Positions 1 through 62,184 of a stretch of DNA of 62,184 nucleotides are shown here, piece after piece (the first letter of the stretch is position 1; the number at the start of each line of letters is the position of its first letter). Source of the stretch: a virus; the IMG/VR virus record IMGVR_UViG_3300033150_000672, positions 1 through 62,184 of that record. One strand, given 5' to 3'. The position numbers and the translations under genes were made by a program. The notes beneath the pieces are model-generated. The model searched no databases and was not told the DNA's origin. It saw nothing but the letters and a program-made list of their open reading frames with translations.

Positions 1-130
1 AGGAGGGGTTGTTGTGTATTTGACGAGATGAAAAAAAATAGTTAAAAAAACATAAAAAAAAGAAAAATATAATAATAAAATATAAATAAATAAAACTATT
101 TTTATTTATATTATTATATAATACTGTAAT
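1..130. repeat. AT-rich segment with 12-bp inverted repeat
   Basis: No gene is visible. The stretch is almost pure A+T, with A-tracts near 31-70 and a perfect 12-bp inverted repeat: AATATAAATAAA at 79-90 and its complement at 101-112, separated by 10 bases. It could be the end of the minus-strand transcript that comes from the 0.4-2.7 kb genes, or an easily melted element of a replication origin. The sequence alone does not decide. Confidence 0.5.
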
Positions 131-366
131 TTTCTAAATTTTATCCCCTCATTGGCGCTCTATCGATCAGCTATGATAGTTGCACAGTTTCATTTATTAC
201 TTCACAGCAACTTTATATTCGCCAAAATCTAGTCATTTATAATCGTCTATCTCCTCCACTATCAATCGCGATAATTGCTGATAATCTATAATCCACCAAA
301 ACGCGTTTTGATTTTTGGTTTTATAGATTCCTTTCTTTTCTAGACCTCAGGCCCCTCAGGCCAGAT
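131..366. repeat. Non-coding stretch with short inverted repeats
   Basis: No credible gene. It contains AGTTGC/GCAACT at 178-183 and 207-212, and a bipartite hairpin at 283-329 in which AATCTATAA (283-291) pairs with 321-329 and ACCAAAA (295-301) pairs with 313-319. The loop contains the palindrome ACGCGT. It lies just downstream of the truncated methyltransferase, so it may be the decayed remainder of that gene, a terminator or part of an origin. Confidence 0.4.
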
Positions 367-450
367 TTAAGGCCATATTGAAGGCCGTTCACCACGATTG
401 CCACCAATACCAGCATAAAGGTTCAAAACTCTCAACTTATCATCACTCAT
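367..450 (-). pseudogene. Truncated DNA cytosine-5 methyltransferase (N-terminal remnant)
   Basis: Starting at 450 after a GGAGG site, the minus strand encodes 27 residues: MSDDK followed by LRVLNLYAGIGGNR, then a short unrelated tail and a stop at 367. The LNLYAGIGG segment matches motif I, the S-adenosylmethionine loop, that opens C5-cytosine methyltransferases. None of the later motifs (PC, ENV, QxRxR) follow in any frame, so the protein cannot be active. It looks like the relic of a deletion. The first 17 bases duplicate the start of the next upstream gene at 654, which may have been the recombination site. Confidence 0.6.
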
Positions 451-654
451 TTATCCGAAAACCTCCTCAATAATTTCATTTAATTCTTTAACACTAATTT
501 TAATAGCAAAGTCCTTTCCAATACCATAATTATTAATTCTTCTCTTCAATTCTTGTAAACATTCCAAAATATCTTTTTTATAAAAACAATTATCTTTCGA
601 AAGATGAACACTAACTTCACGTTCCAACAAAGGAACAAACTTATCATCACTCAT
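451..654 (-). CDS. Small hypothetical protein (67 aa)
   Basis: Not recognised. A charged, mostly helical 67-residue protein without membrane segments or cysteine motifs. The ATG at 654 overlaps the stop of the gene before it and follows a GGAGGG site, so the two are translationally coupled. Its first five codons are identical to those of the methyltransferase remnant downstream. Confidence 0.6.
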   Translation of the reverse strand: MSDDKFVPLLEREVSVHLSKDNCFYKKDILECLQELKRRINNYGIGKDFAIKISVKELNEIIEEVFG

Positions 655-950
655 TTCAAACCCTCCAATTTTTTTTGTTTTATCTTTTGTTTCATTTCTT
701 TTATCTTTCTTTTTATTTCTTTTATTAGTTCATCACTCCAATGCAATAAGTTTTGAGTGTAGCATATTCTTACTTCTTTGCTTATATACTCTATTTCATA
801 TCTTACGTCATACATTCCAAATTGTAACCAACAAAAATCCACGCTCCATCCCTTTGGCAGTTCTTTTAATAACTTTCTACCAAAGGCCTGCTCTGCGCTC
901 CAAGAAATGTTAAATCCTTCTGTGCCTTTTTTTGTTGTTGATGTTATCAT
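651..950 (-). CDS. Hypothetical protein (99 aa)
   Basis: I place the start at 950 because a perfect GGAGGTGAT site lies just upstream; an in-frame extension to 992 would run into the structured element. The protein starts MITSTTKKG, has a tryptophan-rich centre (GWSVDFCWLQFG) and ends in a lysine-rich helix. No family recognised. The inverted-repeat element at 982-1150 would form its 5' leader if both are on one transcript. Confidence 0.65.
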   Translation of the reverse strand: MITSTTKKGTEGFNISWSAEQAFGRKLLKELPKGWSVDFCWLQFGMYDVRYEIEYISKEVRICYTQNLLHWSDELIKEIKRKIKEMKQKIKQKKLEGLK

Positions 951-981
951 CTTTTTATCACCTCCGTGTTGCAAATATGAT

Positions 982-1150
982 AGCAGGAGCATCTAGACCA
1001 ATCAATTTAAAAGGAGATGCTCGATTTCACCCCTGTTGTCCTCCAGGAGGCTACATATGCTGCAAAATGTGTTCATAGGCGATAAGTGTAGGCGCTGTAT
1101 TTATCACTCATGGCCCGATTTCTTTCAACTCATATCTAGATGCTCCCGCT
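982..1150. ncRNA. Putative structured RNA closed by a 16-bp stem
   Basis: AGCAGGAGCATCTAGA at 982-997 is complementary, with one mismatch, to 1135-1150. Inside, GATAAGTGTA (1081-1090) can pair with TGTATTTATC (1096-1105) over ten positions, three of them G-U pairs on the plus strand, and CCTCCAGGAGG near 1040 is a palindrome. A third element, AGATGCTC at 1014-1021, competes with 1138-1145 for the same partner at 987-994, so two folds are possible. No protein explains it. The single G-U of the outer stem favours the minus strand and the inner hairpin favours the plus strand, so the strand is unresolved. I do not recognise an RNA family. Confidence 0.5.
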
Positions 1151-1151
1151 T

Positions 1152-1187
1152 AAAAAATAAAAAACATAATTGACTCAATACGAGTCA
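1152..1187 (-). terminator. Hairpin plus T-run terminator
   Basis: On the minus strand TGACTC and GAGTCA (1182-1187 and 1171-1176) form a 6-bp hairpin, followed by a T-rich run across 1152-1164. It lies just after the stop of the 1199-1345 gene and just before the structured element, and would end or attenuate the transcript there. Confidence 0.5.
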
Positions 1188-1198
1188 TAAAGTTAAAA

Positions 1199-1345
1199 CT
1201 ACGATAATATTCTCTCATTGTGGTCTCTTATGTCTTCTGTGCTCCAAACCAAATGCCACTCATGCTCACAATCATCAACGCCTGAGTCACCACCGAACCA
1301 CGATTCAGCGCCACAATGAATACAAACATATCCTTCATCTGTCAT
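1199..1345 (-). CDS. Small zinc-ribbon-like protein (48 aa)
   Basis: MTDEGYVCIHCGAESWFGG is followed by an acidic, tryptophan-containing tail with one more cysteine and nearby histidines (DDCEHEWH). The CxxC knuckle and C/H cluster suggest one bound zinc. Function unknown. It is closely spaced after the 1348-1581 gene, in the same minus-strand run. Confidence 0.6.
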   Translation of the reverse strand: MTDEGYVCIHCGAESWFGGDSGVDDCEHEWHLVWSTEDIRDHNERILS

Positions 1346-1347
1346 TT

Positions 1348-1581
1348 TTACTCACATCCTGCTAGGTCTATGGTTATTGCTTTGTTTGTTTTTATTATTC
1401 TTTCATTCTTATTGCCGTAAGGAACAACATTCACTTTATTAATTCCGTTAAGGTAATTGTTTATGGTTATTCTGACATAACCATCATGCTTCTGAAAGTG
1501 AATCGTTGCTTCTAATTGCTCTTTATCATCTTCTAGGTCAATGTCTATTGAGTTTTCATGCTGATTTATTTTTGTTTTCAT
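1348..1581 (-). CDS. Hypothetical protein (77 aa)
   Basis: Not recognised. Acidic N-terminal half, then alternating hydrophobic and polar residues suggesting a small beta-rich fold. Its start at 1581 lies inside the end of the 1556-1756 gene, so the two are probably translated as a coupled pair. Confidence 0.6.
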   Translation of the reverse strand: MKTKINQHENSIDIDLEDDKEQLEATIHFQKHDGYVRITINNYLNGINKVNVVPYGNKNERIIKTNKAITIDLAGCE

Positions 1582-1756
1582 TTTTTAAAACCTCCTCCAA
1601 TACAATATCCAACAAGACCAGGGCTAATTCTCCCCCTTCAAAATCATTATCTAGCGCCCTCGCCATTTCATTTTTGCTTGCTCCTTCTTTTATCATTTCT
1701 CTAATATCGCATAAGACCGCTGAGTCATTATGCTGAAACTCTTTTTTCAATCTCAT
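1556..1756 (-). CDS. Hypothetical protein (66 aa)
   Basis: Not recognised. A helical 66-residue protein whose centre (CDIREMIKEGASKNEMARAL) resembles a small helix-turn-helix but is too short to assign. It is preceded by a GAGGTGATT ribosome site. Confidence 0.6.
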   Translation of the reverse strand: MRLKKEFQHNDSAVLCDIREMIKEGASKNEMARALDNDFEGGELALVLLDIVLEEVLKNENKNKSA

Positions 1757-1794
1757 TTTTTAATCACCTCAATATTTCTATTTATTATCCACTC

Positions 1795-1932
1795 TTAGGT
1801 TTCTTTTTCTTCTTCTCCTTCTTCTATTTCTTCGTCATAATCTTCTGTTAAATCCCAGCCATAATCAGCATAAACTTCGCTTTTTGGCTTAAACTTTTTG
1901 TATTCCCTATTACAATTTAACATTTTATTCAT
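1795..1932 (-). CDS. Small acidic protein (45 aa)
   Basis: A strong GGAGAGGTGATG site precedes the start at 1932. The N-terminal half is basic (EYKKFKPKSE) and the last third is almost all glutamate (EEIEEGEEEKE). Such acidic tails occur on DNA mimics and on SSB or partner-binding proteins. Function unknown. Confidence 0.55.
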   Translation of the reverse strand: MNKMLNCNREYKKFKPKSEVYADYGWDLTEDYDEEIEEGEEEKET

Positions 1933-1989
1933 CACCTCTCCTTATAATTAATTATTGTCTTTGCTTAACTTCTTATTTTTTCTGTTCGT

Positions 1990-2298
1990 TTAATCGTCAT
2001 TTGGAAATGATACTGGAGGCCCATTCCAAGTATCTTCCTCCTTATCATTTTCTTCATTTTCTTCTACCTCTCTCCAATTTTCTCTCTCTCGAATCTTCAT
2101 TCTCATAACCCCAACCTCTCTTTTGTATGTTGGAAGTTCCTTTTTTGGAACTTGTTCAACATTTTTAATTATAAAATATTCATGGTCTTTTACCATATCA
2201 TCATTTAAAATGCTTAGCCATTCTCTCCTCATTCTGCCTATATTTATTCGGACGCTGACTTTTTTATGTTTTTTGTCTCCTTCATAATAATCTTCCAT
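1990..2298 (-). CDS. Hypothetical protein (102 aa)
   Basis: Not recognised. Strongly charged, with a basic centre and an acidic C-terminus. It has its own copy of the ACTATTCAC leader plus GGAGAGGTGAG ribosome site, shared with the gene before it, and sits just after a hairpin terminator. It is therefore probably translated from an attenuated or separately started message. Confidence 0.6.
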   Translation of the reverse strand: MEDYYEGDKKHKKVSVRINIGRMRREWLSILNDDMVKDHEYFIIKNVEQVPKKELPTYKREVGVMRMKIRERENWREVEENEENDKEEDTWNGPPVSFPNDD

Positions 2299-2330
2299 TT
2301 TTCACTCACCTCTCCTTTTTTGTGAATAGT

Positions 2331-2358
2331 AAAAAAAGAGGAATATTTAATATTCCTC
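2331..2358 (-). terminator. Intrinsic-type terminator
   Basis: GAGGAATAT / ATATTCCTC forms a perfect 9-bp hairpin at 2338-2358, overlapping the stop codon of the 2347-2673 gene. Seven T residues follow on the minus strand. It separates that gene from the next one. Confidence 0.65.
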
Positions 2359-2673
2359 AATAATAAAACGTTTATTAAGTAATTTAAATTTATCTGGGTC
2401 TGTTATTGCTTTTAGAATTAACCAAATCATTTCACCTGTATGTATGTCTCCCCCTTCCTCGTCGCCTATAATAAATCCTGGGGTTTCGCAATTCCAGACC
2501 GTATAACCTGAGGAATTAATTTCAGAATCAACTATAAGTGTTTTATTTTCTACCTTTATCTCAAAGCCATGCATTCTGCAACACCTGTCCTCCAATTCTG
2601 TAAGTTCTCTTTCGTAACCTTCCTCGTCATATAAATCGATTTTAGCACCTTCGCAAAAGATTTCATAATCCAT
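2347..2673 (-). CDS. Hypothetical acidic protein (108 aa)
   Basis: Start chosen at 2673 (MDYEIFCEGAK) after AAAGGAGGTGATT; a longer in-frame reading from 2814 would translate through the upstream terminator and leader. The protein is acidic, with CC and single cysteines near its middle. No family recognised. It is the first gene of the leftward transcript from the divergent promoter near 2960. Confidence 0.65.
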   Translation of the reverse strand: MDYEIFCEGAKIDLYDEEGYERELTELEDRCCRMHGFEIKVENKTLIVDSEINSSGYTVWNCETPGFIIGDEEGGDIHTGEMIWLILKAITDPDKFKLLNKRFIIEEY

Positions 2674-2702
2674 GCGAATCACCTCCTTTTTTGTGAATAG
2701 TA

Positions 2703-2744
2703 AAGTAAAATAAAAAAAATAAAAGGAGAGAGATTTTAAATCTC
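2703..2744 (-). terminator. Leader terminator/attenuator
   Basis: GAGATTT / AAATCTC (2730-2744) makes a 7-bp hairpin on the minus strand, followed by a long T-rich run (2703-2724) and then the ACTATTCACAAAAAAGGAGG leader of the 2347-2673 gene. Lying between promoter and first gene, it could act as an attenuator. Confidence 0.5.
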
Positions 2745-3280
2745 GCTTAAACCTGCCTTTAACAACGTGTTTTAAACGTTGGCGCTTAAACTGTATTATT
2801 GTTATTAATAGCACTCATAAGAAACTAAAATGGTGCTAACGAGCCAGTTTTACTATTGTAACATTACTTAGCGCCTACCTTTACATTATAACAGGCCTCT
2901 TGCCTATTATAACGTTACTACCTGTCTATTTTACTAATAAATATATAACATTGTTTATTTATAAATGTTACGTTTTATAATCTAATTACAGAGCCAATGA
3001 CGGAGGTATGTAGGAGAGGTATTTTTTGTTACTGTAGAATAGTAACAGATGGAGGCCTCCTCCTAAAAACGCTTAAAAGGAGGGGTAGGCCAAGTTACGG
3101 ACAAAGGAGGGGATACTCTTCATAGTCAGGGAATCTCCACTCACCAACCTCCTCCTCCACCAAAATCTATATTTTTCAACTTCTATATTTAACTTCTAAC
3201 TGTTATAACTTCACAGTAACAAAAAACCACTTTTTCTTCAATCACCAAAAAATTTAAATTTAGCATCAATCATAACAAAA
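2745..3280. promoter_or_regulatory. Divergent intergenic region with hairpins and repeats (possible origin)
   Basis: No convincing gene in over 500 bases. A leftward TATA box (TATTTATAAAT) lies at 2956-2966. Its transcript would contain an 11-bp hairpin at 2886-2912. TGTTACT / AGTAACA forms a perfect hairpin at 3027-3047. ATTATAAC occurs several times around 2885-2915. The part from 3000 to 3180 is strand-biased, with AGGAGG-rich and then CCTCC-rich blocks. This is the only place where transcription diverges, so it is the best candidate for a control region or replication origin. Confidence 0.5.
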
Positions 3281-3311
3281 CATTTATAAACACAGAAATA
3301 ATATTATAACT
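3281..3311 (+). promoter_or_regulatory. Archaeal TATA promoter of the rightward arm
   Basis: TTTATAAA at 3283-3290 is centred about 26 bp before the ATG at 3312, and no ribosome site precedes that ATG. Archaeal transcription starts about 25 bp after the TATA centre, so the mRNA should be leaderless. Confidence 0.7.
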
Positions 3312-3746
3312 ATGAAATTAATTAATAAAACAAAATATTTGACAAAAGACCTAAAGAAACTATTTGAAAAGATAATAAAAGAAAACGGAATAAAATCAAG
3401 CGATATAGAAGTAAAGGTAACAACATCAAAAATAAAAAGAAGTTTTAGAAGAAGAAGTTTTGAAGACACGGTTCACGGAACGGCGTATAGATGGAACAAC
3501 TTTATTCACATGAGAATACCAGAAAAACTTCAAATAATTACATACAACAAAAACGGAAGGCGGACAATTTTCAGAGAACTTGAAAAACTTGATATGGAAC
3601 AAACCAAAATGGTTGCACGCGTGTTTGAACACGAATTAGACCATATAAGAGGAATAGACAAACACATAGACATGGTTAATTGGTGGGAAAAAGATGTAGA
3701 ATATATCGGAGACGTTGAAATTCAAAAAAGGGAGGATATAAAATGA
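3312..3746 (+). CDS. Zincin-like metalloprotease candidate (144 aa)
   Basis: The N-terminal half is basic, with a run of arginines after residue 40. Near residues 110-120 the protein has EHELDHIRGIDKH: an HExxH zinc/catalytic motif followed by a downstream histidine, as in small zincins. It is the first gene of the rightward arm behind a strong promoter, so it is likely expressed early in that transcript. Family not assigned; the peptide target is unknown. A chance HELDH match cannot be excluded, but it lies in a well-formed helix as expected. Confidence 0.6.
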   Translation: MKLINKTKYLTKDLKKLFEKIIKENGIKSSDIEVKVTTSKIKRSFRRRSFEDTVHGTAYRWNNFIHMRIPEKLQIITYNKNGRRTIFRELEKLDMEQTKMVARVFEHELDHIRGIDKHIDMVNWWEKDVEYIGDVEIQKREDIK

Positions 3747-3961
3747 AAGAAATGATTAAAGATTTTTTTAAATTTTACTTTTTAATGATATTTACAATTT
3801 TGTTAGGATTCTTAATTTTATCTCCAACTATTTTTCTTGCTGATTTTGCTTCTCAATATGGTGCTGATTGGGTTTTGTTGATAATGATTTTATTATCTCC
3901 GTTCAATTTGGTTGTGATATTGGTTATATTAGAGAAAGTAGTTAATGAGGTGTTTAAATGA
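3743..3961 (+). CDS. Small membrane protein (72 aa)
   Basis: Two strongly hydrophobic segments (about residues 10-32 and 40-62) separated by an acidic QYGADW turn predict a two-helix membrane protein. Start overlaps the previous stop by four bases. Holin-like in size, but far from the other late genes; function unknown. Confidence 0.6.
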   Translation: MKEMIKDFFKFYFLMIFTILLGFLILSPTIFLADFASQYGADWVLLIMILLSPFNLVVILVILEKVVNEVFK

Positions 3962-4158
3962 GTGAAAGATATTATATAACTGGTGTGCAGTTGGGATTAA
4001 TTAAGGGATTGGCAAGTGATAAGCATGTTTGTGATTTGGTGAATGAAATTATTGCCGAGCAGTTTATAGGAAGAATGAAAGAACCATATAGTGATTATGA
4101 AATTATTATTAGGAGGAAGAAGAATAAGAGAGGGAGGAAAAAGAATGAGAAAGTTTAA
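3958..4158 (+). CDS. Hypothetical protein (66 aa)
   Basis: Not recognised. Helical with a very basic C-terminus (RRKKNKRGRKKNEK) that could bind nucleic acid. ATGA overlap with the preceding gene. Confidence 0.55.
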   Translation: MSERYYITGVQLGLIKGLASDKHVCDLVNEIIAEQFIGRMKEPYSDYEIIIRRKKNKRGRKKNEKV

Positions 4159-4519
4159 ATTTCGTGCTTGGAGTGAACATTTGAAAGTAATGCATTATGA
4201 AATAAAGAAGATTGAGCAGGTAGATGGATGGAAAATAATGCAATGGACTGGACTCAAAGATAAGAATGGCAAGGATATTTATGAAGGAGATATTGTAAAG
4301 TTAATCTTACCGATTAGTAGAGTAGTCGATAAGAATATGTTTGAAAGTGGATTAGATAATAAGAATATGTTTGAATTAATAGTTGGCGAGATTATATTTG
4401 AAGATTGTGAATTTTGTTTAAAAATAACAGAAGAGGAGAGGCATAGTATTTCCTCTCGTTATACTATTGAAGTTGTTGGTAACATTTTTGAGAATCCTGA
4501 GTTGGTGAAAGAGAAATGA
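4145..4519 (+). CDS. YopX-family protein (124 aa)
   Basis: Begins MRKFKFRAWSEHLKVM and contains WTGLKDKNGKDIYEGDIV, the signature of the phage YopX family. Role unknown in all known members; common in accessory regions of phages. I start at 4145, because the longer in-frame start lies inside the previous gene and reads as a shadow. Confidence 0.85.
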   Translation: MRKFKFRAWSEHLKVMHYEIKKIEQVDGWKIMQWTGLKDKNGKDIYEGDIVKLILPISRVVDKNMFESGLDNKNMFELIVGEIIFEDCEFCLKITEEERHSISSRYTIEVVGNIFENPELVKEK

Positions 4520-4863
4520 CTAATAAGGAGTTGCCGATGTTTAAATTATGTTTTAGTCCTGAAATTTATGAGGCCATAACTCATGAAATAAAAAGAAGTG
4601 AAAACAAACCTTTAGAATTACCAGAACCCGTTAAAACCAAGCATGGATGGTATGATTGTGTTCTTGGTAGTAATTGTGAAGAGGTTTGTGACCATAAGAC
4701 TAAGAGAGAAGCATTAAATCATGCTAAAAAGATTTTAAAGTATTTGAATAGTCCTTGTATGGAGTGTGGTGATGGGACTTTGGTTTGTAATTGTGATTTA
4801 TTGTATCATAAGTTGTCTAAATGTGATTGGAAAATTAATAAGTTGGTGAAAGATAATGGTTGA
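4516..4863 (+). CDS. Cysteine-rich hypothetical protein (115 aa)
   Basis: The C-terminal third has CMECGDGTLVCNCDLLYHK, a likely treble-clef or zinc-ribbon site, and an earlier CEEVCDHK pair. The middle (KTKHGWYDCVLG) resembles small phage proteins of unknown role. Not assigned. Confidence 0.55.
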   Translation: MTNKELPMFKLCFSPEIYEAITHEIKRSENKPLELPEPVKTKHGWYDCVLGSNCEEVCDHKTKREALNHAKKILKYLNSPCMECGDGTLVCNCDLLYHKLSKCDWKINKLVKDNG

Positions 4864-5101
4864 TTTTATGGAAGTTATGATGTGGATACTTGCTTTTTGT
4901 AGTATAGTATTAATATTACAGTTTTTCTTTTCATTAATAGATGATAAAATTACTTGTTATGAGATAACTGTTAGTGGCAGGACAATTCTTTGCGAAAATA
5001 TTTATTGCTACAATAGCAATTGTAAGTTTTATGATTGTGCTGATGGTTACAAGTATTTTGATGATAGTGTTGACAGGTATAGGTTGGTGAAGTGTGAATG
5101 A
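4856..5101 (+). CDS. Single-pass membrane protein with cysteine-rich tail (81 aa)
   Basis: A hydrophobic helix at about residues 4-27 is followed by a domain with five cysteines (ENIYCYNSNCKFYDC). The arrangement suggests a membrane-anchored, perhaps extracellular, disulfide- or metal-stabilised domain. Function unknown. Confidence 0.55.
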   Translation: MVDFMEVMMWILAFCSIVLILQFFFSLIDDKITCYEITVSGRTILCENIYCYNSNCKFYDCADGYKYFDDSVDRYRLVKCE

Positions 5102-5394
5102 AGTGTAGTATTTGTGGTAGAACTATTGGAACGAGTGGTAAGTGTTTTGATTATGAAATAGAGAAATTATATAGGAGAGGTTTTTTTGAAACTGCAATAA
5201 AATTATTAGAAGAACACGAGCACGTGCATAGGTTTTACCCGACAGGAGATAAAAGAAGTATTAAAATGGAAGATGAAATAAAGGATGCTATTGGTTCAGA
5301 CAAATATTCAACAAGGCACTTATCAATGTATGACGACATTGAATATAAGTTTATTTGTGAGTGCGGACTGACGAAATGGGTGAGAGAGAAATGA
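5098..5394 (+). CDS. Zinc-finger hypothetical protein (98 aa)
   Basis: Starts with MKCSICGRTIG and ends with a second pair, FICECGLTKW, so two CxxC or CxC knuckles bracket a helical core. Family not recognised. Confidence 0.55.
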   Translation: MKCSICGRTIGTSGKCFDYEIEKLYRRGFFETAIKLLEEHEHVHRFYPTGDKRSIKMEDEIKDAIGSDKYSTRHLSMYDDIEYKFICECGLTKWVREK

Positions 5395-5525
5395 GTGATG
5401 AAATAGTTAAAAAAATTCTTCTTGAACACAACAAGATGATAAAAAAATTGATAGAATTATGTGCAAAAAATGATAGAAGAATTTCAGAATTAATAATTAG
5501 ACAAAAGTTGGAGGATTTGAAATGA
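5391..5525 (+). CDS. Small coiled-coil protein (44 aa)
   Basis: Starts with an ATGA overlap on the preceding gene. A leucine/isoleucine heptad pattern runs through nearly the whole 44 residues (EIVKKILLEHNKMIKKLIEL). Function unknown. Confidence 0.5.
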   Translation: MSDEIVKKILLEHNKMIKKLIELCAKNDRRISELIIRQKLEDLK

Positions 5526-5692
5526 TAGTAATTTATGATGAGAGTAAGGAAATAAGATTGACTATTCGAGAGTTAGAAAAATTTAATTATTTATTAGATA
5601 AAATATTTACACGTTATAAAATTGTTCCTGCTGAACCAAACACTGAAAGCACAACAGAACATAGTTATTATAAATGGGTGAAATGTAAATGA
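5522..5692 (+). CDS. Small hypothetical protein (56 aa)
   Basis: MIVIYDESKEIRLTIREL then a short helix; overlaps both neighbours by the ATGA type of junction, consistent with a real translated member of the operon. Not recognised. Confidence 0.5.
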   Translation: MIVIYDESKEIRLTIRELEKFNYLLDKIFTRYKIVPAEPNTESTTEHSYYKWVKCK

Positions 5693-5895
5693 GTTATTTT
5701 AGGAAGTTTTTTGGAAGATTGGGATTCAGTGTTGGCTTGTTTAAGACAGATTATAAAACATATCATTTTGAGTTTTTTAATGTTGGATTAAAGTTACAAG
5801 AGGTTGATATTCCTTTTGCGTATGAATTGGAATTTAATGTTGTGTTGTTTAATGTTGAGTTTTGTATAAGTTTGTGGTGGAGAAGGGATGACTAA
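5689..5895 (+). CDS. Hypothetical beta-rich protein (68 aa)
   Basis: An aromatic, beta-strand-rich 68-residue protein ending SLWWRRDD. ATGA overlap upstream. Not recognised. Confidence 0.5.
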   Translation: MSYFRKFFGRLGFSVGLFKTDYKTYHFEFFNVGLKLQEVDIPFAYELEFNVVLFNVEFCISLWWRRDD

Positions 5896-6139
5896 GAAAT
5901 TAAGTGAAATTGAAAAACATATTGTGAGTGATGATTATAATAGTTTCTCTATACTTGATGGAAAATCAGAAGATTCATTTATTTATACTAAAGATTTGAA
6001 ATCTCTTGCTCGTGAATGGATAAAAGAATTAGAAGAAGAATTTTATAAAAATGAGAAATTAGGGCTTGGAGGAAACATGACTTATTTTAAAGCCCAGATT
6101 GATTGGATTAAAAAGAATATTTTGGAGGAGAAAGAATGA
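5888..6139 (+). CDS. Tandem paralogue 1 (83 aa)
   Basis: First of three neighbouring genes sharing a start (M-x-KKLSE), a middle helix (LARE/KWIK.L) and an end (DWI.KNILEE). This one has LARELRW-like LAREWIKELEEEF and ends IDWIKKNILEEKE. Mostly helical; no known family. Genes 6136-6480 and 6670-6993 are its relatives, which implies local duplication. Confidence 0.6.
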   Translation: MTKKLSEIEKHIVSDDYNSFSILDGKSEDSFIYTKDLKSLAREWIKELEEEFYKNEKLGLGGNMTYFKAQIDWIKKNILEEKE

Positions 6140-6480
6140 TTAAAAAATTAAGTGAATTAAAACAAATATTAAGGATAATGCTTGATGATTTGGAACCTGA
6201 TTTAGCACGAATAACAATAACTAATAATAGATTTTATGGAGAGGAACAATTAAAATCTTGGGCTCGGGAGTGGGTAAAACAGTTAAAGAAAGAATTAGAA
6301 TCTGTTATTGCTGGCATATCTTTTAGTTTAAGTCATATCACATGGAGTAATATGTCAAAGAAAGAACAGGAAAAATTAAGAAAAGATGGTTTGTGGAGTT
6401 ATAAATGCAAATTAGAAGGACAGATTGAATGGATTGAAAGGAATATTTTGGAGGAAGAAAAAATTGGATGCAAAAGTTAA
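6136..6480 (+). CDS. Tandem paralogue 2 (114 aa)
   Basis: Shares MIKKLSELK, WAREWVKQLKKELES and IEWIERNILEEEK with the flanking paralogues, with an extra segment of about 30 residues in the middle. ATGA overlap with the previous gene. Function unknown. Confidence 0.6.
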   Translation: MIKKLSELKQILRIMLDDLEPDLARITITNNRFYGEEQLKSWAREWVKQLKKELESVIAGISFSLSHITWSNMSKKEQEKLRKDGLWSYKCKLEGQIEWIERNILEEEKIGCKS

Positions 6481-6673
6481 AACAATTTCAACATCAACAA
6501 CAAATGGTATTGTTTATTGTTGGGCAGAAGTAATTATTAGTTTAAGTGAGGAAGAATTTGAAAAGTTAATGAAAGAAAAAAAGAAATTGTTACAAGTTAA
6601 AAAACTTGGGGTGAAATGTATGATTAAATCATTTTTAGATGATTTGAGTGTAACAGAGGATGAGTTGAAATGA
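6464..6673 (+). CDS. Hypothetical protein (69 aa), TTG start
   Basis: I choose the TTG at 6464, because a GGAGGAAGAA site sits just before it; an upstream ATG at 6425 lies inside the previous gene and gives a run that looks like shadow. The protein begins with a beta-rich segment (KVKTISTSTTNGIVYCW) and ends with a charged helix. Not recognised. Confidence 0.5.
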   Translation: MDAKVKTISTSTTNGIVYCWAEVIISLSEEEFEKLMKEKKKLLQVKKLGVKCMIKSFLDDLSVTEDELK

Positions 6674-6993
6674 CTAAAAAATTAAGTGAGTTAAAGAAAG
6701 AGATAGAATTATGTAAGAAATGCGATAGTGATTTTTTAGATGACGGATATTGTGTGGAGTGTGGAAGTAATGAAAGTTATGATACTTATGTTATTAAATA
6801 TGATAAGTTATTGTCTTTGGCTCGGAAATGGATAAAACATTTGGGTGCAAATCTTAATCATACAGAATTAACTGTTGAAATTATAAAGCATCAAGAAGAA
6901 CTTGAAAAAGAATATGGAAAAAATATTAGTTTAGAAATGATTGAGTTTTTAGACTGGTGGATTCGTAAGAATATTTTGGAGGAAGAAAAATGA
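6670..6993 (+). CDS. Tandem paralogue 3 with zinc-ribbon insert (107 aa)
   Basis: Carries the shared MTKKLSELKKE start, LARKWIKHL helix and RKNILEEEK end, plus an inserted CKKCDSDFLDDGYCVECG ribbon absent from the other two. The insert suggests that the copies have diverged in binding partner or stability. Function unknown. Confidence 0.6.
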   Translation: MTKKLSELKKEIELCKKCDSDFLDDGYCVECGSNESYDTYVIKYDKLLSLARKWIKHLGANLNHTELTVEIIKHQEELEKEYGKNISLEMIEFLDWWIRKNILEEEK

Positions 6994-7235
6994 GCACATA
7001 TTATTATCTTGTTTGCGATAAATGTAAGAAAAAAGTATTTTTAACAAGCAATAGGTTTTATCCAAATATGTCAATTGATGATGTTAAGTTACTAAATCAG
7101 TTTTTATCAAATCATTTTAGATGTAAAAATAAAGGACATAGTATTGGAATTTATAAAGGAACTATTAGAATAACTTGTGAACATGAAATTGGAATTGAAA
7201 ATTATAAAAATGAAAGGTTGGAGGAAGAAGAATGA
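6990..7235 (+). CDS. Zinc-ribbon-like protein (81 aa)
   Basis: Begins MSTYYYLVCDKCKKKVFL, and later has CKNKGHS and CEHE, giving a plausible four-ligand C/H metal site. Not recognised. Confidence 0.5.
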   Translation: MSTYYYLVCDKCKKKVFLTSNRFYPNMSIDDVKLLNQFLSNHFRCKNKGHSIGIYKGTIRITCEHEIGIENYKNERLEEEE

Positions 7236-7600
7236 ATGAATTGATTGATATAAAAAAAGTTGGATTAAATGGTGTAATAAAGAGAATGAAAACAAGAAAA
7301 CATGATGAATTATTGATTACATTTAAAAAAATAAATACCATTCCTCGGGCCTGGATTATACTTCGTCATTTTAAATTTCAAGGAATTGTTTGGTGGGGAT
7401 GTATGACTGGATGGAGAAGAATATATGGAGGTAGATTATATACCACAGAAGAAATAAAAGAAAAATTAAACAAAGAATGGAATAATATAAAGAAAATAGA
7501 GTGGCATAATATCAAAAGAAATTGGAAAAAAATAATAGAAGAAAGTAGAATTAGGAGAGGAAAGAGAAGTTTCTTAAGAAAAAGACAAAAAGAAAAATGA
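7232..7600 (+). CDS. Hypothetical basic protein (122 aa)
   Basis: Tryptophan-rich middle (GIVWWGCMTGWRRIYGG) and a long, lysine/arginine-rich C-terminal helix (SRIRRGKRSFLRKRQKEK) that may bind nucleic acid. Not recognised. Confidence 0.5.
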   Translation: MNELIDIKKVGLNGVIKRMKTRKHDELLITFKKINTIPRAWIILRHFKFQGIVWWGCMTGWRRIYGGRLYTTEEIKEKLNKEWNNIKKIEWHNIKRNWKKIIEESRIRRGKRSFLRKRQKEK

Positions 7601-7728
7601 TTGCAGGTTGTTATACATCACATCGTGATAAAAAATGTGAATGTGGTAAAAAGGCGATGTATAGATTTAGAGGAAGATATTATTGTAAAAAATGTTTCAA
7701 AAAAATTCATTTGGAGGTAAAGGTATGA
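7597..7728 (+). CDS. Small zinc-ribbon protein (43 aa)
   Basis: MIAGCYTSHRDKKCECGKKA followed by YYCKKC: four cysteines in two knuckles in a 43-residue, basic protein. ATGA overlap at both ends, so it belongs to the operon. Function unknown. Confidence 0.55.
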   Translation: MIAGCYTSHRDKKCECGKKAMYRFRGRYYCKKCFKKIHLEVKV

Positions 7729-7940
7729 ATAGAAAAATATTGTTGTTTGTGATTGGATTATTAGTTTTAGGAATAGTCATAGCATCTACTGTTTGGTATA
7801 ATCACGACGTTACTTATTTAGGAAATATTTATGGTGGAAGCTCATGGTATTTCAAAACCTGGAATGTGACAGAAAATTTAACCGCTTACTGTATAGTAGG
7901 AAGTAACGGAATTGATTGCTATTGGGAATCTAATTCTTAA
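7725..7940 (+). CDS. Secreted or membrane-anchored small protein (71 aa)
   Basis: Start at 7725 follows GGAGGTAAAG. MNRK is followed by about 19 hydrophobic residues, then a polar domain rich in tryptophan, tyrosine and glycine with two cysteines. This looks like a signal or anchor sequence with an outside domain. Role unknown. Confidence 0.55.
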   Translation: MNRKILLFVIGLLVLGIVIASTVWYNHDVTYLGNIYGGSSWYFKTWNVTENLTAYCIVGSNGIDCYWESNS

Positions 7941-7995
7941 GAATAAAAGATTTTAAAAATTATTAGATAATATTATATTTAAGAGGTATATAAAA
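7941..7995 (+). promoter_or_regulatory. Probable promoter before the packaging genes
   Basis: GATTTTAAAAATT at about 7949-7961 resembles the TATA elements before 10586 and 20786. It is followed at the expected distance by an untranslated stretch containing AAGAGGT and the TTG start at 7996. Confidence 0.4.
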
Positions 7996-8205
7996 TTGGA
8001 TGAAACAGAAAAAATATTAAAGAATGTAGGTTTAAAGGCAGAAGAATTTATAGGCATGGTTAGGATTCCAAAGACCATAATATTAAAAGGAAAATTAGCC
8101 AAATTAATTATGTATGATTTTAAAAGAAAGTTTAATTTGGCTGAATGGATTCATGATAACCTAACAGAAGAAAAAATAATTGAATACATCAAAAATAAAA
8201 AATGA
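7996..8205 (+). CDS. Hypothetical protein (69 aa), TTG start
   Basis: The TTG at 7996 is preceded by AAGAGGT. The protein is helical with no recognised motif. It overlaps the terminase small-subunit candidate by four bases, so it may be part of packaging control. Confidence 0.5.
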   Translation: MDETEKILKNVGLKAEEFIGMVRIPKTIILKGKLAKLIMYDFKRKFNLAEWIHDNLTEEKIIEYIKNKK

Positions 8206-8720
8206 ATGCAAAAGAATCGTTACGTCAAGAAATACGACGTCTATATAGTGCTGGATTAGAACTTGGTGATATCAGTGAAAGAACAAGGACTGATGTCAGT
8301 AAAATACGTGAAATTCTGAATCAAGAGAGTGATAGAATACATAAACGTAAAAAAGATTTGAATTTTGGCTCGGATGATGTTGAAGATTTTTTGGAAGGAG
8401 ATTTAACAATTAAAACCAAAAAATCTTTAGCAAAACTTTACTCAAATGCTTGGAGATTGTTTAACGAAGCAATGAATAATGGTGCTTACAGTATAGCACT
8501 TCAAACAATGAATACATTGGTTCGGCAAATTCAATTGACAATGCAATCATTGGGTGAATTAAGTCCGAATAAAGACCAGGGAAAGGCAATTCCAAAAGAT
8601 TTTATTGAGTATCTGGTCAAACAAATGGAGGATGAAGGTTTGTTTAAGGAGGATGCTCTCAACGATGAAAAAAAATCAAATAACGAAAGAAAAAAAGAAA
8701 TTGATAATCAATTATATTAA
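8202..8720 (+). CDS. Terminase small subunit candidate (172 aa)
   Basis: The N-terminal 45 residues look like a helix-turn-helix (RRLYSAGLELGDISERTRTD), followed by an all-helical oligomerisation-type region. A DNA-binding helical protein two genes before the large terminase is the normal place for the small subunit, which recognises viral DNA for packaging. Assigned by position and shape, not by a diagnostic motif. Confidence 0.55.
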   Translation: MNAKESLRQEIRRLYSAGLELGDISERTRTDVSKIREILNQESDRIHKRKKDLNFGSDDVEDFLEGDLTIKTKKSLAKLYSNAWRLFNEAMNNGAYSIALQTMNTLVRQIQLTMQSLGELSPNKDQGKAIPKDFIEYLVKQMEDEGLFKEDALNDEKKSNNERKKEIDNQLY

Positions 8721-8946
8721 AAAACATGGTGGGGTGGTTGCATTTGCAGATATGACAGAAGGAATTCAAAAAGAACATGGTGTTAATATCACATCAAGAA
8801 ATATTAACAGTTTGGTATCATTAGGAAAAATCGAATCTGTTGAGATATTTGATAGAAAAACATTAAAGAGAAAATTTAGAGGGAAGGCATATAAAATTAA
8901 AAATGATAAGAACATTACAAAAAGCAAAAGTAAAATCATTATTTGA
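8665..8946 (+). CDS. Winged-helix-like protein (93 aa)
   Basis: I start at 8665 (MKKNQITKEKKK), after AAGGAGGATG. It contains LINYIKKHGGVVAFADMTE and a second helix typical of a winged helix. It lies between the small-terminase candidate and TerL and overlaps both. It may assist DNA recognition in packaging or regulate the late genes. Confidence 0.5.
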   Translation: MKKNQITKEKKKLIINYIKKHGGVVAFADMTEGIQKEHGVNITSRNINSLVSLGKIESVEIFDRKTLKRKFRGKAYKIKNDKNITKSKSKIII

Positions 8947-10540
8947 AAGATGCAAAAAAGACGCATATCTTTTTGCTAAAACATTCAGAATATCACCACA
9001 AAAACAACCAATTTCACCAAAACAAAAAGAGGTCTTTGATGCTGTTACAAGAAATGAAGAACATATTGTATTATTATGGTCAAGACAGACGGGAAAATCT
9101 ACCGTTTTGTCTGAAATTATAGTTTGGTGGTTATTATGTGGTTCAGAAGAAAGAGTGTTTGTTTTAGCACCAGTTGAAGACCAATCAAAAGAAATATATG
9201 ACAAAATAGCAAGAATATTATTAGAATATCCATTTTTTGAAAGATTTGTGATAAAGAACAATTCAGAAGAGATTAAAATGAATAATGGAAATTTTGTGAA
9301 GTTTATGAGTGCAAGTCCAGGAAGTCACATTCGTGGTAAAACGGCGACCAGAATTATTATTGATGAAACAGAAGATGTTATAGATGAAAAATATTATGGT
9401 GATATAACACCATTTCTAGCAGCAATTCAAAGAGATTTTGTGGGAAAGGTAAAAAAGAAAACATTGATAGAAGCCGGAACTCCAAAAACAAAAAATCATT
9501 TTTATGAGGTTCTAAGCAAAGGTGGTGTGAAAGTTATTGGGCAGAAGTGGTATGAATGTCCATTTATTGATGTTGATTTTGTGTTAAAACAAAAAGCAAA
9601 AAATCCAGAAGCATTATTCAAACAAGAATATTTATGTGAGTTTATAGAGGAAGGTTCAACTTGTTTTCCTATAAAGTGGTTCTTTGGTGAAAAAATAGAT
9701 GAGAATAATAAAATACTCAATCCCAATGAAAACAGAGTTTCTGCTGGATTGTCTAATATTGATTTAATTGTTCCTCAACGTTGTTTTCATACACCAGAAG
9801 AATTAATGCCATTCGTTTCTAAGATTCGTGGATTGGTTGAAAAAGGAGCAATATTCACAATGGGTTATGACCAAGGAAGACAAATAGATAATGCTGCTTT
9901 GTGTGTTTGGAGAGTAGATAAATTTCCGGTTAGATTATATTATAACCAAGAATTTCCTCTTGGAACCACCAATCCTACTATCATTAAAGTTATGAAACTT
10001 CTTTATAAAACATTTGATGCTATTGAAATAAATGTTGATTGGACAGGAGAGAAAGGATTTCAGGACTTTATGATTGAGGCGGGATTACCATGTCCAATTA
10101 AGAAACCAGATTACAAATATGGATTAATTGTTTTCAATCCTAAAACAAAAACTGAAATGATTACAAAGGCTCAAGCATTGGTTCAGAAAGGATTGATAAG
10201 ACTTCCAGAGAGTGAACACGTTTTATTTCAACAATTTACACAACAACAATATGAAATCACAGGAAATAATAAATTTAAATTTTATCATCCAAGTAATTCG
10301 CATGATGACCAACTTTGGGCAACATTATTGGCTTTAAAGAACGTAGAATTTGATATGGAAGATGTTGAAAAGTTTTTTGTGGCAAATATTTGGAAACAGA
10401 CAGAAGAAATGTTGGATTTTGAAGATAGTAAAAAAGATTTTATGGTTTTAGGAAAGAAAAAATATAAGAATTTGAAGATTGGAACGATAGAAAGTAATAA
10501 AAAAAATAAAAAAATTCATAAAAAAATGCCAAAAATATAA
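8903..10540 (+). CDS. terL: Terminase large subunit (545 aa)
   Basis: ATP-driven packaging motor and nuclease. The ATPase domain shows LLWSRQTGKST (about residues 57-67, Walker A-like) and IIIDE (151-155, Walker B plus catalytic Glu). The C-terminal RNase H-like nuclease shows MGYDQGRQIDNAAL with its first aspartate and SHDDQLWATLLAL with the last acidic pair. Length is normal for the family. It overlaps the preceding gene by 44 bases. The first residues are uncertain; another start inside the overlap is possible. Confidence 0.93.
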   Translation: MIRTLQKAKVKSLFERCKKDAYLFAKTFRISPQKQPISPKQKEVFDAVTRNEEHIVLLWSRQTGKSTVLSEIIVWWLLCGSEERVFVLAPVEDQSKEIYDKIARILLEYPFFERFVIKNNSEEIKMNNGNFVKFMSASPGSHIRGKTATRIIIDETEDVIDEKYYGDITPFLAAIQRDFVGKVKKKTLIEAGTPKTKNHFYEVLSKGGVKVIGQKWYECPFIDVDFVLKQKAKNPEALFKQEYLCEFIEEGSTCFPIKWFFGEKIDENNKILNPNENRVSAGLSNIDLIVPQRCFHTPEELMPFVSKIRGLVEKGAIFTMGYDQGRQIDNAALCVWRVDKFPVRLYYNQEFPLGTTNPTIIKVMKLLYKTFDAIEINVDWTGEKGFQDFMIEAGLPCPIKKPDYKYGLIVFNPKTKTEMITKAQALVQKGLIRLPESEHVLFQQFTQQQYEITGNNKFKFYHPSNSHDDQLWATLLALKNVEFDMEDVEKFFVANIWKQTEEMLDFEDSKKDFMVLGKKKYKNLKIGTIESNKKNKKIHKKMPKI

Positions 10541-10585
10541 TTTTTTTAAAAAATTTTATAAATTCTTAGAATTATTTTTATAATA
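10541..10585 (+). promoter_or_regulatory. TATA promoter before portal gene
   Basis: TTTTATAAAT at 10554-10563 is centred about 27 bp before the portal ATG, and no ribosome site intervenes, so the portal mRNA is probably leaderless. The T7 run at 10541-10547 just after the terL stop could end the upstream transcript. Confidence 0.6.
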
Positions 10586-12652
10586 ATGAATACAAAGTCA
10601 ATAAATCCACTAAAAATTGAAGGAAAGGTGGGAGATTCTGTCGATATTGATGAGGTGGCCAGTAATTTAGGTCTAATAACAACAGATGATAAGATAGAAA
10701 AATATCTTAAAGAAAGAAAGAAAAAAAGAAAAATTAAATCTCCATTTTCTGATAAAAAAATAAGAAGTGCACTTAAAGCAAAAAATATTTATGATGCTAA
10801 AAAACAAATAGATTTGATAAAATATCCAAAAAAATTAACAGAATGGGCAAGTAGAGTTCCAAATAATGTGGTTGTTGAAATAAAAGGAAGAAGATTGAAA
10901 TTTTTTAAGAAAAATTATTCAGATACAGATAGAGAAATAGATTTAATAGGCCTAAATCCTTATGAAAAAAACTCAGAATTTGCTGATTTAAGTGGTTTAT
11001 ATGAAGATTTTGCTCCAAATTCTACTTGGGTTGGAAATAAATTATATGTAATTAACGGCAAATTAGTGAGTGCGTGGGCATTATATTATGGTATGAATTC
11101 CATAAAAAGTCCAGAAGATTATGCTAAAAACGTGGATATGGTTTATAATGTTCCGTATGTCTTTTCTTCTTTTGAATTAAAGGCTCAAATGGGTCTTGGA
11201 GCCAAAATGTTAATTAATGACAGGTTGAGTGAAGATTCGGATAGAGAAAAATATATTAGATGGTTATTGAAACATAGATTAAAAGTTGATACGCGTTTTA
11301 GAAAAAAGGTTTCATTCCATAAAAGTGAATATGGTAACTGTTATATACATATTCATAATGATAAAGATGGTATTCCAGATAAATTAACAATTCTACAACC
11401 AGAAAGAATAAAAGTGTATTTAGACCCCCTCACAACAAAAATATTATTCTATGTATATCTACCTCCTATACTTGGTGGGTCTATATTACCTGCTTATCCA
11501 CACGTTAGAGGAAGCGCCGGGATGACGTCTGGATTAATGAGTGCTCCAATGTTAAGGTTTCCAACCCCGATTGTTATTCCTGTTAGAAATATGATGCATT
11601 TCAAAACTCATGATTATACTGAATATCCTTTTGGATTTAGTGAATTAAGGAGTGCGACAGAAGTTTGTCAAGCAAGGTTTGATATTAATTTATTGGCGCC
11701 TTATTATTTTAAGAAGTATTGTAAAGCAACGACTCATTGGAAATATGGAGATGAACGAACTCTTGGTAAGAATTTAAATAAGAAATTAACAGAAATGAAA
11801 GGTGAGTTAGAAGATTTAGAACCAGGAAGTGATGTGATAACGAGTGCTGCGTGGGAAAGTAAGGTTTTAGGCCCAGCAACAGGACAGAGTGAAATTTTTG
11901 CTTTAACAAATGATTTGGATATGCAGATGTTTGCTGTGACTGGTGTTCCAGAAACGTATTTTAAACCAAAAGGAACAACAGATAGATTGGTAAGCAATGA
12001 AGATAAAACATTTATTGGTAAATTAAAACAAGACCAAGATGAATTTTCAGAAATGTTCTTTAGAAAAATTATTAAAAAAGCGATTGATATTAAATTTGGT
12101 CCTCCTAAAAAACCAACGTTTGAATCAGCGTCAGGTGCTTCACAAAGACCAGATAATATTACAACTGGTGCTATTGCTCCAGGGGGAATAACTGCGTTGG
12201 ATGTTCAAAAAGACCCAGTGTTTAAAGATGATGAAGAAGATATGACATATGAAGAATGGGAAGCAAGTGATTATTATCCTCAAATAGAATTTGAAGATAT
12301 TACCAAAATAGATAAAACTCAAGAAATTAGCAACACTTTAGCACTATTAAACGCAGAGTTAATAGATAAAGATAGAGCAGCAAAAAGAGTTGGAGAATTA
12401 CCACCAAGCCAAAATGAACAATTACAAAAAGAAATAAAAGATAAAATACAAAAAGAAATAATGTCTAAATATAATCCTTCTGATTATACAAGAATGAATG
12501 GTGGATTAGATATGGATAAAGAAGAAAGAGACAGTCAATTAATGAATCCAGAAGGAAAATTTAAAAAAGCACCAAATAAAGTTTCTGGTAAAACTGAAAC
12601 CGCAGATATGATTATTATTGATGGTAAAAAAATTCCAATTATAAAAAAATAG
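10586..12652 (+). CDS. Portal protein (688 aa)
   Basis: Forms the dodecameric DNA gate at the capsid vertex. Recognised by its place directly after terL, its length, and the central portal-like stretch IVIPVRNMMHFKTHDYTEYPF followed by the helical stem and a C-terminal charged region. A lysine-rich N-terminal part (40-75) precedes the fold. The end, KTETADMIIIDGKK, carries an ETADM motif that recurs in the maturation protease, so the tail may be trimmed. Confidence 0.85.
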   Translation: MNTKSINPLKIEGKVGDSVDIDEVASNLGLITTDDKIEKYLKERKKKRKIKSPFSDKKIRSALKAKNIYDAKKQIDLIKYPKKLTEWASRVPNNVVVEIKGRRLKFFKKNYSDTDREIDLIGLNPYEKNSEFADLSGLYEDFAPNSTWVGNKLYVINGKLVSAWALYYGMNSIKSPEDYAKNVDMVYNVPYVFSSFELKAQMGLGAKMLINDRLSEDSDREKYIRWLLKHRLKVDTRFRKKVSFHKSEYGNCYIHIHNDKDGIPDKLTILQPERIKVYLDPLTTKILFYVYLPPILGGSILPAYPHVRGSAGMTSGLMSAPMLRFPTPIVIPVRNMMHFKTHDYTEYPFGFSELRSATEVCQARFDINLLAPYYFKKYCKATTHWKYGDERTLGKNLNKKLTEMKGELEDLEPGSDVITSAAWESKVLGPATGQSEIFALTNDLDMQMFAVTGVPETYFKPKGTTDRLVSNEDKTFIGKLKQDQDEFSEMFFRKIIKKAIDIKFGPPKKPTFESASGASQRPDNITTGAIAPGGITALDVQKDPVFKDDEEDMTYEEWEASDYYPQIEFEDITKIDKTQEISNTLALLNAELIDKDRAAKRVGELPPSQNEQLQKEIKDKIQKEIMSKYNPSDYTRMNGGLDMDKEERDSQLMNPEGKFKKAPNKVSGKTETADMIIIDGKKIPIIKK

Positions 12653-12668
12653 GTTTGTGTGAATAAAA

Positions 12669-12977
12669 ATGGGTAGAACATCTGAGATTGCATTAAAACA
12701 ACCTGATATTTATAATGTAAGTTTACCAGATACTTCTTGGGTTAAATTTACACTTCCTAATGATAAAACGCGTTCAATTATGATACAGTGCAGAGATAAA
12801 AAAGAGGTATTAGTTAGCACAAAAGATGACCAGAGTGTTTATTGGACTATTAAGAAGAATGCTACCCTTTCTATGGATACAAGCATGATAGACCAAAGTA
12901 ACTCTACTGAAGATTTAAGTTTTTGGGTAAAAACAACAAGTCCAACCACTACAATTGAAATTATGGTGGCAGAATGA
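12669..12977 (+). CDS. Small beta-sandwich protein A (102 aa)
   Basis: Related to the 16405-16713 protein: both share NVSL, a W-x-K-x-T strand, an Lv.v/isf strand and DLSFWV near the end. Probably a beta-sandwich subunit or head/fibre decoration. It overlaps the large fibre gene, so the two may act together. Not a named family. Confidence 0.55.
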   Translation: MGRTSEIALKQPDIYNVSLPDTSWVKFTLPNDKTRSIMIQCRDKKEVLVSTKDDQSVYWTIKKNATLSMDTSMIDQSNSTEDLSFWVKTTSPTTTIEIMVAE

Positions 12978-15607
12978 CAAAATTATTCCAAACAAGTCCT
13001 GGGACTGATGAAGAACTAATTGATTGGCAAGAGTCAGTTCTTGATAAGGATTTAACTATTCCTCCTGGAAGTCCAAGTCTTGGTGACAGGTATATTGTTG
13101 CTATTGGTGCTACTGGTGTTTGGAGTGGAGAAGATAACAACATCGCTGAGTGGGATGGTGGTTCTTGGGTCTTTACAACAGCGAATGAAGGAATGGGTTG
13201 TTATGTTGAAGATGAAGATTTGATTTATGTTTACAATGGCAGTACTTGGGTTACTCTTGGAAGCGTAAGTGGTGTTACCTTGGATGTTGCATTTGATAAT
13301 GGTAAAATTATTGATGGAGCCAATAGTAGTGCTAACGCAATGCAGGTGGGTAATGGAACGCAAGCACTAAGCATTGCCTCTTATGATGTGGGTTTTGGTT
13401 TGGGTATTAGTAATAATCTTAATTCTAATACTACTACTGTTTTTTCTTTCGGACAACCAACAGATACTAATCCTAATTTTTATTTTGTTCCAAATAATGT
13501 TTCTGGCAGGGGCTTGGCCAATGTTAATATTTTTGGTTGGGGTAGTGGTGGTGCTGGTGCTGGAGGTTCTCAAATTTTAATACATAGTGATTATGATAAT
13601 GATGTTTCAAGGATTTATTCTGTTGGTGTTTCCTATCTTGACTTGTTTGCTAATAGTGTTACTAAAGCAATAAGGATTGATACTAATAGTATTCCAACAA
13701 TTACTACTTTTGGTGGTGACGACCTTGCTTTGTCAAGTTCTTCAGGTAATTTAAATATTCTTGGAAGTAGCACTAATATTAATGGAACTGAACTTGAAAC
13801 TCTTAGTGATGGAAGCGTTGCGGATAGTTTACATATACATAATCATAATATTTTAGGGAATCTTGATTATGCAAATAGTGGTCATACTGGTTTTTTACAA
13901 GACACTAATGACGTTATTAAGGATAGTCATATTGATTGGGGTTTAGGAACTAATAAGGTTAGTGCTGAAGATTTGCCTATGAATTATATTGGTTCACCAA
14001 CATATACTTCTTTGAAGGATTGGTTTAGTATTCGTCAAGAAGCAGGTTTTATTAGTGGTGGTGACGTCAGTGATAATGGTGACGGCACTGTTGATGTTAG
14101 TGCTGGAACAGGAGTTATAAAGAAAACTGATAGTGAAACAGGAGAGAGTGTATTTTTTGATTGGAATGATAAAAATAATCTGGCTTTGACTGACAACAGT
14201 GTTAATTATATTGTTGTCCAGTATAATGGTGGCAGTCCTCAGGTTGTGGCTAAACAAGACATTAATAATATTAATTTTCATGACGAGTTCGTAATTGGTT
14301 ATTGTTATCGGGTTGGCAACACTGTTCACGTTCTTGAAGCAGGCAATCAGATTCCTGATTACTTGATTAAGCATTGCCTTGTTGAGTTTTATCGTGGTGC
14401 TGAAAGATTAAGTGGTGGAATGATAAGTGAGACTGGAAACAGATATTTGATTGTTACTGCTGGAAGGTTTCATCTTGGAATAACCACTTGGAATACAAAC
14501 AGTATTGACACGAGTGGTGCTGACACGTTCACAGCATATTATGGGGATGGTGGTGGCGGATGGAATGAGCAGACAAGTCAGACACAAGTGGATAACACTC
14601 ATTATGATGATGGAACTGGAACGTTAGCAACACTGACTTCTAACAGGTATAACGTGTTCTGGGCGTATCTTAGTTTTAGCGGAGATTTATATTTAGTTTA
14701 CGACCAGAACGTTCCTTCTGGCGGTTATCGTTTGAGTCAGGCATTGCTTGCTTCTGTTCCTACAAGTATTCCTGATATTCTTGAAAAATTCAGTATTCTT
14801 GCTGGGAAAATAATTGTTCAGAAAAACAGTTCAAATCTCGAAAGTGTCGAAAGTGCGTATGTTACTCGTTTTGTCCCGAGCGATGTTTATGTGCATAATG
14901 ATTTGTCTGGTTTGCAGGGCGGAACTACTGATGAATATTATCATCTTACTAGCACTGAGTATGGTGGTGATTGGGGAAGTAAGAATATTACTACTACTGG
15001 TACTATTACTGGTGGAACACTTACTGACGGAACCGCCAGTTTGTCAAGTGGTAATCTTACTGGTTTGAACAGTATTAACCTTATTAGTGACACTGCTTAT
15101 GGCAGTGGTTGGGATGGCGTTACTACGATTGCCCCAAGCAAGAACGCTGTTTATGACCAAATTGAGTTAATGCTTGCTTATAATGCTATTGGTTTGAGTA
15201 ATAGGCAATGGAAACCTTGTCATTTTATTGGGTGTCCTCATAAGAATGTTACTGTTTCATCTGGTCATGAAATCCGAAATGATGATTCGACTGATACTTA
15301 TTTAGTTTTTTTAGTTGATTTGGAACCTTTAAAAGGAAGTAAAAAATGCTATATTGATGGTATCAGATTTACTTTAACTGATGCAGATAGTTCTGATTAT
15401 GTTAATCTTATTTATATAGCAGAGGATGGTTCTTTAACTTTGATAGATAATGGCAATCAAACTTCCCCAAGTGATTATGAAATAAGTTTCACTGCCAGAG
15501 ATATATCTGGAAAGTTAAGCGTGTGGTTTTTAGTAAATTGTGTATTTACAACATCAAACGATTTTGGTATTAGGGGTTTTAGTGTAAGATATTATTATGA
15601 TGACTAA
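12974..15607 (+). CDS. Large fibre/receptor-binding protein with DUF2793-like start (877 aa)
   Basis: Residues about 30-95 (PPGSPSLGDRYIVAIGATG, then IAEWDGGSW and YVYNGSTW) match the DUF2793 domain of phage structural proteins. The long middle is made of repetitive Ser/Asn/Gly-rich beta structure. TIAPSKNAVYDQI around residue 715 is a motif seen before trimerising fibre ends, and the last 120 residues form a separate beta domain. Probably the main host-binding fibre. Its place between portal and capsid genes is unusual, since fibres normally follow the tail genes. Confidence 0.75.
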   Translation: MTKLFQTSPGTDEELIDWQESVLDKDLTIPPGSPSLGDRYIVAIGATGVWSGEDNNIAEWDGGSWVFTTANEGMGCYVEDEDLIYVYNGSTWVTLGSVSGVTLDVAFDNGKIIDGANSSANAMQVGNGTQALSIASYDVGFGLGISNNLNSNTTTVFSFGQPTDTNPNFYFVPNNVSGRGLANVNIFGWGSGGAGAGGSQILIHSDYDNDVSRIYSVGVSYLDLFANSVTKAIRIDTNSIPTITTFGGDDLALSSSSGNLNILGSSTNINGTELETLSDGSVADSLHIHNHNILGNLDYANSGHTGFLQDTNDVIKDSHIDWGLGTNKVSAEDLPMNYIGSPTYTSLKDWFSIRQEAGFISGGDVSDNGDGTVDVSAGTGVIKKTDSETGESVFFDWNDKNNLALTDNSVNYIVVQYNGGSPQVVAKQDINNINFHDEFVIGYCYRVGNTVHVLEAGNQIPDYLIKHCLVEFYRGAERLSGGMISETGNRYLIVTAGRFHLGITTWNTNSIDTSGADTFTAYYGDGGGGWNEQTSQTQVDNTHYDDGTGTLATLTSNRYNVFWAYLSFSGDLYLVYDQNVPSGGYRLSQALLASVPTSIPDILEKFSILAGKIIVQKNSSNLESVESAYVTRFVPSDVYVHNDLSGLQGGTTDEYYHLTSTEYGGDWGSKNITTTGTITGGTLTDGTASLSSGNLTGLNSINLISDTAYGSGWDGVTTIAPSKNAVYDQIELMLAYNAIGLSNRQWKPCHFIGCPHKNVTVSSGHEIRNDDSTDTYLVFLVDLEPLKGSKKCYIDGIRFTLTDADSSDYVNLIYIAEDGSLTLIDNGNQTSPSDYEISFTARDISGKLSVWFLVNCVFTTSNDFGIRGFSVRYYYDD

Positions 15608-15655
15608 GAAATTGAAGCCAAAAATAATGTTTATAAAACTTAGGAGGGAAGTATA

Positions 15656-15859
15656 ATGAATAAAGATGAAATAATAAAAGATATTCAGAAATTAAGACAA
15701 CAAAGAAATTTCCTTACACAACAATTACAAGGAGTTCAGCAGCAAGTGGATTTAATACAAACAAATGTTATGAGAACAGATGGTGCAATAGCGTTTCTGA
15801 ATGATAAATTAAAAGAGTTAGAAAAGAAAAAAATGGAGAAGAAAGAAGTGAAAAAATGA
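15656..15859 (+). CDS. Small coiled-coil protein (67 aa)
   Basis: Nearly all heptad repeats (QKLRQQRNFLTQQLQGVQQQ), ending in a lysine-rich tail. AGGAGG ribosome site. Perhaps a fibre chaperone or an oligomerisation helper; similar short coiled coils accompany fibre genes in phages. Confidence 0.55.
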   Translation: MNKDEIIKDIQKLRQQRNFLTQQLQGVQQQVDLIQTNVMRTDGAIAFLNDKLKELEKKKMEKKEVKK

Positions 15860-16344
15860 GCGAAATAATTAATATAGAATTTAATAAAATGAAGGAATTG
15901 ATGAATGTTGAGGAAAGATTTTTAGTCTTTGCTAGATTAAGTGATAGATATAATTTATTGTTAGATAATGGAAACTTCATATTTCAGACACAAATACCTT
16001 ATGATAAAATTGTTTCTGGATATATGAGAACAGAAGGTATAGTAAAAATATCTGTAGAAACCAGAAAAGAAGCACTGAATTATTTTGAAAAAAAACATTT
16101 CAAAAGTAGACCAAACACTTTAAGATATTATCCAAGTGGAGATGAAAGAGAAATGTTAGAATCAATAGATGTTTTTAGAGACATCGATGTGGCACAGGTT
16201 ATCACTCCATTGAATGAATTTGCAGATAATACATTCTTTTTGGATGGTGATAAAATTAAAGGAAAAGATAAGAAAGGAAAAGAAAAAGTTTATGCGAAGA
16301 TAATAAAACAGGAATCAAAACTCAATAAAAACATAGAAATTTAA
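15856..16344 (+). CDS. Hypothetical protein (162 aa)
   Basis: Not recognised. A mixed alpha/beta protein with a lysine-rich C-terminus. It overlaps the coiled-coil gene by four bases and ends just before a terminator hairpin, so it closes this fibre transcript. Confidence 0.55.
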   Translation: MSEIINIEFNKMKELMNVEERFLVFARLSDRYNLLLDNGNFIFQTQIPYDKIVSGYMRTEGIVKISVETRKEALNYFEKKHFKSRPNTLRYYPSGDEREMLESIDVFRDIDVAQVITPLNEFADNTFFLDGDKIKGKDKKGKEKVYAKIIKQESKLNKNIEI

Positions 16345-16404
16345 AAATGTTTTTATATTTAAAGAAACATTTTTAACTTAATAAAATAAAATAGAGGTGA
16401 AAAC
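16343..16404 (+). promoter_or_regulatory. Terminator hairpin and promoter between fibre operons
   Basis: AAAAATGTTT (16343-16352) and AAACATTTTT (16365-16374) form a perfect 10-bp hairpin. The TATA-like TTTTATATTTAAA in its loop, at about 16351-16362, would start a transcript near 16385 with a GAGGTG ribosome site before 16405. The same piece may both end one transcript and start the next. Confidence 0.45.
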
Positions 16405-16713
16405 ATGGGCACAAGTAATGTGGTTGAGCAAAGAACGCTCAGACGTCCTTCTATCCAGAATGTTTCTCTAACAGGTGGGGTGTGGAAGAAGACTACAGTT
16501 TCTGATATAAAAAATAAAGAATTATTAATTCAATTACGTGAAAATAAAGATTTACAAATCAGTTTTGATTCAAGTCAAACAACATATTTCACATTGAAAA
16601 ATGGTTGTTCTTTCTCAATAACTTCAAATATGTATGCAGATACAGATAATTTAAGTTTTTGGGTAAGGTGTGCAGATAATTCAACATTAGAATTAGTGGA
16701 GGTGGCTCCATAA
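16405..16713 (+). CDS. Small beta-sandwich protein B (102 aa)
   Basis: Same length and pattern as the 12669-12977 protein (NVSL, W-K-x-T, L-x-IQLREN, LSFWV), with about a third of positions alike by eye. A duplicated surface or decoration subunit is the simplest reading. It starts after GAGGTGAAAAC. Confidence 0.55.
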   Translation: MGTSNVVEQRTLRRPSIQNVSLTGGVWKKTTVSDIKNKELLIQLRENKDLQISFDSSQTTYFTLKNGCSFSITSNMYADTDNLSFWVRCADNSTLELVEVAP

Positions 16714-17072
16714 TGAGGATGGGTATTGGTGGTTCAACAGCAGAAGTTTCAATTGAAAGTGTTGATATTGGTGATATAAACATAACTGACTATCACACCA
16801 ATAGTGAACCTAAAAAGGTGACTGTTACAAATACAGCACAAACCGTTAATTTTACACAAGATATTGAAGAATTGGTTATTCAGAATCCAAGTGGTACTGA
16901 TACAATTTATGTCAGTTTGGATGGAAATGATGCTACGACAGATGATTTTGAAATAACAGCGGGACAAACAGTTGTATTTAATTTAAAAATCGTTCAAGCA
17001 ACCGGTATATCATTATTGAGTGATAATGCTGGTGGAACTACTGTAAAACTATTAGGAAATTATACTCCATGA
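16713..17072 (+). CDS. Beta-sandwich structural protein (119 aa)
   Basis: PKKVTVTNTAQTVNFTQDIE and IYVSLDG then TAGQTVVFNLK give the alternating strands of a small jelly-roll-like domain, common in phage virion decoration proteins. Start codon overlaps the previous stop by one base. Confidence 0.5.
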   Translation: MRMGIGGSTAEVSIESVDIGDINITDYHTNSEPKKVTVTNTAQTVNFTQDIEELVIQNPSGTDTIYVSLDGNDATTDDFEITAGQTVVFNLKIVQATGISLLSDNAGGTTVKLLGNYTP

Positions 17073-17081
17073 GGTGATTAA

Positions 17082-18290
17082 ATGACAAATATATCAACAA
17101 GTAATAAACCTGTATTAAATAGGTTGGGCACTCCAGCGGGTGCTGATATGAGCACAGATATTGCTAATATTGATACAAAAATTGGAACACCAACAGTTGA
17201 TTTGGCAACTGATATTTCTAATATTAGTGGTTTTAGTCCAGCACCGGTAATAGTATATGTAGATGTAAATGCTAGCGGTGCAAATGATGGAACCAGTTGG
17301 ACAAATGCTTATACTGATATAAAAAGTGCTGTTGATTCATGTAGTGGTGGTGAAACAATACTTGTTGCTCCAGGACAATATACAGTAAATAGTGATATAA
17401 ATGTTGATGTAAATAATTTGTCCATTATTTCTTCAAGTGGTTCAGGATGTACTTATCTTTTAGGTGGTGGAGGAACTAATGCAACATTTTATGTAACTGG
17501 AGATAATACACATATTGAAGGATTCATTATACATCCAGCATCTAGAAGAGGTATTGAATTAGAAGGTAATGCAGATAATTTTGTAATAAGAGATTGTCAT
17601 AGACAAGGAAATCCACAGGTTGGTGGAGAATTAATACGTGCAGATGGTGGAAGATATGGACTTGTAGAAAATTGTACAAGTAATCAAAGATTCTGTGATT
17701 TAAATGATTCTTGTCAATATTGGAGATTTATAAATTGTCATGCGGTCGGTCAAGGAAGTTTTACTGGATTTGATATAGATGGTCACTATTGTACATTTAT
17801 AAATTGTAGTGCATCTCATTTTGTAACTGGTTTTTCAGTAATAAGTGGTGCAACACATAATAATTTAATAAATTGTACGGCAAGTGATTGTAGTGCTTCA
17901 GGATTTAGTGATGCTGGAACAAATACACACTTTTCAAATTGTTTTGAAGAAACACCAACAGAAGGAACATATACATATTTAGATGCTGGTGGAGAACAAA
18001 ATTTATTTGAATTAACTGGAGTAATTAATAGAGAAATTCTTGCAATATGGTTAGACCTTACTAATCTAACACAAGATGGCACAGTAACCATTTATGGAAA
18101 ACAGGCTGGACTTTCTGTTTATACTGCATTTAAAACAATTAGTTGGACTCAAGCAACTGACCCAAAACTTTTACAACTTGACGGTTTCCCCACTGGAATT
18201 ACTGGAGACTTAAAAGTTAGTTGGACGGAAGGGGCAGACGAAGGCGCTGATAGAGATATTGGTTATGAAGTAATATATAGAGGCACATAA
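17082..18290 (+). CDS. Right-handed beta-helix (pectin-lyase-like) adhesin (402 aa)
   Basis: After an N-terminal attachment segment (NRLGTPAGADMSTDIANID), residues about 65-290 begin VYVDVNASGANDGTSW and continue with GGETILVAPGQY and repeated short rungs (FINCSASHF, LINCTASDC), the hallmark of a parallel beta-helix. A C-terminal beta-sandwich of about 100 residues follows. Phage beta-helix proteins are tail spikes that bind or cut surface sugars; I see no clear catalytic set, so binding is the safer call. Confidence 0.75.
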   Translation: MTNISTSNKPVLNRLGTPAGADMSTDIANIDTKIGTPTVDLATDISNISGFSPAPVIVYVDVNASGANDGTSWTNAYTDIKSAVDSCSGGETILVAPGQYTVNSDINVDVNNLSIISSSGSGCTYLLGGGGTNATFYVTGDNTHIEGFIIHPASRRGIELEGNADNFVIRDCHRQGNPQVGGELIRADGGRYGLVENCTSNQRFCDLNDSCQYWRFINCHAVGQGSFTGFDIDGHYCTFINCSASHFVTGFSVISGATHNNLINCTASDCSASGFSDAGTNTHFSNCFEETPTEGTYTYLDAGGEQNLFELTGVINREILAIWLDLTNLTQDGTVTIYGKQAGLSVYTAFKTISWTQATDPKLLQLDGFPTGITGDLKVSWTEGADEGADRDIGYEVIYRGT

Positions 18291-18304
18291 GGAGGTAAAA
18301 TAAT

Positions 18305-18508
18305 ATGGTAGATGTCAATATAACAGGTATTGGTGATTGTAAATTAGAATCAGAGGTTGTTGGTAACTCAACAGAATATATTATTAAAAAGACAGAAGAG
18401 ATAATAGTTGAGAGAATAACTTTAGATACATGCAATAGAAAAATTGCTGCTCTTAAAGCAGAATTAGATAAATGGAAAGCCATAAAAGCAGAAGTGGAGA
18501 AGTTATAA
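18305..18508 (+). CDS. Small coiled-coil protein (67 aa)
   Basis: A short beta segment (DVNITGIGDCKLESEV) followed by a helical heptad region (KIAALKAELDKWKAIKAEVEKL). A likely helper of the neighbouring spike; role unknown. Confidence 0.5.
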   Translation: MVDVNITGIGDCKLESEVVGNSTEYIIKKTEEIIVERITLDTCNRKIAALKAELDKWKAIKAEVEKL

Positions 18509-18509
18509 G

Positions 18510-18740
18510 ATGACGAAATATGTATCTGAAACAACTTGTAATGCAAGACATTCTGCTCTGAAAGAAGATGTTGAAGAAATGAGAGCAGATGTAAAAAAAA
18601 TATTAACAAATGATATTCCTCATTTACAAAAGTCAGTTTCAGAACTTAAGATTTATTTTGCTATTATTGGGAGTATCATTTCAATAATTGGCCCACTTGT
18701 GGTCAATTATATTACAAAAATATTAGGACTAGGTGGTTAA
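18510..18740 (+). CDS. Holin-like membrane protein with coiled coil (76 aa)
   Basis: An N-terminal amphipathic coiled coil (residues 10-45) leads into one C-terminal membrane helix (IYFAIIGSIISIIGPLVV) and a short tail. This is the arrangement of XhlA-type haemolysin/holin accessory proteins. Holin action in an archaeal membrane is only an inference. Confidence 0.5.
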   Translation: MTKYVSETTCNARHSALKEDVEEMRADVKKILTNDIPHLQKSVSELKIYFAIIGSIISIIGPLVVNYITKILGLGG

Positions 18741-18741
18741 T

Positions 18742-19932
18742 ATGCCATTTGCTGGTTATAAAGATTTTGAAGAGTGTGTTCGTAAAAATAAAGGAAAGGT
18801 TAGAAATGTTGGTGCATACTGCGCCTCAATCCATAAAAAAGCCACAGGAAAATGGCCAACTGAAAAAGCAAATAATCTACCACGTGGTATTCAAATAACA
18901 AGTGAAGTAGGAGATTCTGTTCCATCATTAAAAAGAATTATAAAAGGCACAGGATTTTTTGGAAAAAAGAAAAAAGAAAAAACACCAGAACAATATGAAA
19001 AAGAACGTAAACAGGTAAGAGAGAAAATGAAGACTTGGGTAAAAGAAATAAAAGGTGAAACAGCAGGATATTATGATGAAAGTGAAATTAGAAAAAGAAA
19101 TATATTATATAAAAAAGACCCAAAAAGTGGAAAATATAATATACCTTCTGGATATGATATAAAACAAATAGAACGAGAAAAAAGACAAAAACAAGAAATG
19201 TCAGTAAGAACCATTGGTGGATTTAAAAGTCCGGAACCAGGAAAAATTCCTGAAAAAGGAAAAAGATTATTAGCCAAAGTTTATGCAGGCGCAAGAAAGA
19301 AAGGAATGAGTAAAGAAAGAGCATCAAAGATTGCGTGGGGTGCTGTCAAAAAAGCAGGATTAAAAAAAGGAGGTGAGAAAGAAATGGCTGAAATTGAAAC
19401 AGCAAAATATATGGGTTTTAATAAATTAAAAAAATCATTAGCAGCAAAGGGAGCAAGAAGTCCAGAAGCATTAGCAGCGTGGATTGGAAGAAGAAAATAT
19501 GGAGAAAAAAAGTTTGCTAAAGCAACAGGGAAAGATAAAACATTAAAAAAATCCGCTCCTCGAAAAAATATTCCTGGCGTTAAACAAGCAAAAAAAGAAT
19601 TAAGTGATATATTTCCAAGTGCACAAATTCATTTGAGTGGACCTATTGGAGAAATTGCATCTTTAAGTGGAGCACAATTAGAAGGAGCAGCAAGAAGAAG
19701 TATTGGAATGACTGTTGAACAAAGTAAAAAAATTGCTCAAATAAGAAAATTCCAAGAAAAGAAAGCAAAGAAACCAAAAGAACCAAGTAAGTTTATGCAG
19801 ATGAAAGAACCAGCAAAAATTCATGCTGAAGTAAAATATATGTCACATAAGTTAAAAAGACCTGAAGGTGTTGTTGGTAAAATAAAAACTTATCCAAAAA
19901 GAGATAAATTAAGAAAAGAGGCGAGACTTTAA
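18742..19932 (+). CDS. Multi-module head-associated protein (397 aa)
   Basis: Three modules, each seen in other phage head genes. An N-terminal GYKDFEECVRKNKGK...AYCASIHKK segment; a central helical module (LLAKVYAGARKKGMSKERA then KIAWGAVKK); and a third (MGFNKLKKSLAAKGARSPEA then LAAWIGRRKYGEKKF). The linkers are very lysine-rich. EIETAKYMG near residue 217 resembles the ETAD motif of the protease and portal. Start at 18742 preferred over the in-frame GTG at 18733, which overlaps the previous stop. Likely packaged with or bound to DNA inside the head. Confidence 0.6.
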   Translation: MPFAGYKDFEECVRKNKGKVRNVGAYCASIHKKATGKWPTEKANNLPRGIQITSEVGDSVPSLKRIIKGTGFFGKKKKEKTPEQYEKERKQVREKMKTWVKEIKGETAGYYDESEIRKRNILYKKDPKSGKYNIPSGYDIKQIEREKRQKQEMSVRTIGGFKSPEPGKIPEKGKRLLAKVYAGARKKGMSKERASKIAWGAVKKAGLKKGGEKEMAEIETAKYMGFNKLKKSLAAKGARSPEALAAWIGRRKYGEKKFAKATGKDKTLKKSAPRKNIPGVKQAKKELSDIFPSAQIHLSGPIGEIASLSGAQLEGAARRSIGMTVEQSKKIAQIRKFQEKKAKKPKEPSKFMQMKEPAKIHAEVKYMSHKLKRPEGVVGKIKTYPKRDKLRKEARL

Positions 19933-19933
19933 A

Positions 19934-20245
19934 ATGAAGTGGGAAAAAAGATTAGGTGAAATAGAATTACCGAGACGAATTCTTTTACAAGATAATTCAT
20001 ATCTTGAAAAAAGAGCAAAATATATGAAAATGGATAACAAATTATTAGATATGTACACAAGAGCAATGATGGAAAAAAATCCAGAATTGAAAAAAGTTAA
20101 ATTAAAAGAATATAGAGAAGCGAAAGAAAGGTTTGAAAAAAGTGAAATAAAAGGTGTTCCTAAGAGAGATGGGAGTGGTAAAGGCGTCAGGGCTAATCGT
20201 GGTCGTGGTGGATGTAACCCACCAAAAGATAAAGGACTAAAATGA
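19934..20245 (+). CDS. Hypothetical basic protein (103 aa)
   Basis: Helical with a Gly/Arg-rich C-terminus (KGVRANRGRGGC) that may bind DNA. Follows the multi-module head protein with one base between. Not recognised. Confidence 0.5.
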   Translation: MKWEKRLGEIELPRRILLQDNSYLEKRAKYMKMDNKLLDMYTRAMMEKNPELKKVKLKEYREAKERFEKSEIKGVPKRDGSGKGVRANRGRGGCNPPKDKGLK

Positions 20246-20721
20246 TAATAAATAAAAAATTTATTGATGCAATGAGAGATTTAGATATTGATAATCCACC
20301 TAGAAAATTTTCTAAAACGGATGAAAGAACGTTAAAAGTTTATGAATATGCTCAGCGTGGATTGGTAGATTATGAAAAAAAGTTTAAGGTAAAAAAACCA
20401 AGTAAGCACCCAGTTGGTAGAGGAGAAGCACCAATAGATGTTGGAGTTCCTGATTATTCTAAAAGTAAATTTGTAGAAGGTAAAACCATATCAGAAGCAG
20501 AAGAAGAAGAAAAATTAAAAAAATTAAAAGAAAAAACAAAAATAAAAGTCGGTGATAGAGTTAGACATTCACAATATGGTGAAGGAACCGTTATAAGAAC
20601 GAATGAGGATGCTATTGGACCTGAAAAAGGTAAGTTGACTGTTAAATTCACATCAAGAAATATTGAAGATAAAGACGTTTATCCAGCAGAAGTTATATTA
20701 ATAAAGAGAAAAGTGGTATAA
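20242..20721 (+). CDS. Protein with Tudor-like C-terminal domain (159 aa)
   Basis: The last 60 residues, KVGDRVRHSQYGEGTVI...GKLTVKF, match the small beta-barrel found at the end of UvrD/PcrA helicases and in many other proteins, where it binds protein or nucleic acid. The first 100 residues are charged and probably flexible. No helicase is attached. A head or packaging accessory role is guessed from position only. Confidence 0.55.
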   Translation: MIINKKFIDAMRDLDIDNPPRKFSKTDERTLKVYEYAQRGLVDYEKKFKVKKPSKHPVGRGEAPIDVGVPDYSKSKFVEGKTISEAEEEEKLKKLKEKTKIKVGDRVRHSQYGEGTVIRTNEDAIGPEKGKLTVKFTSRNIEDKDVYPAEVILIKRKVV

Positions 20722-20785
20722 AAACACTATTTTTTTATAAAAAAACAAAAGATTTTTTAAATTCATTGTTGACTTTTTATAATTA
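20722..20785 (+). promoter_or_regulatory. Terminator run and TATA promoter of the capsid operon
   Basis: A T7 run follows the stop of the 20242-20721 gene. GATTTTTTAAATTC at 20751-20764 is centred about 27 bp before the ATG at 20786, which has no ribosome site. Leaderless transcription of the protease/capsid genes is likely. Confidence 0.55.
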
Positions 20786-22168
20786 ATGGAATGTAAAAAT
20801 TATATTGCCTGTGGTTATAAAGGTGGAGAATTCTTTTCTAGTGATTTTATAGATGTTGAACTTTCTGAAGACCAAAAATATAAAAAAGCAATTATTTCTA
20901 TTCCATTAATAACAGCAGGCAAAAATAAAAAAAATATAATATGGAGACGAGAAATTCTACGCGAACTCGCTCCTATGTTCCGTGGTGTCGTATTTAAATA
21001 CGATATAAACGGAACACAGGGCTCCAGCCACATACCACAACATTTATTCTCTCCTTTTTATGATGTCGGGTGGACCTATGATGATGTGACTGGAGCCTGG
21101 TTTGATGGAAACACCATATGGGTGAAAGGTGAGGTCACAAATCCTGTGGTTATTGAAAAACTTTCCAGAATTGGAGCAAACGGCAGGAGGGAATTAAATG
21201 CAGGAAGTTCTGGAGTATTTTTAGATTATAAATATGTGGCTTGTTCTATATGTGGAAAAATGCCTTTTGGAACATGCAAACATATTAGGGGACAAGAATA
21301 TGATGGTAAAATTTGTTCAATTGTTCCAATATCCCCTAAGGCTGTAACTCGTGCTCTTCATGTAGCATTAACAAATGACCCTGCAGATGGGGAAGCAATA
21401 ATAAAAGATGTCCTTTTGCAGGAGATGAATGCTAAAGATAATATAAGTAATAAAATTGAAGATGATAAAAAATTGGAGGATAATAAGAAAGCAGGTGATG
21501 TAAAAATGCCGGAAAATAATGAAAAAGATGAAAAATTAAAACCTGACGAGAAGAAAGATGATGGTGAAGAGAAAAAAGAAGAACCTGAAACCGCCGATAA
21601 CAACAATCCAGACTCTGCAGCAAAAAAACCCGGTAATGGTAATGGTAACGGTAAAAAAACCATAAAATGCCCTAAATGCGGTTATACGTGGACTGTTGAA
21701 TCTGCTGAAATTCCGGTAGAGGGTATTCCAGCACCAGCGCCAAAACCAGCAGAAAATGTGGAGAGTAAGAAAGATTCTGCTCCGAAGGTAGAAAACACGA
21801 GCGATGATACTACTGAACAGAATAGGAGTGTTATTAAACAACCCGAAAAGACCGAAACAGCAGACTATTCTGGAAAGTATAAAAATAGATTGATTGAGAG
21901 TATAAACTCAGAATCTAAAAGATTGCATAGGAAGGCAATTGAAACTGCTGATATGAGCATTGAACAACTTGAAACAGTTGAAAGAGTGCTTAAATCTACA
22001 CCAAGTCCAAAGGTTGAGTTTGATGGACAAGACTTAAATGGATATGGTGCTCCAGCAGCAAATGAAGAGAGGGTTGAAATTGCAGACATGACACCAGAAG
22101 AAAGAACTGAAAAGTTTGGAGAATTTGGTCGTTGGGATGTGATATTTAATCCTCAGAGGTATATGTAG
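20786..22168 (+). CDS. Prohead maturation protease/scaffold candidate (460 aa)
   Basis: The N-terminal 215 residues look like a capsid maturation protease: beta-rich, with ALHVALTNDPADGEA, a segment typical of these proteins. A long acidic, low-complexity scaffold region follows (residues 225-290), then a zinc ribbon (IKCPKCGYTWTV, about 293-304) and helices. Four ETAD- or EIAD-type motifs occur in the scaffold part, and could be self-cleavage sites. The position before the decoration and capsid genes is classical. The catalytic residues cannot be fixed by eye, and the family is not certain. Confidence 0.65.
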   Translation: MECKNYIACGYKGGEFFSSDFIDVELSEDQKYKKAIISIPLITAGKNKKNIIWRREILRELAPMFRGVVFKYDINGTQGSSHIPQHLFSPFYDVGWTYDDVTGAWFDGNTIWVKGEVTNPVVIEKLSRIGANGRRELNAGSSGVFLDYKYVACSICGKMPFGTCKHIRGQEYDGKICSIVPISPKAVTRALHVALTNDPADGEAIIKDVLLQEMNAKDNISNKIEDDKKLEDNKKAGDVKMPENNEKDEKLKPDEKKDDGEEKKEEPETADNNNPDSAAKKPGNGNGNGKKTIKCPKCGYTWTVESAEIPVEGIPAPAPKPAENVESKKDSAPKVENTSDDTTEQNRSVIKQPEKTETADYSGKYKNRLIESINSESKRLHRKAIETADMSIEQLETVERVLKSTPSPKVEFDGQDLNGYGAPAANEERVEIADMTPEERTEKFGEFGRWDVIFNPQRYM

Positions 22169-22178
22169 GTGAAAAACG

Positions 22179-22604
22179 ATGGGAACAGTATATAAACCAA
22201 TATTTGTTCAAGATGGCCAATATTTGACATTTGAAAATGGAGAGTCAAGTAGTAGTATAACACTTGGACAAGTAGTTATGCTTGATACCTCAAATGCAGG
22301 TAAGGTTAAAATAGGAACTGCAGCAGGTAAAGCAAATGCAATAGGAGTTGCTGTAGCAACAAGAGCAACCAGTGCAATGCTTGGTGATTCAGATTATGAT
22401 GAGGTTGCTGTAGGTGCAAAATTAAGCGTTATAACCTGGGGAATTGTTTGGGTAACAGCAAGTGGTAGTATTTCAATTGGAGATTCAGTTGAATGTGCTA
22501 ATTCAGGTGCAGTTGCACAAGGAACAACCAACGTGATTGGAACTGCTTTGACAGCGGCATCAGATGGTGAAGACGTAAAAATCCTATTAAGGAGAAGATG
22601 GTGA
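22179..22604 (+). CDS. Head decoration protein, DUF2190-like (141 aa)
   Basis: Gly/Ala/Ser-rich beta protein with GKANAIGVAVATRATS and IGDSVECANSGAV, the pattern of DUF2190-type capsid decoration proteins that stabilise the outside of HK97 capsids. It lies between protease and capsid protein, as usual. Confidence 0.7.
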   Translation: MGTVYKPIFVQDGQYLTFENGESSSSITLGQVVMLDTSNAGKVKIGTAAGKANAIGVAVATRATSAMLGDSDYDEVAVGAKLSVITWGIVWVTASGSISIGDSVECANSGAVAQGTTNVIGTALTAASDGEDVKILLRRRW

Positions 22605-22615
22605 GGTGATAAGTG

Positions 22616-23500
22616 ATGGCTACGTATTCAATGTCAAGTGCACAAACTTGGGCAACATTTAAAGAACAGGTTGACGATACACTTATAAAAGCACTACAAC
22701 CAAAGATAATTTACAACCTATTAGGTAAAACATATCCAGCAACTCAAGGAGTAATGGCTTTTGACGACACTCAAGAATCCTGGATTAGTCCAGATGAAGT
22801 TGGTGAGAGTGGCGAATATCCTGGTGCTGTAATGAGATTCCACAGGAACTATATAAGCATGAAAGATATTGGTGTGGCTCCAAGAATACCAATGAACTGG
22901 ATTAAAGATTCCAGATTTGATTTGGTCAATGAACACGTTGAAGAAATAGGATTTGGTATTGCAAGATACTTAAATTCAGATATGTTGACAGCACTAAATA
23001 CTTGGGTAGCAGGTGGAACCTATAACGGAACGACCTTTAGTGCAGTGAGTGGGCACGTCATAACTGCAACAGCAACTTGGGCATCAAGTTCAGCAGATAT
23101 AATTGCAGATATAGCAAATGCAATAGCAGTTTTAGGAGCAGATAATGCAGCGGATGGTAAGAAATATTTGATAATACATCCAACACCATTCCAGTATGTG
23201 ATGACAGATCCAAATTTCCTAAAATACATTAATTATGGAAACGCAGACTTAATACAAAGAGGAATATATCCAACTCCGTTTGGTGTAACCTTTTTGGTAA
23301 CGAGTCAGGCAGCAACAACCTATGCGTTAATGGTTAATGTAGATATGTCTGCAATAAAGTATTATGAGAGAGAACCACTAACCACAACTTTAGAATACCA
23401 CGCAAGGACAAATCACTTAGATTTGGTTGTAAGAATGAGGTATGCATTCGCGTGTGGAAGACCAAAAGGTATTGTGAAAATAAATACGATAGCATCGTAA
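22616..23500 (+). CDS. Major capsid protein, HK97 fold (294 aa)
   Basis: Position, size and pattern fit an HK97-type shell protein: an N-terminal helical arm, the P-domain-like long helix region (ADIIADIANAIAVLGADNAA), then KKYLIIHPTPFQYVMTDPNF and the C-terminal ERLEPL-like strand (YYEREPLTTTLEYHARTNHL). I start at the ATG at 22616 after GAGGTGATAAG. It is followed directly by a strong terminator, as expected of a highly expressed gene. No large N-terminal delta domain is present; the scaffold lies in the previous gene. Confidence 0.85.
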   Translation: MATYSMSSAQTWATFKEQVDDTLIKALQPKIIYNLLGKTYPATQGVMAFDDTQESWISPDEVGESGEYPGAVMRFHRNYISMKDIGVAPRIPMNWIKDSRFDLVNEHVEEIGFGIARYLNSDMLTALNTWVAGGTYNGTTFSAVSGHVITATATWASSSADIIADIANAIAVLGADNAADGKKYLIIHPTPFQYVMTDPNFLKYINYGNADLIQRGIYPTPFGVTFLVTSQAATTYALMVNVDMSAIKYYEREPLTTTLEYHARTNHLDLVVRMRYAFACGRPKGIVKINTIAS

Positions 23501-23525
23501 GCTATCAATTTTTTATTTTTTATTA
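23488..23525 (+). terminator. Terminator after capsid gene
   Basis: GATAGC (23488-23493) and GCTATC (23501-23506) form a perfect 6-bp hairpin over the capsid stop codon, followed by AATTTTTTATTTTTTATT. Confidence 0.65.
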
Positions 23526-23549
23526 AAAACAAAAAAGGAGGAATAAAAA

Positions 23550-24899
23550 ATGACGAAGTACACATATGATGGGGATTTTAAAACCCTAAATGTTAGAACC
23601 ATTGCAAATTTCAATGGGGCAGTGACGATGGGTAGTAATTTAACAGTATCTGGTAATTTTACAGTAGAAGGAAACTTTACTTTTGGTGATGCAGCAACAG
23701 ATGACTTAACTGTCAACGGTTTAATATCTACATCTGATGGTAAAAGTAGTAAGTTTATAGAAACTGGAACATATTCAAGTAATCCAGATAAAGGTATAGT
23801 TCTAAGTTCATCAAATAATAGGCCAGTTTCATTTTTGTTTGATGATAGTGAATCAGCACTAACGGGAGATATAAGAGCCGTTTTAAGTAGAGTTTATTTA
23901 TCAGCAGACCAAAATAGTGGAGTGACAATAAATGCAATTCGAGGACAGATAAAGGTTGCAAATGATAAGGACTTGGATAGTGCAAATAATGTTGTAGCAC
24001 CAATAACTGGTTATTTTGAATTTGCTGGAACAGCAAACAGAACAGTAACAGGACATATTGCTTGTATTAGGGCAGCAATGGAAGGTGGAGCAAGTGGAAC
24101 CACAACAATATCTACTAACAGTTTCTTGGCTGGATTTGAAGCAACATTAAATAGTTCACGAACATATACCACAACAGGTATAATGGCAGCATTTGGTTGT
24201 AACATCTCAGGTGGTTCAACTAAATGGGACAAAGGTTTGTATTTAAGTGGATGTGCACAAGGAATTTGTTTTGCAAACCAAGGTGGAGCAGAAAGTGCTA
24301 GTGGATTATTTATGGGAGCAGGAACAAGTGGTGACCCCGCAACAACATCAACAGCAGATGCTAAGTTTATAGAATTTAGATGTCAGACAACTGCTACATC
24401 TGGAGATAATAGACTAATGTACCTTAGATATGATATGAATGGTGCAGGTGCAAGTGGTGAATGTATAAGGGCATTTACTAAAATGACTGCTGCATTACCA
24501 ACAGCAAGAGGCGCACACATTAGTTTAGATGGAGACACTAATGGAAGTATAACTGGTTTAGGAGTGGCTGTGGATGCTCAATGGTTAATAGCAGATACAA
24601 GTTTCAGTGGTGGAACTTATGCTGTTATTAATGCAGAGATGTATAGTGCAGGAAGTAGTAGTGATATAACAGGAGTAACAGATGCAGGATATATTAGAAT
24701 TGTTAATGCTGGAGATTCCACAGGTAAAGGAACAGTAGATGATAAAGCATTCTTGTTTATACTTGAAGGATTTACAAGTGATGCTTCACACATGTGGTAT
24801 GACCACCAAGGTTCAGCACCTGCAAATGTTGAAGAATGGATAAGAGTTAAAACTCCAAGTGGAACAAGATATATAGCATTGTATAATGCTGTTGTTTAA
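23550..24899 (+). CDS. Virion structural protein, probably surface/decoration (449 aa)
   Basis: Ala/Gly/Ser/Thr-rich and beta-rich throughout. It begins with repeated strand pairs (NFNGAVTMGSNLTVSGNF, TVEGNFTFGDAATDDLTVNG) like fibre or baseplate shaft proteins. Its own AGGAGGAATAAA site and terminators on both sides suggest strong separate expression. Exact position in the virion is unknown. Confidence 0.6.
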   Translation: MTKYTYDGDFKTLNVRTIANFNGAVTMGSNLTVSGNFTVEGNFTFGDAATDDLTVNGLISTSDGKSSKFIETGTYSSNPDKGIVLSSSNNRPVSFLFDDSESALTGDIRAVLSRVYLSADQNSGVTINAIRGQIKVANDKDLDSANNVVAPITGYFEFAGTANRTVTGHIACIRAAMEGGASGTTTISTNSFLAGFEATLNSSRTYTTTGIMAAFGCNISGGSTKWDKGLYLSGCAQGICFANQGGAESASGLFMGAGTSGDPATTSTADAKFIEFRCQTTATSGDNRLMYLRYDMNGAGASGECIRAFTKMTAALPTARGAHISLDGDTNGSITGLGVAVDAQWLIADTSFSGGTYAVINAEMYSAGSSSDITGVTDAGYIRIVNAGDSTGKGTVDDKAFLFILEGFTSDASHMWYDHQGSAPANVEEWIRVKTPSGTRYIALYNAVV

Positions 24900-24940
24900 G
24901 GATGCCATAATCCTTTTATTTATTTTTTTTATTTTTATGG
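24899..24940 (+). terminator. Terminator hairpin with T-run
   Basis: GGAT-GCCATA-ATCC immediately after the stop codon, then TTTTATTTATTTTTTTTATTTTT. GCCATAA can also pair with TTATGGC further downstream. Confidence 0.55.
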
Positions 24941-24985
24941 CGAAATAAAACCAAGCGGTAAAAAATCATAAGGGTGATGTGAAAA

Positions 24986-25303
24986 ATGAATAAAACAATA
25001 AAATTGTCTGTTTTAGAAAGAATACATTTACTAAATAATCTACCAAAGAAAGGTAGCATAATAGAAAGTAAAATTCTACGAGGAATTTTTGAAAAAATTG
25101 AATTTAATCAAAAAGAAATAAAAGATTATGGATTGAAAGATGAAAATGGAAAGATTTCTTGGGTTATGGAGAAAGCAAAAGATAAAGATATTACTTTCAA
25201 TGAGAGTGAAATTGATATTATTAAAAGAATGTTTAAAGAATTAGATTCTAGAAAAGAATTTAATGTCGGATTAATTGAGTTATACGAAAAGTTTGAAAAG
25301 TGA
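24986..25303 (+). CDS. Hypothetical protein (105 aa)
   Basis: Begins KLSVLERIHLLNNLPKKGS, a pattern seen in small phage head-region proteins of unknown role; charged and helical. Preceded by GGGTGATGTG. Confidence 0.55.
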   Translation: MNKTIKLSVLERIHLLNNLPKKGSIIESKILRGIFEKIEFNQKEIKDYGLKDENGKISWVMEKAKDKDITFNESEIDIIKRMFKELDSRKEFNVGLIELYEKFEK

Positions 25304-25315
25304 AGGTGATAAAAT

Positions 25316-25507
25316 ATGCCAACTATAAAGGGTTTTAAAATAATAAATGGGAAAATAACAGATGATAGTTTGAAGAAACTTAAGGAGGTTGGTGCTATAC
25401 CACTAAATTTAAAAGAAAAGAAAACAACTATCAAAAAGAACAGTAAGAAAATAACTAAAAAAATAAATAAAAAAACAAAGAAAAGTAGAAAAACAAAAAA
25501 GAAATGA
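25316..25507 (+). CDS. Small very basic protein (63 aa)
   Basis: The last 35 residues are mostly lysine with threonine and serine, as in internal DNA-condensing proteins. The first half is a short alpha/beta segment. A role with packaged DNA is inferred from composition and position. Confidence 0.5.
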   Translation: MPTIKGFKIINGKITDDSLKKLKEVGAIPLNLKEKKTTIKKNSKKITKKINKKTKKSRKTKKK

Positions 25508-25516
25508 GGTGATTAA

Positions 25517-25840
25517 ATGTTAAAGGTAACACCAATTTCAAATAAAAGGTTAATAGAAGACCATGATACAGATATTGTATTCGAGGTTGGAAAAGATACC
25601 ATTTTAAAAGATAGAAACTTAAAGGCTGGTTCTATTAAAAGAATGTTATTTGATGGAATATTAAGAGTTACTGAAGGGAGTGCTCAATTTCAATATAAAG
25701 ATGCACTTGTAACTGTTTCTGAAAAACATCCAGAAAAATGTATTTGTATTATTAAAGGAAAAGAAGAAGAAAAGGTTTTTGATACAAATATTAAGAAAGA
25801 AGAGAAGAAAGGAGGTAAAAAGAAGAAAAAGGAGGAGTAA
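25517..25840 (+). CDS. Hypothetical protein (107 aa)
   Basis: Beta-rich 85-residue body and a lysine/glutamate tail. Starts after GAGGTGATTAA. In head-tail connector gene orders this place is often held by a head accessory protein. Not recognised. Confidence 0.5.
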   Translation: MLKVTPISNKRLIEDHDTDIVFEVGKDTILKDRNLKAGSIKRMLFDGILRVTEGSAQFQYKDALVTVSEKHPEKCICIIKGKEEEKVFDTNIKKEEKKGGKKKKKEE

Positions 25841-25842
25841 AA

Positions 25843-26334
25843 ATGGCTGGTATAACTACAACAATTACTACAGATGATATTCGTGATTGGTTAGGTCTTA
25901 AAACAACAGACCCTCCAGCAGATGCTACAATAACTAAACATATTAATTGGAGTTTAGAGTGGATTGAATTAGATGCAGACACAACAGATTCAGATGAGAT
26001 TGATATGTTGGTTTTACTAAAATGTGGTTCTAGACTATTGAAATGGTTAGCAATAAGGGCAGTTAAAAATGGATATGTTAGTTTTAATAGTGGTGGAGTA
26101 AATATAAACAAATCACCAAGAGAATTAATGGAATTAGCAAATGATATGGATAACGATTACTGGTTATTTGTAGCAAAAACAACAAGTGATGTTGTAACAA
26201 CTAAATTTTTAGAAGATTTAGATACTTCAACACAACAAGACATAAAAGAGATATTTCAAAGCACTGCTAATGTTTGGGATTATCAAGCAAAATACCATCC
26301 AAGCGTTAGTGATAGGAGTGGGAGGTATAGTTAA
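25843..26334 (+). CDS. Head-tail connector, gp6-like candidate (163 aa)
   Basis: TTDDIRDWLGL, an ITKHINWSLEWIE helix and a second long helix fit the small helical adaptor proteins that dock under the portal. It is followed by the head-closure, gp10-like and terminator candidates in standard order. Confidence 0.6.
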   Translation: MAGITTTITTDDIRDWLGLKTTDPPADATITKHINWSLEWIELDADTTDSDEIDMLVLLKCGSRLLKWLAIRAVKNGYVSFNSGGVNINKSPRELMELANDMDNDYWLFVAKTTSDVVTTKFLEDLDTSTQQDIKEIFQSTANVWDYQAKYHPSVSDRSGRYS

Positions 26335-26336
26335 AT

Positions 26337-26723
26337 ATGGTTGATGACACGAACCTACAAATTGTTAATGGAATGATAGATGATTTTGAAAGTCTAATTG
26401 ATAATGATGTAGGTGTTACTGTCACTTATACTCCTGTCACAACCATACAATATGGAGCAGATGGAACAGAAAGAGAGGAAGGAACATCAGAGAGTAGAGT
26501 TGGAATAATATATATCTCAACAGAAAGATATGAAAACTTACCAGAAGGTTTTTTTGAAGATACAGATGCTGTAATGTTAGCAAAAAAAGGAGATACTTAT
26601 GTTAGAGATGGAAAAATAGAATATGGAGGAAATACCTACAGAATAAAAAACGTTGGAGATATGCTTTGGCATCCTGGAAGTGGAACCAGATTTGGAACAA
26701 AATTATATTTGGTGAAAGTATGA
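26337..26723 (+). CDS. Head-closure protein candidate (128 aa)
   Basis: A compact beta-rich protein with GVTVTYTPVTTIQYGADGTE near its start and RIKNVGDM near its end, like SPP1 gp16-type stoppers. Called mainly from size and position between two recognised connector genes. Confidence 0.55.
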   Translation: MVDDTNLQIVNGMIDDFESLIDNDVGVTVTYTPVTTIQYGADGTEREEGTSESRVGIIYISTERYENLPEGFFEDTDAVMLAKKGDTYVRDGKIEYGGNTYRIKNVGDMLWHPGSGTRFGTKLYLVKV

Positions 26724-27112
26724 ATAAATTACAAATACATTTAGAAAGTGCGGTACTAAGAATGCAGAAAAGAATATTTGAATTATTATATAATGATGTT
26801 CTTTCAAGAGTTCCAGTAGATACAGGAAGATTAAAAGAAGCAATAAGAACCAATAGTAGAATTGAAGGAAATAAAATAATTATAGGTAGTGGCAATTTAA
26901 TTGAATATGCTTTTTATGTTGAACATAGGTTTGAAGACCCAAAAAATCCAAGAATATTATGGAAAGCGAAAGTAGATAGAATGCAAAGAAAACATTTTGA
27001 TGCAAGTAGTACAATTCCTTATTTAAGAGCAGCAGTTTATAAAAACATTATGAGAATTATTGAAATTATTGTTGAAGAACTAAGAAATGAGTTTGAAGGT
27101 GTTGAGTTATGA
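26720..27112 (+). CDS. HK97 gp10-like tail-joining protein (130 aa)
   Basis: The conserved SRVPVDTGRLKEAIR, followed by a glycine-asparagine turn and YAFYVEHRF, is the signature of HK97 gp10-type minor tail proteins. I use the ATG at 26720, overlapping the previous stop, rather than an upstream in-frame start. Confidence 0.85.
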   Translation: MNKLQIHLESAVLRMQKRIFELLYNDVLSRVPVDTGRLKEAIRTNSRIEGNKIIIGSGNLIEYAFYVEHRFEDPKNPRILWKAKVDRMQRKHFDASSTIPYLRAAVYKNIMRIIEIIVEELRNEFEGVEL

Positions 27113-27756
27113 GTTTAATAAATCCAGACATAATGATTAATGAAATATTGTATTTTTTAAGAAATAATTTAACTGACCCAAAAAGTAGAGGAACAACAAC
27201 AACAGAAAACTTTACTGCTACATCTGGACAAACACAATTTTCATTAAGTAATAATCCAAGTTTTAATATTATTTCTGTTAAGGTTGATGGTAATACAAAA
27301 AGTTATGGTTCTGATTGGACTGTTAGTTTTACAAAAAATTCAACAACAATAACCTTAACAAATGCATTATCTGGTGGAGAAAGTGTTGATATAAAATATC
27401 ATTACGGTTCAACATGGATATATAAAGACTGGCCTAGAGTTGATTTAAAAGTTAGCAGTTATCCAAGAATAGGAATTAGAAATATTGCTACATCAGATAG
27501 ATATCAAGGTTTAAGTTTACAAGGTATGGATAGTACAATCACATTTCAAGTTGGTGTTTTTTATGAAAAAATTAATGATGCAAGAGATATGATGTTTACA
27601 ATTAAGGAGGAACTTTGGAATAATAGATTAAATTTTCATTACTTTTCAGGAATCAGTCCTGTAGGACAAGCAGGTCCAGGACGAGATATGCTAAGAAAAG
27701 GTGAAATATACGTAGGGGATATGGATTTCATAATCCCGATACAACCACAAACGTGA
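27109..27756 (+). CDS. Tail terminator candidate with extra beta domain (215 aa)
   Basis: Residues 1-25 and 105-215 look like the small tail-terminator fold. Between them is a beta-rich insert (FTATSGQTQFSLSNNPSFN, then VKVDGNTKSYGSDWTVSF) resembling the short domain found in phage fibres and also in the hub protein at 30816. This would put an exposed domain at the tail top. The insert is odd for a terminator; a tail completion protein is an alternative. Confidence 0.5.
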   Translation: MSLINPDIMINEILYFLRNNLTDPKSRGTTTTENFTATSGQTQFSLSNNPSFNIISVKVDGNTKSYGSDWTVSFTKNSTTITLTNALSGGESVDIKYHYGSTWIYKDWPRVDLKVSSYPRIGIRNIATSDRYQGLSLQGMDSTITFQVGVFYEKINDARDMMFTIKEELWNNRLNFHYFSGISPVGQAGPGRDMLRKGEIYVGDMDFIIPIQPQT

Positions 27757-27766
27757 GGTGAAAAAA

Positions 27767-28693
27767 ATGGTAAATTATCCAGCACATTTAACACAAATAA
27801 TGTATAAAAAAGAAACGACTTATGGAACAGAAGTGACAGCAGATAGTTATTTTGGAAGGGTAACAGCGTTTAGTTTTGATAGAACAAATAGTATCATAAG
27901 AAATTATGATGTGGGAGATAGAAATATTCAAAATTTATTGTTGAGTATTTTTAGAGTAACAGGTTCAGTTAATTTTGATTTAATTGATTTTTCTGTGTTT
28001 GAGTTTTTGTTAGGAAGTAGAAGTGGAGCATCACCACCATATACTTATACAACCACAACATCATTACCAAGTATTACGATAGAAACTGCTAGAAGAGGTT
28101 CAACTAATATGAATTTCACAATAACTGGCTGCAAGTGTAATAGTTTTACATTATCGTTTAACTTGAATGAACCAATTAGATGCACTACATCTTGGATTGG
28201 AAGAACTGTTAAAGAAGATTCAACAATTCAAACATATACTGTTCCTACAACAGAACCATTCACATTCATACAGAGTGATTTAGAAAGAAATAATGTTGCC
28301 ATTGGAATAATACAAAATGGAAGTTTATCAGTTACTCATAATCTAATAGAAGTTAGAGGAATTGGAAATAGATTATTAGATGATTTAAAAGTAGGACAAT
28401 TAGATATAACTTATGAATTTGCTGTAATTTTAGATAGTGGATTAGCAACAACAATATTAGCAGACGCATATGGACAAGGTGTTGGTAGTGGACCAATAAA
28501 TGATGGAACAGGAACAGCAACAACATATACATTAGATTTTGAACTTGATGCTACTGGTGGAAGAACTGCTACAATATCACTAACAAACGCTTCAGTAGAT
28601 AGTTGGACACCACCTGTAAATGCAGGAAATAATATGTGTTTGATGAGAGTAAGAGGAATTGCAAAAGGAATAAGTATATCTGCAAGCACTTAA
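27767..28693 (+). CDS. Major tail (tube) protein (308 aa)
   Basis: MVNYPAHLTQIMYKKETTYGTE and VTGSVNFDLIDFSVFEFLLG fit the tube proteins of phage tails; beta-rich throughout. It stands just before the frameshifted chaperone and the tape measure, as in siphoviruses and myoviruses. I start at the ATG at 27767 after GAGGTGAAAAA. Confidence 0.75.
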   Translation: MVNYPAHLTQIMYKKETTYGTEVTADSYFGRVTAFSFDRTNSIIRNYDVGDRNIQNLLLSIFRVTGSVNFDLIDFSVFEFLLGSRSGASPPYTYTTTTSLPSITIETARRGSTNMNFTITGCKCNSFTLSFNLNEPIRCTTSWIGRTVKEDSTIQTYTVPTTEPFTFIQSDLERNNVAIGIIQNGSLSVTHNLIEVRGIGNRLLDDLKVGQLDITYEFAVILDSGLATTILADAYGQGVGSGPINDGTGTATTYTLDFELDATGGRTATISLTNASVDSWTPPVNAGNNMCLMRVRGIAKGISISAST

Positions 28694-28719
28694 AACCCAA
28701 GGAGGTTGGAGGAAGAAAA

Positions 28720-29061
28720 ATGAATGATATGATAAGCCTTAAGGAAGGCGATATAAAATTTGGAAGATGGAAAAATAGAGAGAATAATGATTGTATTCTT
28801 AGAGCAGTTAAGGATATAAGAGTACAAGGAATCAAAGATAAAGAAATGAAACAAATTGTTTTAGCAGGCCTCATTAAAGAGTGGCAAATTGCTTACAGTA
28901 TATTTCATGGAGAAGGCTTCTTGAAAGGAGATACTGTGGAGAAAACAAAATTTAAAATTGATGAATTAGACGTTATTGAGGCTTCAAAACTTGGAGATTC
29001 ATTTGATAAGTTTCAAAGTGATTTGGTAGGTGATGTTGCAAAAAAAGTAAAAGAGTCGTAA
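28720..29061 (+). CDS. Tail assembly chaperone, short form (113 aa)
   Basis: Gene G equivalent. A helical, charged protein between tube and tape measure. Its last codons contain an A-AAA-AAA heptamer at 29040-29046, where a share of ribosomes can slip back one base into the downstream frame. Start at 28720 after TTGGAGGAAG. Confidence 0.75.
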   Translation: MNDMISLKEGDIKFGRWKNRENNDCILRAVKDIRVQGIKDKEMKQIVLAGLIKEWQIAYSIFHGEGFLKGDTVEKTKFKIDELDVIEASKLGDSFDKFQSDLVGDVAKKVKES

Positions 29062-29306
29062 ACGGACTTCCTGTTTATGACTCAAAACTAAATTATCTTG
29101 TAATATTACGAAATGCTTGCAAAGCAGGATTGGTAAAAATGTCAAAAAAAGAGTGGGATGAGATGAATATAGATGAAAGTTGTTTTTTACTATTAATGGA
29201 AAAAGAACAATTAGAAAAAATGGAAGATGAAAGAAAGAAAAAATCTTTTGAGAGAGGAGTTCAGGCAGATTTACGACAAAATTTTGTGAGGTTTGAAGAT
29301 GGTTAG
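28720..29306 (+). CDS. Tail assembly chaperone, -1 frameshift fusion (about 195 aa)
   Basis: Reading 28720-29046 in frame, then slipping -1 on A-AAA-AAA (29040-29046), gives an open frame of 86 more codons to a stop at 29304-29306, with a lysine/glutamate-rich C-terminal helix. This is the G/GT arrangement, in which the long form recruits the tape measure. The extension has no start codon with a good ribosome site, and ends just inside the tape-measure gene. The heptamer and frame are seen; actual slippage is inferred. Confidence 0.7.
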
Positions 29307-30336
29307 TGAGGTTGATATTAATGTAAATTTTAGAGGGGCAGGGGGTCTTGGTGGAGGAAGGACGTCCGTTCCTGGAGCAGTGGGTGCTGTTGGTAGTCCT
29401 GGTATTCTTGGAATTGCTGCTGGTGTTGCAGGTGGGTTTGGAATAGCAACAATATTAAAAGGTATTTGGGATGCAACACTTGAAAGTAGTTCAAGTCTTA
29501 AAGGAACTATGAAAATTATAAATACCATTATGAAATTAATATTAATGCCTATTGGAGATTTATTATCAAATTTAATTAGACCATTAGCGATTGCTTTAAT
29601 ACCTGTTGCTGTAAAAATGAGTGAATGGATGTATGGTGGAGGAATGGATAGGATAATGTTATTTCTTCAAGGAACAGGAGAAATATTAATGGGTATATAT
29701 AATATTTTAGAAGCAATAGGCGCTGCTGTTCCTGCTCTTTTTGCAACAATTGGAACATTGGTTAATCCATTTATGACTTGGGAAGAAAAACAAAGAATAA
29801 TCTCAGGCCTATGGGGACCTGTTGAAGAAAAAATATCAGAAGCAGGAAGAAATTTTGCTTCTGGAGCGTTTAGAATGATTGTTGCTATGGGTGATTGGGA
29901 AGACGAAGCAGCGTTACATATAGGAATACTTAGACAAATGAAAACGGAAGAAGTTGCTAATATATTAGAAGAAAGTGCTAATACAGGAAGAGCAGCACTT
30001 GATATAATGATGGAAACTGCTGCACGTATGGGTTTAATTCCTGATGAAATAACAAACGCTGGAAATAATGTTGTTGATGCTTTAAATGATGCTGCTGATT
30101 CAATAAGAAGAATGGAAAGAGGAAGAAGGGTAGAAACAAGACAATATGCTTCTGGAACAATAAGAAATACCAGAACAAATGAATCAAAAACATATTATTA
30201 TGATGTTAAACTTCCTTCAGAGAGACCAGGTGTGGGTAGAGTGCTAGAACCTACTATAACAAGATTACCACATCCTTTAGACCCAGCAGCATACAGAGAA
30301 AGATATATAAAACATATGGGAGTTTCACCACCATAG
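29299..30336 (+). CDS. Tape measure protein, short (345 aa)
   Basis: Glycine/alanine-rich N-terminus, hydrophobic segments at about residues 35-55 and 90-105, and otherwise helical; it directly follows the chaperone. Tape measure length sets tail length, and 345 residues is short, suggesting a short non-contractile tail of roughly 50 nm (inference). I start at the ATG at 29299 with GTGAGG before it. Confidence 0.7.
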   Translation: MVSEVDINVNFRGAGGLGGGRTSVPGAVGAVGSPGILGIAAGVAGGFGIATILKGIWDATLESSSSLKGTMKIINTIMKLILMPIGDLLSNLIRPLAIALIPVAVKMSEWMYGGGMDRIMLFLQGTGEILMGIYNILEAIGAAVPALFATIGTLVNPFMTWEEKQRIISGLWGPVEEKISEAGRNFASGAFRMIVAMGDWEDEAALHIGILRQMKTEEVANILEESANTGRAALDIMMETAARMGLIPDEITNAGNNVVDALNDAADSIRRMERGRRVETRQYASGTIRNTRTNESKTYYYDVKLPSERPGVGRVLEPTITRLPHPLDPAAYRERYIKHMGVSPP

Positions 30337-30348
30337 GGGGGATAAAAA

Positions 30349-30819
30349 ATGACTGCAACTTTAGAAGTTCAAAGTGGATGCACAACCCAAACAGGTTGGA
30401 CTGGAGGAACATCACTTAATATTGGAACAATTCAAAATGAAAGGGTAAAAATAGATACAGGGGCAGAACCTATTCCAAAACCACTTGGAACAGCCGAAGA
30501 AACAAGAATATTTAATCTTTTAGGACAAAGTGAAACAGTTACTGTTTCTGGTTGGTTTGTTGGTGACAATTCAGAGAGAGAAAATTTTATTAGAAATATG
30601 AAGTTAGTAGCAAAATACCATGCTGCACTACCTGGTACTAATACAACACTTACTTATAAGAATACAAACAGTGATGATTTAGATATTCAAACAGGACTTG
30701 ACCCAAGTGGTGCTGCTGTAAAATATAAAGTAATGGATCTTTCAATTTCAAAATCAACTCGTGATGGAGTGGGAGTAGTATTATATAATTTTAGATTATT
30801 GAGGTCAAAGAACGAATGA
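30349..30819 (+). CDS. Distal tail protein candidate (156 aa)
   Basis: Beta-rich, with SGWFVGDNSERENFIRN, the kind of helix-strand element found in Dit and related hub-ring proteins. It lies between tape measure and hub. Starts after GGGGGGATAAAA. Confidence 0.55.
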   Translation: MTATLEVQSGCTTQTGWTGGTSLNIGTIQNERVKIDTGAEPIPKPLGTAEETRIFNLLGQSETVTVSGWFVGDNSERENFIRNMKLVAKYHAALPGTNTTLTYKNTNSDDLDIQTGLDPSGAAVKYKVMDLSISKSTRDGVGVVLYNFRLLRSKNE

Positions 30820-32825
30820 ATTGGCAATTTGATGTAAACATTGGAGGAATATCAATTCCAACAGCCAATATACTTGGAATTGGTTATAATACACAGAAAG
30901 AATACGCTGTTATTGATTTTACTCTTTCTTATGGGACAGTAATTAGTTATGGGATAACACATGGTGATGCTGTAATAGTACAAGCAGGAGAAAGTAGTTC
31001 AACTGATTTTTATCTTTTTAGAGGAACAGTTGAAACAATAGAACTTGAAGGTTCTACAGTAAGGGTAACTTGCTATGACAAACTCTTTCAATTAACAGAA
31101 AGATTAGTAAATGAAATTTATGATAAAAATGATTCTTTTGGAGGAAAAATAAGTTCTATAATAATAGATATTATTACAAGATTTGGAGGTCTTAACGCTG
31201 ATACAAGTAGTATTCAAGATACTGGAACAGTTACAATTCAAGAAAAATTATATTGTTTTGATACTTACGCATTTGATGCAGTCTTAGAATTATGTAAAGC
31301 GTTTAGATATGTTCTTTATTATAATCCTGAAGATGATAAGGTGTATGCTCATGAGAAAGGATATTACTCAGCGACAGATACATTTAGCACAGCAACAAAT
31401 ATTGCTGGTTCTCCTATATGGACAAAAGATACAACTATGTTATTTAATTATTTGAAATTATATGGTTCTTCAAAAACGGTAACTCATCAAGAATTATTTA
31501 GTGGAACAGGAGCACAAACAACTTTCCAACTTAGTTATGCTCCAGATAGAAAGACAGATGTGAGAGTAGAAGTTGATAGTGGTGCGGGATTTGTTGAGCA
31601 AATATTTGGACGTGAAGGAACTACAGGAACCTATGATTATACTGTTGATGATGACCCAGAAATAAGAAGTATTATTTTTGAGTCAGGAAGTATTCCACCT
31701 TCTGGAACTGACAATATTCGTGTAACTTATGCTTATAATGATGTTTTGTTCACTGAAGTCTGGGACGATGCAAGTAAAAGTGCACATCCTACTGCTGATG
31801 GAGGATATAGATATGAAAAATTAACAAATCCTGATATTCAAACTATTGATGATTTAGAAAATACTGCTCTCACTTTAATAAATACCTTCTCTGATAGTTT
31901 TGATAGCGTTAATTTTACATCAGTTGAACTAACAGATATGCCAAGAAATGGAATGCAATCTACAATTATAGACCAAATAAATAATGAAAGTAGAACTCTA
32001 ATTATTAATCGTGTTAGTTTTAATTGGCCAAGTGCAGGATTTTCTATCCAAATGAGTGAGTCAGTTGGTGACCCTGATGATTTATTATATACAAATGCTC
32101 AGAGGTTGAAGAGATTAGAAGAAGAAAGTAGAGGTAATTTAACATTTATCAGAAGAACCATTCAAAATAGTCCAATATTAGAATTAGCAATAATACAAGT
32201 TCTTTCGTCTTATGATATATGGGATGATATATGGGACACTGCAGATACTTGGGACACTGCAGATACTTGGGGAGTTAGTGTTAATTCAGATGATTTTAGT
32301 GTAGATTTAACTTCCACTAAATGGAACGAGGTTACTGGAACTTGGTCTGTTACAAATGGAATTTATTCACAGAGCAACACTGGTATTAATGCGTATTCAT
32401 TATGGAATTTTACAGGTCATAATAGTTATCAAAACCCAGAAATCAATATTAAACTAAGAAAACAAACAGCACACACTATTGGAGTAATATTTAGATTTGA
32501 TGGAACAAATGGTTATTGTATTAGATATAAAGATGGGAATAAAGTAGAGTTCGGAACTTTCAATACTTCTACAGGTTTTACCCAAATTAGTGAGTATGAT
32601 TTAGCAAGAGCACTTAATGTGTGGACATTTTGGAGAGTTATGATGAAAGATAATAAAGTAATGCTTTGGTGGAGTGATGATTTTTATGACTGGAGAAAAG
32701 TATTTGATGAGGAAGATTCAACATATTCAAGTGCTGGAAGTGTGGGTTTGATTACATTTAACACAGATGCTGGTTTTGATGAATTTAAAATTGGTGAGGT
32801 TGAAACAATGGAGGTGAATTTTTAA
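30816..32825 (+). CDS. Baseplate hub protein with C-terminal lectin-like domain (669 aa)
   Basis: The first 400 residues follow the phage gpD/gp27-type hub pattern: an N-terminal beta barrel (FRGTVETIELEGSTVRVTC), a helical part (AFDAVLELCKAFRYVLYYN) and another barrel. A short beta insert (SGTGAQTTFQLSYAPD) sits at about 230. The last 190 residues (GVIFRFDGTNGYCIRYKDG) form a concanavalin-like domain that could bind sugars. A perfect 18-bp tandem repeat (32233-32268) encodes WDTADT twice at the linker. No cell-wall hydrolase domain is visible. Confidence 0.65.
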   Translation: MNWQFDVNIGGISIPTANILGIGYNTQKEYAVIDFTLSYGTVISYGITHGDAVIVQAGESSSTDFYLFRGTVETIELEGSTVRVTCYDKLFQLTERLVNEIYDKNDSFGGKISSIIIDIITRFGGLNADTSSIQDTGTVTIQEKLYCFDTYAFDAVLELCKAFRYVLYYNPEDDKVYAHEKGYYSATDTFSTATNIAGSPIWTKDTTMLFNYLKLYGSSKTVTHQELFSGTGAQTTFQLSYAPDRKTDVRVEVDSGAGFVEQIFGREGTTGTYDYTVDDDPEIRSIIFESGSIPPSGTDNIRVTYAYNDVLFTEVWDDASKSAHPTADGGYRYEKLTNPDIQTIDDLENTALTLINTFSDSFDSVNFTSVELTDMPRNGMQSTIIDQINNESRTLIINRVSFNWPSAGFSIQMSESVGDPDDLLYTNAQRLKRLEEESRGNLTFIRRTIQNSPILELAIIQVLSSYDIWDDIWDTADTWDTADTWGVSVNSDDFSVDLTSTKWNEVTGTWSVTNGIYSQSNTGINAYSLWNFTGHNSYQNPEINIKLRKQTAHTIGVIFRFDGTNGYCIRYKDGNKVEFGTFNTSTGFTQISEYDLARALNVWTFWRVMMKDNKVMLWWSDDFYDWRKVFDEEDSTYSSAGSVGLITFNTDAGFDEFKIGEVETMEVNF

Positions 32826-33706
32826 TGTCAAGTTTAATCACAAGTGATGGACTTAATTGGATGTTACAACTTGCGTTCGGGAGCACAACAGAACCTACTC
32901 CTGATGAATGGGAGGTAGGAAATGATGATACTGCTCCTACGGAAAGTGACACAATTTGTCTTGGAAGAGTTCCTTACACTTACACTATTGCTGAGGATTG
33001 TGATGCAGTCACTGGATGGACAAATTTCGGTGATGGCGGTGCTGTGGTGTTAAACACGAGTGGTCAGAATGAAGGAACAGGATGTTTGAATCTGCCTATT
33101 AGTTATAGCACTGGAACAAGTTATTGGCGTAAAAGTGGTTTCAGTATCAATTTAACCAGTGGGAACTGTGATTTTTACGTGTTCTTTTATGTTGATGACA
33201 AGACAAATATTATATCTGGTAGTGGAGGTGTAAGAATATATTTTGGGACAGGGGGTTGGACTAACTATTATGGTTACTATTTTGACAAAGCAAATATTAT
33301 TGACGGTGAGTGGAACGTGCTAAGGATACCTGACCCAACAAACTATGACCAAATTGGAGGTAGTGGAGCAGACTTATCAAATATTACTGACCTTCAAATA
33401 AATGTTCATACTACTGGAAGTTACACTGGTGACAGTATACGTATGGATGCTTGGCACTATGCTACTGAGGCAGAGCATCAAAAGAGTGTTGAAGCAGGTT
33501 ATCCTGTTGTGAATACGACTTATCATACTGTTGTTTGGAAAGTTAAATATGCGACTAATCAAGCGAATGGTTATAAACTTCAAAGGTTATTTTTTAAAAA
33601 TAGTAATCTTATGGGGTTTAATACTGCGACTTACGCTTATATATTCAAAACAACAGCAAAAGAGTTATTCATTTCAACATTAATGAAAATACGAAATGTA
33701 ACATGA
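32825..33706 (+). CDS. Tail surface/receptor-binding protein (293 aa)
   Basis: After a short N-terminal part, residues 60-215 form a carbohydrate-binding-like jelly roll (GTGCLNLPISYSTGTSYW, FYVFFYVDDKTN, IDGEWNVLRIP). The following gene carries a similar domain, so the two are probably related surface proteins. Sugar binding is inferred from the fold only. Confidence 0.55.
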   Translation: MSSLITSDGLNWMLQLAFGSTTEPTPDEWEVGNDDTAPTESDTICLGRVPYTYTIAEDCDAVTGWTNFGDGGAVVLNTSGQNEGTGCLNLPISYSTGTSYWRKSGFSINLTSGNCDFYVFFYVDDKTNIISGSGGVRIYFGTGGWTNYYGYYFDKANIIDGEWNVLRIPDPTNYDQIGGSGADLSNITDLQINVHTTGSYTGDSIRMDAWHYATEAEHQKSVEAGYPVVNTTYHTVVWKVKYATNQANGYKLQRLFFKNSNLMGFNTATYAYIFKTTAKELFISTLMKIRNVT

Positions 33707-33758
33707 GGTAAGAAATAAAAGTATCCAAAACGTAAAATAAAAATGGGAGGTGGTAAAA

Positions 33759-34568
33759 ATGCCAATGCAACAAGGAAGTAGTGAAGATATTAGAGAACCA
33801 CGTATACATTTTGATGCAGAAGATGGTTATCAAATAGTTACAGAAATGAATTCATATGGTGATGTAACAAAGAAAGAATATCTTGATGGTGCTACAAAAA
33901 TTGTAGAACAAATAGAATATTATGCGAGTTTTAAGATACTTGATGCCATGTCTGTTGTAGGAAACTGGACTGAGACAGGAGATGGTGCTTTATCAGTAAA
34001 TACTAATGGATGGCTTGACGGCACAACAGATGTCTTAAGGAATACCTATACCTTTAGTGGTGGAACAAGCACAATAGCAGATTCAACTACAAATCATGGT
34101 GATTTAAGTAATTGGATTGGTGCGAGTTGTGACCAAGGATATGTAACAATTTTAGCGGATTTCAGTGATTTTTCAAATGTTACAAGTGTTGAGTGCAGAA
34201 TAGGAAGTAGTTCAGCAGATTATAGGAGTGTAATACTTTATTCAGGAGTGGATTATACAACAAATGATAGATGGTTTGGTCTAATATTTGATTTAAGTGC
34301 AGGAAGTTCAACAGGAACACCATTAGGAACAGCAGTTGATTATGTAGCATTTATATTTACAATTGCAGCAGGAACATCACAAACAATAGATATGACAAGT
34401 TTAATGGTTTGTAAAGAAAATAGCACAAAAATAAGCGGTGAAGACTTTTATGATATAAGAAGAGAAACAAGAGAATTCACATCAGAAAGTAAAATTTATG
34501 AATATGAATTTGTCTATGATGCTGCAGCAGAAGAATCTTACTATACAAAAATAACAGGAGGTTATTAA
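33759..34568 (+). CDS. Tail surface protein with jelly-roll domain (269 aa)
   Basis: Begins with a helical attachment segment, then a jelly roll like that of the previous gene (SNVTSVECRIGSSSADYRS and RWFGLIFDLS), and a charged C-terminal strand region. GGGAGGTGGT ribosome site. Probably part of the host-recognition apparatus. Confidence 0.5.
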   Translation: MPMQQGSSEDIREPRIHFDAEDGYQIVTEMNSYGDVTKKEYLDGATKIVEQIEYYASFKILDAMSVVGNWTETGDGALSVNTNGWLDGTTDVLRNTYTFSGGTSTIADSTTNHGDLSNWIGASCDQGYVTILADFSDFSNVTSVECRIGSSSADYRSVILYSGVDYTTNDRWFGLIFDLSAGSSTGTPLGTAVDYVAFIFTIAAGTSQTIDMTSLMVCKENSTKISGEDFYDIRRETREFTSESKIYEYEFVYDAAAEESYYTKITGGY

Positions 34569-34570
34569 AG

Positions 34571-35071
34571 ATGTGGCCAATTGATATAATGAACAAGTTA
34601 AGAAAAATATTCAGTGATACAGAATACATTCACGACAAAGCAGTTAATACTCCAACAGCAGATAGTGTTGCTGATAAGATAATTACTATAGATGGAAGAA
34701 TAGTAACATCAGAATTAAAATGCAGTCCTAATGATTCGACTGTTGGAACAACTCTTACAATGGATGGAACGCCAGTCACTTTCCTGAGTGCTATATCTAC
34801 AGATATATTAGTTCTCGGATTTGCTTTGGAATATACTTCAACAGCAGGACAACAAATGGTAAGGGTTGAAGTATTGGAGAACACGACTGAACGTGGTGTT
34901 GCTCATACAGGAATGAAGGATAATGATGTGAACAGAACTCAGTATTTGCCTTTCGCGATTCCAGTGTATATAAGTAGCAGTGGGAACCCCGATGTTAAGG
35001 TAAGGGCTTATATTCAGGCAGGGGATAACACAAGTTTGAATGTGCATATGTATTATTGTGAACTAAGTTAA
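34571..35071 (+). CDS. Beta-sandwich surface protein (166 aa)
   Basis: A helical start then a single beta-sandwich (ILVLGFALEYTSTAGQQMV, FAIPVYISSSGNPDVKVRA) of the kind used on virion surfaces. Follows the previous gene by two bases. Not assigned. Confidence 0.5.
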   Translation: MWPIDIMNKLRKIFSDTEYIHDKAVNTPTADSVADKIITIDGRIVTSELKCSPNDSTVGTTLTMDGTPVTFLSAISTDILVLGFALEYTSTAGQQMVRVEVLENTTERGVAHTGMKDNDVNRTQYLPFAIPVYISSSGNPDVKVRAYIQAGDNTSLNVHMYYCELS

Positions 35072-35083
35072 GAGGTGATATAA

Positions 35084-35233
35084 ATGACAAAATTAGTACA
35101 AGTTGAAAGAGATTTTGTTAATGAGGAAACTCCTGAAAAATTCAGAGCGAGGATAGTAAGTGATTATTTAGATAATGGTTTTATAATTGTAGGAATTATT
35201 CAAGAAGGAGATGAATATATTTTACAAAAATAA
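35084..35233 (+). CDS. Small hypothetical protein (49 aa)
   Basis: Starts after AAGAGGTGATATAA. A short alpha/beta protein (GFIIVGIIQEGDEYIL) without known family. Confidence 0.55.
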   Translation: MTKLVQVERDFVNEETPEKFRARIVSDYLDNGFIIVGIIQEGDEYILQK

Positions 35234-35248
35234 TGGAAGGTGATAAAA

Positions 35249-35512
35249 ATGAAAGCATTAGAATATTTAGAAGAGTGCAGAGATATAAAAATAGAATATG
35301 TATCTAAAGACATTGAAGAATTATTAGAAAGTTTAGATGAACTAATTTTTGAAATCTGGATTGATTTCAAAGAGGTTGTAAGATTACTTTGGAACACTGG
35401 AATAAATGTTCTTAAGTTAATAGCACAAATCTCAACTTTTTGGGAACTGTTGATAGATACAAAAATTGCAAGGTGGATTGGAAAGATTCTTGCTGGTTTG
35501 AAAAAGAAATAA
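35249..35512 (+). CDS. Small amphipathic helical protein (87 aa)
   Basis: The last 45 residues (VVRLLWNTGINVLKLIAQIS) are strongly amphipathic to hydrophobic and end in KKK. A membrane-active protein at the end of the virion operon could take part in lysis; this is inference. GAAGGTGATAAAA ribosome site. Confidence 0.45.
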   Translation: MKALEYLEECRDIKIEYVSKDIEELLESLDELIFEIWIDFKEVVRLLWNTGINVLKLIAQISTFWELLIDTKIARWIGKILAGLKKK

Positions 35513-35545
35513 TTCTCTTTGAGAATATTTTCTTTATTTTTCATT

Positions 35546-35800
35546 ATGAGTCAAACCAAGATTTTAGAATTTTTGAAAAAGAAAAATAGGTGGTATGATA
35601 TAGAAGAAATATCTAAAGGAAGTGGAGTGTCCCGAAGCAAAACTGGCTACTATCTTCGTTGTCTGAAACGAAAGAGTCAAGTTCAAAGGAGAATGATGCC
35701 AAATCCAAAACATGGAGAACCTGGTCAAACTATCAATATACCATATTGGAAAATAAAAGATGGGAGGAAGAAATTAAATGAAAGCAGTATTCATTGGTAA
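35546..35800 (+). CDS. Winged-helix DNA-binding protein (84 aa)
   Basis: ILEFLKKKNRWYDIEEISKG and SGVSRSKTGYYLRCLKRK make a clear winged helix, as in archaeal and phage transcription regulators. The ATG at 35546 lies about 27 bp after the T/A-rich stretch near 35520 without a ribosome site, so it may have its own leaderless transcript. A switch regulator for the two arms is possible. Confidence 0.6.
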   Translation: MSQTKILEFLKKKNRWYDIEEISKGSGVSRSKTGYYLRCLKRKSQVQRRMMPNPKHGEPGQTINIPYWKIKDGRKKLNESSIHW

Positions 35801-36485
35801 GTATGAGACAGAGAAATGGGATTTAACAAATTTAATAAGAATATTATATACTTATAAATTTGATACTGTTTACTTTATGGAGGATGGGTGGAACTCTACA
35901 TGGTCTCAAGAGATGAGACACGCTGGTTTCAAAGTTTTCTGTGTTTTGAAATTTAAGAATAAATCAATAGAAGTTTTAAGAAGTAAGATAGACGCTGTTA
36001 GAATGTTTTCTGATGGCATCTGTTTTGATTACATTAGAGAAGAGAATTGTAAACTATGGAATGTTTTTTCAATTTTTAAAATAATGTTTAGAGTCAATAA
36101 AATAAAATTTCTTATTGATTTAGAGAAAGAGAAAGAATGGCACTGTGTCTTAAAATGTGAAGATTATTCGTCTCTCCTTGATAATGAATTAAACCGAATG
36201 TTTTATGGCCAGTCCATTCCTCTATTTTCTCTTTTATTTGATAGAATACTTCTAATGAGTTACCATCAAGAATATAAACAACCAATTTATCATGTAGTAG
36301 AACTTATTTTAAAACTTCAAAATTTATCTAAAAAGGTTATTCCAATATTTCAAACCTATCAAGATAATCCAATACAAGACTATGATAAATATTGGGGAGA
36401 TGTTGTTATGGTGACAGATATATTTACAAATAAAGCATATTTTAGATTGGGAACGTGTGATTTAGATTCTTTTAAAACAGAGTGA
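35778..36485 (+). CDS. TIM-barrel-like protein, unknown (235 aa)
   Basis: Alternating strands and helices (AVFIGKY, DTVYFMEDG, HAGFKVFCVLKF, ISDGICFDYIRE) and VIPIFQTYQDN near the end resemble glycoside-hydrolase-type barrels, where the D-x-x-R of FDYIR is often near the active site. Last gene of the rightward arm. A cell-envelope-degrading enzyme is a reasonable guess, but I cannot name catalytic residues with certainty. Confidence 0.4.
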   Translation: MKAVFIGKYETEKWDLTNLIRILYTYKFDTVYFMEDGWNSTWSQEMRHAGFKVFCVLKFKNKSIEVLRSKIDAVRMFSDGICFDYIREENCKLWNVFSIFKIMFRVNKIKFLIDLEKEKEWHCVLKCEDYSSLLDNELNRMFYGQSIPLFSLLFDRILLMSYHQEYKQPIYHVVELILKLQNLSKKVIPIFQTYQDNPIQDYDKYWGDVVMVTDIFTNKAYFRLGTCDLDSFKTE

Positions 36486-36921
36486 TTTGACCATTCCGTC
36501 TTATTTTTCGAGGAGATTTTGGTGGAGGAACCAATGATTTGGTTTTGGTTATCACCCCGTCAACCGCATCAAAGGGAGTTAATTCAATGGATTTTTCCTC
36601 CTTTACCACCTCCTCGAATTGTATCACTCCTTCTTTTTCTAAAACAAGTATGAATTCACTTAATGACATATTGGTATTATAATGCTTACCTTCTGCATCA
36701 TTTACACTCTGAAGCCATATTTTTTTCCATGATTCAGGTGTGAGTTGTTTTTCACCGTATCTTGTTGAACCGAGTTTTGTCATTAGGGTGCTTATTATTA
36801 ATTCTGGATTTGGATCTTCTATTGGTCTTTCTATAAAAACCGTTTTTCCGTTTAATTTTGTTGGTATTCTTTCTTTTACGTAATCTCGAATATACATTAA
36901 CATCTTTACTATTTTTGACAT
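36472..36921 (-). CDS. Hypothetical protein with C-terminal clamp-binding motif (149 aa)
   Basis: Not recognised by fold. It starts after TTGGAGGTGAAAATT at 36921 and ends KIRRNGQITLF, whose Q-I-T-L-F matches a sliding-clamp-binding peptide that is also present at the ends of DNA polymerase B, the 52713 protein and DpdA. This points to a role at the replication fork. It is the last gene of the leftward arm, and its end overlaps the convergent 35778 gene by 14 bases. Confidence 0.65.
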   Translation of the reverse strand: MSKIVKMLMYIRDYVKERIPTKLNGKTVFIERPIEDPNPELIISTLMTKLGSTRYGEKQLTPESWKKIWLQSVNDAEGKHYNTNMSLSEFILVLEKEGVIQFEEVVKEEKSIELTPFDAVDGVITKTKSLVPPPKSPRKIRRNGQITLF

Positions 36922-37255
36922 AATTTTCACCTCCAAATATTTTTATTGTTTTTTTATTTTTCATTAATAATTTAAGATTATAATCTCCAGATATTAAACA
37001 ACGTCTACATATTATAACATTATCTTTTTTTATTCTAAATTTTTTACTCAAAACTTTTTCACAACACCAACAAAAAAATTTCTTTTTTCTAACTGCTTTT
37101 GGTAAATTGTCTAGATTCATATTATTATTAATATTTATATTTTTCTTTTCCAATATAAATTCTTTGTAATTACTGTCGGCACCTATGAAAGATTTAGAAT
37201 CATACTCATTTGAGGTGAGTAACGGTGCCGACAGTGAATATGATTTATTTTTCAT
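36752..37255 (-). CDS. Zinc-ribbon protein, boundaries uncertain
   Basis: The solid part is residues FFCWCCEKVLSKKFRI ... ICRRC (about 36990-37080), a four-cysteine ribbon with basic surroundings. Two problems: the 5' third contains an 11-bp inverted repeat (37173-37234) and the first ATG has no ribosome site, so an ATG at 37120 is possible; and the 3' end reads 170 bases into the next gene as lysine-rich sequence that looks like shadow. The true C-terminus may be shorter or read by a frame change. Confidence 0.4.
   Translation of the reverse strand: MKNKSYSLSAPLLTSNEYDSKSFIGADSNYKEFILEKKNININNNMNLDNLPKAVRKKKFFCWCCEKVLSKKFRIKKDNVIICRRCLISGDYNLKLLMKNKKTIKIFGGENYVKNSKDVNVYSRLRKRKNTNKIKRKNGFYRKTNRRSKSRINNKHPNDKTRFNKIR
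37173..37234 (-). repeat. Perfect 11-bp inverted repeat with inner hairpins
   Basis: CTGTCGGCACC at 37173-37183 pairs perfectly with GGTGCCGACAG at 37224-37234. On the minus strand the loop also contains TACTCA/TGAGTA around CCTCAAA and a small AUGA/UCAU hairpin, giving a possible three-way junction of 62 bases. It may be a leader element between the 37245 and 36472 genes. Confidence 0.5.
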
Positions 37256-37604
37256 TAGCAATCAGTGTTTGAAATAATCTTAATAAATTTTTTTGTTTTT
37301 CCAATTCAAATTCTAATAATGCTTTTTCATATTTCATATTATCTAATTTTACTTTTGTTTCTTGATAATTTTCACTTTGTTTTAATCTATACAATAATTC
37401 TGCTTTTCTAGATTCTGCATTACCAAATTTTGGTTTTCCTCTCATATCAACTTCTGATGTGATTATTGACATGAAACCAAAAGATATTTCTTCTATCTTT
37501 CCTTGATACTCTTCAATTATTCTTGTTCTATCTAAAATTTTCAAGTTCAAGTTGAATATCTTTTCTATCATTTTCTTTCCTTTCATTTCGTATTCTTTGT
37601 TCAT
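37245..37604 (-). CDS. Conserved phage-type coiled-coil protein (119 aa)
   Basis: FMSIITSEVDMRGKPKFGNA then ESRKAELLYRLKQSENYQE, and a long heptad tail, match a small protein common in phage replication regions, with no known function. GAAGAGGTGATAAATT ribosome site at 37604. Confidence 0.65.
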   Translation of the reverse strand: MNKEYEMKGKKMIEKIFNLNLKILDRTRIIEEYQGKIEEISFGFMSIITSEVDMRGKPKFGNAESRKAELLYRLKQSENYQETKVKLDNMKYEKALLEFELEKQKNLLRLFQTLIANEK

Positions 37605-37773
37605 AATTTATCACCTCTTCAAATAATTTGCTTTGGTTTGGATCATCTTTTGTTTTGATTTTAATTTTTCTTTCTGGTTTACCAAAAAGTTTTACAAAAC
37701 AAACATATCCATATTTTCTTTCTACACTTTCTGGATTTTTAAGTATTCTTCCGCATCTCAAACAATTCGTCAT
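37528..37773 (-). CDS. DUF6011-like zinc-finger protein (81 aa)
   Basis: TNCLRCGRILKNPESVERKYG followed by VCFVKLFG matches the DUF6011 pattern of a CxxCG-R-x-L knuckle and a later GxxC. NQSKLFEE in the second half is a weak match to the clamp-binding peptide. Function unknown. Overlaps both neighbours. Confidence 0.65.
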   Translation of the reverse strand: MTNCLRCGRILKNPESVERKYGYVCFVKLFGKPERKIKIKTKDDPNQSKLFEEVINYEQRIRNERKENDRKDIQLELENFR

Positions 37774-38095
37774 AAAAATCTCCTCTCAATTTTTTAATTT
37801 TATCACTTACCTTTACCAATAACGCATGTAATTTTTGAAATTCTTTCTCTTTTCTTTGTGCCATTTTAGTTATATCTCCACCTGAATAGGTGTCTAATCT
37901 ATCATTATATTTTTGGCATATTGGACAAGTAAAAGATTCCCATAAACTATCTTGTGTTTCACCACCTTGCTCATGAATAATCTGTTGGGTTCTTCTTTCT
38001 TTACTACACCAAACCCACATATCACCCTGTATTTGATTATAATCTGGTGGTGTGACAATTATATTTTTAAAAAATATAATATGTTTATATTTCAT
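37739..38095 (-). CDS. Hypothetical protein with CxxC (118 aa)
   Basis: A central SFTCPICQKYNDRLDTY segment follows two tryptophan-cysteine positions (WVWCSKERR), suggesting a metal site; the C-terminus is a coiled coil. Starts four bases inside the end of the helicase gene. Not recognised. Confidence 0.55.
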   Translation of the reverse strand: MKYKHIIFFKNIIVTPPDYNQIQGDMWVWCSKERRTQQIIHEQGGETQDSLWESFTCPICQKYNDRLDTYSGGDITKMAQRKEKEFQKLHALLVKVSDKIKKLRGDFYDELFEMRKNT

Positions 38096-39681
38096 TTTTT
38101 ATCCTTCCACATTTTCATAATTTCTTTGGTAGCACCTATATCATCTACTTCTATTCTTTTAACATCTTCATCCATTACTCTATTAATCAATGCTATTTTA
38201 TTGTTTAAATACTCCATAACTTTCTCCTCCACACTATCTTCTGATAGAATATTGATAATTAAACAACGTTCTTTTTGACCTCTTCTCCATATCCTACCTA
38301 TTCTTTGTTGTAATTTAATTGGATTCCATGGTAAATCCATATTAATTAATATATGAGCATCTTGTAGATTTATTCCATATCCCATACAATCCGTTGTCAA
38401 TAATATTTGTCCATCCTTTCTCCATTTTTTAATTATTTCATCTTTTTCTTTTGAACTCAAATTTCCAGTGGTAACAAAAATTTTATTTTCATTTGATAAT
38501 CCTTCTTCTATCAAATTAGCAAATTTAGCAAATTGTGTGAATATTATAACCTTTTTATCTCCTATTTCTTTTAATATTTCTCTTAATTCTTTTATCTTAT
38601 TACTTGCTCCATCTAATCCAACCGTTCCTGGATGATTACAAACCTGCCTTAATGCTGTTAATTTTGCAAGAGGATTTTCGTTTATTTCAATTTCTTCAAT
38701 TACTTCATCTGCAATCTCATTATGATATCTTTTTTGATTTGGAAGCATTGGAACCATAATTGTTTTTTCAACCTTACCAGGTAAGTCAGTTAATTTTTCT
38801 TTTACCACAAAATCTTTCATTATATCTTTCAGATGGTCTAAATTTTTAAATGCTACCGTTTCTCTGAATTGGATTGCACCAAATCTTCTTGTTACTTGAA
38901 CAAGAAATCTGCTTTGGAAGTCCCAATAACTACTAAAAATATCTGGTCTAATAAAATTCAATATATTGTAAAGTTCTTCTAATCTATTTTCAAGTATAGC
39001 ACCACTTAAAGCAATTTTATTTTTAGCATTTATTTCTTTTAGTGCTCTTGATATTTTTGTTTTATGGTTTTTGATTCTAACAATTTCATCAATTATTAAA
39101 TAGTCCCAATATAATTTTTTTATTTTGTTAATATCATTTCTTGCTGTTTCATATGATACAATGGTAAAGAAAGCATTACTTTCATATATTCTCTTTTTGG
39201 GAGAACCTTCAATTAAATTATATAATTCATTTGTGAATTTATTAATTTCTTGGCACCATTGTCTTTTCAAACTTGCTGGAACAATTATCAAACATCTCTT
39301 AGCACCAAAGAATTTTTTTCCTGTTATTGCTGTAATTAATGCTGTTGCTGTTTTTCCAAAACCTATGTCCATATTATAAATCACATTCTTTTTATTCAAT
39401 CCAAATTGAACACATTTTTCTTGTTCGTGATATAATTTTAGTTTTGGTTGATTTAAAGCATATAAGCATATATTTTCTATTTCCTTTTCTTCTACTTTAT
39501 AAGGAACCCCATAGCTCTCAAGAAGATCCGTGATTTTCTTTAAATCCATAGTTGGGACTTTCCAGCACCGTTTAGCACCTAAATAGATGCGTCGTGGTAG
39601 ACATTTGATTATTTTAATATAATTATCATTAAATGGAAAATAAATAAATAAATTAGCAGGTGTTTTTTTAATCGTTATCAT
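38092..39681 (-). CDS. SNF2-family (SMARCAL1-like) helicase/ATPase (529 aa)
   Basis: Residues 1-45 are a small basic domain resembling HARP; then a two-lobe SF2 motor: YNMDIGFGKTATAL (Walker A), LIIDEIVRIKN (motif II), LSGAILEN (III), and QQRIGRIWRRGQ (VI). SMARCAL1-like enzymes re-anneal or remodel DNA at forks. Start at 39681 follows GGAGGTCACTG; the longer reading begins inside the previous gene. The second lobe is complete. Confidence 0.85.
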   Translation of the reverse strand: MITIKKTPANLFIYFPFNDNYIKIIKCLPRRIYLGAKRCWKVPTMDLKKITDLLESYGVPYKVEEKEIENICLYALNQPKLKLYHEQEKCVQFGLNKKNVIYNMDIGFGKTATALITAITGKKFFGAKRCLIIVPASLKRQWCQEINKFTNELYNLIEGSPKKRIYESNAFFTIVSYETARNDINKIKKLYWDYLIIDEIVRIKNHKTKISRALKEINAKNKIALSGAILENRLEELYNILNFIRPDIFSSYWDFQSRFLVQVTRRFGAIQFRETVAFKNLDHLKDIMKDFVVKEKLTDLPGKVEKTIMVPMLPNQKRYHNEIADEVIEEIEINENPLAKLTALRQVCNHPGTVGLDGASNKIKELREILKEIGDKKVIIFTQFAKFANLIEEGLSNENKIFVTTGNLSSKEKDEIIKKWRKDGQILLTTDCMGYGINLQDAHILINMDLPWNPIKLQQRIGRIWRRGQKERCLIINILSEDSVEEKVMEYLNNKIALINRVMDEDVKRIEVDDIGATKEIMKMWKDKK

Positions 39682-39826
39682 CAGTGACCTCCACATCTAC
39701 AAAAATTCCACCATTGTGAAGATATGATTGAATTTTTTTAGCAATTAAAATTTTTTCTTTACTTTCTAATTTCTTTTTAATTACCATTCCAATATTTGCT
39801 AATCTAATATTTTTAATTATTATCAT
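39668..39826 (-). CDS. Small hypothetical protein (52 aa)
   Basis: MIIIKNIRLANIGMVIKKKL then a short acidic end. It follows GAGGTGAGTAAAG and overlaps the helicase start, so it is coupled to it. First gene of this transcript. Not recognised. Confidence 0.55.
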   Translation of the reverse strand: MIIIKNIRLANIGMVIKKKLESKEKILIAKKIQSYLHNGGIFVDVEVTDDND

Positions 39827-39859
39827 TTTCTTTACTCACCTCAATAAAATAATATTATT

Positions 39860-39895
39860 TGCTTATTTATAAACTTTTTGTTTTGGTTGTTTATA
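39860..39895 (-). promoter_or_regulatory. Promoter with duplicated TATA element
   Basis: On the minus strand AAGTTTATAAA occurs twice about 20 bases apart. The nearer copy lies about 25 bp before a start that would leave a GAGGTGAG leader ahead of 39826. Confidence 0.5.
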
Positions 39896-39919
39896 AACTT
39901 CTTGATTGTTCATTATATA

Positions 39920-40396
39920 TTATTCTCCGCCATCAATTTTAATCTTAAGATAACGAGCGAGACAATAAGCATCGCACTCATTATTATTCTTAAATTCAAT
40001 ACCATATAATCTTTCCACCTCCAACATTATTCTATATTTATTATAATTTCCTTTACCAACAATTATTTTTTTCCATTTTGTTGGTGGGACTATTTCAAGA
40101 GGAATATCATATTCTTTAAACATAACTTTTATTATACCACCTAATTCTCCTAATTCAAATGTTCTACCTACTGAACCATATGAATATCCTTCCATAATTC
40201 CTGAAATATTTTCTTTTCCAAACCTATTAATATGTCTAACTAAAATTTTTTCTATTTCTTTTTCTAAGAACAATAATCTATCCATATCACGTAATTTTTT
40301 TGGTTTAATAACACCAGTTTTAAATCTTTCTGTTTTGGTATCCATTATACAAATTCCTGTTTCACTTAAAGATTGGTCAATTGCTATAATAATCAT
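39920..40396 (-). CDS. RuvC-like Holliday junction resolvase (158 aa)
   Basis: RNase H-fold nuclease. MIIIAIDQSLSETG carries the first catalytic aspartate, ISGIMEGYSYG the glutamate, and NNNECDAYCLARY the last acidic residue; VPPTKWKK is a common conserved helix. Resolves recombination and packaging branches. Start at 40396 after GGGAGGATGTA. Confidence 0.8.
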   Translation of the reverse strand: MIIIAIDQSLSETGICIMDTKTERFKTGVIKPKKLRDMDRLLFLEKEIEKILVRHINRFGKENISGIMEGYSYGSVGRTFELGELGGIIKVMFKEYDIPLEIVPPTKWKKIIVGKGNYNKYRIMLEVERLYGIEFKNNNECDAYCLARYLKIKIDGGE

Positions 40397-41439
40397 TTCA
40401 CATACATCCTCCCATACCATTTGCATTTACCTTCACATAATCCCTCTCTATATAATTTTTCACAATATGGAAAGAAATGTTCACCCTTATGATAAACAGT
40501 TTCAAAAACGTGGTCATGTTTTTGCATATGGATAAAATCATTAATTGTTCCATCATTTCTAGAAAATTTAGATAAATATTTTTTACAAATTTCTTTTGCT
40601 TCTTCTTCTGTAAAACCCATCTCTCTTAACCAAATCACACCCCAATATCTAAATTTATGATTGGTATGTTCTGTCAACATCTTTCTAACACAAGGCCACA
40701 TTTTTTCATCACCATATTCTTCTATATCAAATTTACCCATTGGTATTTCAATTGTTCTAATGTCTGGTTTTTTTGTTGGATAATCAAACTTATCTATATT
40801 TATTTTTTTATTTCCATACCATTGAATTGGTATTAATCTTTGTTCTTTTGCTGCTTCTTGTATATCATGAAGAGATTTAAAAATATTAAAATCTGTATTT
40901 TTTAGTGGAACACAAAAACATTTTCGTTTTAAATTAAATGTGTTTGGTATTCTTGAAATTCTAGCAATGTCACCAATAATATGTTCATCTATATCTGCCT
41001 CTTTAGGGTCACCAATTTCTAATCCTATTTTTTCTACTATTTTTCTCTGAACATTGGCAATAGCATCCTTTGGATTTTTTAAATTATGTATTTTACATTT
41101 CACATAACAATGAAAACCGCCTCCACTCATAATTAAACAATGTATTAAATCTAAATTCAATAATAATTTATGTAATTTTTTAATATTCTTAAAACTATTA
41201 ATAGAATCTAAATCAAAAAATATCTTATCAACAATTGCGGAATCATATTCTGGATATTCAATTCCGTATTTTCCTTTTTTCAGATTAGAGAAAGAATAAA
41301 TGGTTGAATAAACATTGGTTCGACCATTATATTTATTCAACGCATCATAAAATTCTTTTTGGTTATGAACTATTCTATATTCTCCTCTTCTTTCAGGAAA
41401 TCCCATTTCTCTTGGAAACTTTCCAAAAAGAGACATCAT
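40393..41439 (-). CDS. Archaeo-eukaryotic primase with PriL-like Fe-S end (348 aa)
   Basis: The catalytic part shows KIFFDLDS (metal-binding DxD), CLIMSGGGFHCYVK (nucleotide-binding SGG-H) and RISRIPNTFNLKRKCFC, the pattern of PriS/PrimPol primases. The C-terminal third contains PCVRKM, a long helical part, then FPYCEKL and GLCEGKC: four cysteines spaced like the iron-sulfur domain of PriL. One chain thus seems to join both subunit functions. Makes primers for the neighbouring DNA polymerase B. Confidence 0.8.
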   Translation of the reverse strand: MMSLFGKFPREMGFPERRGEYRIVHNQKEFYDALNKYNGRTNVYSTIYSFSNLKKGKYGIEYPEYDSAIVDKIFFDLDSINSFKNIKKLHKLLLNLDLIHCLIMSGGGFHCYVKCKIHNLKNPKDAIANVQRKIVEKIGLEIGDPKEADIDEHIIGDIARISRIPNTFNLKRKCFCVPLKNTDFNIFKSLHDIQEAAKEQRLIPIQWYGNKKINIDKFDYPTKKPDIRTIEIPMGKFDIEEYGDEKMWPCVRKMLTEHTNHKFRYWGVIWLREMGFTEEEAKEICKKYLSKFSRNDGTINDFIHMQKHDHVFETVYHKGEHFFPYCEKLYREGLCEGKCKWYGRMYVK

Positions 41440-41537
41440 TCTTCCCAATCATCCTCCAAAGAACCATCTTCATCAGGATAATCTTCATCATCTTCACCAT
41501 CTTTAATGTATGTATAATCGTCTCGAAAATCACTCAT
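41436..41537 (-). CDS. Very acidic small peptide (33 aa)
   Basis: After GGAGGATAATAAAA, MSDFRDDYTYIKDGEDDEDY is followed by more acid residues; net charge strongly negative. Overlaps the primase start. A DNA mimic or primase partner is possible; unknown. Confidence 0.5.
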   Translation of the reverse strand: MSDFRDDYTYIKDGEDDEDYPDEDGSLEDDWEE

Positions 41538-41706
41538 TTTTATTATCCTCCTTTCTTTTAAAAAATTTACATTTATGATTTTTAATATCATAAAATGTTA
41601 TCGCATTTATAACACATCTGCACCTTCTTGGGTGTTTATATTTGCATTTATAACATAATAACTTTGTTTTCTTCTTCCAAGACTCTCTCCATTCATCTGG
41701 GATTAT
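41530..41706 (-). CDS. Zinc-finger ORF without a normal start codon
   Basis: The frame reads WRESWKKKTKLLCYKCKYKH then PRRCRCVIN and HKCKFF: five cysteines and histidines in a convincing metal-binding pattern, ending at 41530. No ATG, GTG or TTG occurs in frame after the upstream stop. An ATA at 41706 overlaps the previous stop exactly where other genes here use an ATGA overlap, so ATA initiation, a reading-frame change from the Cas4-like gene or a sequence change are options. Confidence 0.4.
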   Translation of the reverse strand: MIPDEWRESWKKKTKLLCYKCKYKHPRRCRCVINAITFYDIKNHKCKFFKRKEDNKNE

Positions 41707-42515
41707 TTGACTCGTTTCTTATCAGCCCCCTCACACTTCGTTCCTTTAAATCCGCACCACTTGCATGGCCAAACCCATCCTTGTTTGTTAGCAAGTGGAA
41801 AACAATCAATATTAATTAATTTTTGAACAATATCAATTTCTTTAATTATCTTTTTTAGATATCTTTCATCTACCTTTTCAAAAAATAAATGGTCATGTTG
41901 AGTGAAATACATGGCCCAATATTTAACCTTACCATATTTTTTTGACCTTGGATCTCCATTCCAACACAACGCATAAAAAGCCATCTCTTCTCTACATTTA
42001 TCTTTATTTTTTACCTTTCCTGTTTTCCAATCAACAATTATAACTCCATCATCCTCATAATGATAATAAACAGCATCTATTATTCCATGAATTTTTAATT
42101 GATGATTATAATAATCTACTTCTTGTGATATTGGAAAGAAATGTTTTTTATTATGTGATTTACTCAATATTGATTCTTTTAATTTTATAAAATTATTCAT
42201 ATTTTTCTTTCCTTTATAACGTTCTTTATTAATTGTTATTTGTGGTTTTTTTATAATTTCAATTTTTTGTTCTCCAGTTTTTTCATCTCTTATTATTTTT
42301 TTAATTTCTTTTTCTTCTATTTTCACTCCATTGGTGTAGAAGTGTTCAATTTCTTTATGAATTTTATTTCCCTTATCTGCTAAAAAAGAAAATTTTGTTC
42401 TTGGTTCTATATATTTATAGATGTATTTCAATTTAAATTTATATGGACACTCATTATAAGTCAAAAATTTTGACTTAGATAATAAGAATCTTTCTTCTTT
42501 TTTTAATTCATTCAA
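41703..42515 (-). CDS. Cas4/RecB-like PD-(D/E)XK nuclease with Fe-S cluster (270 aa)
   Basis: SKSKFLTYNECPYKFKLKY gives the first cysteine, KGNKIHKEIEHF the helix, HGIIDAVYY then VIIVDWKTGK the D...D-x-K catalytic core, and WVWPCKWCGFKGTKC three more cysteines. This is the Cas4/AddB arrangement: a nuclease clamped by a 4Fe-4S cluster, used in recombination or end processing. No CRISPR is present, so a replication-recombination role is likelier. Confidence 0.85.
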   Translation of the reverse strand: MNELKKEERFLLSKSKFLTYNECPYKFKLKYIYKYIEPRTKFSFLADKGNKIHKEIEHFYTNGVKIEEKEIKKIIRDEKTGEQKIEIIKKPQITINKERYKGKKNMNNFIKLKESILSKSHNKKHFFPISQEVDYYNHQLKIHGIIDAVYYHYEDDGVIIVDWKTGKVKNKDKCREEMAFYALCWNGDPRSKKYGKVKYWAMYFTQHDHLFFEKVDERYLKKIIKEIDIVQKLINIDCFPLANKQGWVWPCKWCGFKGTKCEGADKKRVK

Positions 42516-44794
42516 AATAATTTCACCTGCCCCATTTCATTATTTTTTGAGTGTTTCCATCCCATTGCTCTAAATATTCTTTCTAATTTTGTATCAAATA
42601 TTCGTTCAAACATTTTATTCCAATTAATAATAATTCCTTTTGGAACCTGGTCATCTCTTTCAAATGCTATTGTTCCTCTTGGTGGTTGAGGTAATTCTGG
42701 AATATATTTAACAAACAACATTTTAATTCTATCTCCTGGTTGAAACTTACAACCCAGGTATTTATTTCCATATTTAAACGCCTCAGTATATATATCACTT
42801 CTGTTGGTCTTTTTAACACTCCTTCTAATTGCTATATTACGTAAAGGATATTTTCCTTCAATCATTTCCATTTTTAGATTTTCAACATATCTTTCAACAT
42901 CTTCTTTCGTTCCATTGTCTAGAATTATTTTAAAAATATTTTTTAATGCTTCTTGTTCAATTTTTGCCGTGTCTGCTCTTTTGGTTTCAAAACCCATAAT
43001 TTTTAATGATTTATTCCAATTTCCTTCCTTGTCTTTTTCAACAATATAACCCATATATCTTTTCTTTGCAGCACCACCAGTATCTTTCACACCAAAAAAT
43101 ATTTTACTAAAAATTTTTTCAAACTGCATTAATAAGGTATGATTATCAACACCAAACTTATTAACAAATTCATTATATGATTCTGTTAATTTTTCTGCCA
43201 ACTCAGTAGCAACTTTCATTGCTTTATCATAATCACCATCAACTTCTTCTGGAATTTTCACAAAAATTGAATCTGTATCTCCATAAATAACATCAAATCC
43301 AAGTTTCTCTGCTACTTCTTTGGAATATTTAATAATTTCTCTTCCTGCCCAAGTCACAGTTGCTGCTATTTCTTGTTTAAACATTCTGAAATATGGATTT
43401 CCAAGTGCTCCATATAGACTGTTGGCAGCAACCTTCACAGCATATTGTTGAGCATAATAAGAATCATATTCTATTGTTCCTTTTTGATATTTTTTCATTT
43501 CTTTTTTTAATCTTTCACGTTCTTCCAGAAGTTTTTCACATATTATAGGACATATTCCCTTTTTACTTTTATCTAAAATCAATCCATTAATTTTAATATC
43601 TCCACTTGGGTCTAACATTTCAGGTGATAGATTCCAGGTTCTAATAATATTTGGATATAGAGATTTTAAATCTAATACAAAAACTCCTTCATGTAAACCA
43701 ACTGGTGGATTGTCAACAAAACCTCCACCATATCTTTCTCTTTTATTTTTTACTTTTTTTGGAAGAACCAATCCTAATTTTTTTGCTTCTCTTAAAAACA
43801 ATATATCATGAAATCTTGTTGCGTTAAATAAATCATCCCATTGACATCCAATAATTCTTCTCTTGGTATTATAATAATTAATAATATTTCTTTTCTCATC
43901 TAACCAAACACATAACATCACGTCTTTATAACAATAATCTAATAATAATTTTCTATCTTTATCCCATAGATTTTCCCAATCTCCTTCTACCTCGATTTTT
44001 TTATCTTTCAGTTCTTTTTGTGCTACTGAATTTAAACGATAACTATCCATTTGGGAGAAAGTTAGGTCAGTTTTATATCCCTGGAGTAAGTCAAAACTAT
44101 ATCTTCCATTGATAGTTATCCTCCAAAATGGGTCGAATTCTTCTGCTTCTACCTTTCCGTGCATAGAAATAAGGTCGACATTAACTCCAAGAAGTCTACA
44201 ACGATTAATAATGTAAGGCCAGTCAAAGCCATTTGAATTCCATCCACAAAATAAATCAAAATCAAAATCACAAATAAACCTAATAAATTTATTAAGCATA
44301 CTTCTCTCATTATTGAAATAATATGTTTTTCTTTCAATTCCTTCTCCACTTTTAGTCACCTCTTTTCGTGGTTTTTCATCTGGATGCCAGATAAATCCAT
44401 ATTGAGTTTCAGAAAAATTATCATAGCAGCAGATACAAGTTATTGGAACAGGAGTATTTACTCTGTCCAAACTTCCTGCGTTTTCAATATCCAGATAACA
44501 AACACGGAATTCATCTTCACCAATATTTTCTACTCTATCAATTAAAATTCTATTAATAAATAATATATCTGATTCAAAGGTTTCATCATATTTCTCTCTT
44601 TCTTTTTTGACTTCATATGAACTATTCACTTCTATTTTTTTTAATCTATCTCCAAAAACACTTTGATATTTTCCATTTATATCCTTCACATAAAAATATG
44701 GTATATGTTTTATTTCTTCCATAGTTCTATTTTTTTCATTATCTCTTCCAACAAGAATAATGGTATCACCACTTTTTTGGAAAATATTTATCAT
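42512..44794 (-). CDS. polB: Family B DNA polymerase with clamp-binding tail (760 aa)
   Basis: Proofreading motifs: VCYLDIENAG (ExoI, about residue 103), GWNSNGFDWPYII (ExoII) and YCYKDVMLC (ExoIII). Polymerase motifs: DLKSLYPNII (A), KVAANSLYGALG (B) and IYGDTDSIFV (C). All key acids are present, so it should be an active replicative enzyme with exonuclease. It ends NNEMGQVKLF, a sliding-clamp-binding peptide. Coupled to the HNH gene before it. Confidence 0.95.
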   Translation of the reverse strand: MINIFQKSGDTIILVGRDNEKNRTMEEIKHIPYFYVKDINGKYQSVFGDRLKKIEVNSSYEVKKEREKYDETFESDILFINRILIDRVENIGEDEFRVCYLDIENAGSLDRVNTPVPITCICCYDNFSETQYGFIWHPDEKPRKEVTKSGEGIERKTYYFNNERSMLNKFIRFICDFDFDLFCGWNSNGFDWPYIINRCRLLGVNVDLISMHGKVEAEEFDPFWRITINGRYSFDLLQGYKTDLTFSQMDSYRLNSVAQKELKDKKIEVEGDWENLWDKDRKLLLDYCYKDVMLCVWLDEKRNIINYYNTKRRIIGCQWDDLFNATRFHDILFLREAKKLGLVLPKKVKNKRERYGGGFVDNPPVGLHEGVFVLDLKSLYPNIIRTWNLSPEMLDPSGDIKINGLILDKSKKGICPIICEKLLEERERLKKEMKKYQKGTIEYDSYYAQQYAVKVAANSLYGALGNPYFRMFKQEIAATVTWAGREIIKYSKEVAEKLGFDVIYGDTDSIFVKIPEEVDGDYDKAMKVATELAEKLTESYNEFVNKFGVDNHTLLMQFEKIFSKIFFGVKDTGGAAKKRYMGYIVEKDKEGNWNKSLKIMGFETKRADTAKIEQEALKNIFKIILDNGTKEDVERYVENLKMEMIEGKYPLRNIAIRRSVKKTNRSDIYTEAFKYGNKYLGCKFQPGDRIKMLFVKYIPELPQPPRGTIAFERDDQVPKGIIINWNKMFERIFDTKLERIFRAMGWKHSKNNEMGQVKLF

Positions 44795-45210
44795 TTAAAA
44801 ACACTCCTCCAATTTTTACCATATTTTTTTATTAATTTTATATGTAACCCAGAATGATATCCTGCTGAACAAACCAAAAGATTATTTGGATTATTATTTC
44901 TTACGTTCCCATCTATATGGTGAGTAACAATAGGATATTTGACATCAATACCAGTTATTTTTTTTACGATTCTTCTGGCTATCATTTGAAAATATCCATT
45001 TTTTCCTCCTTTCCACTTAGGATTATCACAACCATTATATCTACTTTTTTTTATTTTACTCATTTTCAGTTTGGTTTTTTCTGAATGTTTCTTTCCAAAC
45101 ATTGGATTCTTCTTACCCATTCTTGCTATACGTTTCTTTTGTTTTGTTTCTTCACTATCTTTAAATCCCTTTCTTAATTTACCATATATATTTCCTTTTT
45201 GAAATACCAT
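44791..45210 (-). CDS. HNH homing endonuclease with NUMOD3 repeats (139 aa)
   Basis: Repeats of the NUMOD3 type (GKKNPMFGKKHSEKTKLKMS) precede an HNH nuclease core, VTHHIDGNVRNNNPNNLLV ending in H. A free-standing homing endonuclease: a selfish gene that copies itself to sites lacking it. Its place just before the polymerase gene suggests the polymerase region is or was its target. Confidence 0.9.
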   Translation of the reverse strand: MVFQKGNIYGKLRKGFKDSEETKQKKRIARMGKKNPMFGKKHSEKTKLKMSKIKKSRYNGCDNPKWKGGKNGYFQMIARRIVKKITGIDVKYPIVTHHIDGNVRNNNPNNLLVCSAGYHSGLHIKLIKKYGKNWRSVFK

Positions 45211-45216
45211 CTCTAA

Positions 45217-45660
45217 TCATTTATTCATCCTTTCTTGAAATTCTTTACTCATTTGATTTGCTTGATTTTGTAATTGTTGCTGTTTTTCTCTATATTCTTT
45301 TACCAATTCTTCAAATAATTTAAATCTTTTTTGTATTTCTTCATCATCTTTTGTAGCAGATTCTAGTCTATCTAACTCTTCCATTAAGGATTTCTTATTT
45401 GCCATATGATGTTCTATATTTTTAAATTGTTGATTTAAATTTTTCTTGAAGTTTTCTATTTCTTGACGCATATTTCTTTTTTTCTGTTTGATTTGATTGA
45501 TATTATTGTTGATACCTGTCAACATCTGTCTTTTTTGTTGTAATCTAGCAAACATATCTTTCTGTGTCAAAGTTTCTGTAATTGTGGTTTTAATTATATA
45601 AACCTTATCTGTTTTATCAAAACGAACATCTTGATTTTGTTCAATTTTCATTAACTCCAC
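45217..45660 (-). CDS. Coiled-coil protein (147 aa)
   Basis: After a short N-terminal strand pair, almost all 110 remaining residues form heptads rich in glutamine, lysine and glutamate (prefoldin-like in shape). It overlaps the DpdA gene by ten bases, so it could be a scaffold partner of the modification enzyme. Not a recognised family. Confidence 0.55.
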   Translation of the reverse strand: MELMKIEQNQDVRFDKTDKVYIIKTTITETLTQKDMFARLQQKRQMLTGINNNINQIKQKKRNMRQEIENFKKNLNQQFKNIEHHMANKKSLMEELDRLESATKDDEEIQKRFKLFEELVKEYREKQQQLQNQANQMSKEFQERMNK

Positions 45661-46817
45661 CTCCCAAATAATGAAATTTGTTTTTGTTTTATTTGTTTCT
45701 TATCACTTACACCAAATTTTCTCATTGCTTTTTCTAATCCTTCTTCTAAAGAATAATCAATGAAGTCAAAAGTTTTTTTCACTTCATTAATTCTTGATTG
45801 AGATTGCATAATCATAAAAGCAAACTGTTCTAACCTACTTCTGTTTTTTGCTAATATGTTATATCTTCTATTTAATTCTAAATACTGATATAGGTTATGA
45901 AGTGATAATAATGTTCCTGCTCTTGTATCTGTCCCCAACAAGTCTTTAATATCAATATGCTTACAAACTGGACAATCACATGGTAATTCATCTGTAAATT
46001 CAGGATTATATTTAGCATGAACATCACCAAATAGTAATTTTTCTCCCATAAACATTGGCATTTGATAGACTCTCATTTTATCACCAATTGAGTAGGAACT
46101 ACTATCATAAGTGATTTTAGATTTTGTTTTATGAGCAAGATAAGACAATACCGCCATCACAGCCATACCAGATGTTCCAAAATAATGCAATCCTTTTTTC
46201 TTTAATTCTCCATTAAAATATAAATATAATCCTCCTAATGCCTGGTGAAATGGATTGGCAGACAATGCACTCCCCATACCAAATCCTTCAAAATTGAAAT
46301 CTTTTATAGAATTATACCACCTATCTAATTGTTCATAATTGTAACCATGAATCACATAATACATTTTCATTCTAAAATTTTGTCTATGTTTTTCAAACAC
46401 TCTATAATTTTCTAATGATTTTTTATGACATTTTTCAAAAAATCCAGGGTTGTAATTATTAATGGTTTCAACTGTTCCAGGTGGAACATCTATACCAAAA
46501 CCAATATCACAATTATTTTCTAACCAACGTAATATTTCAATTGGTTCAATATTTATTTTCTTTCCTTTTGCTGTGAATGTTGCTATTTGAAATCCACCAC
46601 TATCTCCTAATAATATATGATGTTTAGGAAATTTCATTTTTTCTCTCCAATTGTGTCCCCAATTAATTCCATAAAATCCGCATTGAAGAGCATAATCATG
46701 TTTGAAAAAAGCATTTTCTGAAAACCAAGTCATATCAAATCCTTTATATTTAACATCTTTTTCCCAACAATAATTCATTTTTTCAGATATTGCTGGTATA
46801 TAGTGCGCGGTTCCCAT
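45651..46817 (-). CDS. dpdA: DpdA-type DNA guanine transglycosylase with clamp-binding tail (388 aa)
   Basis: Swaps guanine in DNA for a 7-deazaguanine base. TGT-superfamily features: DSGGFQIAT (72-80), ITYDSSSYS with the likely nucleophile D238, and a zinc site CDCPVC (280-285) with H307 in SLHNLYQYL. It lacks the tRNA-specific extensions and sits beside preQ0 genes. Cui et al. (2023) described a subfamily, DpdA4, confined to archaeal viruses; this is a good candidate. The last residues, QKQISLFGRWS, form a clamp-binding peptide (Q380-F384), unusual for this family. Starts at 46817. Confidence 0.88.
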   Translation of the reverse strand: MGTAHYIPAISEKMNYCWEKDVKYKGFDMTWFSENAFFKHDYALQCGFYGINWGHNWREKMKFPKHHILLGDSGGFQIATFTAKGKKINIEPIEILRWLENNCDIGFGIDVPPGTVETINNYNPGFFEKCHKKSLENYRVFEKHRQNFRMKMYYVIHGYNYEQLDRWYNSIKDFNFEGFGMGSALSANPFHQALGGLYLYFNGELKKKGLHYFGTSGMAVMAVLSYLAHKTKSKITYDSSSYSIGDKMRVYQMPMFMGEKLLFGDVHAKYNPEFTDELPCDCPVCKHIDIKDLLGTDTRAGTLLSLHNLYQYLELNRRYNILAKNRSRLEQFAFMIMQSQSRINEVKKTFDFIDYSLEEGLEKAMRKFGVSDKKQIKQKQISLFGRWS

Positions 46818-46822
46818 CCTAT

Positions 46823-47536
46823 TTACCTCCAGAGATTATACTTTTTTAAGACTTCTTTGGTTTGTGAAGTCCTTTTCATATCATACTTTCCAGCCTTCAT
46901 ATTTTTGACATATTCTGGAATTTTTTTGTATTTTGTTATATCATTATCATATTCCTCATGAATATTATTATATTCAAATGCTATCCACCTTCTAAAACAA
47001 CTTGAACATTGACCACATTGTTTCCCTTCTGATGAATAACAAGAAACTGTTCTTTTTAAATTTTCTGGGTCAAGTCCTTGGTCTAGATACCATTTTACCA
47101 TATCTGCTTTCGTCATATACCAAAATGGTGAATCAAATTTTATTGGTCTCTTCTTATCCTCCCATAAATAATTAACTAATTGTTGAGCATTTAAAAAGAA
47201 TTGTTTTGTTCTATCTGGAATGCTCATCTCTCCTTGTTGAACTATTAAGTAAACTTCATTACCATAATATGTTCCTATCATTAACAAAAACATATTTCTC
47301 ATTTGAATATTAGCATTTGGTTCCTCCCATGGTCTAATATCTAATGTCTTATCTATTATCAATTCCATACTACAGAGTTTTGCTAACTTTTCAACAGTTG
47401 TTCTTTCTTTATGAGAATATCTACTATTCAAATCAACATAGACCGCTCTTGGTTTTCCCAAATAATGCCAACCAATAAACGAATCCAATCCGCCTGAAAA
47501 CAAAATTACTTTTTTGTTTTCGTATTCTTTATGCAT
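46823..47536 (-). CDS. Second QueC-like PP-loop ATPase (237 aa)
   Basis: VILFSGGLDSFIGW (residues 10-23) is the PP-loop that adenylates a carboxylate. A C-terminal zinc site, CYSSEGKQCGQCSSCFRRW, is like that of QueC. It is shorter and lacks the W-x-PGRN segment of the canonical QueC encoded two genes upstream. A related but different substrate is likely: perhaps a second amidation or another acyl activation on the 7-position. It overlaps the HAD gene by 31 bases. Confidence 0.75.
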   Translation of the reverse strand: MHKEYENKKVILFSGGLDSFIGWHYLGKPRAVYVDLNSRYSHKERTTVEKLAKLCSMELIIDKTLDIRPWEEPNANIQMRNMFLLMIGTYYGNEVYLIVQQGEMSIPDRTKQFFLNAQQLVNYLWEDKKRPIKFDSPFWYMTKADMVKWYLDQGLDPENLKRTVSCYSSEGKQCGQCSSCFRRWIAFEYNNIHEEYDNDITKYKKIPEYVKNMKAGKYDMKRTSQTKEVLKKYNLWR

Positions 47537-47850
47537 TTTTCAGCCACCTCTTTTAATTGTTCAATTGTCAAATTTTTGTCATCAATATAATAATCTGCTA
47601 ATGGTTTTCTCATTATTAATTCATGGTATTTAACGCCATGTCTAACGAGCCATATTATCGTTACTTCTCTATCACACCAAAACCTTGAGGTATGAAGAAT
47701 TATTTCATGGCCTTTTTTATATAGAGCATTAATGATATCAATTATTTCTTTATTTGGTGTCTTTTTATCAAATACTTCTACGCCAAATCCTTCTGCTTCA
47801 TTTGTTAGAACCCCATCAATATCAAAACAAAAAGTTTTCTTTTGCTCCAT
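47506..47850 (-). CDS. HAD-superfamily phosphatase (114 aa)
   Basis: FCFDIDGVLTNEAEG holds the nucleophile-containing DxDG motif I, LHTSRF the motif II threonine/serine, and KPLADYYIDDKN the lysine and DD pair of motifs III/IV. The cap is minimal, so large substrates are possible. Candidates are a nucleotide or a phosphorylated intermediate of the base pathway; the substrate is unknown. Confidence 0.75.
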   Translation of the reverse strand: MEQKKTFCFDIDGVLTNEAEGFGVEVFDKKTPNKEIIDIINALYKKGHEIILHTSRFWCDREVTIIWLVRHGVKYHELIMRKPLADYYIDDKNLTIEQLKEVAEKCIKNTKTKK

Positions 47851-48644
47851 TAATCTACCAACTCCAAATATTTATACATCCACATATCTTTTGTGCATTT
47901 CTTTTTCAAATCTTTCAAATAAACGTTTTTAAAATAATCTGGATTTACATATTTCTGTCCATCTGGATATTTCCCTGGATATTTCTTTTCTAGCACATAG
48001 AAAGCAAATCTTCTATTACAACAACATCCGCACATCCCACACGCATCTATCTTTCCGTCATCACAAGACCAGGTATGGTTATAAACCCAACCATAACCAT
48101 TATCATATCCCCACTTTAATATTTCAACTTTATCTTTATCATAAAGTGGAGCAAAACATTTTAATGGTTTTAAACAACCATATTCTAACATTGCTGTAAA
48201 TCTATCAGCAAATTCCATGGTATTATCTGGATAAGCAGTTTCACTTGCGTTTGCTCCCCAAGTAATATATTTGGCTCCTTTGGCCTCACCTACTGCTGCT
48301 GCACAGGCCAACAAAACCACATTTCTTCCTGGAACCCATAAACCTTCTTCTGATTTTTTGATATTTGTACTCTCTTCTAAACTATCCATACCTTTCGGAA
48401 TTGGAATATCTTTCTGAGTTAAACTACTACCACCTAATTTTCCTAACCATCCACAATCAATAAAGATTGCTGGAACTCCAAGTTTTTTTGCTATAACTTC
48501 TACTGCTCTATGTTCCGGAATTTCTGCCTTCTGTTTTAAATCTATATGAAGATATATAATATCAAATCCATCCTTCAACATTTTTAGACCCATTGAAATA
48601 GAATCTAATCCTCCTGATGTTACACAAATTGCTTTTTCTTTCAT
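47850..48644 (-). CDS. queC: 7-cyano-7-deazaguanine (preQ0) synthase QueC (264 aa)
   Basis: Converts 7-carboxy-7-deazaguanine plus ammonia and ATP to preQ0. ICVTSGGLDSISMGL is the PP-loop; GLWVPGRNVVLLACAAA, TWGANASETAYPD and CGMCGCCCNRRFAF (zinc) are diagnostic for QueC. Start at 48644 (MKEKAICV) after GGGAGGAGAGGTTG. It overlaps the radical-SAM gene. Confidence 0.92.
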   Translation of the reverse strand: MKEKAICVTSGGLDSISMGLKMLKDGFDIIYLHIDLKQKAEIPEHRAVEVIAKKLGVPAIFIDCGWLGKLGGSSLTQKDIPIPKGMDSLEESTNIKKSEEGLWVPGRNVVLLACAAAVGEAKGAKYITWGANASETAYPDNTMEFADRFTAMLEYGCLKPLKCFAPLYDKDKVEILKWGYDNGYGWVYNHTWSCDDGKIDACGMCGCCCNRRFAFYVLEKKYPGKYPDGQKYVNPDYFKNVYLKDLKKKCTKDMWMYKYLELVD

Positions 48645-49654
48645 TTCAACCTCTCCTCCCAATATTTACTTCTATAATCTACTCCTTCAATTCCTAATTT
48701 ATCAATTATATATGGATATGCCCAATAGCAACCATCACATTCTTTCCATTCTTTAACAATTTCTTCTAAAGTAGAATCATTTAAATCAAAAATAGATATT
48801 TTTTTATCCAATTTTTTATAACCACATAACCTTATTGACCCATCACAATCAATTCCCATCGCCAAACTATTTAATGAACAATGAAAATTTAAATTTAAAA
48901 TATTGTCAATATTGTCAAAATATTCCAATGGTGTTTGAATGTACTTTCTATATTTATCTGGAAGACTAATTAATTTATCTTTCAACGTTTGAAGTAACTC
49001 TTGGTCACCATCTACAAAGAAAAAAGGCGACCCCTTGGTTGTGGCAAAATCCATCTTGTCTCCTTCACTCCATTCAACAAAATTTAAACCTATATGAACC
49101 TTATCCACATTATCTACAATATATTTAATAATATCAGGCACCATTTCAATATTCATACGTGATATTGTTATTAAAGCATGTGTTTCTTCTACATAATCTT
49201 GCATCTCTTGCATTCCTTTTATCGCTTCTCTTCCTTTTTTAACCAACTGTTCTCGTTGTTGTTCAACTAAATATCTGGTATCTGGTTTCCACCTTTTACT
49301 CATATAGACTTCATCAATAAAATCTATTCCACTTGACCAATTTCTTATACCTACTTTTTTTAATTTTTCTTTCAACCTTGAAAAATAGGGTTCTGGAGAT
49401 GTTGAATAAAAACCATATTCATAACCACGTTCATTCCAAAATTTAACCAATTCTACCAAATCATCTCCCATCATTAATGGTTCAGAGGCTAATATTAAAT
49501 AAAAATTTGTTCCTTTGTTCTCTAAAATTGTGAAAACTTCTTTCCATTTTTCAACTGATAATGATTTTTTTCCTGTGATTACATCACAATATGGACATTT
49601 TCTAGGACAGGTTCGATTTAAATAGATACTAACCGCTTTAGGTATATATTTCAT
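48641..49654 (-). CDS. Radical-SAM protein with C-terminal cysteine cluster (337 aa)
   Basis: LNRTCPRKCPYCDV is the CxxxCxxC iron-sulfur motif of radical-SAM enzymes. The C-terminus (FHCSLNSLAMGIDCDGSIR, RLCGYK, CDGCYWAY) resembles the SPASM-type auxiliary cluster region. This is not QueE, which is a separate gene. Substrate unknown. Embedded in the deazaguanine cluster and coupled to both neighbours, it is a candidate tailoring enzyme for the base. Confidence 0.75.
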   Translation of the reverse strand: MKYIPKAVSIYLNRTCPRKCPYCDVITGKKSLSVEKWKEVFTILENKGTNFYLILASEPLMMGDDLVELVKFWNERGYEYGFYSTSPEPYFSRLKEKLKKVGIRNWSSGIDFIDEVYMSKRWKPDTRYLVEQQREQLVKKGREAIKGMQEMQDYVEETHALITISRMNIEMVPDIIKYIVDNVDKVHIGLNFVEWSEGDKMDFATTKGSPFFFVDGDQELLQTLKDKLISLPDKYRKYIQTPLEYFDNIDNILNLNFHCSLNSLAMGIDCDGSIRLCGYKKLDKKISIFDLNDSTLEEIVKEWKECDGCYWAYPYIIDKLGIEGVDYRSKYWEERLK

Positions 49655-50316
49655 AAACCACATCCTCCATCAATTATGAAATTATGGCCCGTAAAATAAT
49701 CACCTTCTTCTATAATATATTTAACCAGTTTTCCAATTTCAATTGGTTTTCCTTCTCTTTCAATTGGTATTGTGTTAAATAATTCATCTGGTAATGTTCC
49801 TGGAACCAGATTTGTTCTAAAAAAACCGGGACTTATGGAATTAATTCTATGCCTAGGATATAGTTTGGCGAATGATTTTGTTAATGAAATCACTCCTGCT
49901 TTAGTCATTCCATAAGCAACCGTATCTGGATCTGCTCTGATTCCAGAAACAGAGGCAACATTGACCACATAACATTTTTCTTTCTGTTGACAAACTTTCC
50001 AAGTTCCAAAATAAACTGAATCTAAATTTACTCTCATTAATCTTTTATACTCTTGATATTCATCAATACCATAATTTTTTAATTCTAAATATCCTGCATT
50101 GTTTATTAATGCATCAATTTTCTTATATTCTTTTATTATATCATCCAATAATCCGACATAATTTTTTGGATTATCTAAATTCAATATATATGATTCATTA
50201 CATATTTCATCTTTTCCTCTTGATATTCCAATTGTAAACCAACCACTTTCTTTTAATTCTTTAGCAATTGCTTTACCTAATCCAGATGTTGTTCCAGTTA
50301 TAACTGCTATTTTCAT
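49651..50316 (-). CDS. Short-chain dehydrogenase/reductase (221 aa)
   Basis: ITGTTSGLGKAIA is the cofactor-binding TGxxxGxG; ALINNAGYLE, VVNVASVSG and YGMTKAGV supply NNAG, the catalytic serine and Y-x-x-x-K; NSISPGFFRTN is typical. An intact NAD(P)H oxidoreductase. Not part of the known preQ0 route; it may reduce a deazaguanine side chain or a pterin intermediate. Start at 50316 after GGAGGATTAGAA. Confidence 0.8.
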   Translation of the reverse strand: MKIAVITGTTSGLGKAIAKELKESGWFTIGISRGKDEICNESYILNLDNPKNYVGLLDDIIKEYKKIDALINNAGYLELKNYGIDEYQEYKRLMRVNLDSVYFGTWKVCQQKEKCYVVNVASVSGIRADPDTVAYGMTKAGVISLTKSFAKLYPRHRINSISPGFFRTNLVPGTLPDELFNTIPIEREGKPIEIGKLVKYIIEEGDYFTGHNFIIDGGCGL

Positions 50317-50327
50317 TTCTAATCCTC

Positions 50328-50690
50328 CTATAATTTTAAACTCATTAATACTTCCAATTTTACATCCCAATCTTTTTCCATCTCTCCTGAGACTAAATTA
50401 ACTTGAACTTCTTCTTGATAATCTTCCATCAATAAATACGCTCCTTTATTTTTATATTTTTTATTGAACCACTCTAATAGTTCTTGAGCAATTTTTTCTA
50501 ACCAAATTTCTTTTTCTTTTTTATTTTTTAATAATTCTGTAATTTTTGATTTCACATCATTTACATCAGCAAAATTTCCTTCTTTTGGTAGATATGCTAA
50601 TGAAACCATATATTTTTCACACTTTTCTTCAGATTGTGTTCCGTCTTCTGCAAACAACATTTCCTTAAATAAAACCAATGGTGTCAACAT
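50328..50690 (-). CDS. Unknown protein of the modification cluster (120 aa)
   Basis: Not recognised. Strand-helix-helix-strand order (KYMVSLAYLPKEG, KIAQELLEWFNKKY, GAYLLMEDYQEEVQVNL) is loosely like half a T-fold, the fold of FolE, QueD and QueF, but no catalytic residues can be matched. It lies two bases after the FolE gene and just before the SDR gene. Confidence 0.55.
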   Translation of the reverse strand: MLTPLVLFKEMLFAEDGTQSEEKCEKYMVSLAYLPKEGNFADVNDVKSKITELLKNKKEKEIWLEKIAQELLEWFNKKYKNKGAYLLMEDYQEEVQVNLVSGEMEKDWDVKLEVLMSLKL

Positions 50691-50691
50691 T

Positions 50692-51264
50692 TTACAAACC
50701 TCCTATTAATTTAAAAAATTCATTCCTAACTGCTAATTCTTCAAAGCATCCTTTGAATGCACTGGTTCTCATAACCGAATCTATCTTTTTAATTCCTCTC
50801 ATCTGTTCACAAAAATGTTCTCCTTCTATCACAACCATAACACCCTGAGGATTTAATTTTTCATTCAAAAAATCTGCTATTTGTTGTGTTAATTTTTCTT
50901 GAACTTGAGGACGATGAGCAAACCATTCAGCAATTCTAATAAGTTTTGATATCCCACAAATTTTTCCATTTGGTATATAACCAATATGAACTTTCATTTT
51001 AATGGGAACAAAATGATGCTCGCATGTGCTGAATATTGTGGCTGAATTTGTTATTATTTGGTCATAATTATTATGATTTTCAAATAATCTAATTCTAGGT
51101 TCTGGTTTATATAATCCTTCAAATAATTCATTATAAAACATTCTAGCAACCCTTTTTGGAGTATCTTTCAAACTATCATTTGCTAAATCTAAACCAAGTT
51201 CTTTTAAAAATTCTGCAAACTTATTACTTAATGCTGTTATTTTTTTATACTCTTGACTTACCAC
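50692..51264 (-). CDS. folE: GTP cyclohydrolase I (190 aa)
   Basis: Turns GTP into dihydroneopterin triphosphate, the first step to 7-deazaguanines. FSTCEHHFVPIKMKVHIGYI and EHFCEQMRGI carry the zinc ligands Cys, His and Cys and the catalytic histidine; FAHRPQVQEKLTQQIADFL is the conserved helix. Full length for bacterial-type FolE. Overlaps the phosphoribosyltransferase gene. Confidence 0.93.
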   Translation of the reverse strand: MVSQEYKKITALSNKFAEFLKELGLDLANDSLKDTPKRVARMFYNELFEGLYKPEPRIRLFENHNNYDQIITNSATIFSTCEHHFVPIKMKVHIGYIPNGKICGISKLIRIAEWFAHRPQVQEKLTQQIADFLNEKLNPQGVMVVIEGEHFCEQMRGIKKIDSVMRTSAFKGCFEELAVRNEFFKLIGGL

Positions 51265-51679
51265 CTTTATCCCTCCTATCTCTATCTCTCATCATTATTG
51301 ACAAATCTTTATCCCAAGGAAAAACCACCCAAACATCTTTTGGATATTTTCTAGCAAAAAATTTTGGAATTACTTTTGTTCCTTCTTTATAACATATACA
51401 AACCGTATCAAACCTTCTTAAATAATATAACGTTTCTCCTGAATCACTGATATCATCTACTACCAATGTTTTTTTATCTGGATAAAAATCATCTGTGTTG
51501 GTATAGATATCCATTATATCTAATTGGTAAGCCAGGTGTGTTGCTGGAATTAATCCTCCTCTCTTGATTGTATAAATTTTATCATATTCTTTTCCACTTT
51601 CTTTTATCTGTTTAATTATTGACCTCATATTAATAGAATATTGAGACCAATTCATAAATTCACGTCGTTTTTTTGTCAT
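51245..51679 (-). CDS. Phosphoribosyltransferase, Gpt/Xpt-like (144 aa)
   Basis: TLVVDDISDSGETLY is the 13-residue PRPP-binding loop of type I purine phosphoribosyltransferases, and YTIKRGGLIPATHLAY the first loop; similar in size to xanthine-guanine enzymes. Sitting between QueE and FolE, it may recycle the guanine released by DpdA into GMP, and so to GTP for FolE. That link is inference. Confidence 0.75.
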   Translation of the reverse strand: MTKKRREFMNWSQYSINMRSIIKQIKESGKEYDKIYTIKRGGLIPATHLAYQLDIMDIYTNTDDFYPDKKTLVVDDISDSGETLYYLRRFDTVCICYKEGTKVIPKFFARKYPKDVWVVFPWDKDLSIMMRDRDRRDKGGKSRV

Positions 51680-51680
51680 T

Positions 51681-52322
51681 TTATTTACCTCTTTTATTAT
51701 ACCATACCAATTGATGCAACCGTGGAGAAAATTTCTTTCTATGTTTTACACAATATTCCCAAACCTTTTTTGAAATGGTTTTATCTCTTTTGGCAGCATA
51801 GGTGGTTAATGGCATTAACATTGTTGCTATATCTAACATATCAGTTCCAACATCTCTTAAGTTTGTAACAACTTTGATATCGTAAAAACCAGAACCTCTC
51901 ATTATTTCTTTAATTGCCTTTGCCGTGGTTAGGTCTTTAGGACTGAATGCTACATAATAAAAATTTTTAAAAAAATAATCATAGTCTAATATTGTTCCAT
52001 TGGTTTCTAAATGATGGTCTTTTCTGGTTATTCCTTTTTCTATCATTATTTTTATAACTTCTTCTATAGCACTTCTTTGTAACATTGGTTCACCACCAGT
52101 CCAAATGACTATTTTTTGTTCTGAATCTATTAATTTTAATGCTAATTCTTCTGGAGATAATATCCAATTTGTTTTATTGTGATATTTTGTATCACAATAT
52201 TCACAATTCAAATTACATCCACTTAATCTAACAAATATGGCTGGATATCCAACATATCTTCCTTCTCCTTGTATGCTTTCAAAAACTTCTGATATTCTTA
52301 ATTTAGTCAATTTTATCACCAT
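51681..52322 (-). CDS. queE: 7-carboxy-7-deazaguanine synthase QueE (213 aa)
   Basis: Radical-SAM ring contraction of carboxy-tetrahydropterin. VFESIQGEGRYVGYPAIFVR is the conserved start; LSGCNLNCEYCDT has the CxxxCxxC cluster; VIWTGGEPMLQ is the GGEP motif. Full length. The end overlaps nothing; the start overlaps QueD by 20 bases. Confidence 0.93.
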   Translation of the reverse strand: MVIKLTKLRISEVFESIQGEGRYVGYPAIFVRLSGCNLNCEYCDTKYHNKTNWILSPEELALKLIDSEQKIVIWTGGEPMLQRSAIEEVIKIMIEKGITRKDHHLETNGTILDYDYFFKNFYYVAFSPKDLTTAKAIKEIMRGSGFYDIKVVTNLRDVGTDMLDIATMLMPLTTYAAKRDKTISKKVWEYCVKHRKKFSPRLHQLVWYNKRGK

Positions 52323-52716
52323 AAATTACACTACAACCTGGACTTTCCCATAGTTCAACACTTATTTTTTGAATGTTATCTCCTAAGGTTTCATTTAATA
52401 ATTTAAATATTTCTATTGCTAAATTTTCTGCTGTTGGTTCTCTTTTTTCCAAAATTCTAATACTCATTTTCATTCTATCCAACATTTCAACCAATTCGAT
52501 ATTTTCTGGAGAATCACTTAAAATTATTGTGTGGTCAAATAAATCAATTATTTCTTTGATTTTTTTAAAATCAATCATCATACCAGTATTTGCTAAAGGT
52601 CTTCCTTTCAATATTATTTTTATATTCCATCTATGTCCATGAACATTTTTGCATGCACCGTTGTAATGTGCTAATCTATGTGCTGCATCAAAATGATATT
52701 CAACAGTTTCAATCAA
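52303..52716 (-). CDS. queD: 6-carboxy-tetrahydropterin synthase QueD (137 aa)
   Basis: T-fold enzyme of the second preQ0 step. HFDAAHRLAHYNGACKNVHGH gives the zinc histidines and catalytic cysteine; FDHTIIL, EPTAENLA and LWESPGCS are the other conserved blocks. Overlaps the preceding clamp-loader-partner gene by four bases. Confidence 0.92.
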   Translation of the reverse strand: MIETVEYHFDAAHRLAHYNGACKNVHGHRWNIKIILKGRPLANTGMMIDFKKIKEIIDLFDHTIILSDSPENIELVEMLDRMKMSIRILEKREPTAENLAIEIFKLLNETLGDNIQKISVELWESPGCSVIYGDKID

Positions 52717-53198
52717 AACAAACTCACCTGCCCTCTATTTTTTAAAGAATCTTTTTCAACCGTTATCTTTTCAATTCCTAAACGTTCTCGTTCTTTATCA
52801 GTCAATCCGAATTTTCTCGCCACTTTTATTTTAAATTCTTGACTACTTAAATAATTACATAACAAAGACCAATATATTTTGATTTCCCTATCACTCCACC
52901 TATATCTGATTTTAAAATAATCTTTGAGCCATTCAAAATCATCTTCTCTTTTTATTTTTTTAGGATAAGGAATATATTTGTTATCTTTTTTTACACGAAG
53001 AAACATTTCCATAAGTAATATTTTGTTTGGAACTCCATTCAAAATGCCTTCTTCTATATCTAAAAACAAACTCATATTTCTTTTGTCACTACCAAACCAA
53101 GCGTTGAGTTGCCATAAATTTTTTTCATCTATCTTATTAAAAGATTCAATATCTTTTTTTAGCATATTTTTAAAATCTAAAAGGAGAGGGAAAGTCAT
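52713..53198 (-). CDS. Putative clamp-loader partner with clamp-binding tail (161 aa)
   Basis: No family recognised; helical throughout. It directly follows the PCNA-like and RFC small subunit genes, with four-base overlap, the order found for gp45-gp44-gp62 in T4, where gp62 is the small non-ATPase part of the loader. It ends KNRGQVSLF, a clamp-binding peptide. A functional analogue of gp62 or RFC-L is my inference. Confidence 0.6.
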   Translation of the reverse strand: MTFPLLLDFKNMLKKDIESFNKIDEKNLWQLNAWFGSDKRNMSLFLDIEEGILNGVPNKILLMEMFLRVKKDNKYIPYPKKIKREDDFEWLKDYFKIRYRWSDREIKIYWSLLCNYLSSQEFKIKVARKFGLTDKERERLGIEKITVEKDSLKNRGQVSLF

Positions 53199-54088
53199 TT
53201 CAAAACCTCCATTAATTGTAATAAAAAAGGGCGAATAATTAATTTTTTATTATTAACCCTGTTCATTTCTACATAAGCGGTTCTAATCAAACTCATTGCT
53301 GTTTTCTTTTTTGTTGTTTCATATTCTCCATAAAACAATTTATTTGCCAGGAAATCCATCAATATTTCTTCATCAATATAGTCTCCTTCATATATTTCTA
53401 TCGCTCTTTTGAAATTACCAACCTCTAATGATTCTAAAATTAAAGCAACTCTATTTGCTATTATATTTGTGGTATCTTCTGTTACCTTTCCAGACCTATG
53501 ATAAATAACTTCTAATTCTTTAATCGCTCTTCTGATATCTGGATATGTTGTTTTCACAATATTATAGATTCCTTTTTCATTATATTCCACTCCTTCTAAT
53601 TCACATATTCTATAGAGTAAATTTCCTATATCATCCTTTTTTGGTTTTTTAAATTCTTTACAAACACATCTACTTTTAATTGGGTCAATTATTTTATTTA
53701 CCCAGTTGCAAGTTAATATGAATCTACAATTTTTTTGGTAGGTATCCATAATTCCACGAAGTGATGCAAAGGCTGGTGGTGTTAATTGGTCTGCCTCATC
53801 TAATAATATTATCTTAATATTACCATCTAATGATTTTGTCATAGCAAATTGTTTAACTCTTTCTCTAATCGCATCTATTCCTCTCTCATCACTTGCGTTC
53901 ATTTGTAGATAATGAGCCTTGCGTTGAGAAATTATAACCTTTGCTGTTGTGGTTTTACCCGTTCCTGCGGGTCCATAAAACAGGAAGTTGGGCATTTTTC
54001 CCAACGCAAGACTTGGAATTGAGGGGTCTAGACCAATTATTTCTTCAAATTTCTGTGGTCTATATTTTTCTACCCATAACATTTTCAA
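53195..54088 (-). CDS. rfcS: Replication factor C small subunit (297 aa)
   Basis: AAA+ clamp loader. MLWVEKYRPQKFEEIIG, FLFYGPAGTGKTTTA (Walker A), IILLDEADQLTPPA (Walker B), a CNWVNKIIDPIKSRC sensor/SRC segment. The start may be 54088 or 54082. Length is near that of archaeal RFC-S. No large subunit is present in the window. Confidence 0.93.
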   Translation of the reverse strand: MKMLWVEKYRPQKFEEIIGLDPSIPSLALGKMPNFLFYGPAGTGKTTTAKVIISQRKAHYLQMNASDERGIDAIRERVKQFAMTKSLDGNIKIILLDEADQLTPPAFASLRGIMDTYQKNCRFILTCNWVNKIIDPIKSRCVCKEFKKPKKDDIGNLLYRICELEGVEYNEKGIYNIVKTTYPDIRRAIKELEVIYHRSGKVTEDTTNIIANRVALILESLEVGNFKRAIEIYEGDYIDEEILMDFLANKLFYGEYETTKKKTAMSLIRTAYVEMNRVNNKKLIIRPFLLQLMEVLK

Positions 54089-54966
54089 ACCCCCAAATCA
54101 GGTAGTTCATTTTTTGGAGGTTCAAGTTTTTTCTCGTCTTCTCTACCTTTCTTTTTTAATTCTTCTTCATGTGTCTTTTTCTGGTCTGAAGTTGGATTTT
54201 TTTCTACTTCTTCTTTAGATTCTTTTTGTCTTTCTAAATCAATTTTTGGTGCTATTATAATGGAAATCATTATATTTTCTCCAATTTCTTTCACTTGAAG
54301 TGGTTTGTCATAATCAACTATACTTATGTTTAAATCCTCTCCAAGAGAACCAAAAACTTGATTATACCTATCTCCAGCAATTTTTATATCACAATCTTTA
54401 TAATCAATTTCTATATTTTCCATTATTTTACTATGTTCTGAAATTGTTTTAAACCACAATATTCCTTTTTCAACTGTGATTTCTACATCAGGAACATAAT
54501 TTTTAGAACTTAATGTTGAAATGTTTTGTGTAACCTTTCTCAATATTTCTGTTTTTCCTGTTCTAAAACCTGGGTCAAAATCAATTTTCAATTCTTTTTC
54601 GCATTTATTTTGAACAAATTCTTCATCTGATAGATTTATTGTTGCAATTCTTTTTTCATTTTGAATTGAAAGGACAGAACCACTTTTTTCAACTTTCATT
54701 AATATTTCTCCTGAAAATCCTTTAAGAAGTTTTATTAACAGGTCTACGTCACTGTTAGTTGATGTAGAACCAAGTGGTATATTTAATCCTTCTTTGTATT
54801 CTGTAAATGCTTCTCTCAATAATATTCCTTTAGATAATATGACATTATCTAAACTCATATTTGCAACCATTCCTTTGTTCGTTGTTTTTAAAACCGCGCT
54901 TGGTATTGCTCCTTTTAGTGTCACTTTTTCAAGAAATTCCACTAACTTTTTTGAATTTATTTTCAT
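54085..54966 (-). CDS. pcn: PCNA-like sliding clamp (293 aa)
   Basis: A two-domain clamp of about 240 residues: an N-terminal KKLVEFLEKVTLKGAI pattern, central IDFDPGF, and an end ISIIIAPKID like the YLLAP end of PCNA. An extra, very charged 50-residue tail follows (EKNPTSDQKKTHEEELKKK). Divergent, so this call rests partly on its place just before RFC-S. Clamp partners of the window carry Q-x-x-L-F peptides. Confidence 0.75.
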   Translation of the reverse strand: MKINSKKLVEFLEKVTLKGAIPSAVLKTTNKGMVANMSLDNVILSKGILLREAFTEYKEGLNIPLGSTSTNSDVDLLIKLLKGFSGEILMKVEKSGSVLSIQNEKRIATINLSDEEFVQNKCEKELKIDFDPGFRTGKTEILRKVTQNISTLSSKNYVPDVEITVEKGILWFKTISEHSKIMENIEIDYKDCDIKIAGDRYNQVFGSLGEDLNISIVDYDKPLQVKEIGENIMISIIIAPKIDLERQKESKEEVEKNPTSDQKKTHEEELKKKGREDEKKLEPPKNELPDLGV

Positions 54967-54979
54967 TTTTATTATCCTC

Positions 54980-55285
54980 CTAAAATTCTAATATTTCTTC
55001 ACTCGTTGCTTCTCTATGTTCTATTGGTTTTGGTTTTATTATTTTCTTGGTTTCTGGTTCTGGTAAAGACCATCTAATATTGTATTTTTCTAAGAGTTCA
55101 GATAATTTATATACCTTAACATTCGTGGTATTTATATTAAGTTTTGCGTTTTTAGCCAATTGAATTTTTGTTGCGTTTTCTTCATCACTGGCAGCAATAA
55201 TGTCTGAACCAACCTTAACCTTACCACCTGTTTCATGTATTGTCCAAGTGGTAAAAAACATTTTTAATTTATTCTCCTCATTCAT
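54980..55285 (-). CDS. Hypothetical protein (101 aa)
   Basis: MNEENKLKMFFTTWTIHETGG then a small alpha/beta domain and a proline/lysine linker (PETKKIIKPKPIE) before an acidic end. Start after AAAAGGAGGAATAAAA. No family recognised; in the replication operon. Confidence 0.55.
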   Translation of the reverse strand: MNEENKLKMFFTTWTIHETGGKVKVGSDIIAASDEENATKIQLAKNAKLNINTTNVKVYKLSELLEKYNIRWSLPEPETKKIIKPKPIEHREATSEEILEF

Positions 55286-55287
55286 TT

Positions 55288-55434
55288 TTATTCCTCCTTT
55301 TCGAAATTTTTGCATGGTGGACCACGTGGGTGGATTTTCTTTCCTGGTTTTATTTTACATTTACCACCTGGTGGTGTATCACTTCTTTGAAAGTTCTTAC
55401 AATCTTTATGCATTGGTAGTTTTTCTTCACTCAT
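55288..55434 (-). CDS. Small cysteine-containing protein (48 aa)
   Basis: MSEEKLPMHKDCKNFQRSDT then PPGGKCK and GPPCKNFEKEE; three cysteines and several prolines. CKNF occurs twice. AGGAGGTTCTAG ribosome site. Unknown, possibly metal-binding. Confidence 0.5.
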   Translation of the reverse strand: MSEEKLPMHKDCKNFQRSDTPPGGKCKIKPGKKIHPRGPPCKNFEKEE

Positions 55435-56369
55435 TCTAGAACCTCCTTTATTTTATCATATGTCAAATCTTCCATTACTTTTTGTTCTATTCCAGCCTTA
55501 AAAGATTTTTCAACAACACTCAATCTTTTATTATCACTGGTTAATGTTTGTCTAATAATGATATCACTATTAAACGGAAGTTCTTTTTCACACCTAATTT
55601 TTTCTTGAAATGTTTCTGTATATAATTTTCCCATCTGTCTTTTTTTAAGTTCTTTCGCATAATCTGGTAATTCTCTTGGTCTTGCTGTAAATACAATATT
55701 CACACCATAATTGGTTAGAATTTTTAGTATTTGGAAAATTTTGTAATGCATATTTTTTGGAATAAACCAATCGAATTGGTTTAAAAACTTTAAGGTATCT
55801 GGATCTGCTTTTGCTTTTCCATCTTTTGTCACCTTATTAGCAAGTGTATAAACACCCCAATTAATCACAAAATTCCATAAATCAGATGCTGTGTCTATAA
55901 CCACCGTTCTGACTGTATATTTTCTTTCTTTAACCAATTTTGCTAATTTCAATATGAAATTATTTAATCTTTCAATGGTTGCTTTATAATCAACCAATTC
56001 TCCTTTCTCACCAGATTCATGTTTTAAAACAAGAGGATTGAATATTTTTATATCTTCTTCTTTAAAATATTCATCTCTTATTATATCTGCTCTGCTTTCA
56101 GTGTCTATTATTATAAGTGGTTTAGGAAATGTCATTGATGTGTAGGTCTTTCCAGAACCACTATTTCCATAAAGCAAATAAATATAGGTTTCTCTTCTAT
56201 CTTTATTCACAAAATCAAATGGTTGTCCTGTGTCTTCAACAGCAACTTTCACTTCTGGTGGTTTACTATTTTCATCTACTTGAAAGGTTCTAACTTCTTT
56301 CATTAATGTTGTATCTTCTTTTTTAATTTCCTCTGGTTGTTCTACATCAATCCCCCACCCACTTACCAT
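55431..56369 (-). CDS. RecA-like (Sak4-type) recombination ATPase (312 aa)
   Basis: An N-terminal flexible region is followed by YLLYGNSGSGKTYTSM (Walker A, about residue 68-80), LIIIDTESRADI and VVIDTASDLW (Walker B). Single-domain RecA-like core without the RecA C-terminus, as in phage Sak4/ATP-binding recombinases. It is paired with a presumed SSB, the common Sak4 context. Confidence 0.8.
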   Translation of the reverse strand: MVSGWGIDVEQPEEIKKEDTTLMKEVRTFQVDENSKPPEVKVAVEDTGQPFDFVNKDRRETYIYLLYGNSGSGKTYTSMTFPKPLIIIDTESRADIIRDEYFKEEDIKIFNPLVLKHESGEKGELVDYKATIERLNNFILKLAKLVKERKYTVRTVVIDTASDLWNFVINWGVYTLANKVTKDGKAKADPDTLKFLNQFDWFIPKNMHYKIFQILKILTNYGVNIVFTARPRELPDYAKELKKRQMGKLYTETFQEKIRCEKELPFNSDIIIRQTLTSDNKRLSVVEKSFKAGIEQKVMEDLTYDKIKEVLE

Positions 56370-57472
56370 TCTTCATCACCTTCATTTTGACTTGTTGGTT
56401 GAGGTTCAATTTTTTTGGTTTCAATTTTCTTTTCATTATAGAAAATTCCTTTTGCGGTGACACCAAAAAAATCTTCCCTTTCTCCTTTATCATCTACAAT
56501 ATTCCAACAGGTTCCAGCAATTAAAATCGTTGAGTTTGGTGCTGCATTGAAATTAAGCGCTATGTCTGTCGGCAATTTAACGTAGATTGAAGTCAATTCT
56601 TCATCTGGTGTTTTTAACAATTCATTAAAACTGAATGGTGCTCCAACCTTTAGGTTTGGATTTGGTGCCTGTGAATTATCAGTAACTAATTCTGCTTCAA
56701 AAATAAATAGTGTGAAGTTTCTAACTTTTTCATCTGTATCTAAATATTTTTTCTTTAATTCTTTAATATTCACAAATCTGTCTTGATAATATTTTTTTAC
56801 CACCTGAACGATTGGAACTTCTGTGTTTCCATATTTTATTTCTGTTCCAGATTCTAAATATAGATTCATCGTTCCATCTTCATTATCACTTCCCCTAATT
56901 GCTTTGAAATCACATTCTTTTCCAATGATAATATTTTGTTTTGTGTCTTCTTCAGAAATTGTAAGATTCATTTTCTTAAAAATTGGTTTACCATCCTTTT
57001 CTCCAGCCTGAACAATTCCAGAAACAGTTCTTCTTAATTGAATTTGTAATGGTTTACCATATCTCCAATTTTTCTTACCACTTGGAAATTTTTCTCTCAT
57101 ATCAAAAACAACAGGTTCATCATCTATTATTTTTATTTCTCCATTTTCTAATAATTGTTTTTGTTTAATTGGGTCTTTATATTCTTCTAATTTTTTATTA
57201 ATATAAGATTCATTATCTCTTCTAACATCTCCCATGAATAATATCAATCCTCTAAAGGTATCACTTTTACTATTCAATTTCTTAATACACATATTTGTCA
57301 TTATTCTTTCAAATCTTATTTCTTTTTCTTGTTCATTTAATCCTTTAAATACTTGTAATCTTTGATATGCTTCTTTTAATATTTCCATTGCTTTTTCTTC
57401 TGATATTTTTAATCTTTGAACAATTCCTGATTTATACTTATTTTCTAATTTAGAAAATAACTCATCATTCAT
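56363..57472 (-). CDS. Single-stranded DNA-binding protein candidate (369 aa)
   Basis: A helical N-terminus of about 75 residues, then beta-rich parts (VSGIVQAGEKDGKPIF, NFTLFIFEAELVT) like OB folds, and a flexible acidic end, NEGDEEW, as in SSB proteins, where the tip recruits partners. First gene of its operon, directly before the RecA-like ATPase. OB folds cannot be proved by eye. Confidence 0.6.
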   Translation of the reverse strand: MNDELFSKLENKYKSGIVQRLKISEEKAMEILKEAYQRLQVFKGLNEQEKEIRFERIMTNMCIKKLNSKSDTFRGLILFMGDVRRDNESYINKKLEEYKDPIKQKQLLENGEIKIIDDEPVVFDMREKFPSGKKNWRYGKPLQIQLRRTVSGIVQAGEKDGKPIFKKMNLTISEEDTKQNIIIGKECDFKAIRGSDNEDGTMNLYLESGTEIKYGNTEVPIVQVVKKYYQDRFVNIKELKKKYLDTDEKVRNFTLFIFEAELVTDNSQAPNPNLKVGAPFSFNELLKTPDEELTSIYVKLPTDIALNFNAAPNSTILIAGTCWNIVDDKGEREDFFGVTAKGIFYNEKKIETKKIEPQPTSQNEGDEEW

Positions 57473-57509
57473 ATCAATTCTACCTCCATAATTTTTGGTA
57501 ATATTAATA

Positions 57510-57588
57510 ACTCAGGAGGGACGTTGTCACGTTTCATTGGATGAAACGTTTGGCTCGGATTGACAACAAAATTAGACACCTCCTGAGT
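57510..57588 (-). ncRNA. Three-stem leader RNA of the replication operon
   Basis: Three nested perfect stems: 10 bp (57510-57519 with 57579-57588), 7 bp (57523-57529 with 57561-57567) and 9 bp (57529-57537 with 57541-57549, 3-base loop). On the minus strand two asymmetric internal loops hold AAUCCGAGCCAA and UGUCUAAUUUU. It lies at the 5' end of the predicted transcript, 40 bases before the SSB-candidate gene. No known riboswitch class recognised. Confidence 0.55.
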
Positions 57589-57682
57589 GTCATTTAAAAT
57601 CCGTGCCATAACAAAAATTAATTTCTCGATTTTTTATAAATCTTTATGTTGTAGGTCGTTATATTGGTTTAATTTTAAGATA
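57589..57682 (-). promoter_or_regulatory. TATA promoter of the replication/modification operon
   Basis: TTTATAAAAAAT on the minus strand at about 57631-57642. Start would fall near 57611, about 20 bases before the three-stem leader RNA. No gene lies in 57473-57682. Confidence 0.6.
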
Positions 57683-58009
57683 TCAAAATATACAAATACC
57701 ACAACCATTTTCTTTATCTTCATAAATCAAGCACTCATATTTTTGATTAGAATTTTTTAATTGTTTAATATTTAAGTCATCTTTTATTTTATTCCATTTA
57801 CCTATCTCTTTGAAATTATTCCACATCTCTTGCGTTGGAGACTCTTTTTTATTATAATATTTTCTTCTCCATTTTTTAATTAATTTTCCTCTCTTATAAG
57901 AATTGTTTTCATTCATTATTCTATCAAGGTCTTCTAATTCTTCTATTTCCTTTTGACTTGGTAAATAATCAATATTGAGAAATTTCCAGAAATCAAAATC
58001 TATTATCAT
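57683..58009 (-). CDS. Hypothetical protein (108 aa)
   Basis: Charged, helical, with lysine/arginine clusters (KWRRKYYNKKE) and a C-terminal GCGICIF. Last gene of the early operon. Not recognised. Confidence 0.55.
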   Translation of the reverse strand: MIIDFDFWKFLNIDYLPSQKEIEELEDLDRIMNENNSYKRGKLIKKWRRKYYNKKESPTQEMWNNFKEIGKWNKIKDDLNIKQLKNSNQKYECLIYEDKENGCGICIF

Positions 58010-58392
58010 TTTTTATAACACCTCACTCTTAAACCCTTTACACTAACAAACCATTCTATAATAATATATTCCTTAGTTAATTTTAATAATGCTTTTGTAA
58101 TATTCTTCTGAATATCAACAATACTTCCTTCTACATTAATGTCTTCCTCAAAGATAAAAACTTCAGGTATATTCTCAACTAATTTCATTTCAAACCTCCT
58201 AATTTTTTCAACAACTTCTCCTTTAATAATTTCAATATCAATAAGAGAATTATTTCTTACTTTCTTAGCATATTCTCTTGCTTTTTTCAGAGAATCAAAT
58301 GCATTTAAATGTGGGCCAACTGGAACTCCTCTAATATTTTCTTCCATTATTTGTCCAATCCAAAAGACATAATATATATATTTTTTAGTCAT
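58006..58392 (-). CDS. Hypothetical protein (128 aa)
   Basis: YYVFWIGQIMEENIRGVPVG and KKAREYAKKVRNN suggest a small domain with strand-helix order; the second half is a separate alpha/beta part. Overlaps the next gene by four bases. Not recognised. Confidence 0.55.
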   Translation of the reverse strand: MTKKYIYYVFWIGQIMEENIRGVPVGPHLNAFDSLKKAREYAKKVRNNSLIDIEIIKGEVVEKIRRFEMKLVENIPEVFIFEEDINVEGSIVDIQKNITKALLKLTKEYIIIEWFVSVKGLRVRCYKK

Positions 58393-58645
58393 TTCTTTTA
58401 CTCTTCTTTTTTAAATGTTTTTTAATTCGTTTAACAATATCTTCTTTGTTTTTTAGTCCATATTCTGCAAGCCCAATAATTGTTCTTCCAACTAAATATA
58501 TACCATCAATACTTTCTAAATTTACTTTTGGTGCAACACCAAAAGACATAATTTCTTTTTTTGTTTTGGTATCTACAATTCTTATTTCAAAAGTTATTTT
58601 TCTTCCTTTAACATCTGGAATTTTTATTTTTGTTATATCATTCAT
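58385..58645 (-). CDS. Hypothetical protein (86 aa)
   Basis: Beta strands (KIPDVKGRKITFEIRIVDT) then a short domain and a lysine-rich end. Start at 58645 after AAGGGGTGAAAA. Not recognised. Confidence 0.5.
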   Translation of the reverse strand: MNDITKIKIPDVKGRKITFEIRIVDTKTKKEIMSFGVAPKVNLESIDGIYLVGRTIIGLAEYGLKNKEDIVKRIKKHLKKKSKRND

Positions 58646-58657
58646 ATTTTTCACCCC

Positions 58658-58843
58658 TTACTCCTCCTCAACAATTTTCCATTCTAAAATTAAAAAATTC
58701 TTATCATTTGTTTTTTCAGGAATACTTGCTTTTATGAACCTAATTCCAACTTCTTCATCCTTAAGCATTTTATTTAATTGTTCTAAAAATCCTTTCTCCC
58801 AATATTCTTTTATTAATTTATCTTTCTTAAATTTAACATTCAT
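58658..58843 (-). CDS. Hypothetical protein (61 aa)
   Basis: Helix (LIKEYWEKGFLEQLNKML) followed by strands, ending EWKIVEEE. Start at 58843 after TTGGGAGGGAGAA, overlapping the previous stop. Not recognised. Confidence 0.5.
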   Translation of the reverse strand: MNVKFKKDKLIKEYWEKGFLEQLNKMLKDEEVGIRFIKASIPEKTNDKNFLILEWKIVEEE

Positions 58844-59049
58844 ACTTCTCCCTCCCAATTTTTTTCACCAATCAATATAGTGTAACCATAACCATAAGGC
58901 AACAATTTCTGTAACTTATCAATCAACTCATCCTTATTCAAAACCACAAACTCGCTATCTTTTTGTGTAGTATTTTTTGTTGCTACGAAATGAAGAAAAA
59001 ACTGTGGATGTTTTTCTAATTCTTTTTTTGTAGGTAATGTTGTCTTCAT
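58840..59049 (-). CDS. Hypothetical protein (69 aa)
   Basis: MKTTLPTKKELEKHPQFFLH and DKLQKLLPYGYGYTILIG; a small alpha/beta protein, coupled to both neighbours by short overlaps. Not recognised. Confidence 0.5.
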   Translation of the reverse strand: MKTTLPTKKELEKHPQFFLHFVATKNTTQKDSEFVVLNKDELIDKLQKLLPYGYGYTILIGEKNWEGEV

Positions 59050-59195
59050 TTCTCCTTCTCAACCTCATCTGGTTCAATACTTTCTTCAAAGTGTTTATCT
59101 ATCAAATTTTTAATTTCAACCAATAGGTTGTGGTCATAAATCCATCCATTGTGATATACTCTTATTAATTCATCTTTGTTCATTTTCTTATCCAT
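59046..59195 (-). CDS. Small hypothetical protein (49 aa)
   Basis: After CAGGAGGTTTAAAAA, MDKKMNKDELIRVYHNGWIYD and a glutamate-rich tail. Follows the helicase gene by three bases. Not recognised. Confidence 0.5.
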   Translation of the reverse strand: MDKKMNKDELIRVYHNGWIYDHNLLVEIKNLIDKHFEESIEPDEVEKEK

Positions 59196-59198
59196 TTT

Positions 59199-60986
59199 TT
59201 AAACCTCCTGATAACCATCATGTCTTTCACCTCTAAGACCTATGTATCTTTCTTTATCTTTTATTAATCTTACAAAAGGACTTCTTGGTGTGCTACTAAA
59301 TCTTCTAATCACATATCTTGCTCTGTCCATACTCATTCTATTGTTACCTCCATAAACCAATGCGTTTCTTGCATCTTTATAAAGAATAACACCCTCCTGT
59401 GATTTAATTATTTTTTGTGTCAATGTTCTTATTATTCTATCTTCATTGTATTTTCTTCTTTGGTCAACCATTATTACATCTTGTAACCATGTCTCCATAT
59501 ATTTATAACTTCTCCAAATAATGTCAATAGCATTAATCACGTCTTCAATTTCAATATAATGACTCTTTCTAATGATTGCGTTTTGATACATTAATTTCAT
59601 TATATACATTGGATACCTTCCCATAAAACTTCTTGCTATTTGTTGATGTTCAAAATTTTGAAGTTCTACATCAATCCTTCTGTTAATTTTACTCATTTCT
59701 TTCATTATTACTGAATTGATTTTATCTGGTTCCTTAATATCAATTTCTACATCAAAAAACTCTTCTCTGAGTTTAACCAATTCTTTAGCAATTTCTTTAA
59801 CCAATTTATTATATTTTGTTTTGTAAATATGTCTTTCATTAATATTCATTCCTAATGTTATAGCATCTTTTTCACTCATCTTTTTTCTAATATTATCTTC
59901 TAACAACCTCATGAATCCTAAACACCTTTGGAGCAGTCCAGTATTTGCTATGAATATTGGTAGACTTGAAACTGGTATGGTTGTTGCTATCAAACTACCT
60001 CTTCCATATGTTTTTGTTTTTTGTCCGCTCCATTTTTCTAATTCTTTTTCAATTATTTGGTCTTCTAATATGTGTAAAAAATAATCTGCCATTTTATTGG
60101 TGTATTGTCCACCTTTAATAAGTGTTTTTGCTTCTCTATAAATATAAAAGTCGTATCTTTCAAATTTTCCTGGTATTGTTTTTGAATAATCGTATCCTTT
60201 TCTCATATCATCCTTTCTGTAAGCAAACCTTGTCAAAACAACAGCATCTGTTTCTTCTCCTTTAAATTCTGCAAAATTAAAAACTTCATTATTTTTCTTG
60301 CTTAAAATTTTATTTATTTCTCTAACGACATCACATAGCACGTCTACACTTTCTCCTTTGCCACTGCCACTGTCTTGAATCCAGAAAAAATTACATTTCA
60401 AATTCATTCTTTTGGAACCTTTGTAAAAAAACTTATTTTTAAATAATTGTCCCAATAATACATGGAACAACATTTCACCTGCCAAATCATTATAATAACT
60501 TTTCATGTTGAATAGGTTCATCCATTTCTGTTTTAATGAGGTTATTTGGCTTATTCTTCCTTTATCTCTTGCTTCTCTTATTACCTCAGTAACATCCTTT
60601 TCTTTTAATGCTTTAATCTTTCTGTCTGTTATTTCTTTTTCTTTTTTGGCTTTGGTATATGCCATTAATTTCTTTTTCTCAACGTTTTTGAGTTTGTTTT
60701 GAAATTCTTCTGAGTTATAATATTTTTCCTCGTTTAAAGGTATATCTTCATCCATTATACTATCTTCTGAGGTAGGAATTCGTTCAAAAACCTTCTCAAA
60801 AAATTCTTCGTCTTTATCTTCTTTTTCTTTTGCTTTCATTTGTCGTTCTAACCATTTTCTTACGTTGATGTATTCTTTTAATTTTTCTCCTTTAAGAAAT
60901 CTAGGGTCTTGAGATAAGACTCTTTCAATTTCTTTATCAATCTTTTCTCCGTATGAAAATCCAACTGGTAGTTTAAACAATGCCAT
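59199..60986 (-). CDS. Replicative helicase candidate, AAA-type ATPase (595 aa)
   Basis: After a charged 150-residue N-terminal part, FFWIQDSGSGKGESVDV (about 205-220) is a Walker A loop; DFYIYREAKTLIKGG is a possible Walker B, and YGRGSLIATTIPVSSLP then GLLQRCLGFMRLLED look like sensor and arginine-finger parts. The pattern is like SF3/DUF3987-type phage helicases and, distantly, MCM. C-terminal winged helix likely. Start at 60986 after GCAGGAGGTAGAAG. Confidence 0.65.
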   Translation of the reverse strand: MALFKLPVGFSYGEKIDKEIERVLSQDPRFLKGEKLKEYINVRKWLERQMKAKEKEDKDEEFFEKVFERIPTSEDSIMDEDIPLNEEKYYNSEEFQNKLKNVEKKKLMAYTKAKKEKEITDRKIKALKEKDVTEVIREARDKGRISQITSLKQKWMNLFNMKSYYNDLAGEMLFHVLLGQLFKNKFFYKGSKRMNLKCNFFWIQDSGSGKGESVDVLCDVVREINKILSKKNNEVFNFAEFKGEETDAVVLTRFAYRKDDMRKGYDYSKTIPGKFERYDFYIYREAKTLIKGGQYTNKMADYFLHILEDQIIEKELEKWSGQKTKTYGRGSLIATTIPVSSLPIFIANTGLLQRCLGFMRLLEDNIRKKMSEKDAITLGMNINERHIYKTKYNKLVKEIAKELVKLREEFFDVEIDIKEPDKINSVIMKEMSKINRRIDVELQNFEHQQIARSFMGRYPMYIMKLMYQNAIIRKSHYIEIEDVINAIDIIWRSYKYMETWLQDVIMVDQRRKYNEDRIIRTLTQKIIKSQEGVILYKDARNALVYGGNNRMSMDRARYVIRRFSSTPRSPFVRLIKDKERYIGLRGERHDGYQEV

Positions 60987-61287
60987 GTCTTCTACCTCCT
61001 GCAATCATTGCTCCTATTCTTAATAGTTCTTGCCTGATTGCTCCTTTGTTTGTGTAATCTGCATATGATGGAACCACTTGCATCACGCTTAATGCTTGCT
61101 GAATATAACCGAATTCTGTTTCAGGCGGGCAGTGAGTGATGGAATATATTAATATTGAGTTGGTTGTTATAATATCCATGGGGAGTTTGTTTTTAATACA
61201 TTTATTAAACTTGTCAAAAAGTCTGATGGCCTTCTCATTGTGATTAAAAAAATTCATTAACATATCTTCATCTATTAGGAACAACAT
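60973..61287 (-). CDS. Hypothetical helicase-linked protein (104 aa)
   Basis: Helical; MLFLIDEDMLMNFFNHNEKA at the start and GAIRQELLRIGAMIAGGRRHG at the end. Overlaps the helicase start by 14 bases, so co-translation is likely; a helicase loader or partner is possible. Not recognised. Confidence 0.55.
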   Translation of the reverse strand: MLFLIDEDMLMNFFNHNEKAIRLFDKFNKCIKNKLPMDIITTNSILIYSITHCPPETEFGYIQQALSVMQVVPSYADYTNKGAIRQELLRIGAMIAGGRRHGIV

Positions 61288-61312
61288 TCTTTTTTCTTTC
61301 TTGTCTTCTTTT

Positions 61313-61495
61313 CTAATTTTTCCCCACCCCGTCTTCTATCATTTCACATATCCATCTCACAACCTCGGGGTATTTCTTCTCATCAATTTCCGGATAGACG
61401 TCACAACTGTTGAAACAGTATTCGCAGAGATTAACAATTTCCGTTTCGTCTAGAATTTTTTCTATTATCTTTTTTGCTATTTCTTTGCACTTCAT
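61313..61495 (-). CDS. Small cysteine-containing protein (60 aa)
   Basis: EIVNLCEYCFNSCDVYPEID and a later cysteine may bind a metal. GGTGAGATGAAAA precedes the start. Not recognised. Confidence 0.5.
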   Translation of the reverse strand: MKCKEIAKKIIEKILDETEIVNLCEYCFNSCDVYPEIDEKKYPEVVRWICEMIEDGVGKN

Positions 61496-61524
61496 TTTTC
61501 ATCTCACCTTTTTATTTTTTATTT

Positions 61525-61572
61525 TATTTTATTCACTATTTTATTCACTATTTTATTCACTATTTTATTCAC
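61525..61572. repeat. Four perfect 12-bp tandem repeats
   Basis: TATTTTATTCAC occurs four times in a row between the first and second genes of the early operon, the last copy covering the stop codon of the first. Minus-strand unit: GTGAATAAAATA. Could be a binding site or a slipped-strand expansion. Confidence 0.8.
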
Positions 61573-62069
61573 ACCCAGGCGGTTTCACTGACATCATTGC
61601 TTCCATTCTTTTCTTCATATTCTTCTTCCAGGTGTGAATCTTCTTTTTCTAATATTGGAGCACTTGAACCTACTGGTTTTGAGTTTATGGGGCTGACGGT
61701 ATCAACCTTGCTGTAGACAATTTTATTGTTGTTGAAATCATAAAAAAATTCCCATGATTCATCTTTTTTCTGGTCTATTATTATTAAAACTTCTTTTGTT
61801 AATGATAACAATCTTCCAAACTCGTCCCATAATACGTAATACTTCCCCTCTGGGGTTTTGACGTTTCTTTTATACCCGGTAAGTTCTAATGCGTCTTTGA
61901 TTCTAATATTATCTGATGGTATTAATTCTAATCTTTTGTAACTTGGAACCAGCCTGAACAGGACTTTCTTTTCCGATGTTCTGAGATTCATTGATACCTC
62001 TTTTGGAATATATAATACGTTCCCTAATATTTTCCTTGTGATAGACACGTGGGTTAATTCTTCTTCCAT
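61569..62069 (-). CDS. First gene of the early operon; AbrB-like regulator candidate (166 aa)
   Basis: HVSITRKILGNVLYIPKEVS and the following strands resemble a SpoVT/AbrB-like swapped-hairpin DNA-binding domain, followed by a second beta domain and an acidic flexible end. Start at 62069 after AGAGGTGATTTTTG. Position behind the early promoter fits a regulator. Only a tentative family match. Confidence 0.5.
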   Translation of the reverse strand: MEEELTHVSITRKILGNVLYIPKEVSMNLRTSEKKVLFRLVPSYKRLELIPSDNIRIKDALELTGYKRNVKTPEGKYYVLWDEFGRLLSLTKEVLIIIDQKKDESWEFFYDFNNNKIVYSKVDTVSPINSKPVGSSAPILEKEDSHLEEEYEEKNGSNDVSETAWV

Positions 62070-62080
62070 TTTCAAAAATC

Positions 62081-62184
62081 ACCTCTTTATTTATTTCTTT
62101 ATATTTTATATGTTTTTCTTTATTTATAAATTTTATGTGTTATTTAGATAGATGTTTTGGAGAGTGGGGTGGAGGTGAGTGGAG
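62081..62184 (-). promoter_or_regulatory. Early leftward promoter
   Basis: TTTATAAATA on the minus strand at 62121-62132 lies about 25 bp before a start near 62098, with a GAGGTG ribosome site at about 62082. The far end (62150-62184) is G-rich on the plus strand and reads CTCCACTCACC on the minus strand; the same 11-mer occurs on the plus strand near 3136. Confidence 0.55.

What the first reader, a model, noticed from the sequence alone, without database searches (positions are those of the whole stretch)
45651..52716. Archaeal-virus DNA 7-deazaguanine system with several extra tailoring enzymes
One uninterrupted minus-strand run encodes FolE, QueD, QueE and QueC (GTP to preQ0) and a DpdA-type transglycosylase that can put the base into DNA. 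Known phage 7-deazaguanine sets (Hutinet 2019; Cui 2023) do not require the interleaved SDR, second radical-SAM protein, second QueC-like ATPase, HAD phosphatase and phosphoribosyltransferase. No QueF, QueF-L or ArcS homologue is visible. The extra genes are translationally coupled to the core genes, so the final base may be a new derivative beyond preQ0.
Basis: partly seen in the sequence, partly recalled or inferred. Interest (0 to 1): 0.92.

Follow-up and report, generated by a model that had tools for sequence, protein, structure and literature searches.

The report
Viral cassette for elaborated deazaguanine DNA
A virus with archaeal-type replication genes carries a tightly packed gene set that makes a guanine look-alike and puts it into DNA, and the same order of unusual extra enzymes recurs in unrelated viruses, so these viruses probably build a more complex DNA base than those reported in the papers I could read.

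Summary
An 11-gene minus-strand run (45651-52716) encodes QueD, QueE, a purine phosphoribosyltransferase (PRT), FolE, an unknown protein (u120), an SDR, a MoaA/BlsE-like radical-SAM protein (rSAM2), QueC1, a HAD phosphatase, QueC2 and a zinc-type DpdA. Most junctions overlap or abut. No QueF, ArcS or glutaminase domain was found in the record.

The interpretation needs sorting. PRT, HAD and QueC2 are not odd extras: they recur in dozens of viral 7-deazaguanine cassettes, HAD is fused to QueC2 in four loci, and QueC2 is often the only QueC. The unusual core is rSAM2 + SDR + QueC1, a Gat-QueC-like ATPase without the glutaminase.

Separate scans with rSAM2, QueC1 and SDR each landed inside 7-deazaguanine cassettes. 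Two lineages keep the window's order: QueD-QueE-FolE-SDR-rSAM2-GatQueC-HAD-QueC2-DpdA (L189/L190), and QueD-QueE-FolE-rSAM2-methyltransferases-QueC1-HAD-QueC2-DpdA (L191; QueC1 62% identical).

Best reading: a conserved tailoring pathway making a 7-deazaguanine beyond preQ0 for DNA. The product is untested; simple dPreQ0 or dG+ is not excluded. The host is probably, not provably, archaeal. New variant of a known kind.

The parts
52303..52716 (-). QueD (6-carboxytetrahydropterin synthase)
   Evidence: Pfam PTPS 6.4e-31; short CxxxHGH motif read by eye
51681..52322 (-). QueE (7-carboxy-7-deazaguanine synthase, radical SAM)
   Evidence: phrog_2076 QueE 1.2e-35; Radical_SAM 1.1e-15
51245..51679 (-). 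Purine phosphoribosyltransferase (xanthine-guanine type), proposed guanine salvage
   Evidence: Pribosyltran 2e-9; PRK09177 3.8e-16, below cut-off; matches solved xanthine-guanine PRTs; recurrent next to FolE
50692..51264 (-). FolE (GTP cyclohydrolase I)
   Evidence: GTP_cyclohydroI 1.8e-58; TIGR00063 above cut-off
50328..50690 (-). u120, protein of unknown function
   Evidence: No significant family match; no relative in the fetched loci
49651..50316 (-). SDR oxidoreductase (start set to the ATG at 50316)
   Evidence: adh_short 4e-30; start context; 40% identical SDR at the same position in L189/L190
48641..49654 (-). rSAM2, radical-SAM protein with a C-terminal conserved Cys set (twitch/SPASM-like)
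   Evidence: Radical_SAM 6.6e-8; relatives in L134, L182, L184, L185, L189, L191; fold like viperin/BlsE/MoaA; ATGA overlap with SDR and QueC1
47850..48644 (-). QueC1, QueC-family ATPase of Gat-QueC affinity without a glutaminase domain
   Evidence: PF06508 3.6e-43; nearest phage hits are Gat-QueC; groups with Gat-QueC at moderate support; 62% identical protein in L191
47506..47850 (-). Small HAD phosphatase, partner of QueC2
   Evidence: phrog_1238 5.1e-25; HAD fused to QueC2 in L134, L171, L182, L184
46823..47536 (-). QueC2, member of the viral DpdA-linked QueC clade
   Evidence: PF06508 8.3e-21; 100/100 clade; motifs; DpdA-type gene within 3 kb in 49 of 55 loci
45651..46817 (-). DpdA, DNA-guanine transglycosylase of the zinc-binding TGT type
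   Evidence: PF01702 6.8e-7, 29.1 bits over a 26.3 cut-off; D72, D238 and CxCxxC...H

Best explanation
This is a viral 7-deazaguanine DNA-modification operon with a conserved tailoring module. Supported by homology: FolE, QueD and QueE convert GTP to 7-carboxy-7-deazaguanine (CDG); QueC-family ATPases adenylate the C7 carboxyl and turn it into the amide or nitrile; DpdA exchanges guanine in DNA for the finished base. Inferred: (a) QueC2 with its HAD partner is this virus type's standard QueC step, giving ADG or preQ0. (b) QueC1, a Gat-QueC relative without its glutaminase, adds a nitrogen group to the activated base or nitrile. (c) rSAM2 and SDR (methyltransferases stand in the SDR's place in L191) then reshape that side chain. 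(d) PRT returns the guanine released by DpdA to GMP, feeding FolE again. Steps (a)-(d) and the product's structure are not shown, nor is whether tailoring happens on the free base or in DNA.
For: Contiguous overlapping operon with every core enzyme. rSAM2-profile, SDR-only and QueC1-only scans of 2.9 million viral contigs gave L182, L184, L185, L189/L190 and L191, every one in a 7-deazaguanine locus. L189 and L191 keep the gene order with 26-62% identity per protein. The QueC2 proteins of window, L189 and L191 form their own 98/96 clade, so the cassettes share ancestry. HAD::QueC2 fusions. The QueC1 position in L189 holds a real Gat-QueC (GATase_6 4.7e-8 plus QueC 1.8e-28). rSAM2 fold nearest to nucleotide-acting radical-SAM enzymes.
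Against: No chemistry was measured. rSAM2 and SDR have no equivalog match and no homologue of known substrate. SDR is shared with one other lineage only, and is absent from L134, L182, L184, L185 and L002. QueC1's grouping with Gat-QueC is only moderately supported (86/61), and it lacks the glutaminase. QueC2 lacks residues that are essential in E. coli QueC (PMC13329287), so its reaction is uncertain.
Confidence: 0.66

Rival explanations
1. Ordinary end product: the cassette makes dPreQ0 or dG+ (archaeosine). QueC2 makes preQ0 and QueC1 acts as a Gat-QueC using free ammonia. rSAM2 and SDR are accessory, for instance redox support or a RaSEA-like trimming step that still ends in G+.
For: QueC1 is nearest to Gat-QueC and L189 has a Gat-QueC in its place. 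Gat-QueC with DpdA gives dG+ in phage 9g (PMC6884629). In Euryarchaea ArcS adds lysine to preQ0 on the way to G+ (PMC11298593 abstract), so G+ can be reached by an indirect route.
Against: Known dG+ phages need no rSAM2, SDR or second QueC. L185 and L191 add methyltransferases and L134/L182/L184 a glycosyltransferase beside rSAM2, which a plain G+ route would not need.
Confidence: 0.2
2. QueC2 (or QueC1) is a protein deazaguanylase, like Cap9 and QatC, used by the virus for host or defence interaction and not for the DNA base.
For: QueC2 lacks the small-molecule motifs YxQxHxxE and YPDC and has a weak QatC match.
Against: QueC2 is the only PF06508 protein in several DpdA/QueD/QueE/FolE records, which then need it for the base. 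No CD-NTase, QatA or QatD partner was seen among the cassette proteins.
Confidence: 0.07
3. Nucleotide route: PRT turns the free deazaguanine base into a nucleotide, HAD and other enzymes process it, and the viral polymerase inserts it, with DpdA secondary.
For: PRT overlaps FolE here and in other viruses. Campylobacter phages lacking DpdA carry dADG, and a modified-dGTP route has been proposed for them (PMC6884629).
Against: DpdA is present with its catalytic motifs. PRT resembles guanine-salvage enzymes. No deoxynucleotide-forming partner is seen in the cassette.
Confidence: 0.06

Closest known systems
Phage dG+/dPreQ0 pathways: phage 9g (Gat-QueC), CAjan, Rosebush (Hutinet 2019, PMC6884629)
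   Same: FolE, QueD, QueE, a QueC-family ATPase and DpdA in one cluster; QueC1 is nearest to Gat-QueC.
   Different: Two QueC-type ATPases from different clades, no glutaminase domain, plus rSAM2, SDR, HAD and PRT.
Canonical QueC (PF06508 cluster 1, PMC13329287)
   Same: SGGxDS loop, an RN motif and a zinc Cys set in both proteins.
   Different: QueC1: YPDN for YPDC and SCD for SCY. QueC2: no YxQxHxxE and no YPDC.
QatC and Cap9 (defence QueC-family proteins)
   Same: QueC2 shows weak similarity to QatC and Cap9.
   Different: No Qat or CBASS partner genes seen in the cassette; QueC2 is linked to DpdA and CDG synthesis.
MoaA, BlsE, viperin (radical-SAM enzymes on nucleotides or nucleoside sugars)
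   Same: Fold and radical-SAM motif of rSAM2; conserved C-terminal Cys set.
   Different: At most 18% identity in the fold matches; no equivalog match; genomic context is 7-deazaguanine.
AprD4/AprD3 (radical-SAM dehydratase plus reductase, PMC5461906)
   Same: An adjacent radical-SAM/oxidoreductase pair, a precedent for paired side-chain chemistry; a lead only.
   Different: No sequence link was tested; AprD4/AprD3 act on aminoglycoside sugars.

Membership tests
Viral 7-deazaguanine DNA-modification systems | FolE, QueD, QueE and a QueC-family ATPase encoded together | tested here: met
Viral 7-deazaguanine DNA-modification systems | DpdA/TGT-type transglycosylase with catalytic Asp residues | tested here: met
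   PF01702 above cut-off; D72, D238, Zn motif
Viral 7-deazaguanine DNA-modification systems | 7-deazaguanine base present in virion DNA | not testable with these tools
   Needs LC-MS of DNA
Canonical QueC, for QueC1 | YPDC and SCY (Y131, Y189 of E. coli QueC) | tested here: not met
   YPDN keeps the Tyr but not the Cys; SCD replaces SCY; conserved in L191
Canonical QueC, for QueC2 | YxQxHxxE and YPDC motifs | tested here: not met
   YVDLNSRYSHKE and IPDR instead; clade-wide
Gat-QueC, for QueC1 | QueC domain grouping with Gat-QueC | tested here: inconclusive
   Nearest phage hits are Gat-QueC; 86/61 support; AU test does not reject one clade, p 0.53
Gat-QueC, for QueC1 | N-terminal class-II glutaminase domain | tested here: not met
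   No GATase_6 in the record; present in the L189 counterpart
QueF/QueF-L or ArcS route | QueF or ArcS domain encoded | tested here: not met
QatABCD or type IV CBASS, for QueC2 | Cognate partner genes (QatA/B/D or CD-NTase) next to the QueC-like gene | tested here: not met
   None among the ten cassette proteins scanned with PADLOC and Pfam; the rest of the record was only partly scanned
AprD4/AprD3-type radical-SAM plus reductase pair | Coupled dehydratase/reductase activity on one substrate | not testable with these tools
   Only adjacency and ATGA overlap seen

The most novel reading that the evidence does not exclude
Viruses of apparently both archaeal and bacterial type share a pathway in which a Gat-QueC-type enzyme, a radical-SAM enzyme and an SDR (or methyltransferases) build a C7 side chain on 7-deazaguanine that is in none of the known DNA bases (preQ0, preQ1, G+, ADG, CDG, DG and their simple derivatives), and different DpdA types insert it.
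Probability: 0.55. Interest if true: 0.86.

Novelty: new variant of a known kind. Interest (0 to 1): 0.74.

Why it matters
7-Deazaguanine bases shield viral DNA from host restriction. A conserved tailoring module with a radical-SAM enzyme would widen the known chemistry of DNA bases, give a concrete set of genes to express and assay, and define a large viral QueC subfamily (QueC2, sometimes fused to a HAD phosphatase) whose active site departs from the canonical QueC substrate motifs and whose reaction is open. The same gene order with two very different DpdA types would let one ask directly how base-making and base-inserting modules are exchanged between viruses.

Tried and rejected
Single-sequence searches with rSAM2 in IMG/VR, phages, plasmids, reference genomes and 395 genomes of two phyla found no convincing relative. 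Relatives appeared only by way of QueC2 neighbours and then two-to-four-sequence profiles.

The single-sequence fold of rSAM2 was useless (pLDDT 42); the five-sequence fold was usable (pLDDT 68, pTM 0.73).

I first took QueC1 for the ordinary QueC and QueC2 for the extra one; the trees and neighbourhoods reversed that.

QueC1/QueC2 as sister copies from a recent duplication: rejected (AU p 0.0009). With the smaller sampling, QueC1 grouping with the whole QueC2 clade was not rejected (p 0.13).

Pterin (BH4-like) chemistry for FolE/PTPS/SDR: not pursued, because QueD carries the short CxxxHGH motif and QueE, QueC and DpdA are present.

A PIG-L-like deacetylase and a glycosyltransferase that I read by eye in L185 were not supported by Pfam, so I do not claim them.

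The 'SDR' labels printed are a script artefact (stale table); SDR absence from those records was checked separately.

Cui 2023 (gkad657) and the 2024 MMBR review are not held, so novelty against them rests on memory.
Full report
WHAT IS THERE. The window (a 62,184-base IMG/VR virus record) is a tailed virus with TerL and portal-like genes. Its family-B polymerase and RFC-small-subunit-like clamp loader, together with a PCNA-like gene (matched here only to its counterpart in L002), suggest an archaeal host; this is not proven. The run from 52716 down to 45651 on the minus strand encodes QueD, QueE, PRT, FolE, u120, SDR, rSAM2, QueC1, HAD, QueC2 and DpdA. With starts placed behind ribosome-binding sites, neighbouring genes overlap or lie at most 11 bases apart; SDR/rSAM2 and rSAM2/QueC1 share ATGA overlaps. 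DpdA keeps the two presumed catalytic aspartates and the zinc motif. QueF, the ArcS domain and a glutaminase domain are absent from the record.

PRT, HAD AND QueC2 ARE REGULAR COMPANIONS. A DpdA profile scan fetched 80 viral loci. Among 105 loci held by then, a guanine-type PRT was found in 33, often overlapping or abutting FolE. QueC2-type genes form a separate clade with full support and lie within 3 kb of a DpdA-type gene in 49 of 55 loci, usually with QueD, QueE and FolE. The four DpdA-like genes checked there match the phage queuine tRNA-ribosyltransferase family phrog_887. QueC2 is the only PF06508 match in the records of L002, L086, L087 and L088, although L002 also holds a divergent 427-aa relative. 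A HAD domain is fused to QueC2 in L134, L171, L182 and L184. HAD and PRT stand next to pathway genes more often than random gene positions would (10/12 versus 4.0 expected, p about 0.0003; 18/38 versus 9.5, p about 0.002), while PolB and RFC do not. These loci are not dereplicated, so the p values are rough.

THE UNUSUAL MODULE IS REAL AND CONSERVED. With rSAM2 alone nothing was found. One relative turned up beside a QueC2::HAD fusion in L134. Profiles built from it gave three more distinct relatives in IMG/VR, L182, L184 and L185. All four lie in 7-deazaguanine loci: rSAM2, a glycosyltransferase-like gene, QueC2::HAD and a DpdA-like gene in L134, L182 and L184, and QueD-QueE-FolE-rSAM2-methyltransferase-QueC...DpdA-like in L185. 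Scans with SDR alone and with QueC1 alone then found L189/L190 and L191. L189 reads QueD-QueE-FolE-SDR-rSAM2-GatQueC-HAD-QueC2-DpdA. L191 reads QueD-QueE-FolE-rSAM2-methyltransferases-QueC1-HAD-QueC2-DpdA. Identities to the window are 29-30% for rSAM2, 41-45% for QueC2, 36% for HAD, 41% for SDR (L189) and 62% for QueC1 (L191). In L189 the QueC1 position holds a QueC fused to a glutaminase domain. The DpdA of L189 and L191 is the smaller phage type without the window's zinc motif, so the base-making module has been combined with two DpdA types.

WHAT THE ENZYMES MAY DO. QueC1 groups with Gat-QueC at moderate support (86/61), carries PDN as Gat-QueC does, and lacks both the YPDC cysteine and the SCY tyrosine. 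That tyrosine is essential in E. coli QueC (PMC13329287). QueC2 lacks YxQxHxxE and YPDC but keeps SCY and the zinc cysteines. The two are not sister duplicates (AU p 0.0009). rSAM2 has the radical-SAM CxxxCxxC and a conserved C-terminal Cys set. Its profile matches MoaA best among solved structures, and its model (pTM 0.73) resembles viperin, BlsE and MoaA, enzymes acting on nucleotides or nucleoside sugars. The SDR is generic. The AprD4/AprD3 pair is a precedent for a radical-SAM enzyme working with a reductase (PMC5461906); it is cited as a lead only. PRT resembles xanthine-guanine PRT, which fits salvage of the guanine that DpdA releases; this is inference.

VERDICT. It must be narrowed to rSAM2, SDR or methyltransferase, and QueC1, since PRT, HAD and QueC2 are common. 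The product stays open. A base beyond preQ0 is favoured; archaeosine-type dG+ is the main alternative, because QueC1 is Gat-QueC-like and 9g Gat-QueC with DpdA yields dG+ (PMC6884629). The papers I could search do not describe such a module, but the two most relevant later papers are not held.

Noticed in passing
L090:435-2213; L189:3048-4655; L088:10695-12893: QueE in L090 and L189 is interrupted right after its CxxxCxxC motif by a HINT/intein-like insert (PT-HINT 5.7e-7 in L189; read by eye in L090), and the DpdA-like gene of L088 carries an intein with a LAGLIDADG domain.
   Followed up: partly
L134:4558-5340; L182:3617-4408; L184:12135-12938: A family-2-like glycosyltransferase gene sits between rSAM2 and QueC2::HAD in all three loci (Glycos_transf_2 5e-9 in L182; phrog glycosyltransferase 6e-7 in L134), which hints at glycosylated deazaguanine in those phages.
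   Followed up: partly
L132 (Xanthomonas phage PhiXhv-15) 673-3666: A Gat-QueC gene is followed by genes annotated as a GlcNAc-malate deacetylase and a glycoside transferase, another possible sugar-bearing deazaguanine system.
   Followed up: no
L002:8454-9737: A 427-aa second QueC-like ATPase (SGGKES loop, CGxCxxC) lies between QueC2 and DpdA in the virus with the closest DpdA.
   Followed up: partly
L140:7448-7888 and alike genes in L146, L150, L163: By eye, a QueT-like precursor transporter lies near a DpdA-like gene and QueC2 in phages without QueD, QueE and FolE in the fetched stretch, suggesting salvage of the base precursor.
   Followed up: no
L185:9719-10303: The QueC of this rSAM2 locus keeps YGQKH, VPARN and PDC but ends before the zinc Cys motif; it may be truncated or frameshifted.
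   Followed up: no
window 44791-45210: A NUMOD3/HNH homing-endonuclease-like gene sits between the cassette and PolB.
   Followed up: no
L004, L005, L016, L024, L041 and alike: Many PolB/RFC-type viruses carry DpdA, QueD, QueE, FolE and often PRT but no QueC in the fetched locus; none was found in the records of L005, L016 and L041, which fits CDG or a host-supplied step.
   Followed up: partly
BFVD A0A8S5QS09 (Myoviridae sp. ctgXL3): A 571-aa phage protein named 7-cyano-7-deazaguanine synthase matched the rSAM2 model by fold, perhaps a radical-SAM/QueC fusion.
   Followed up: no
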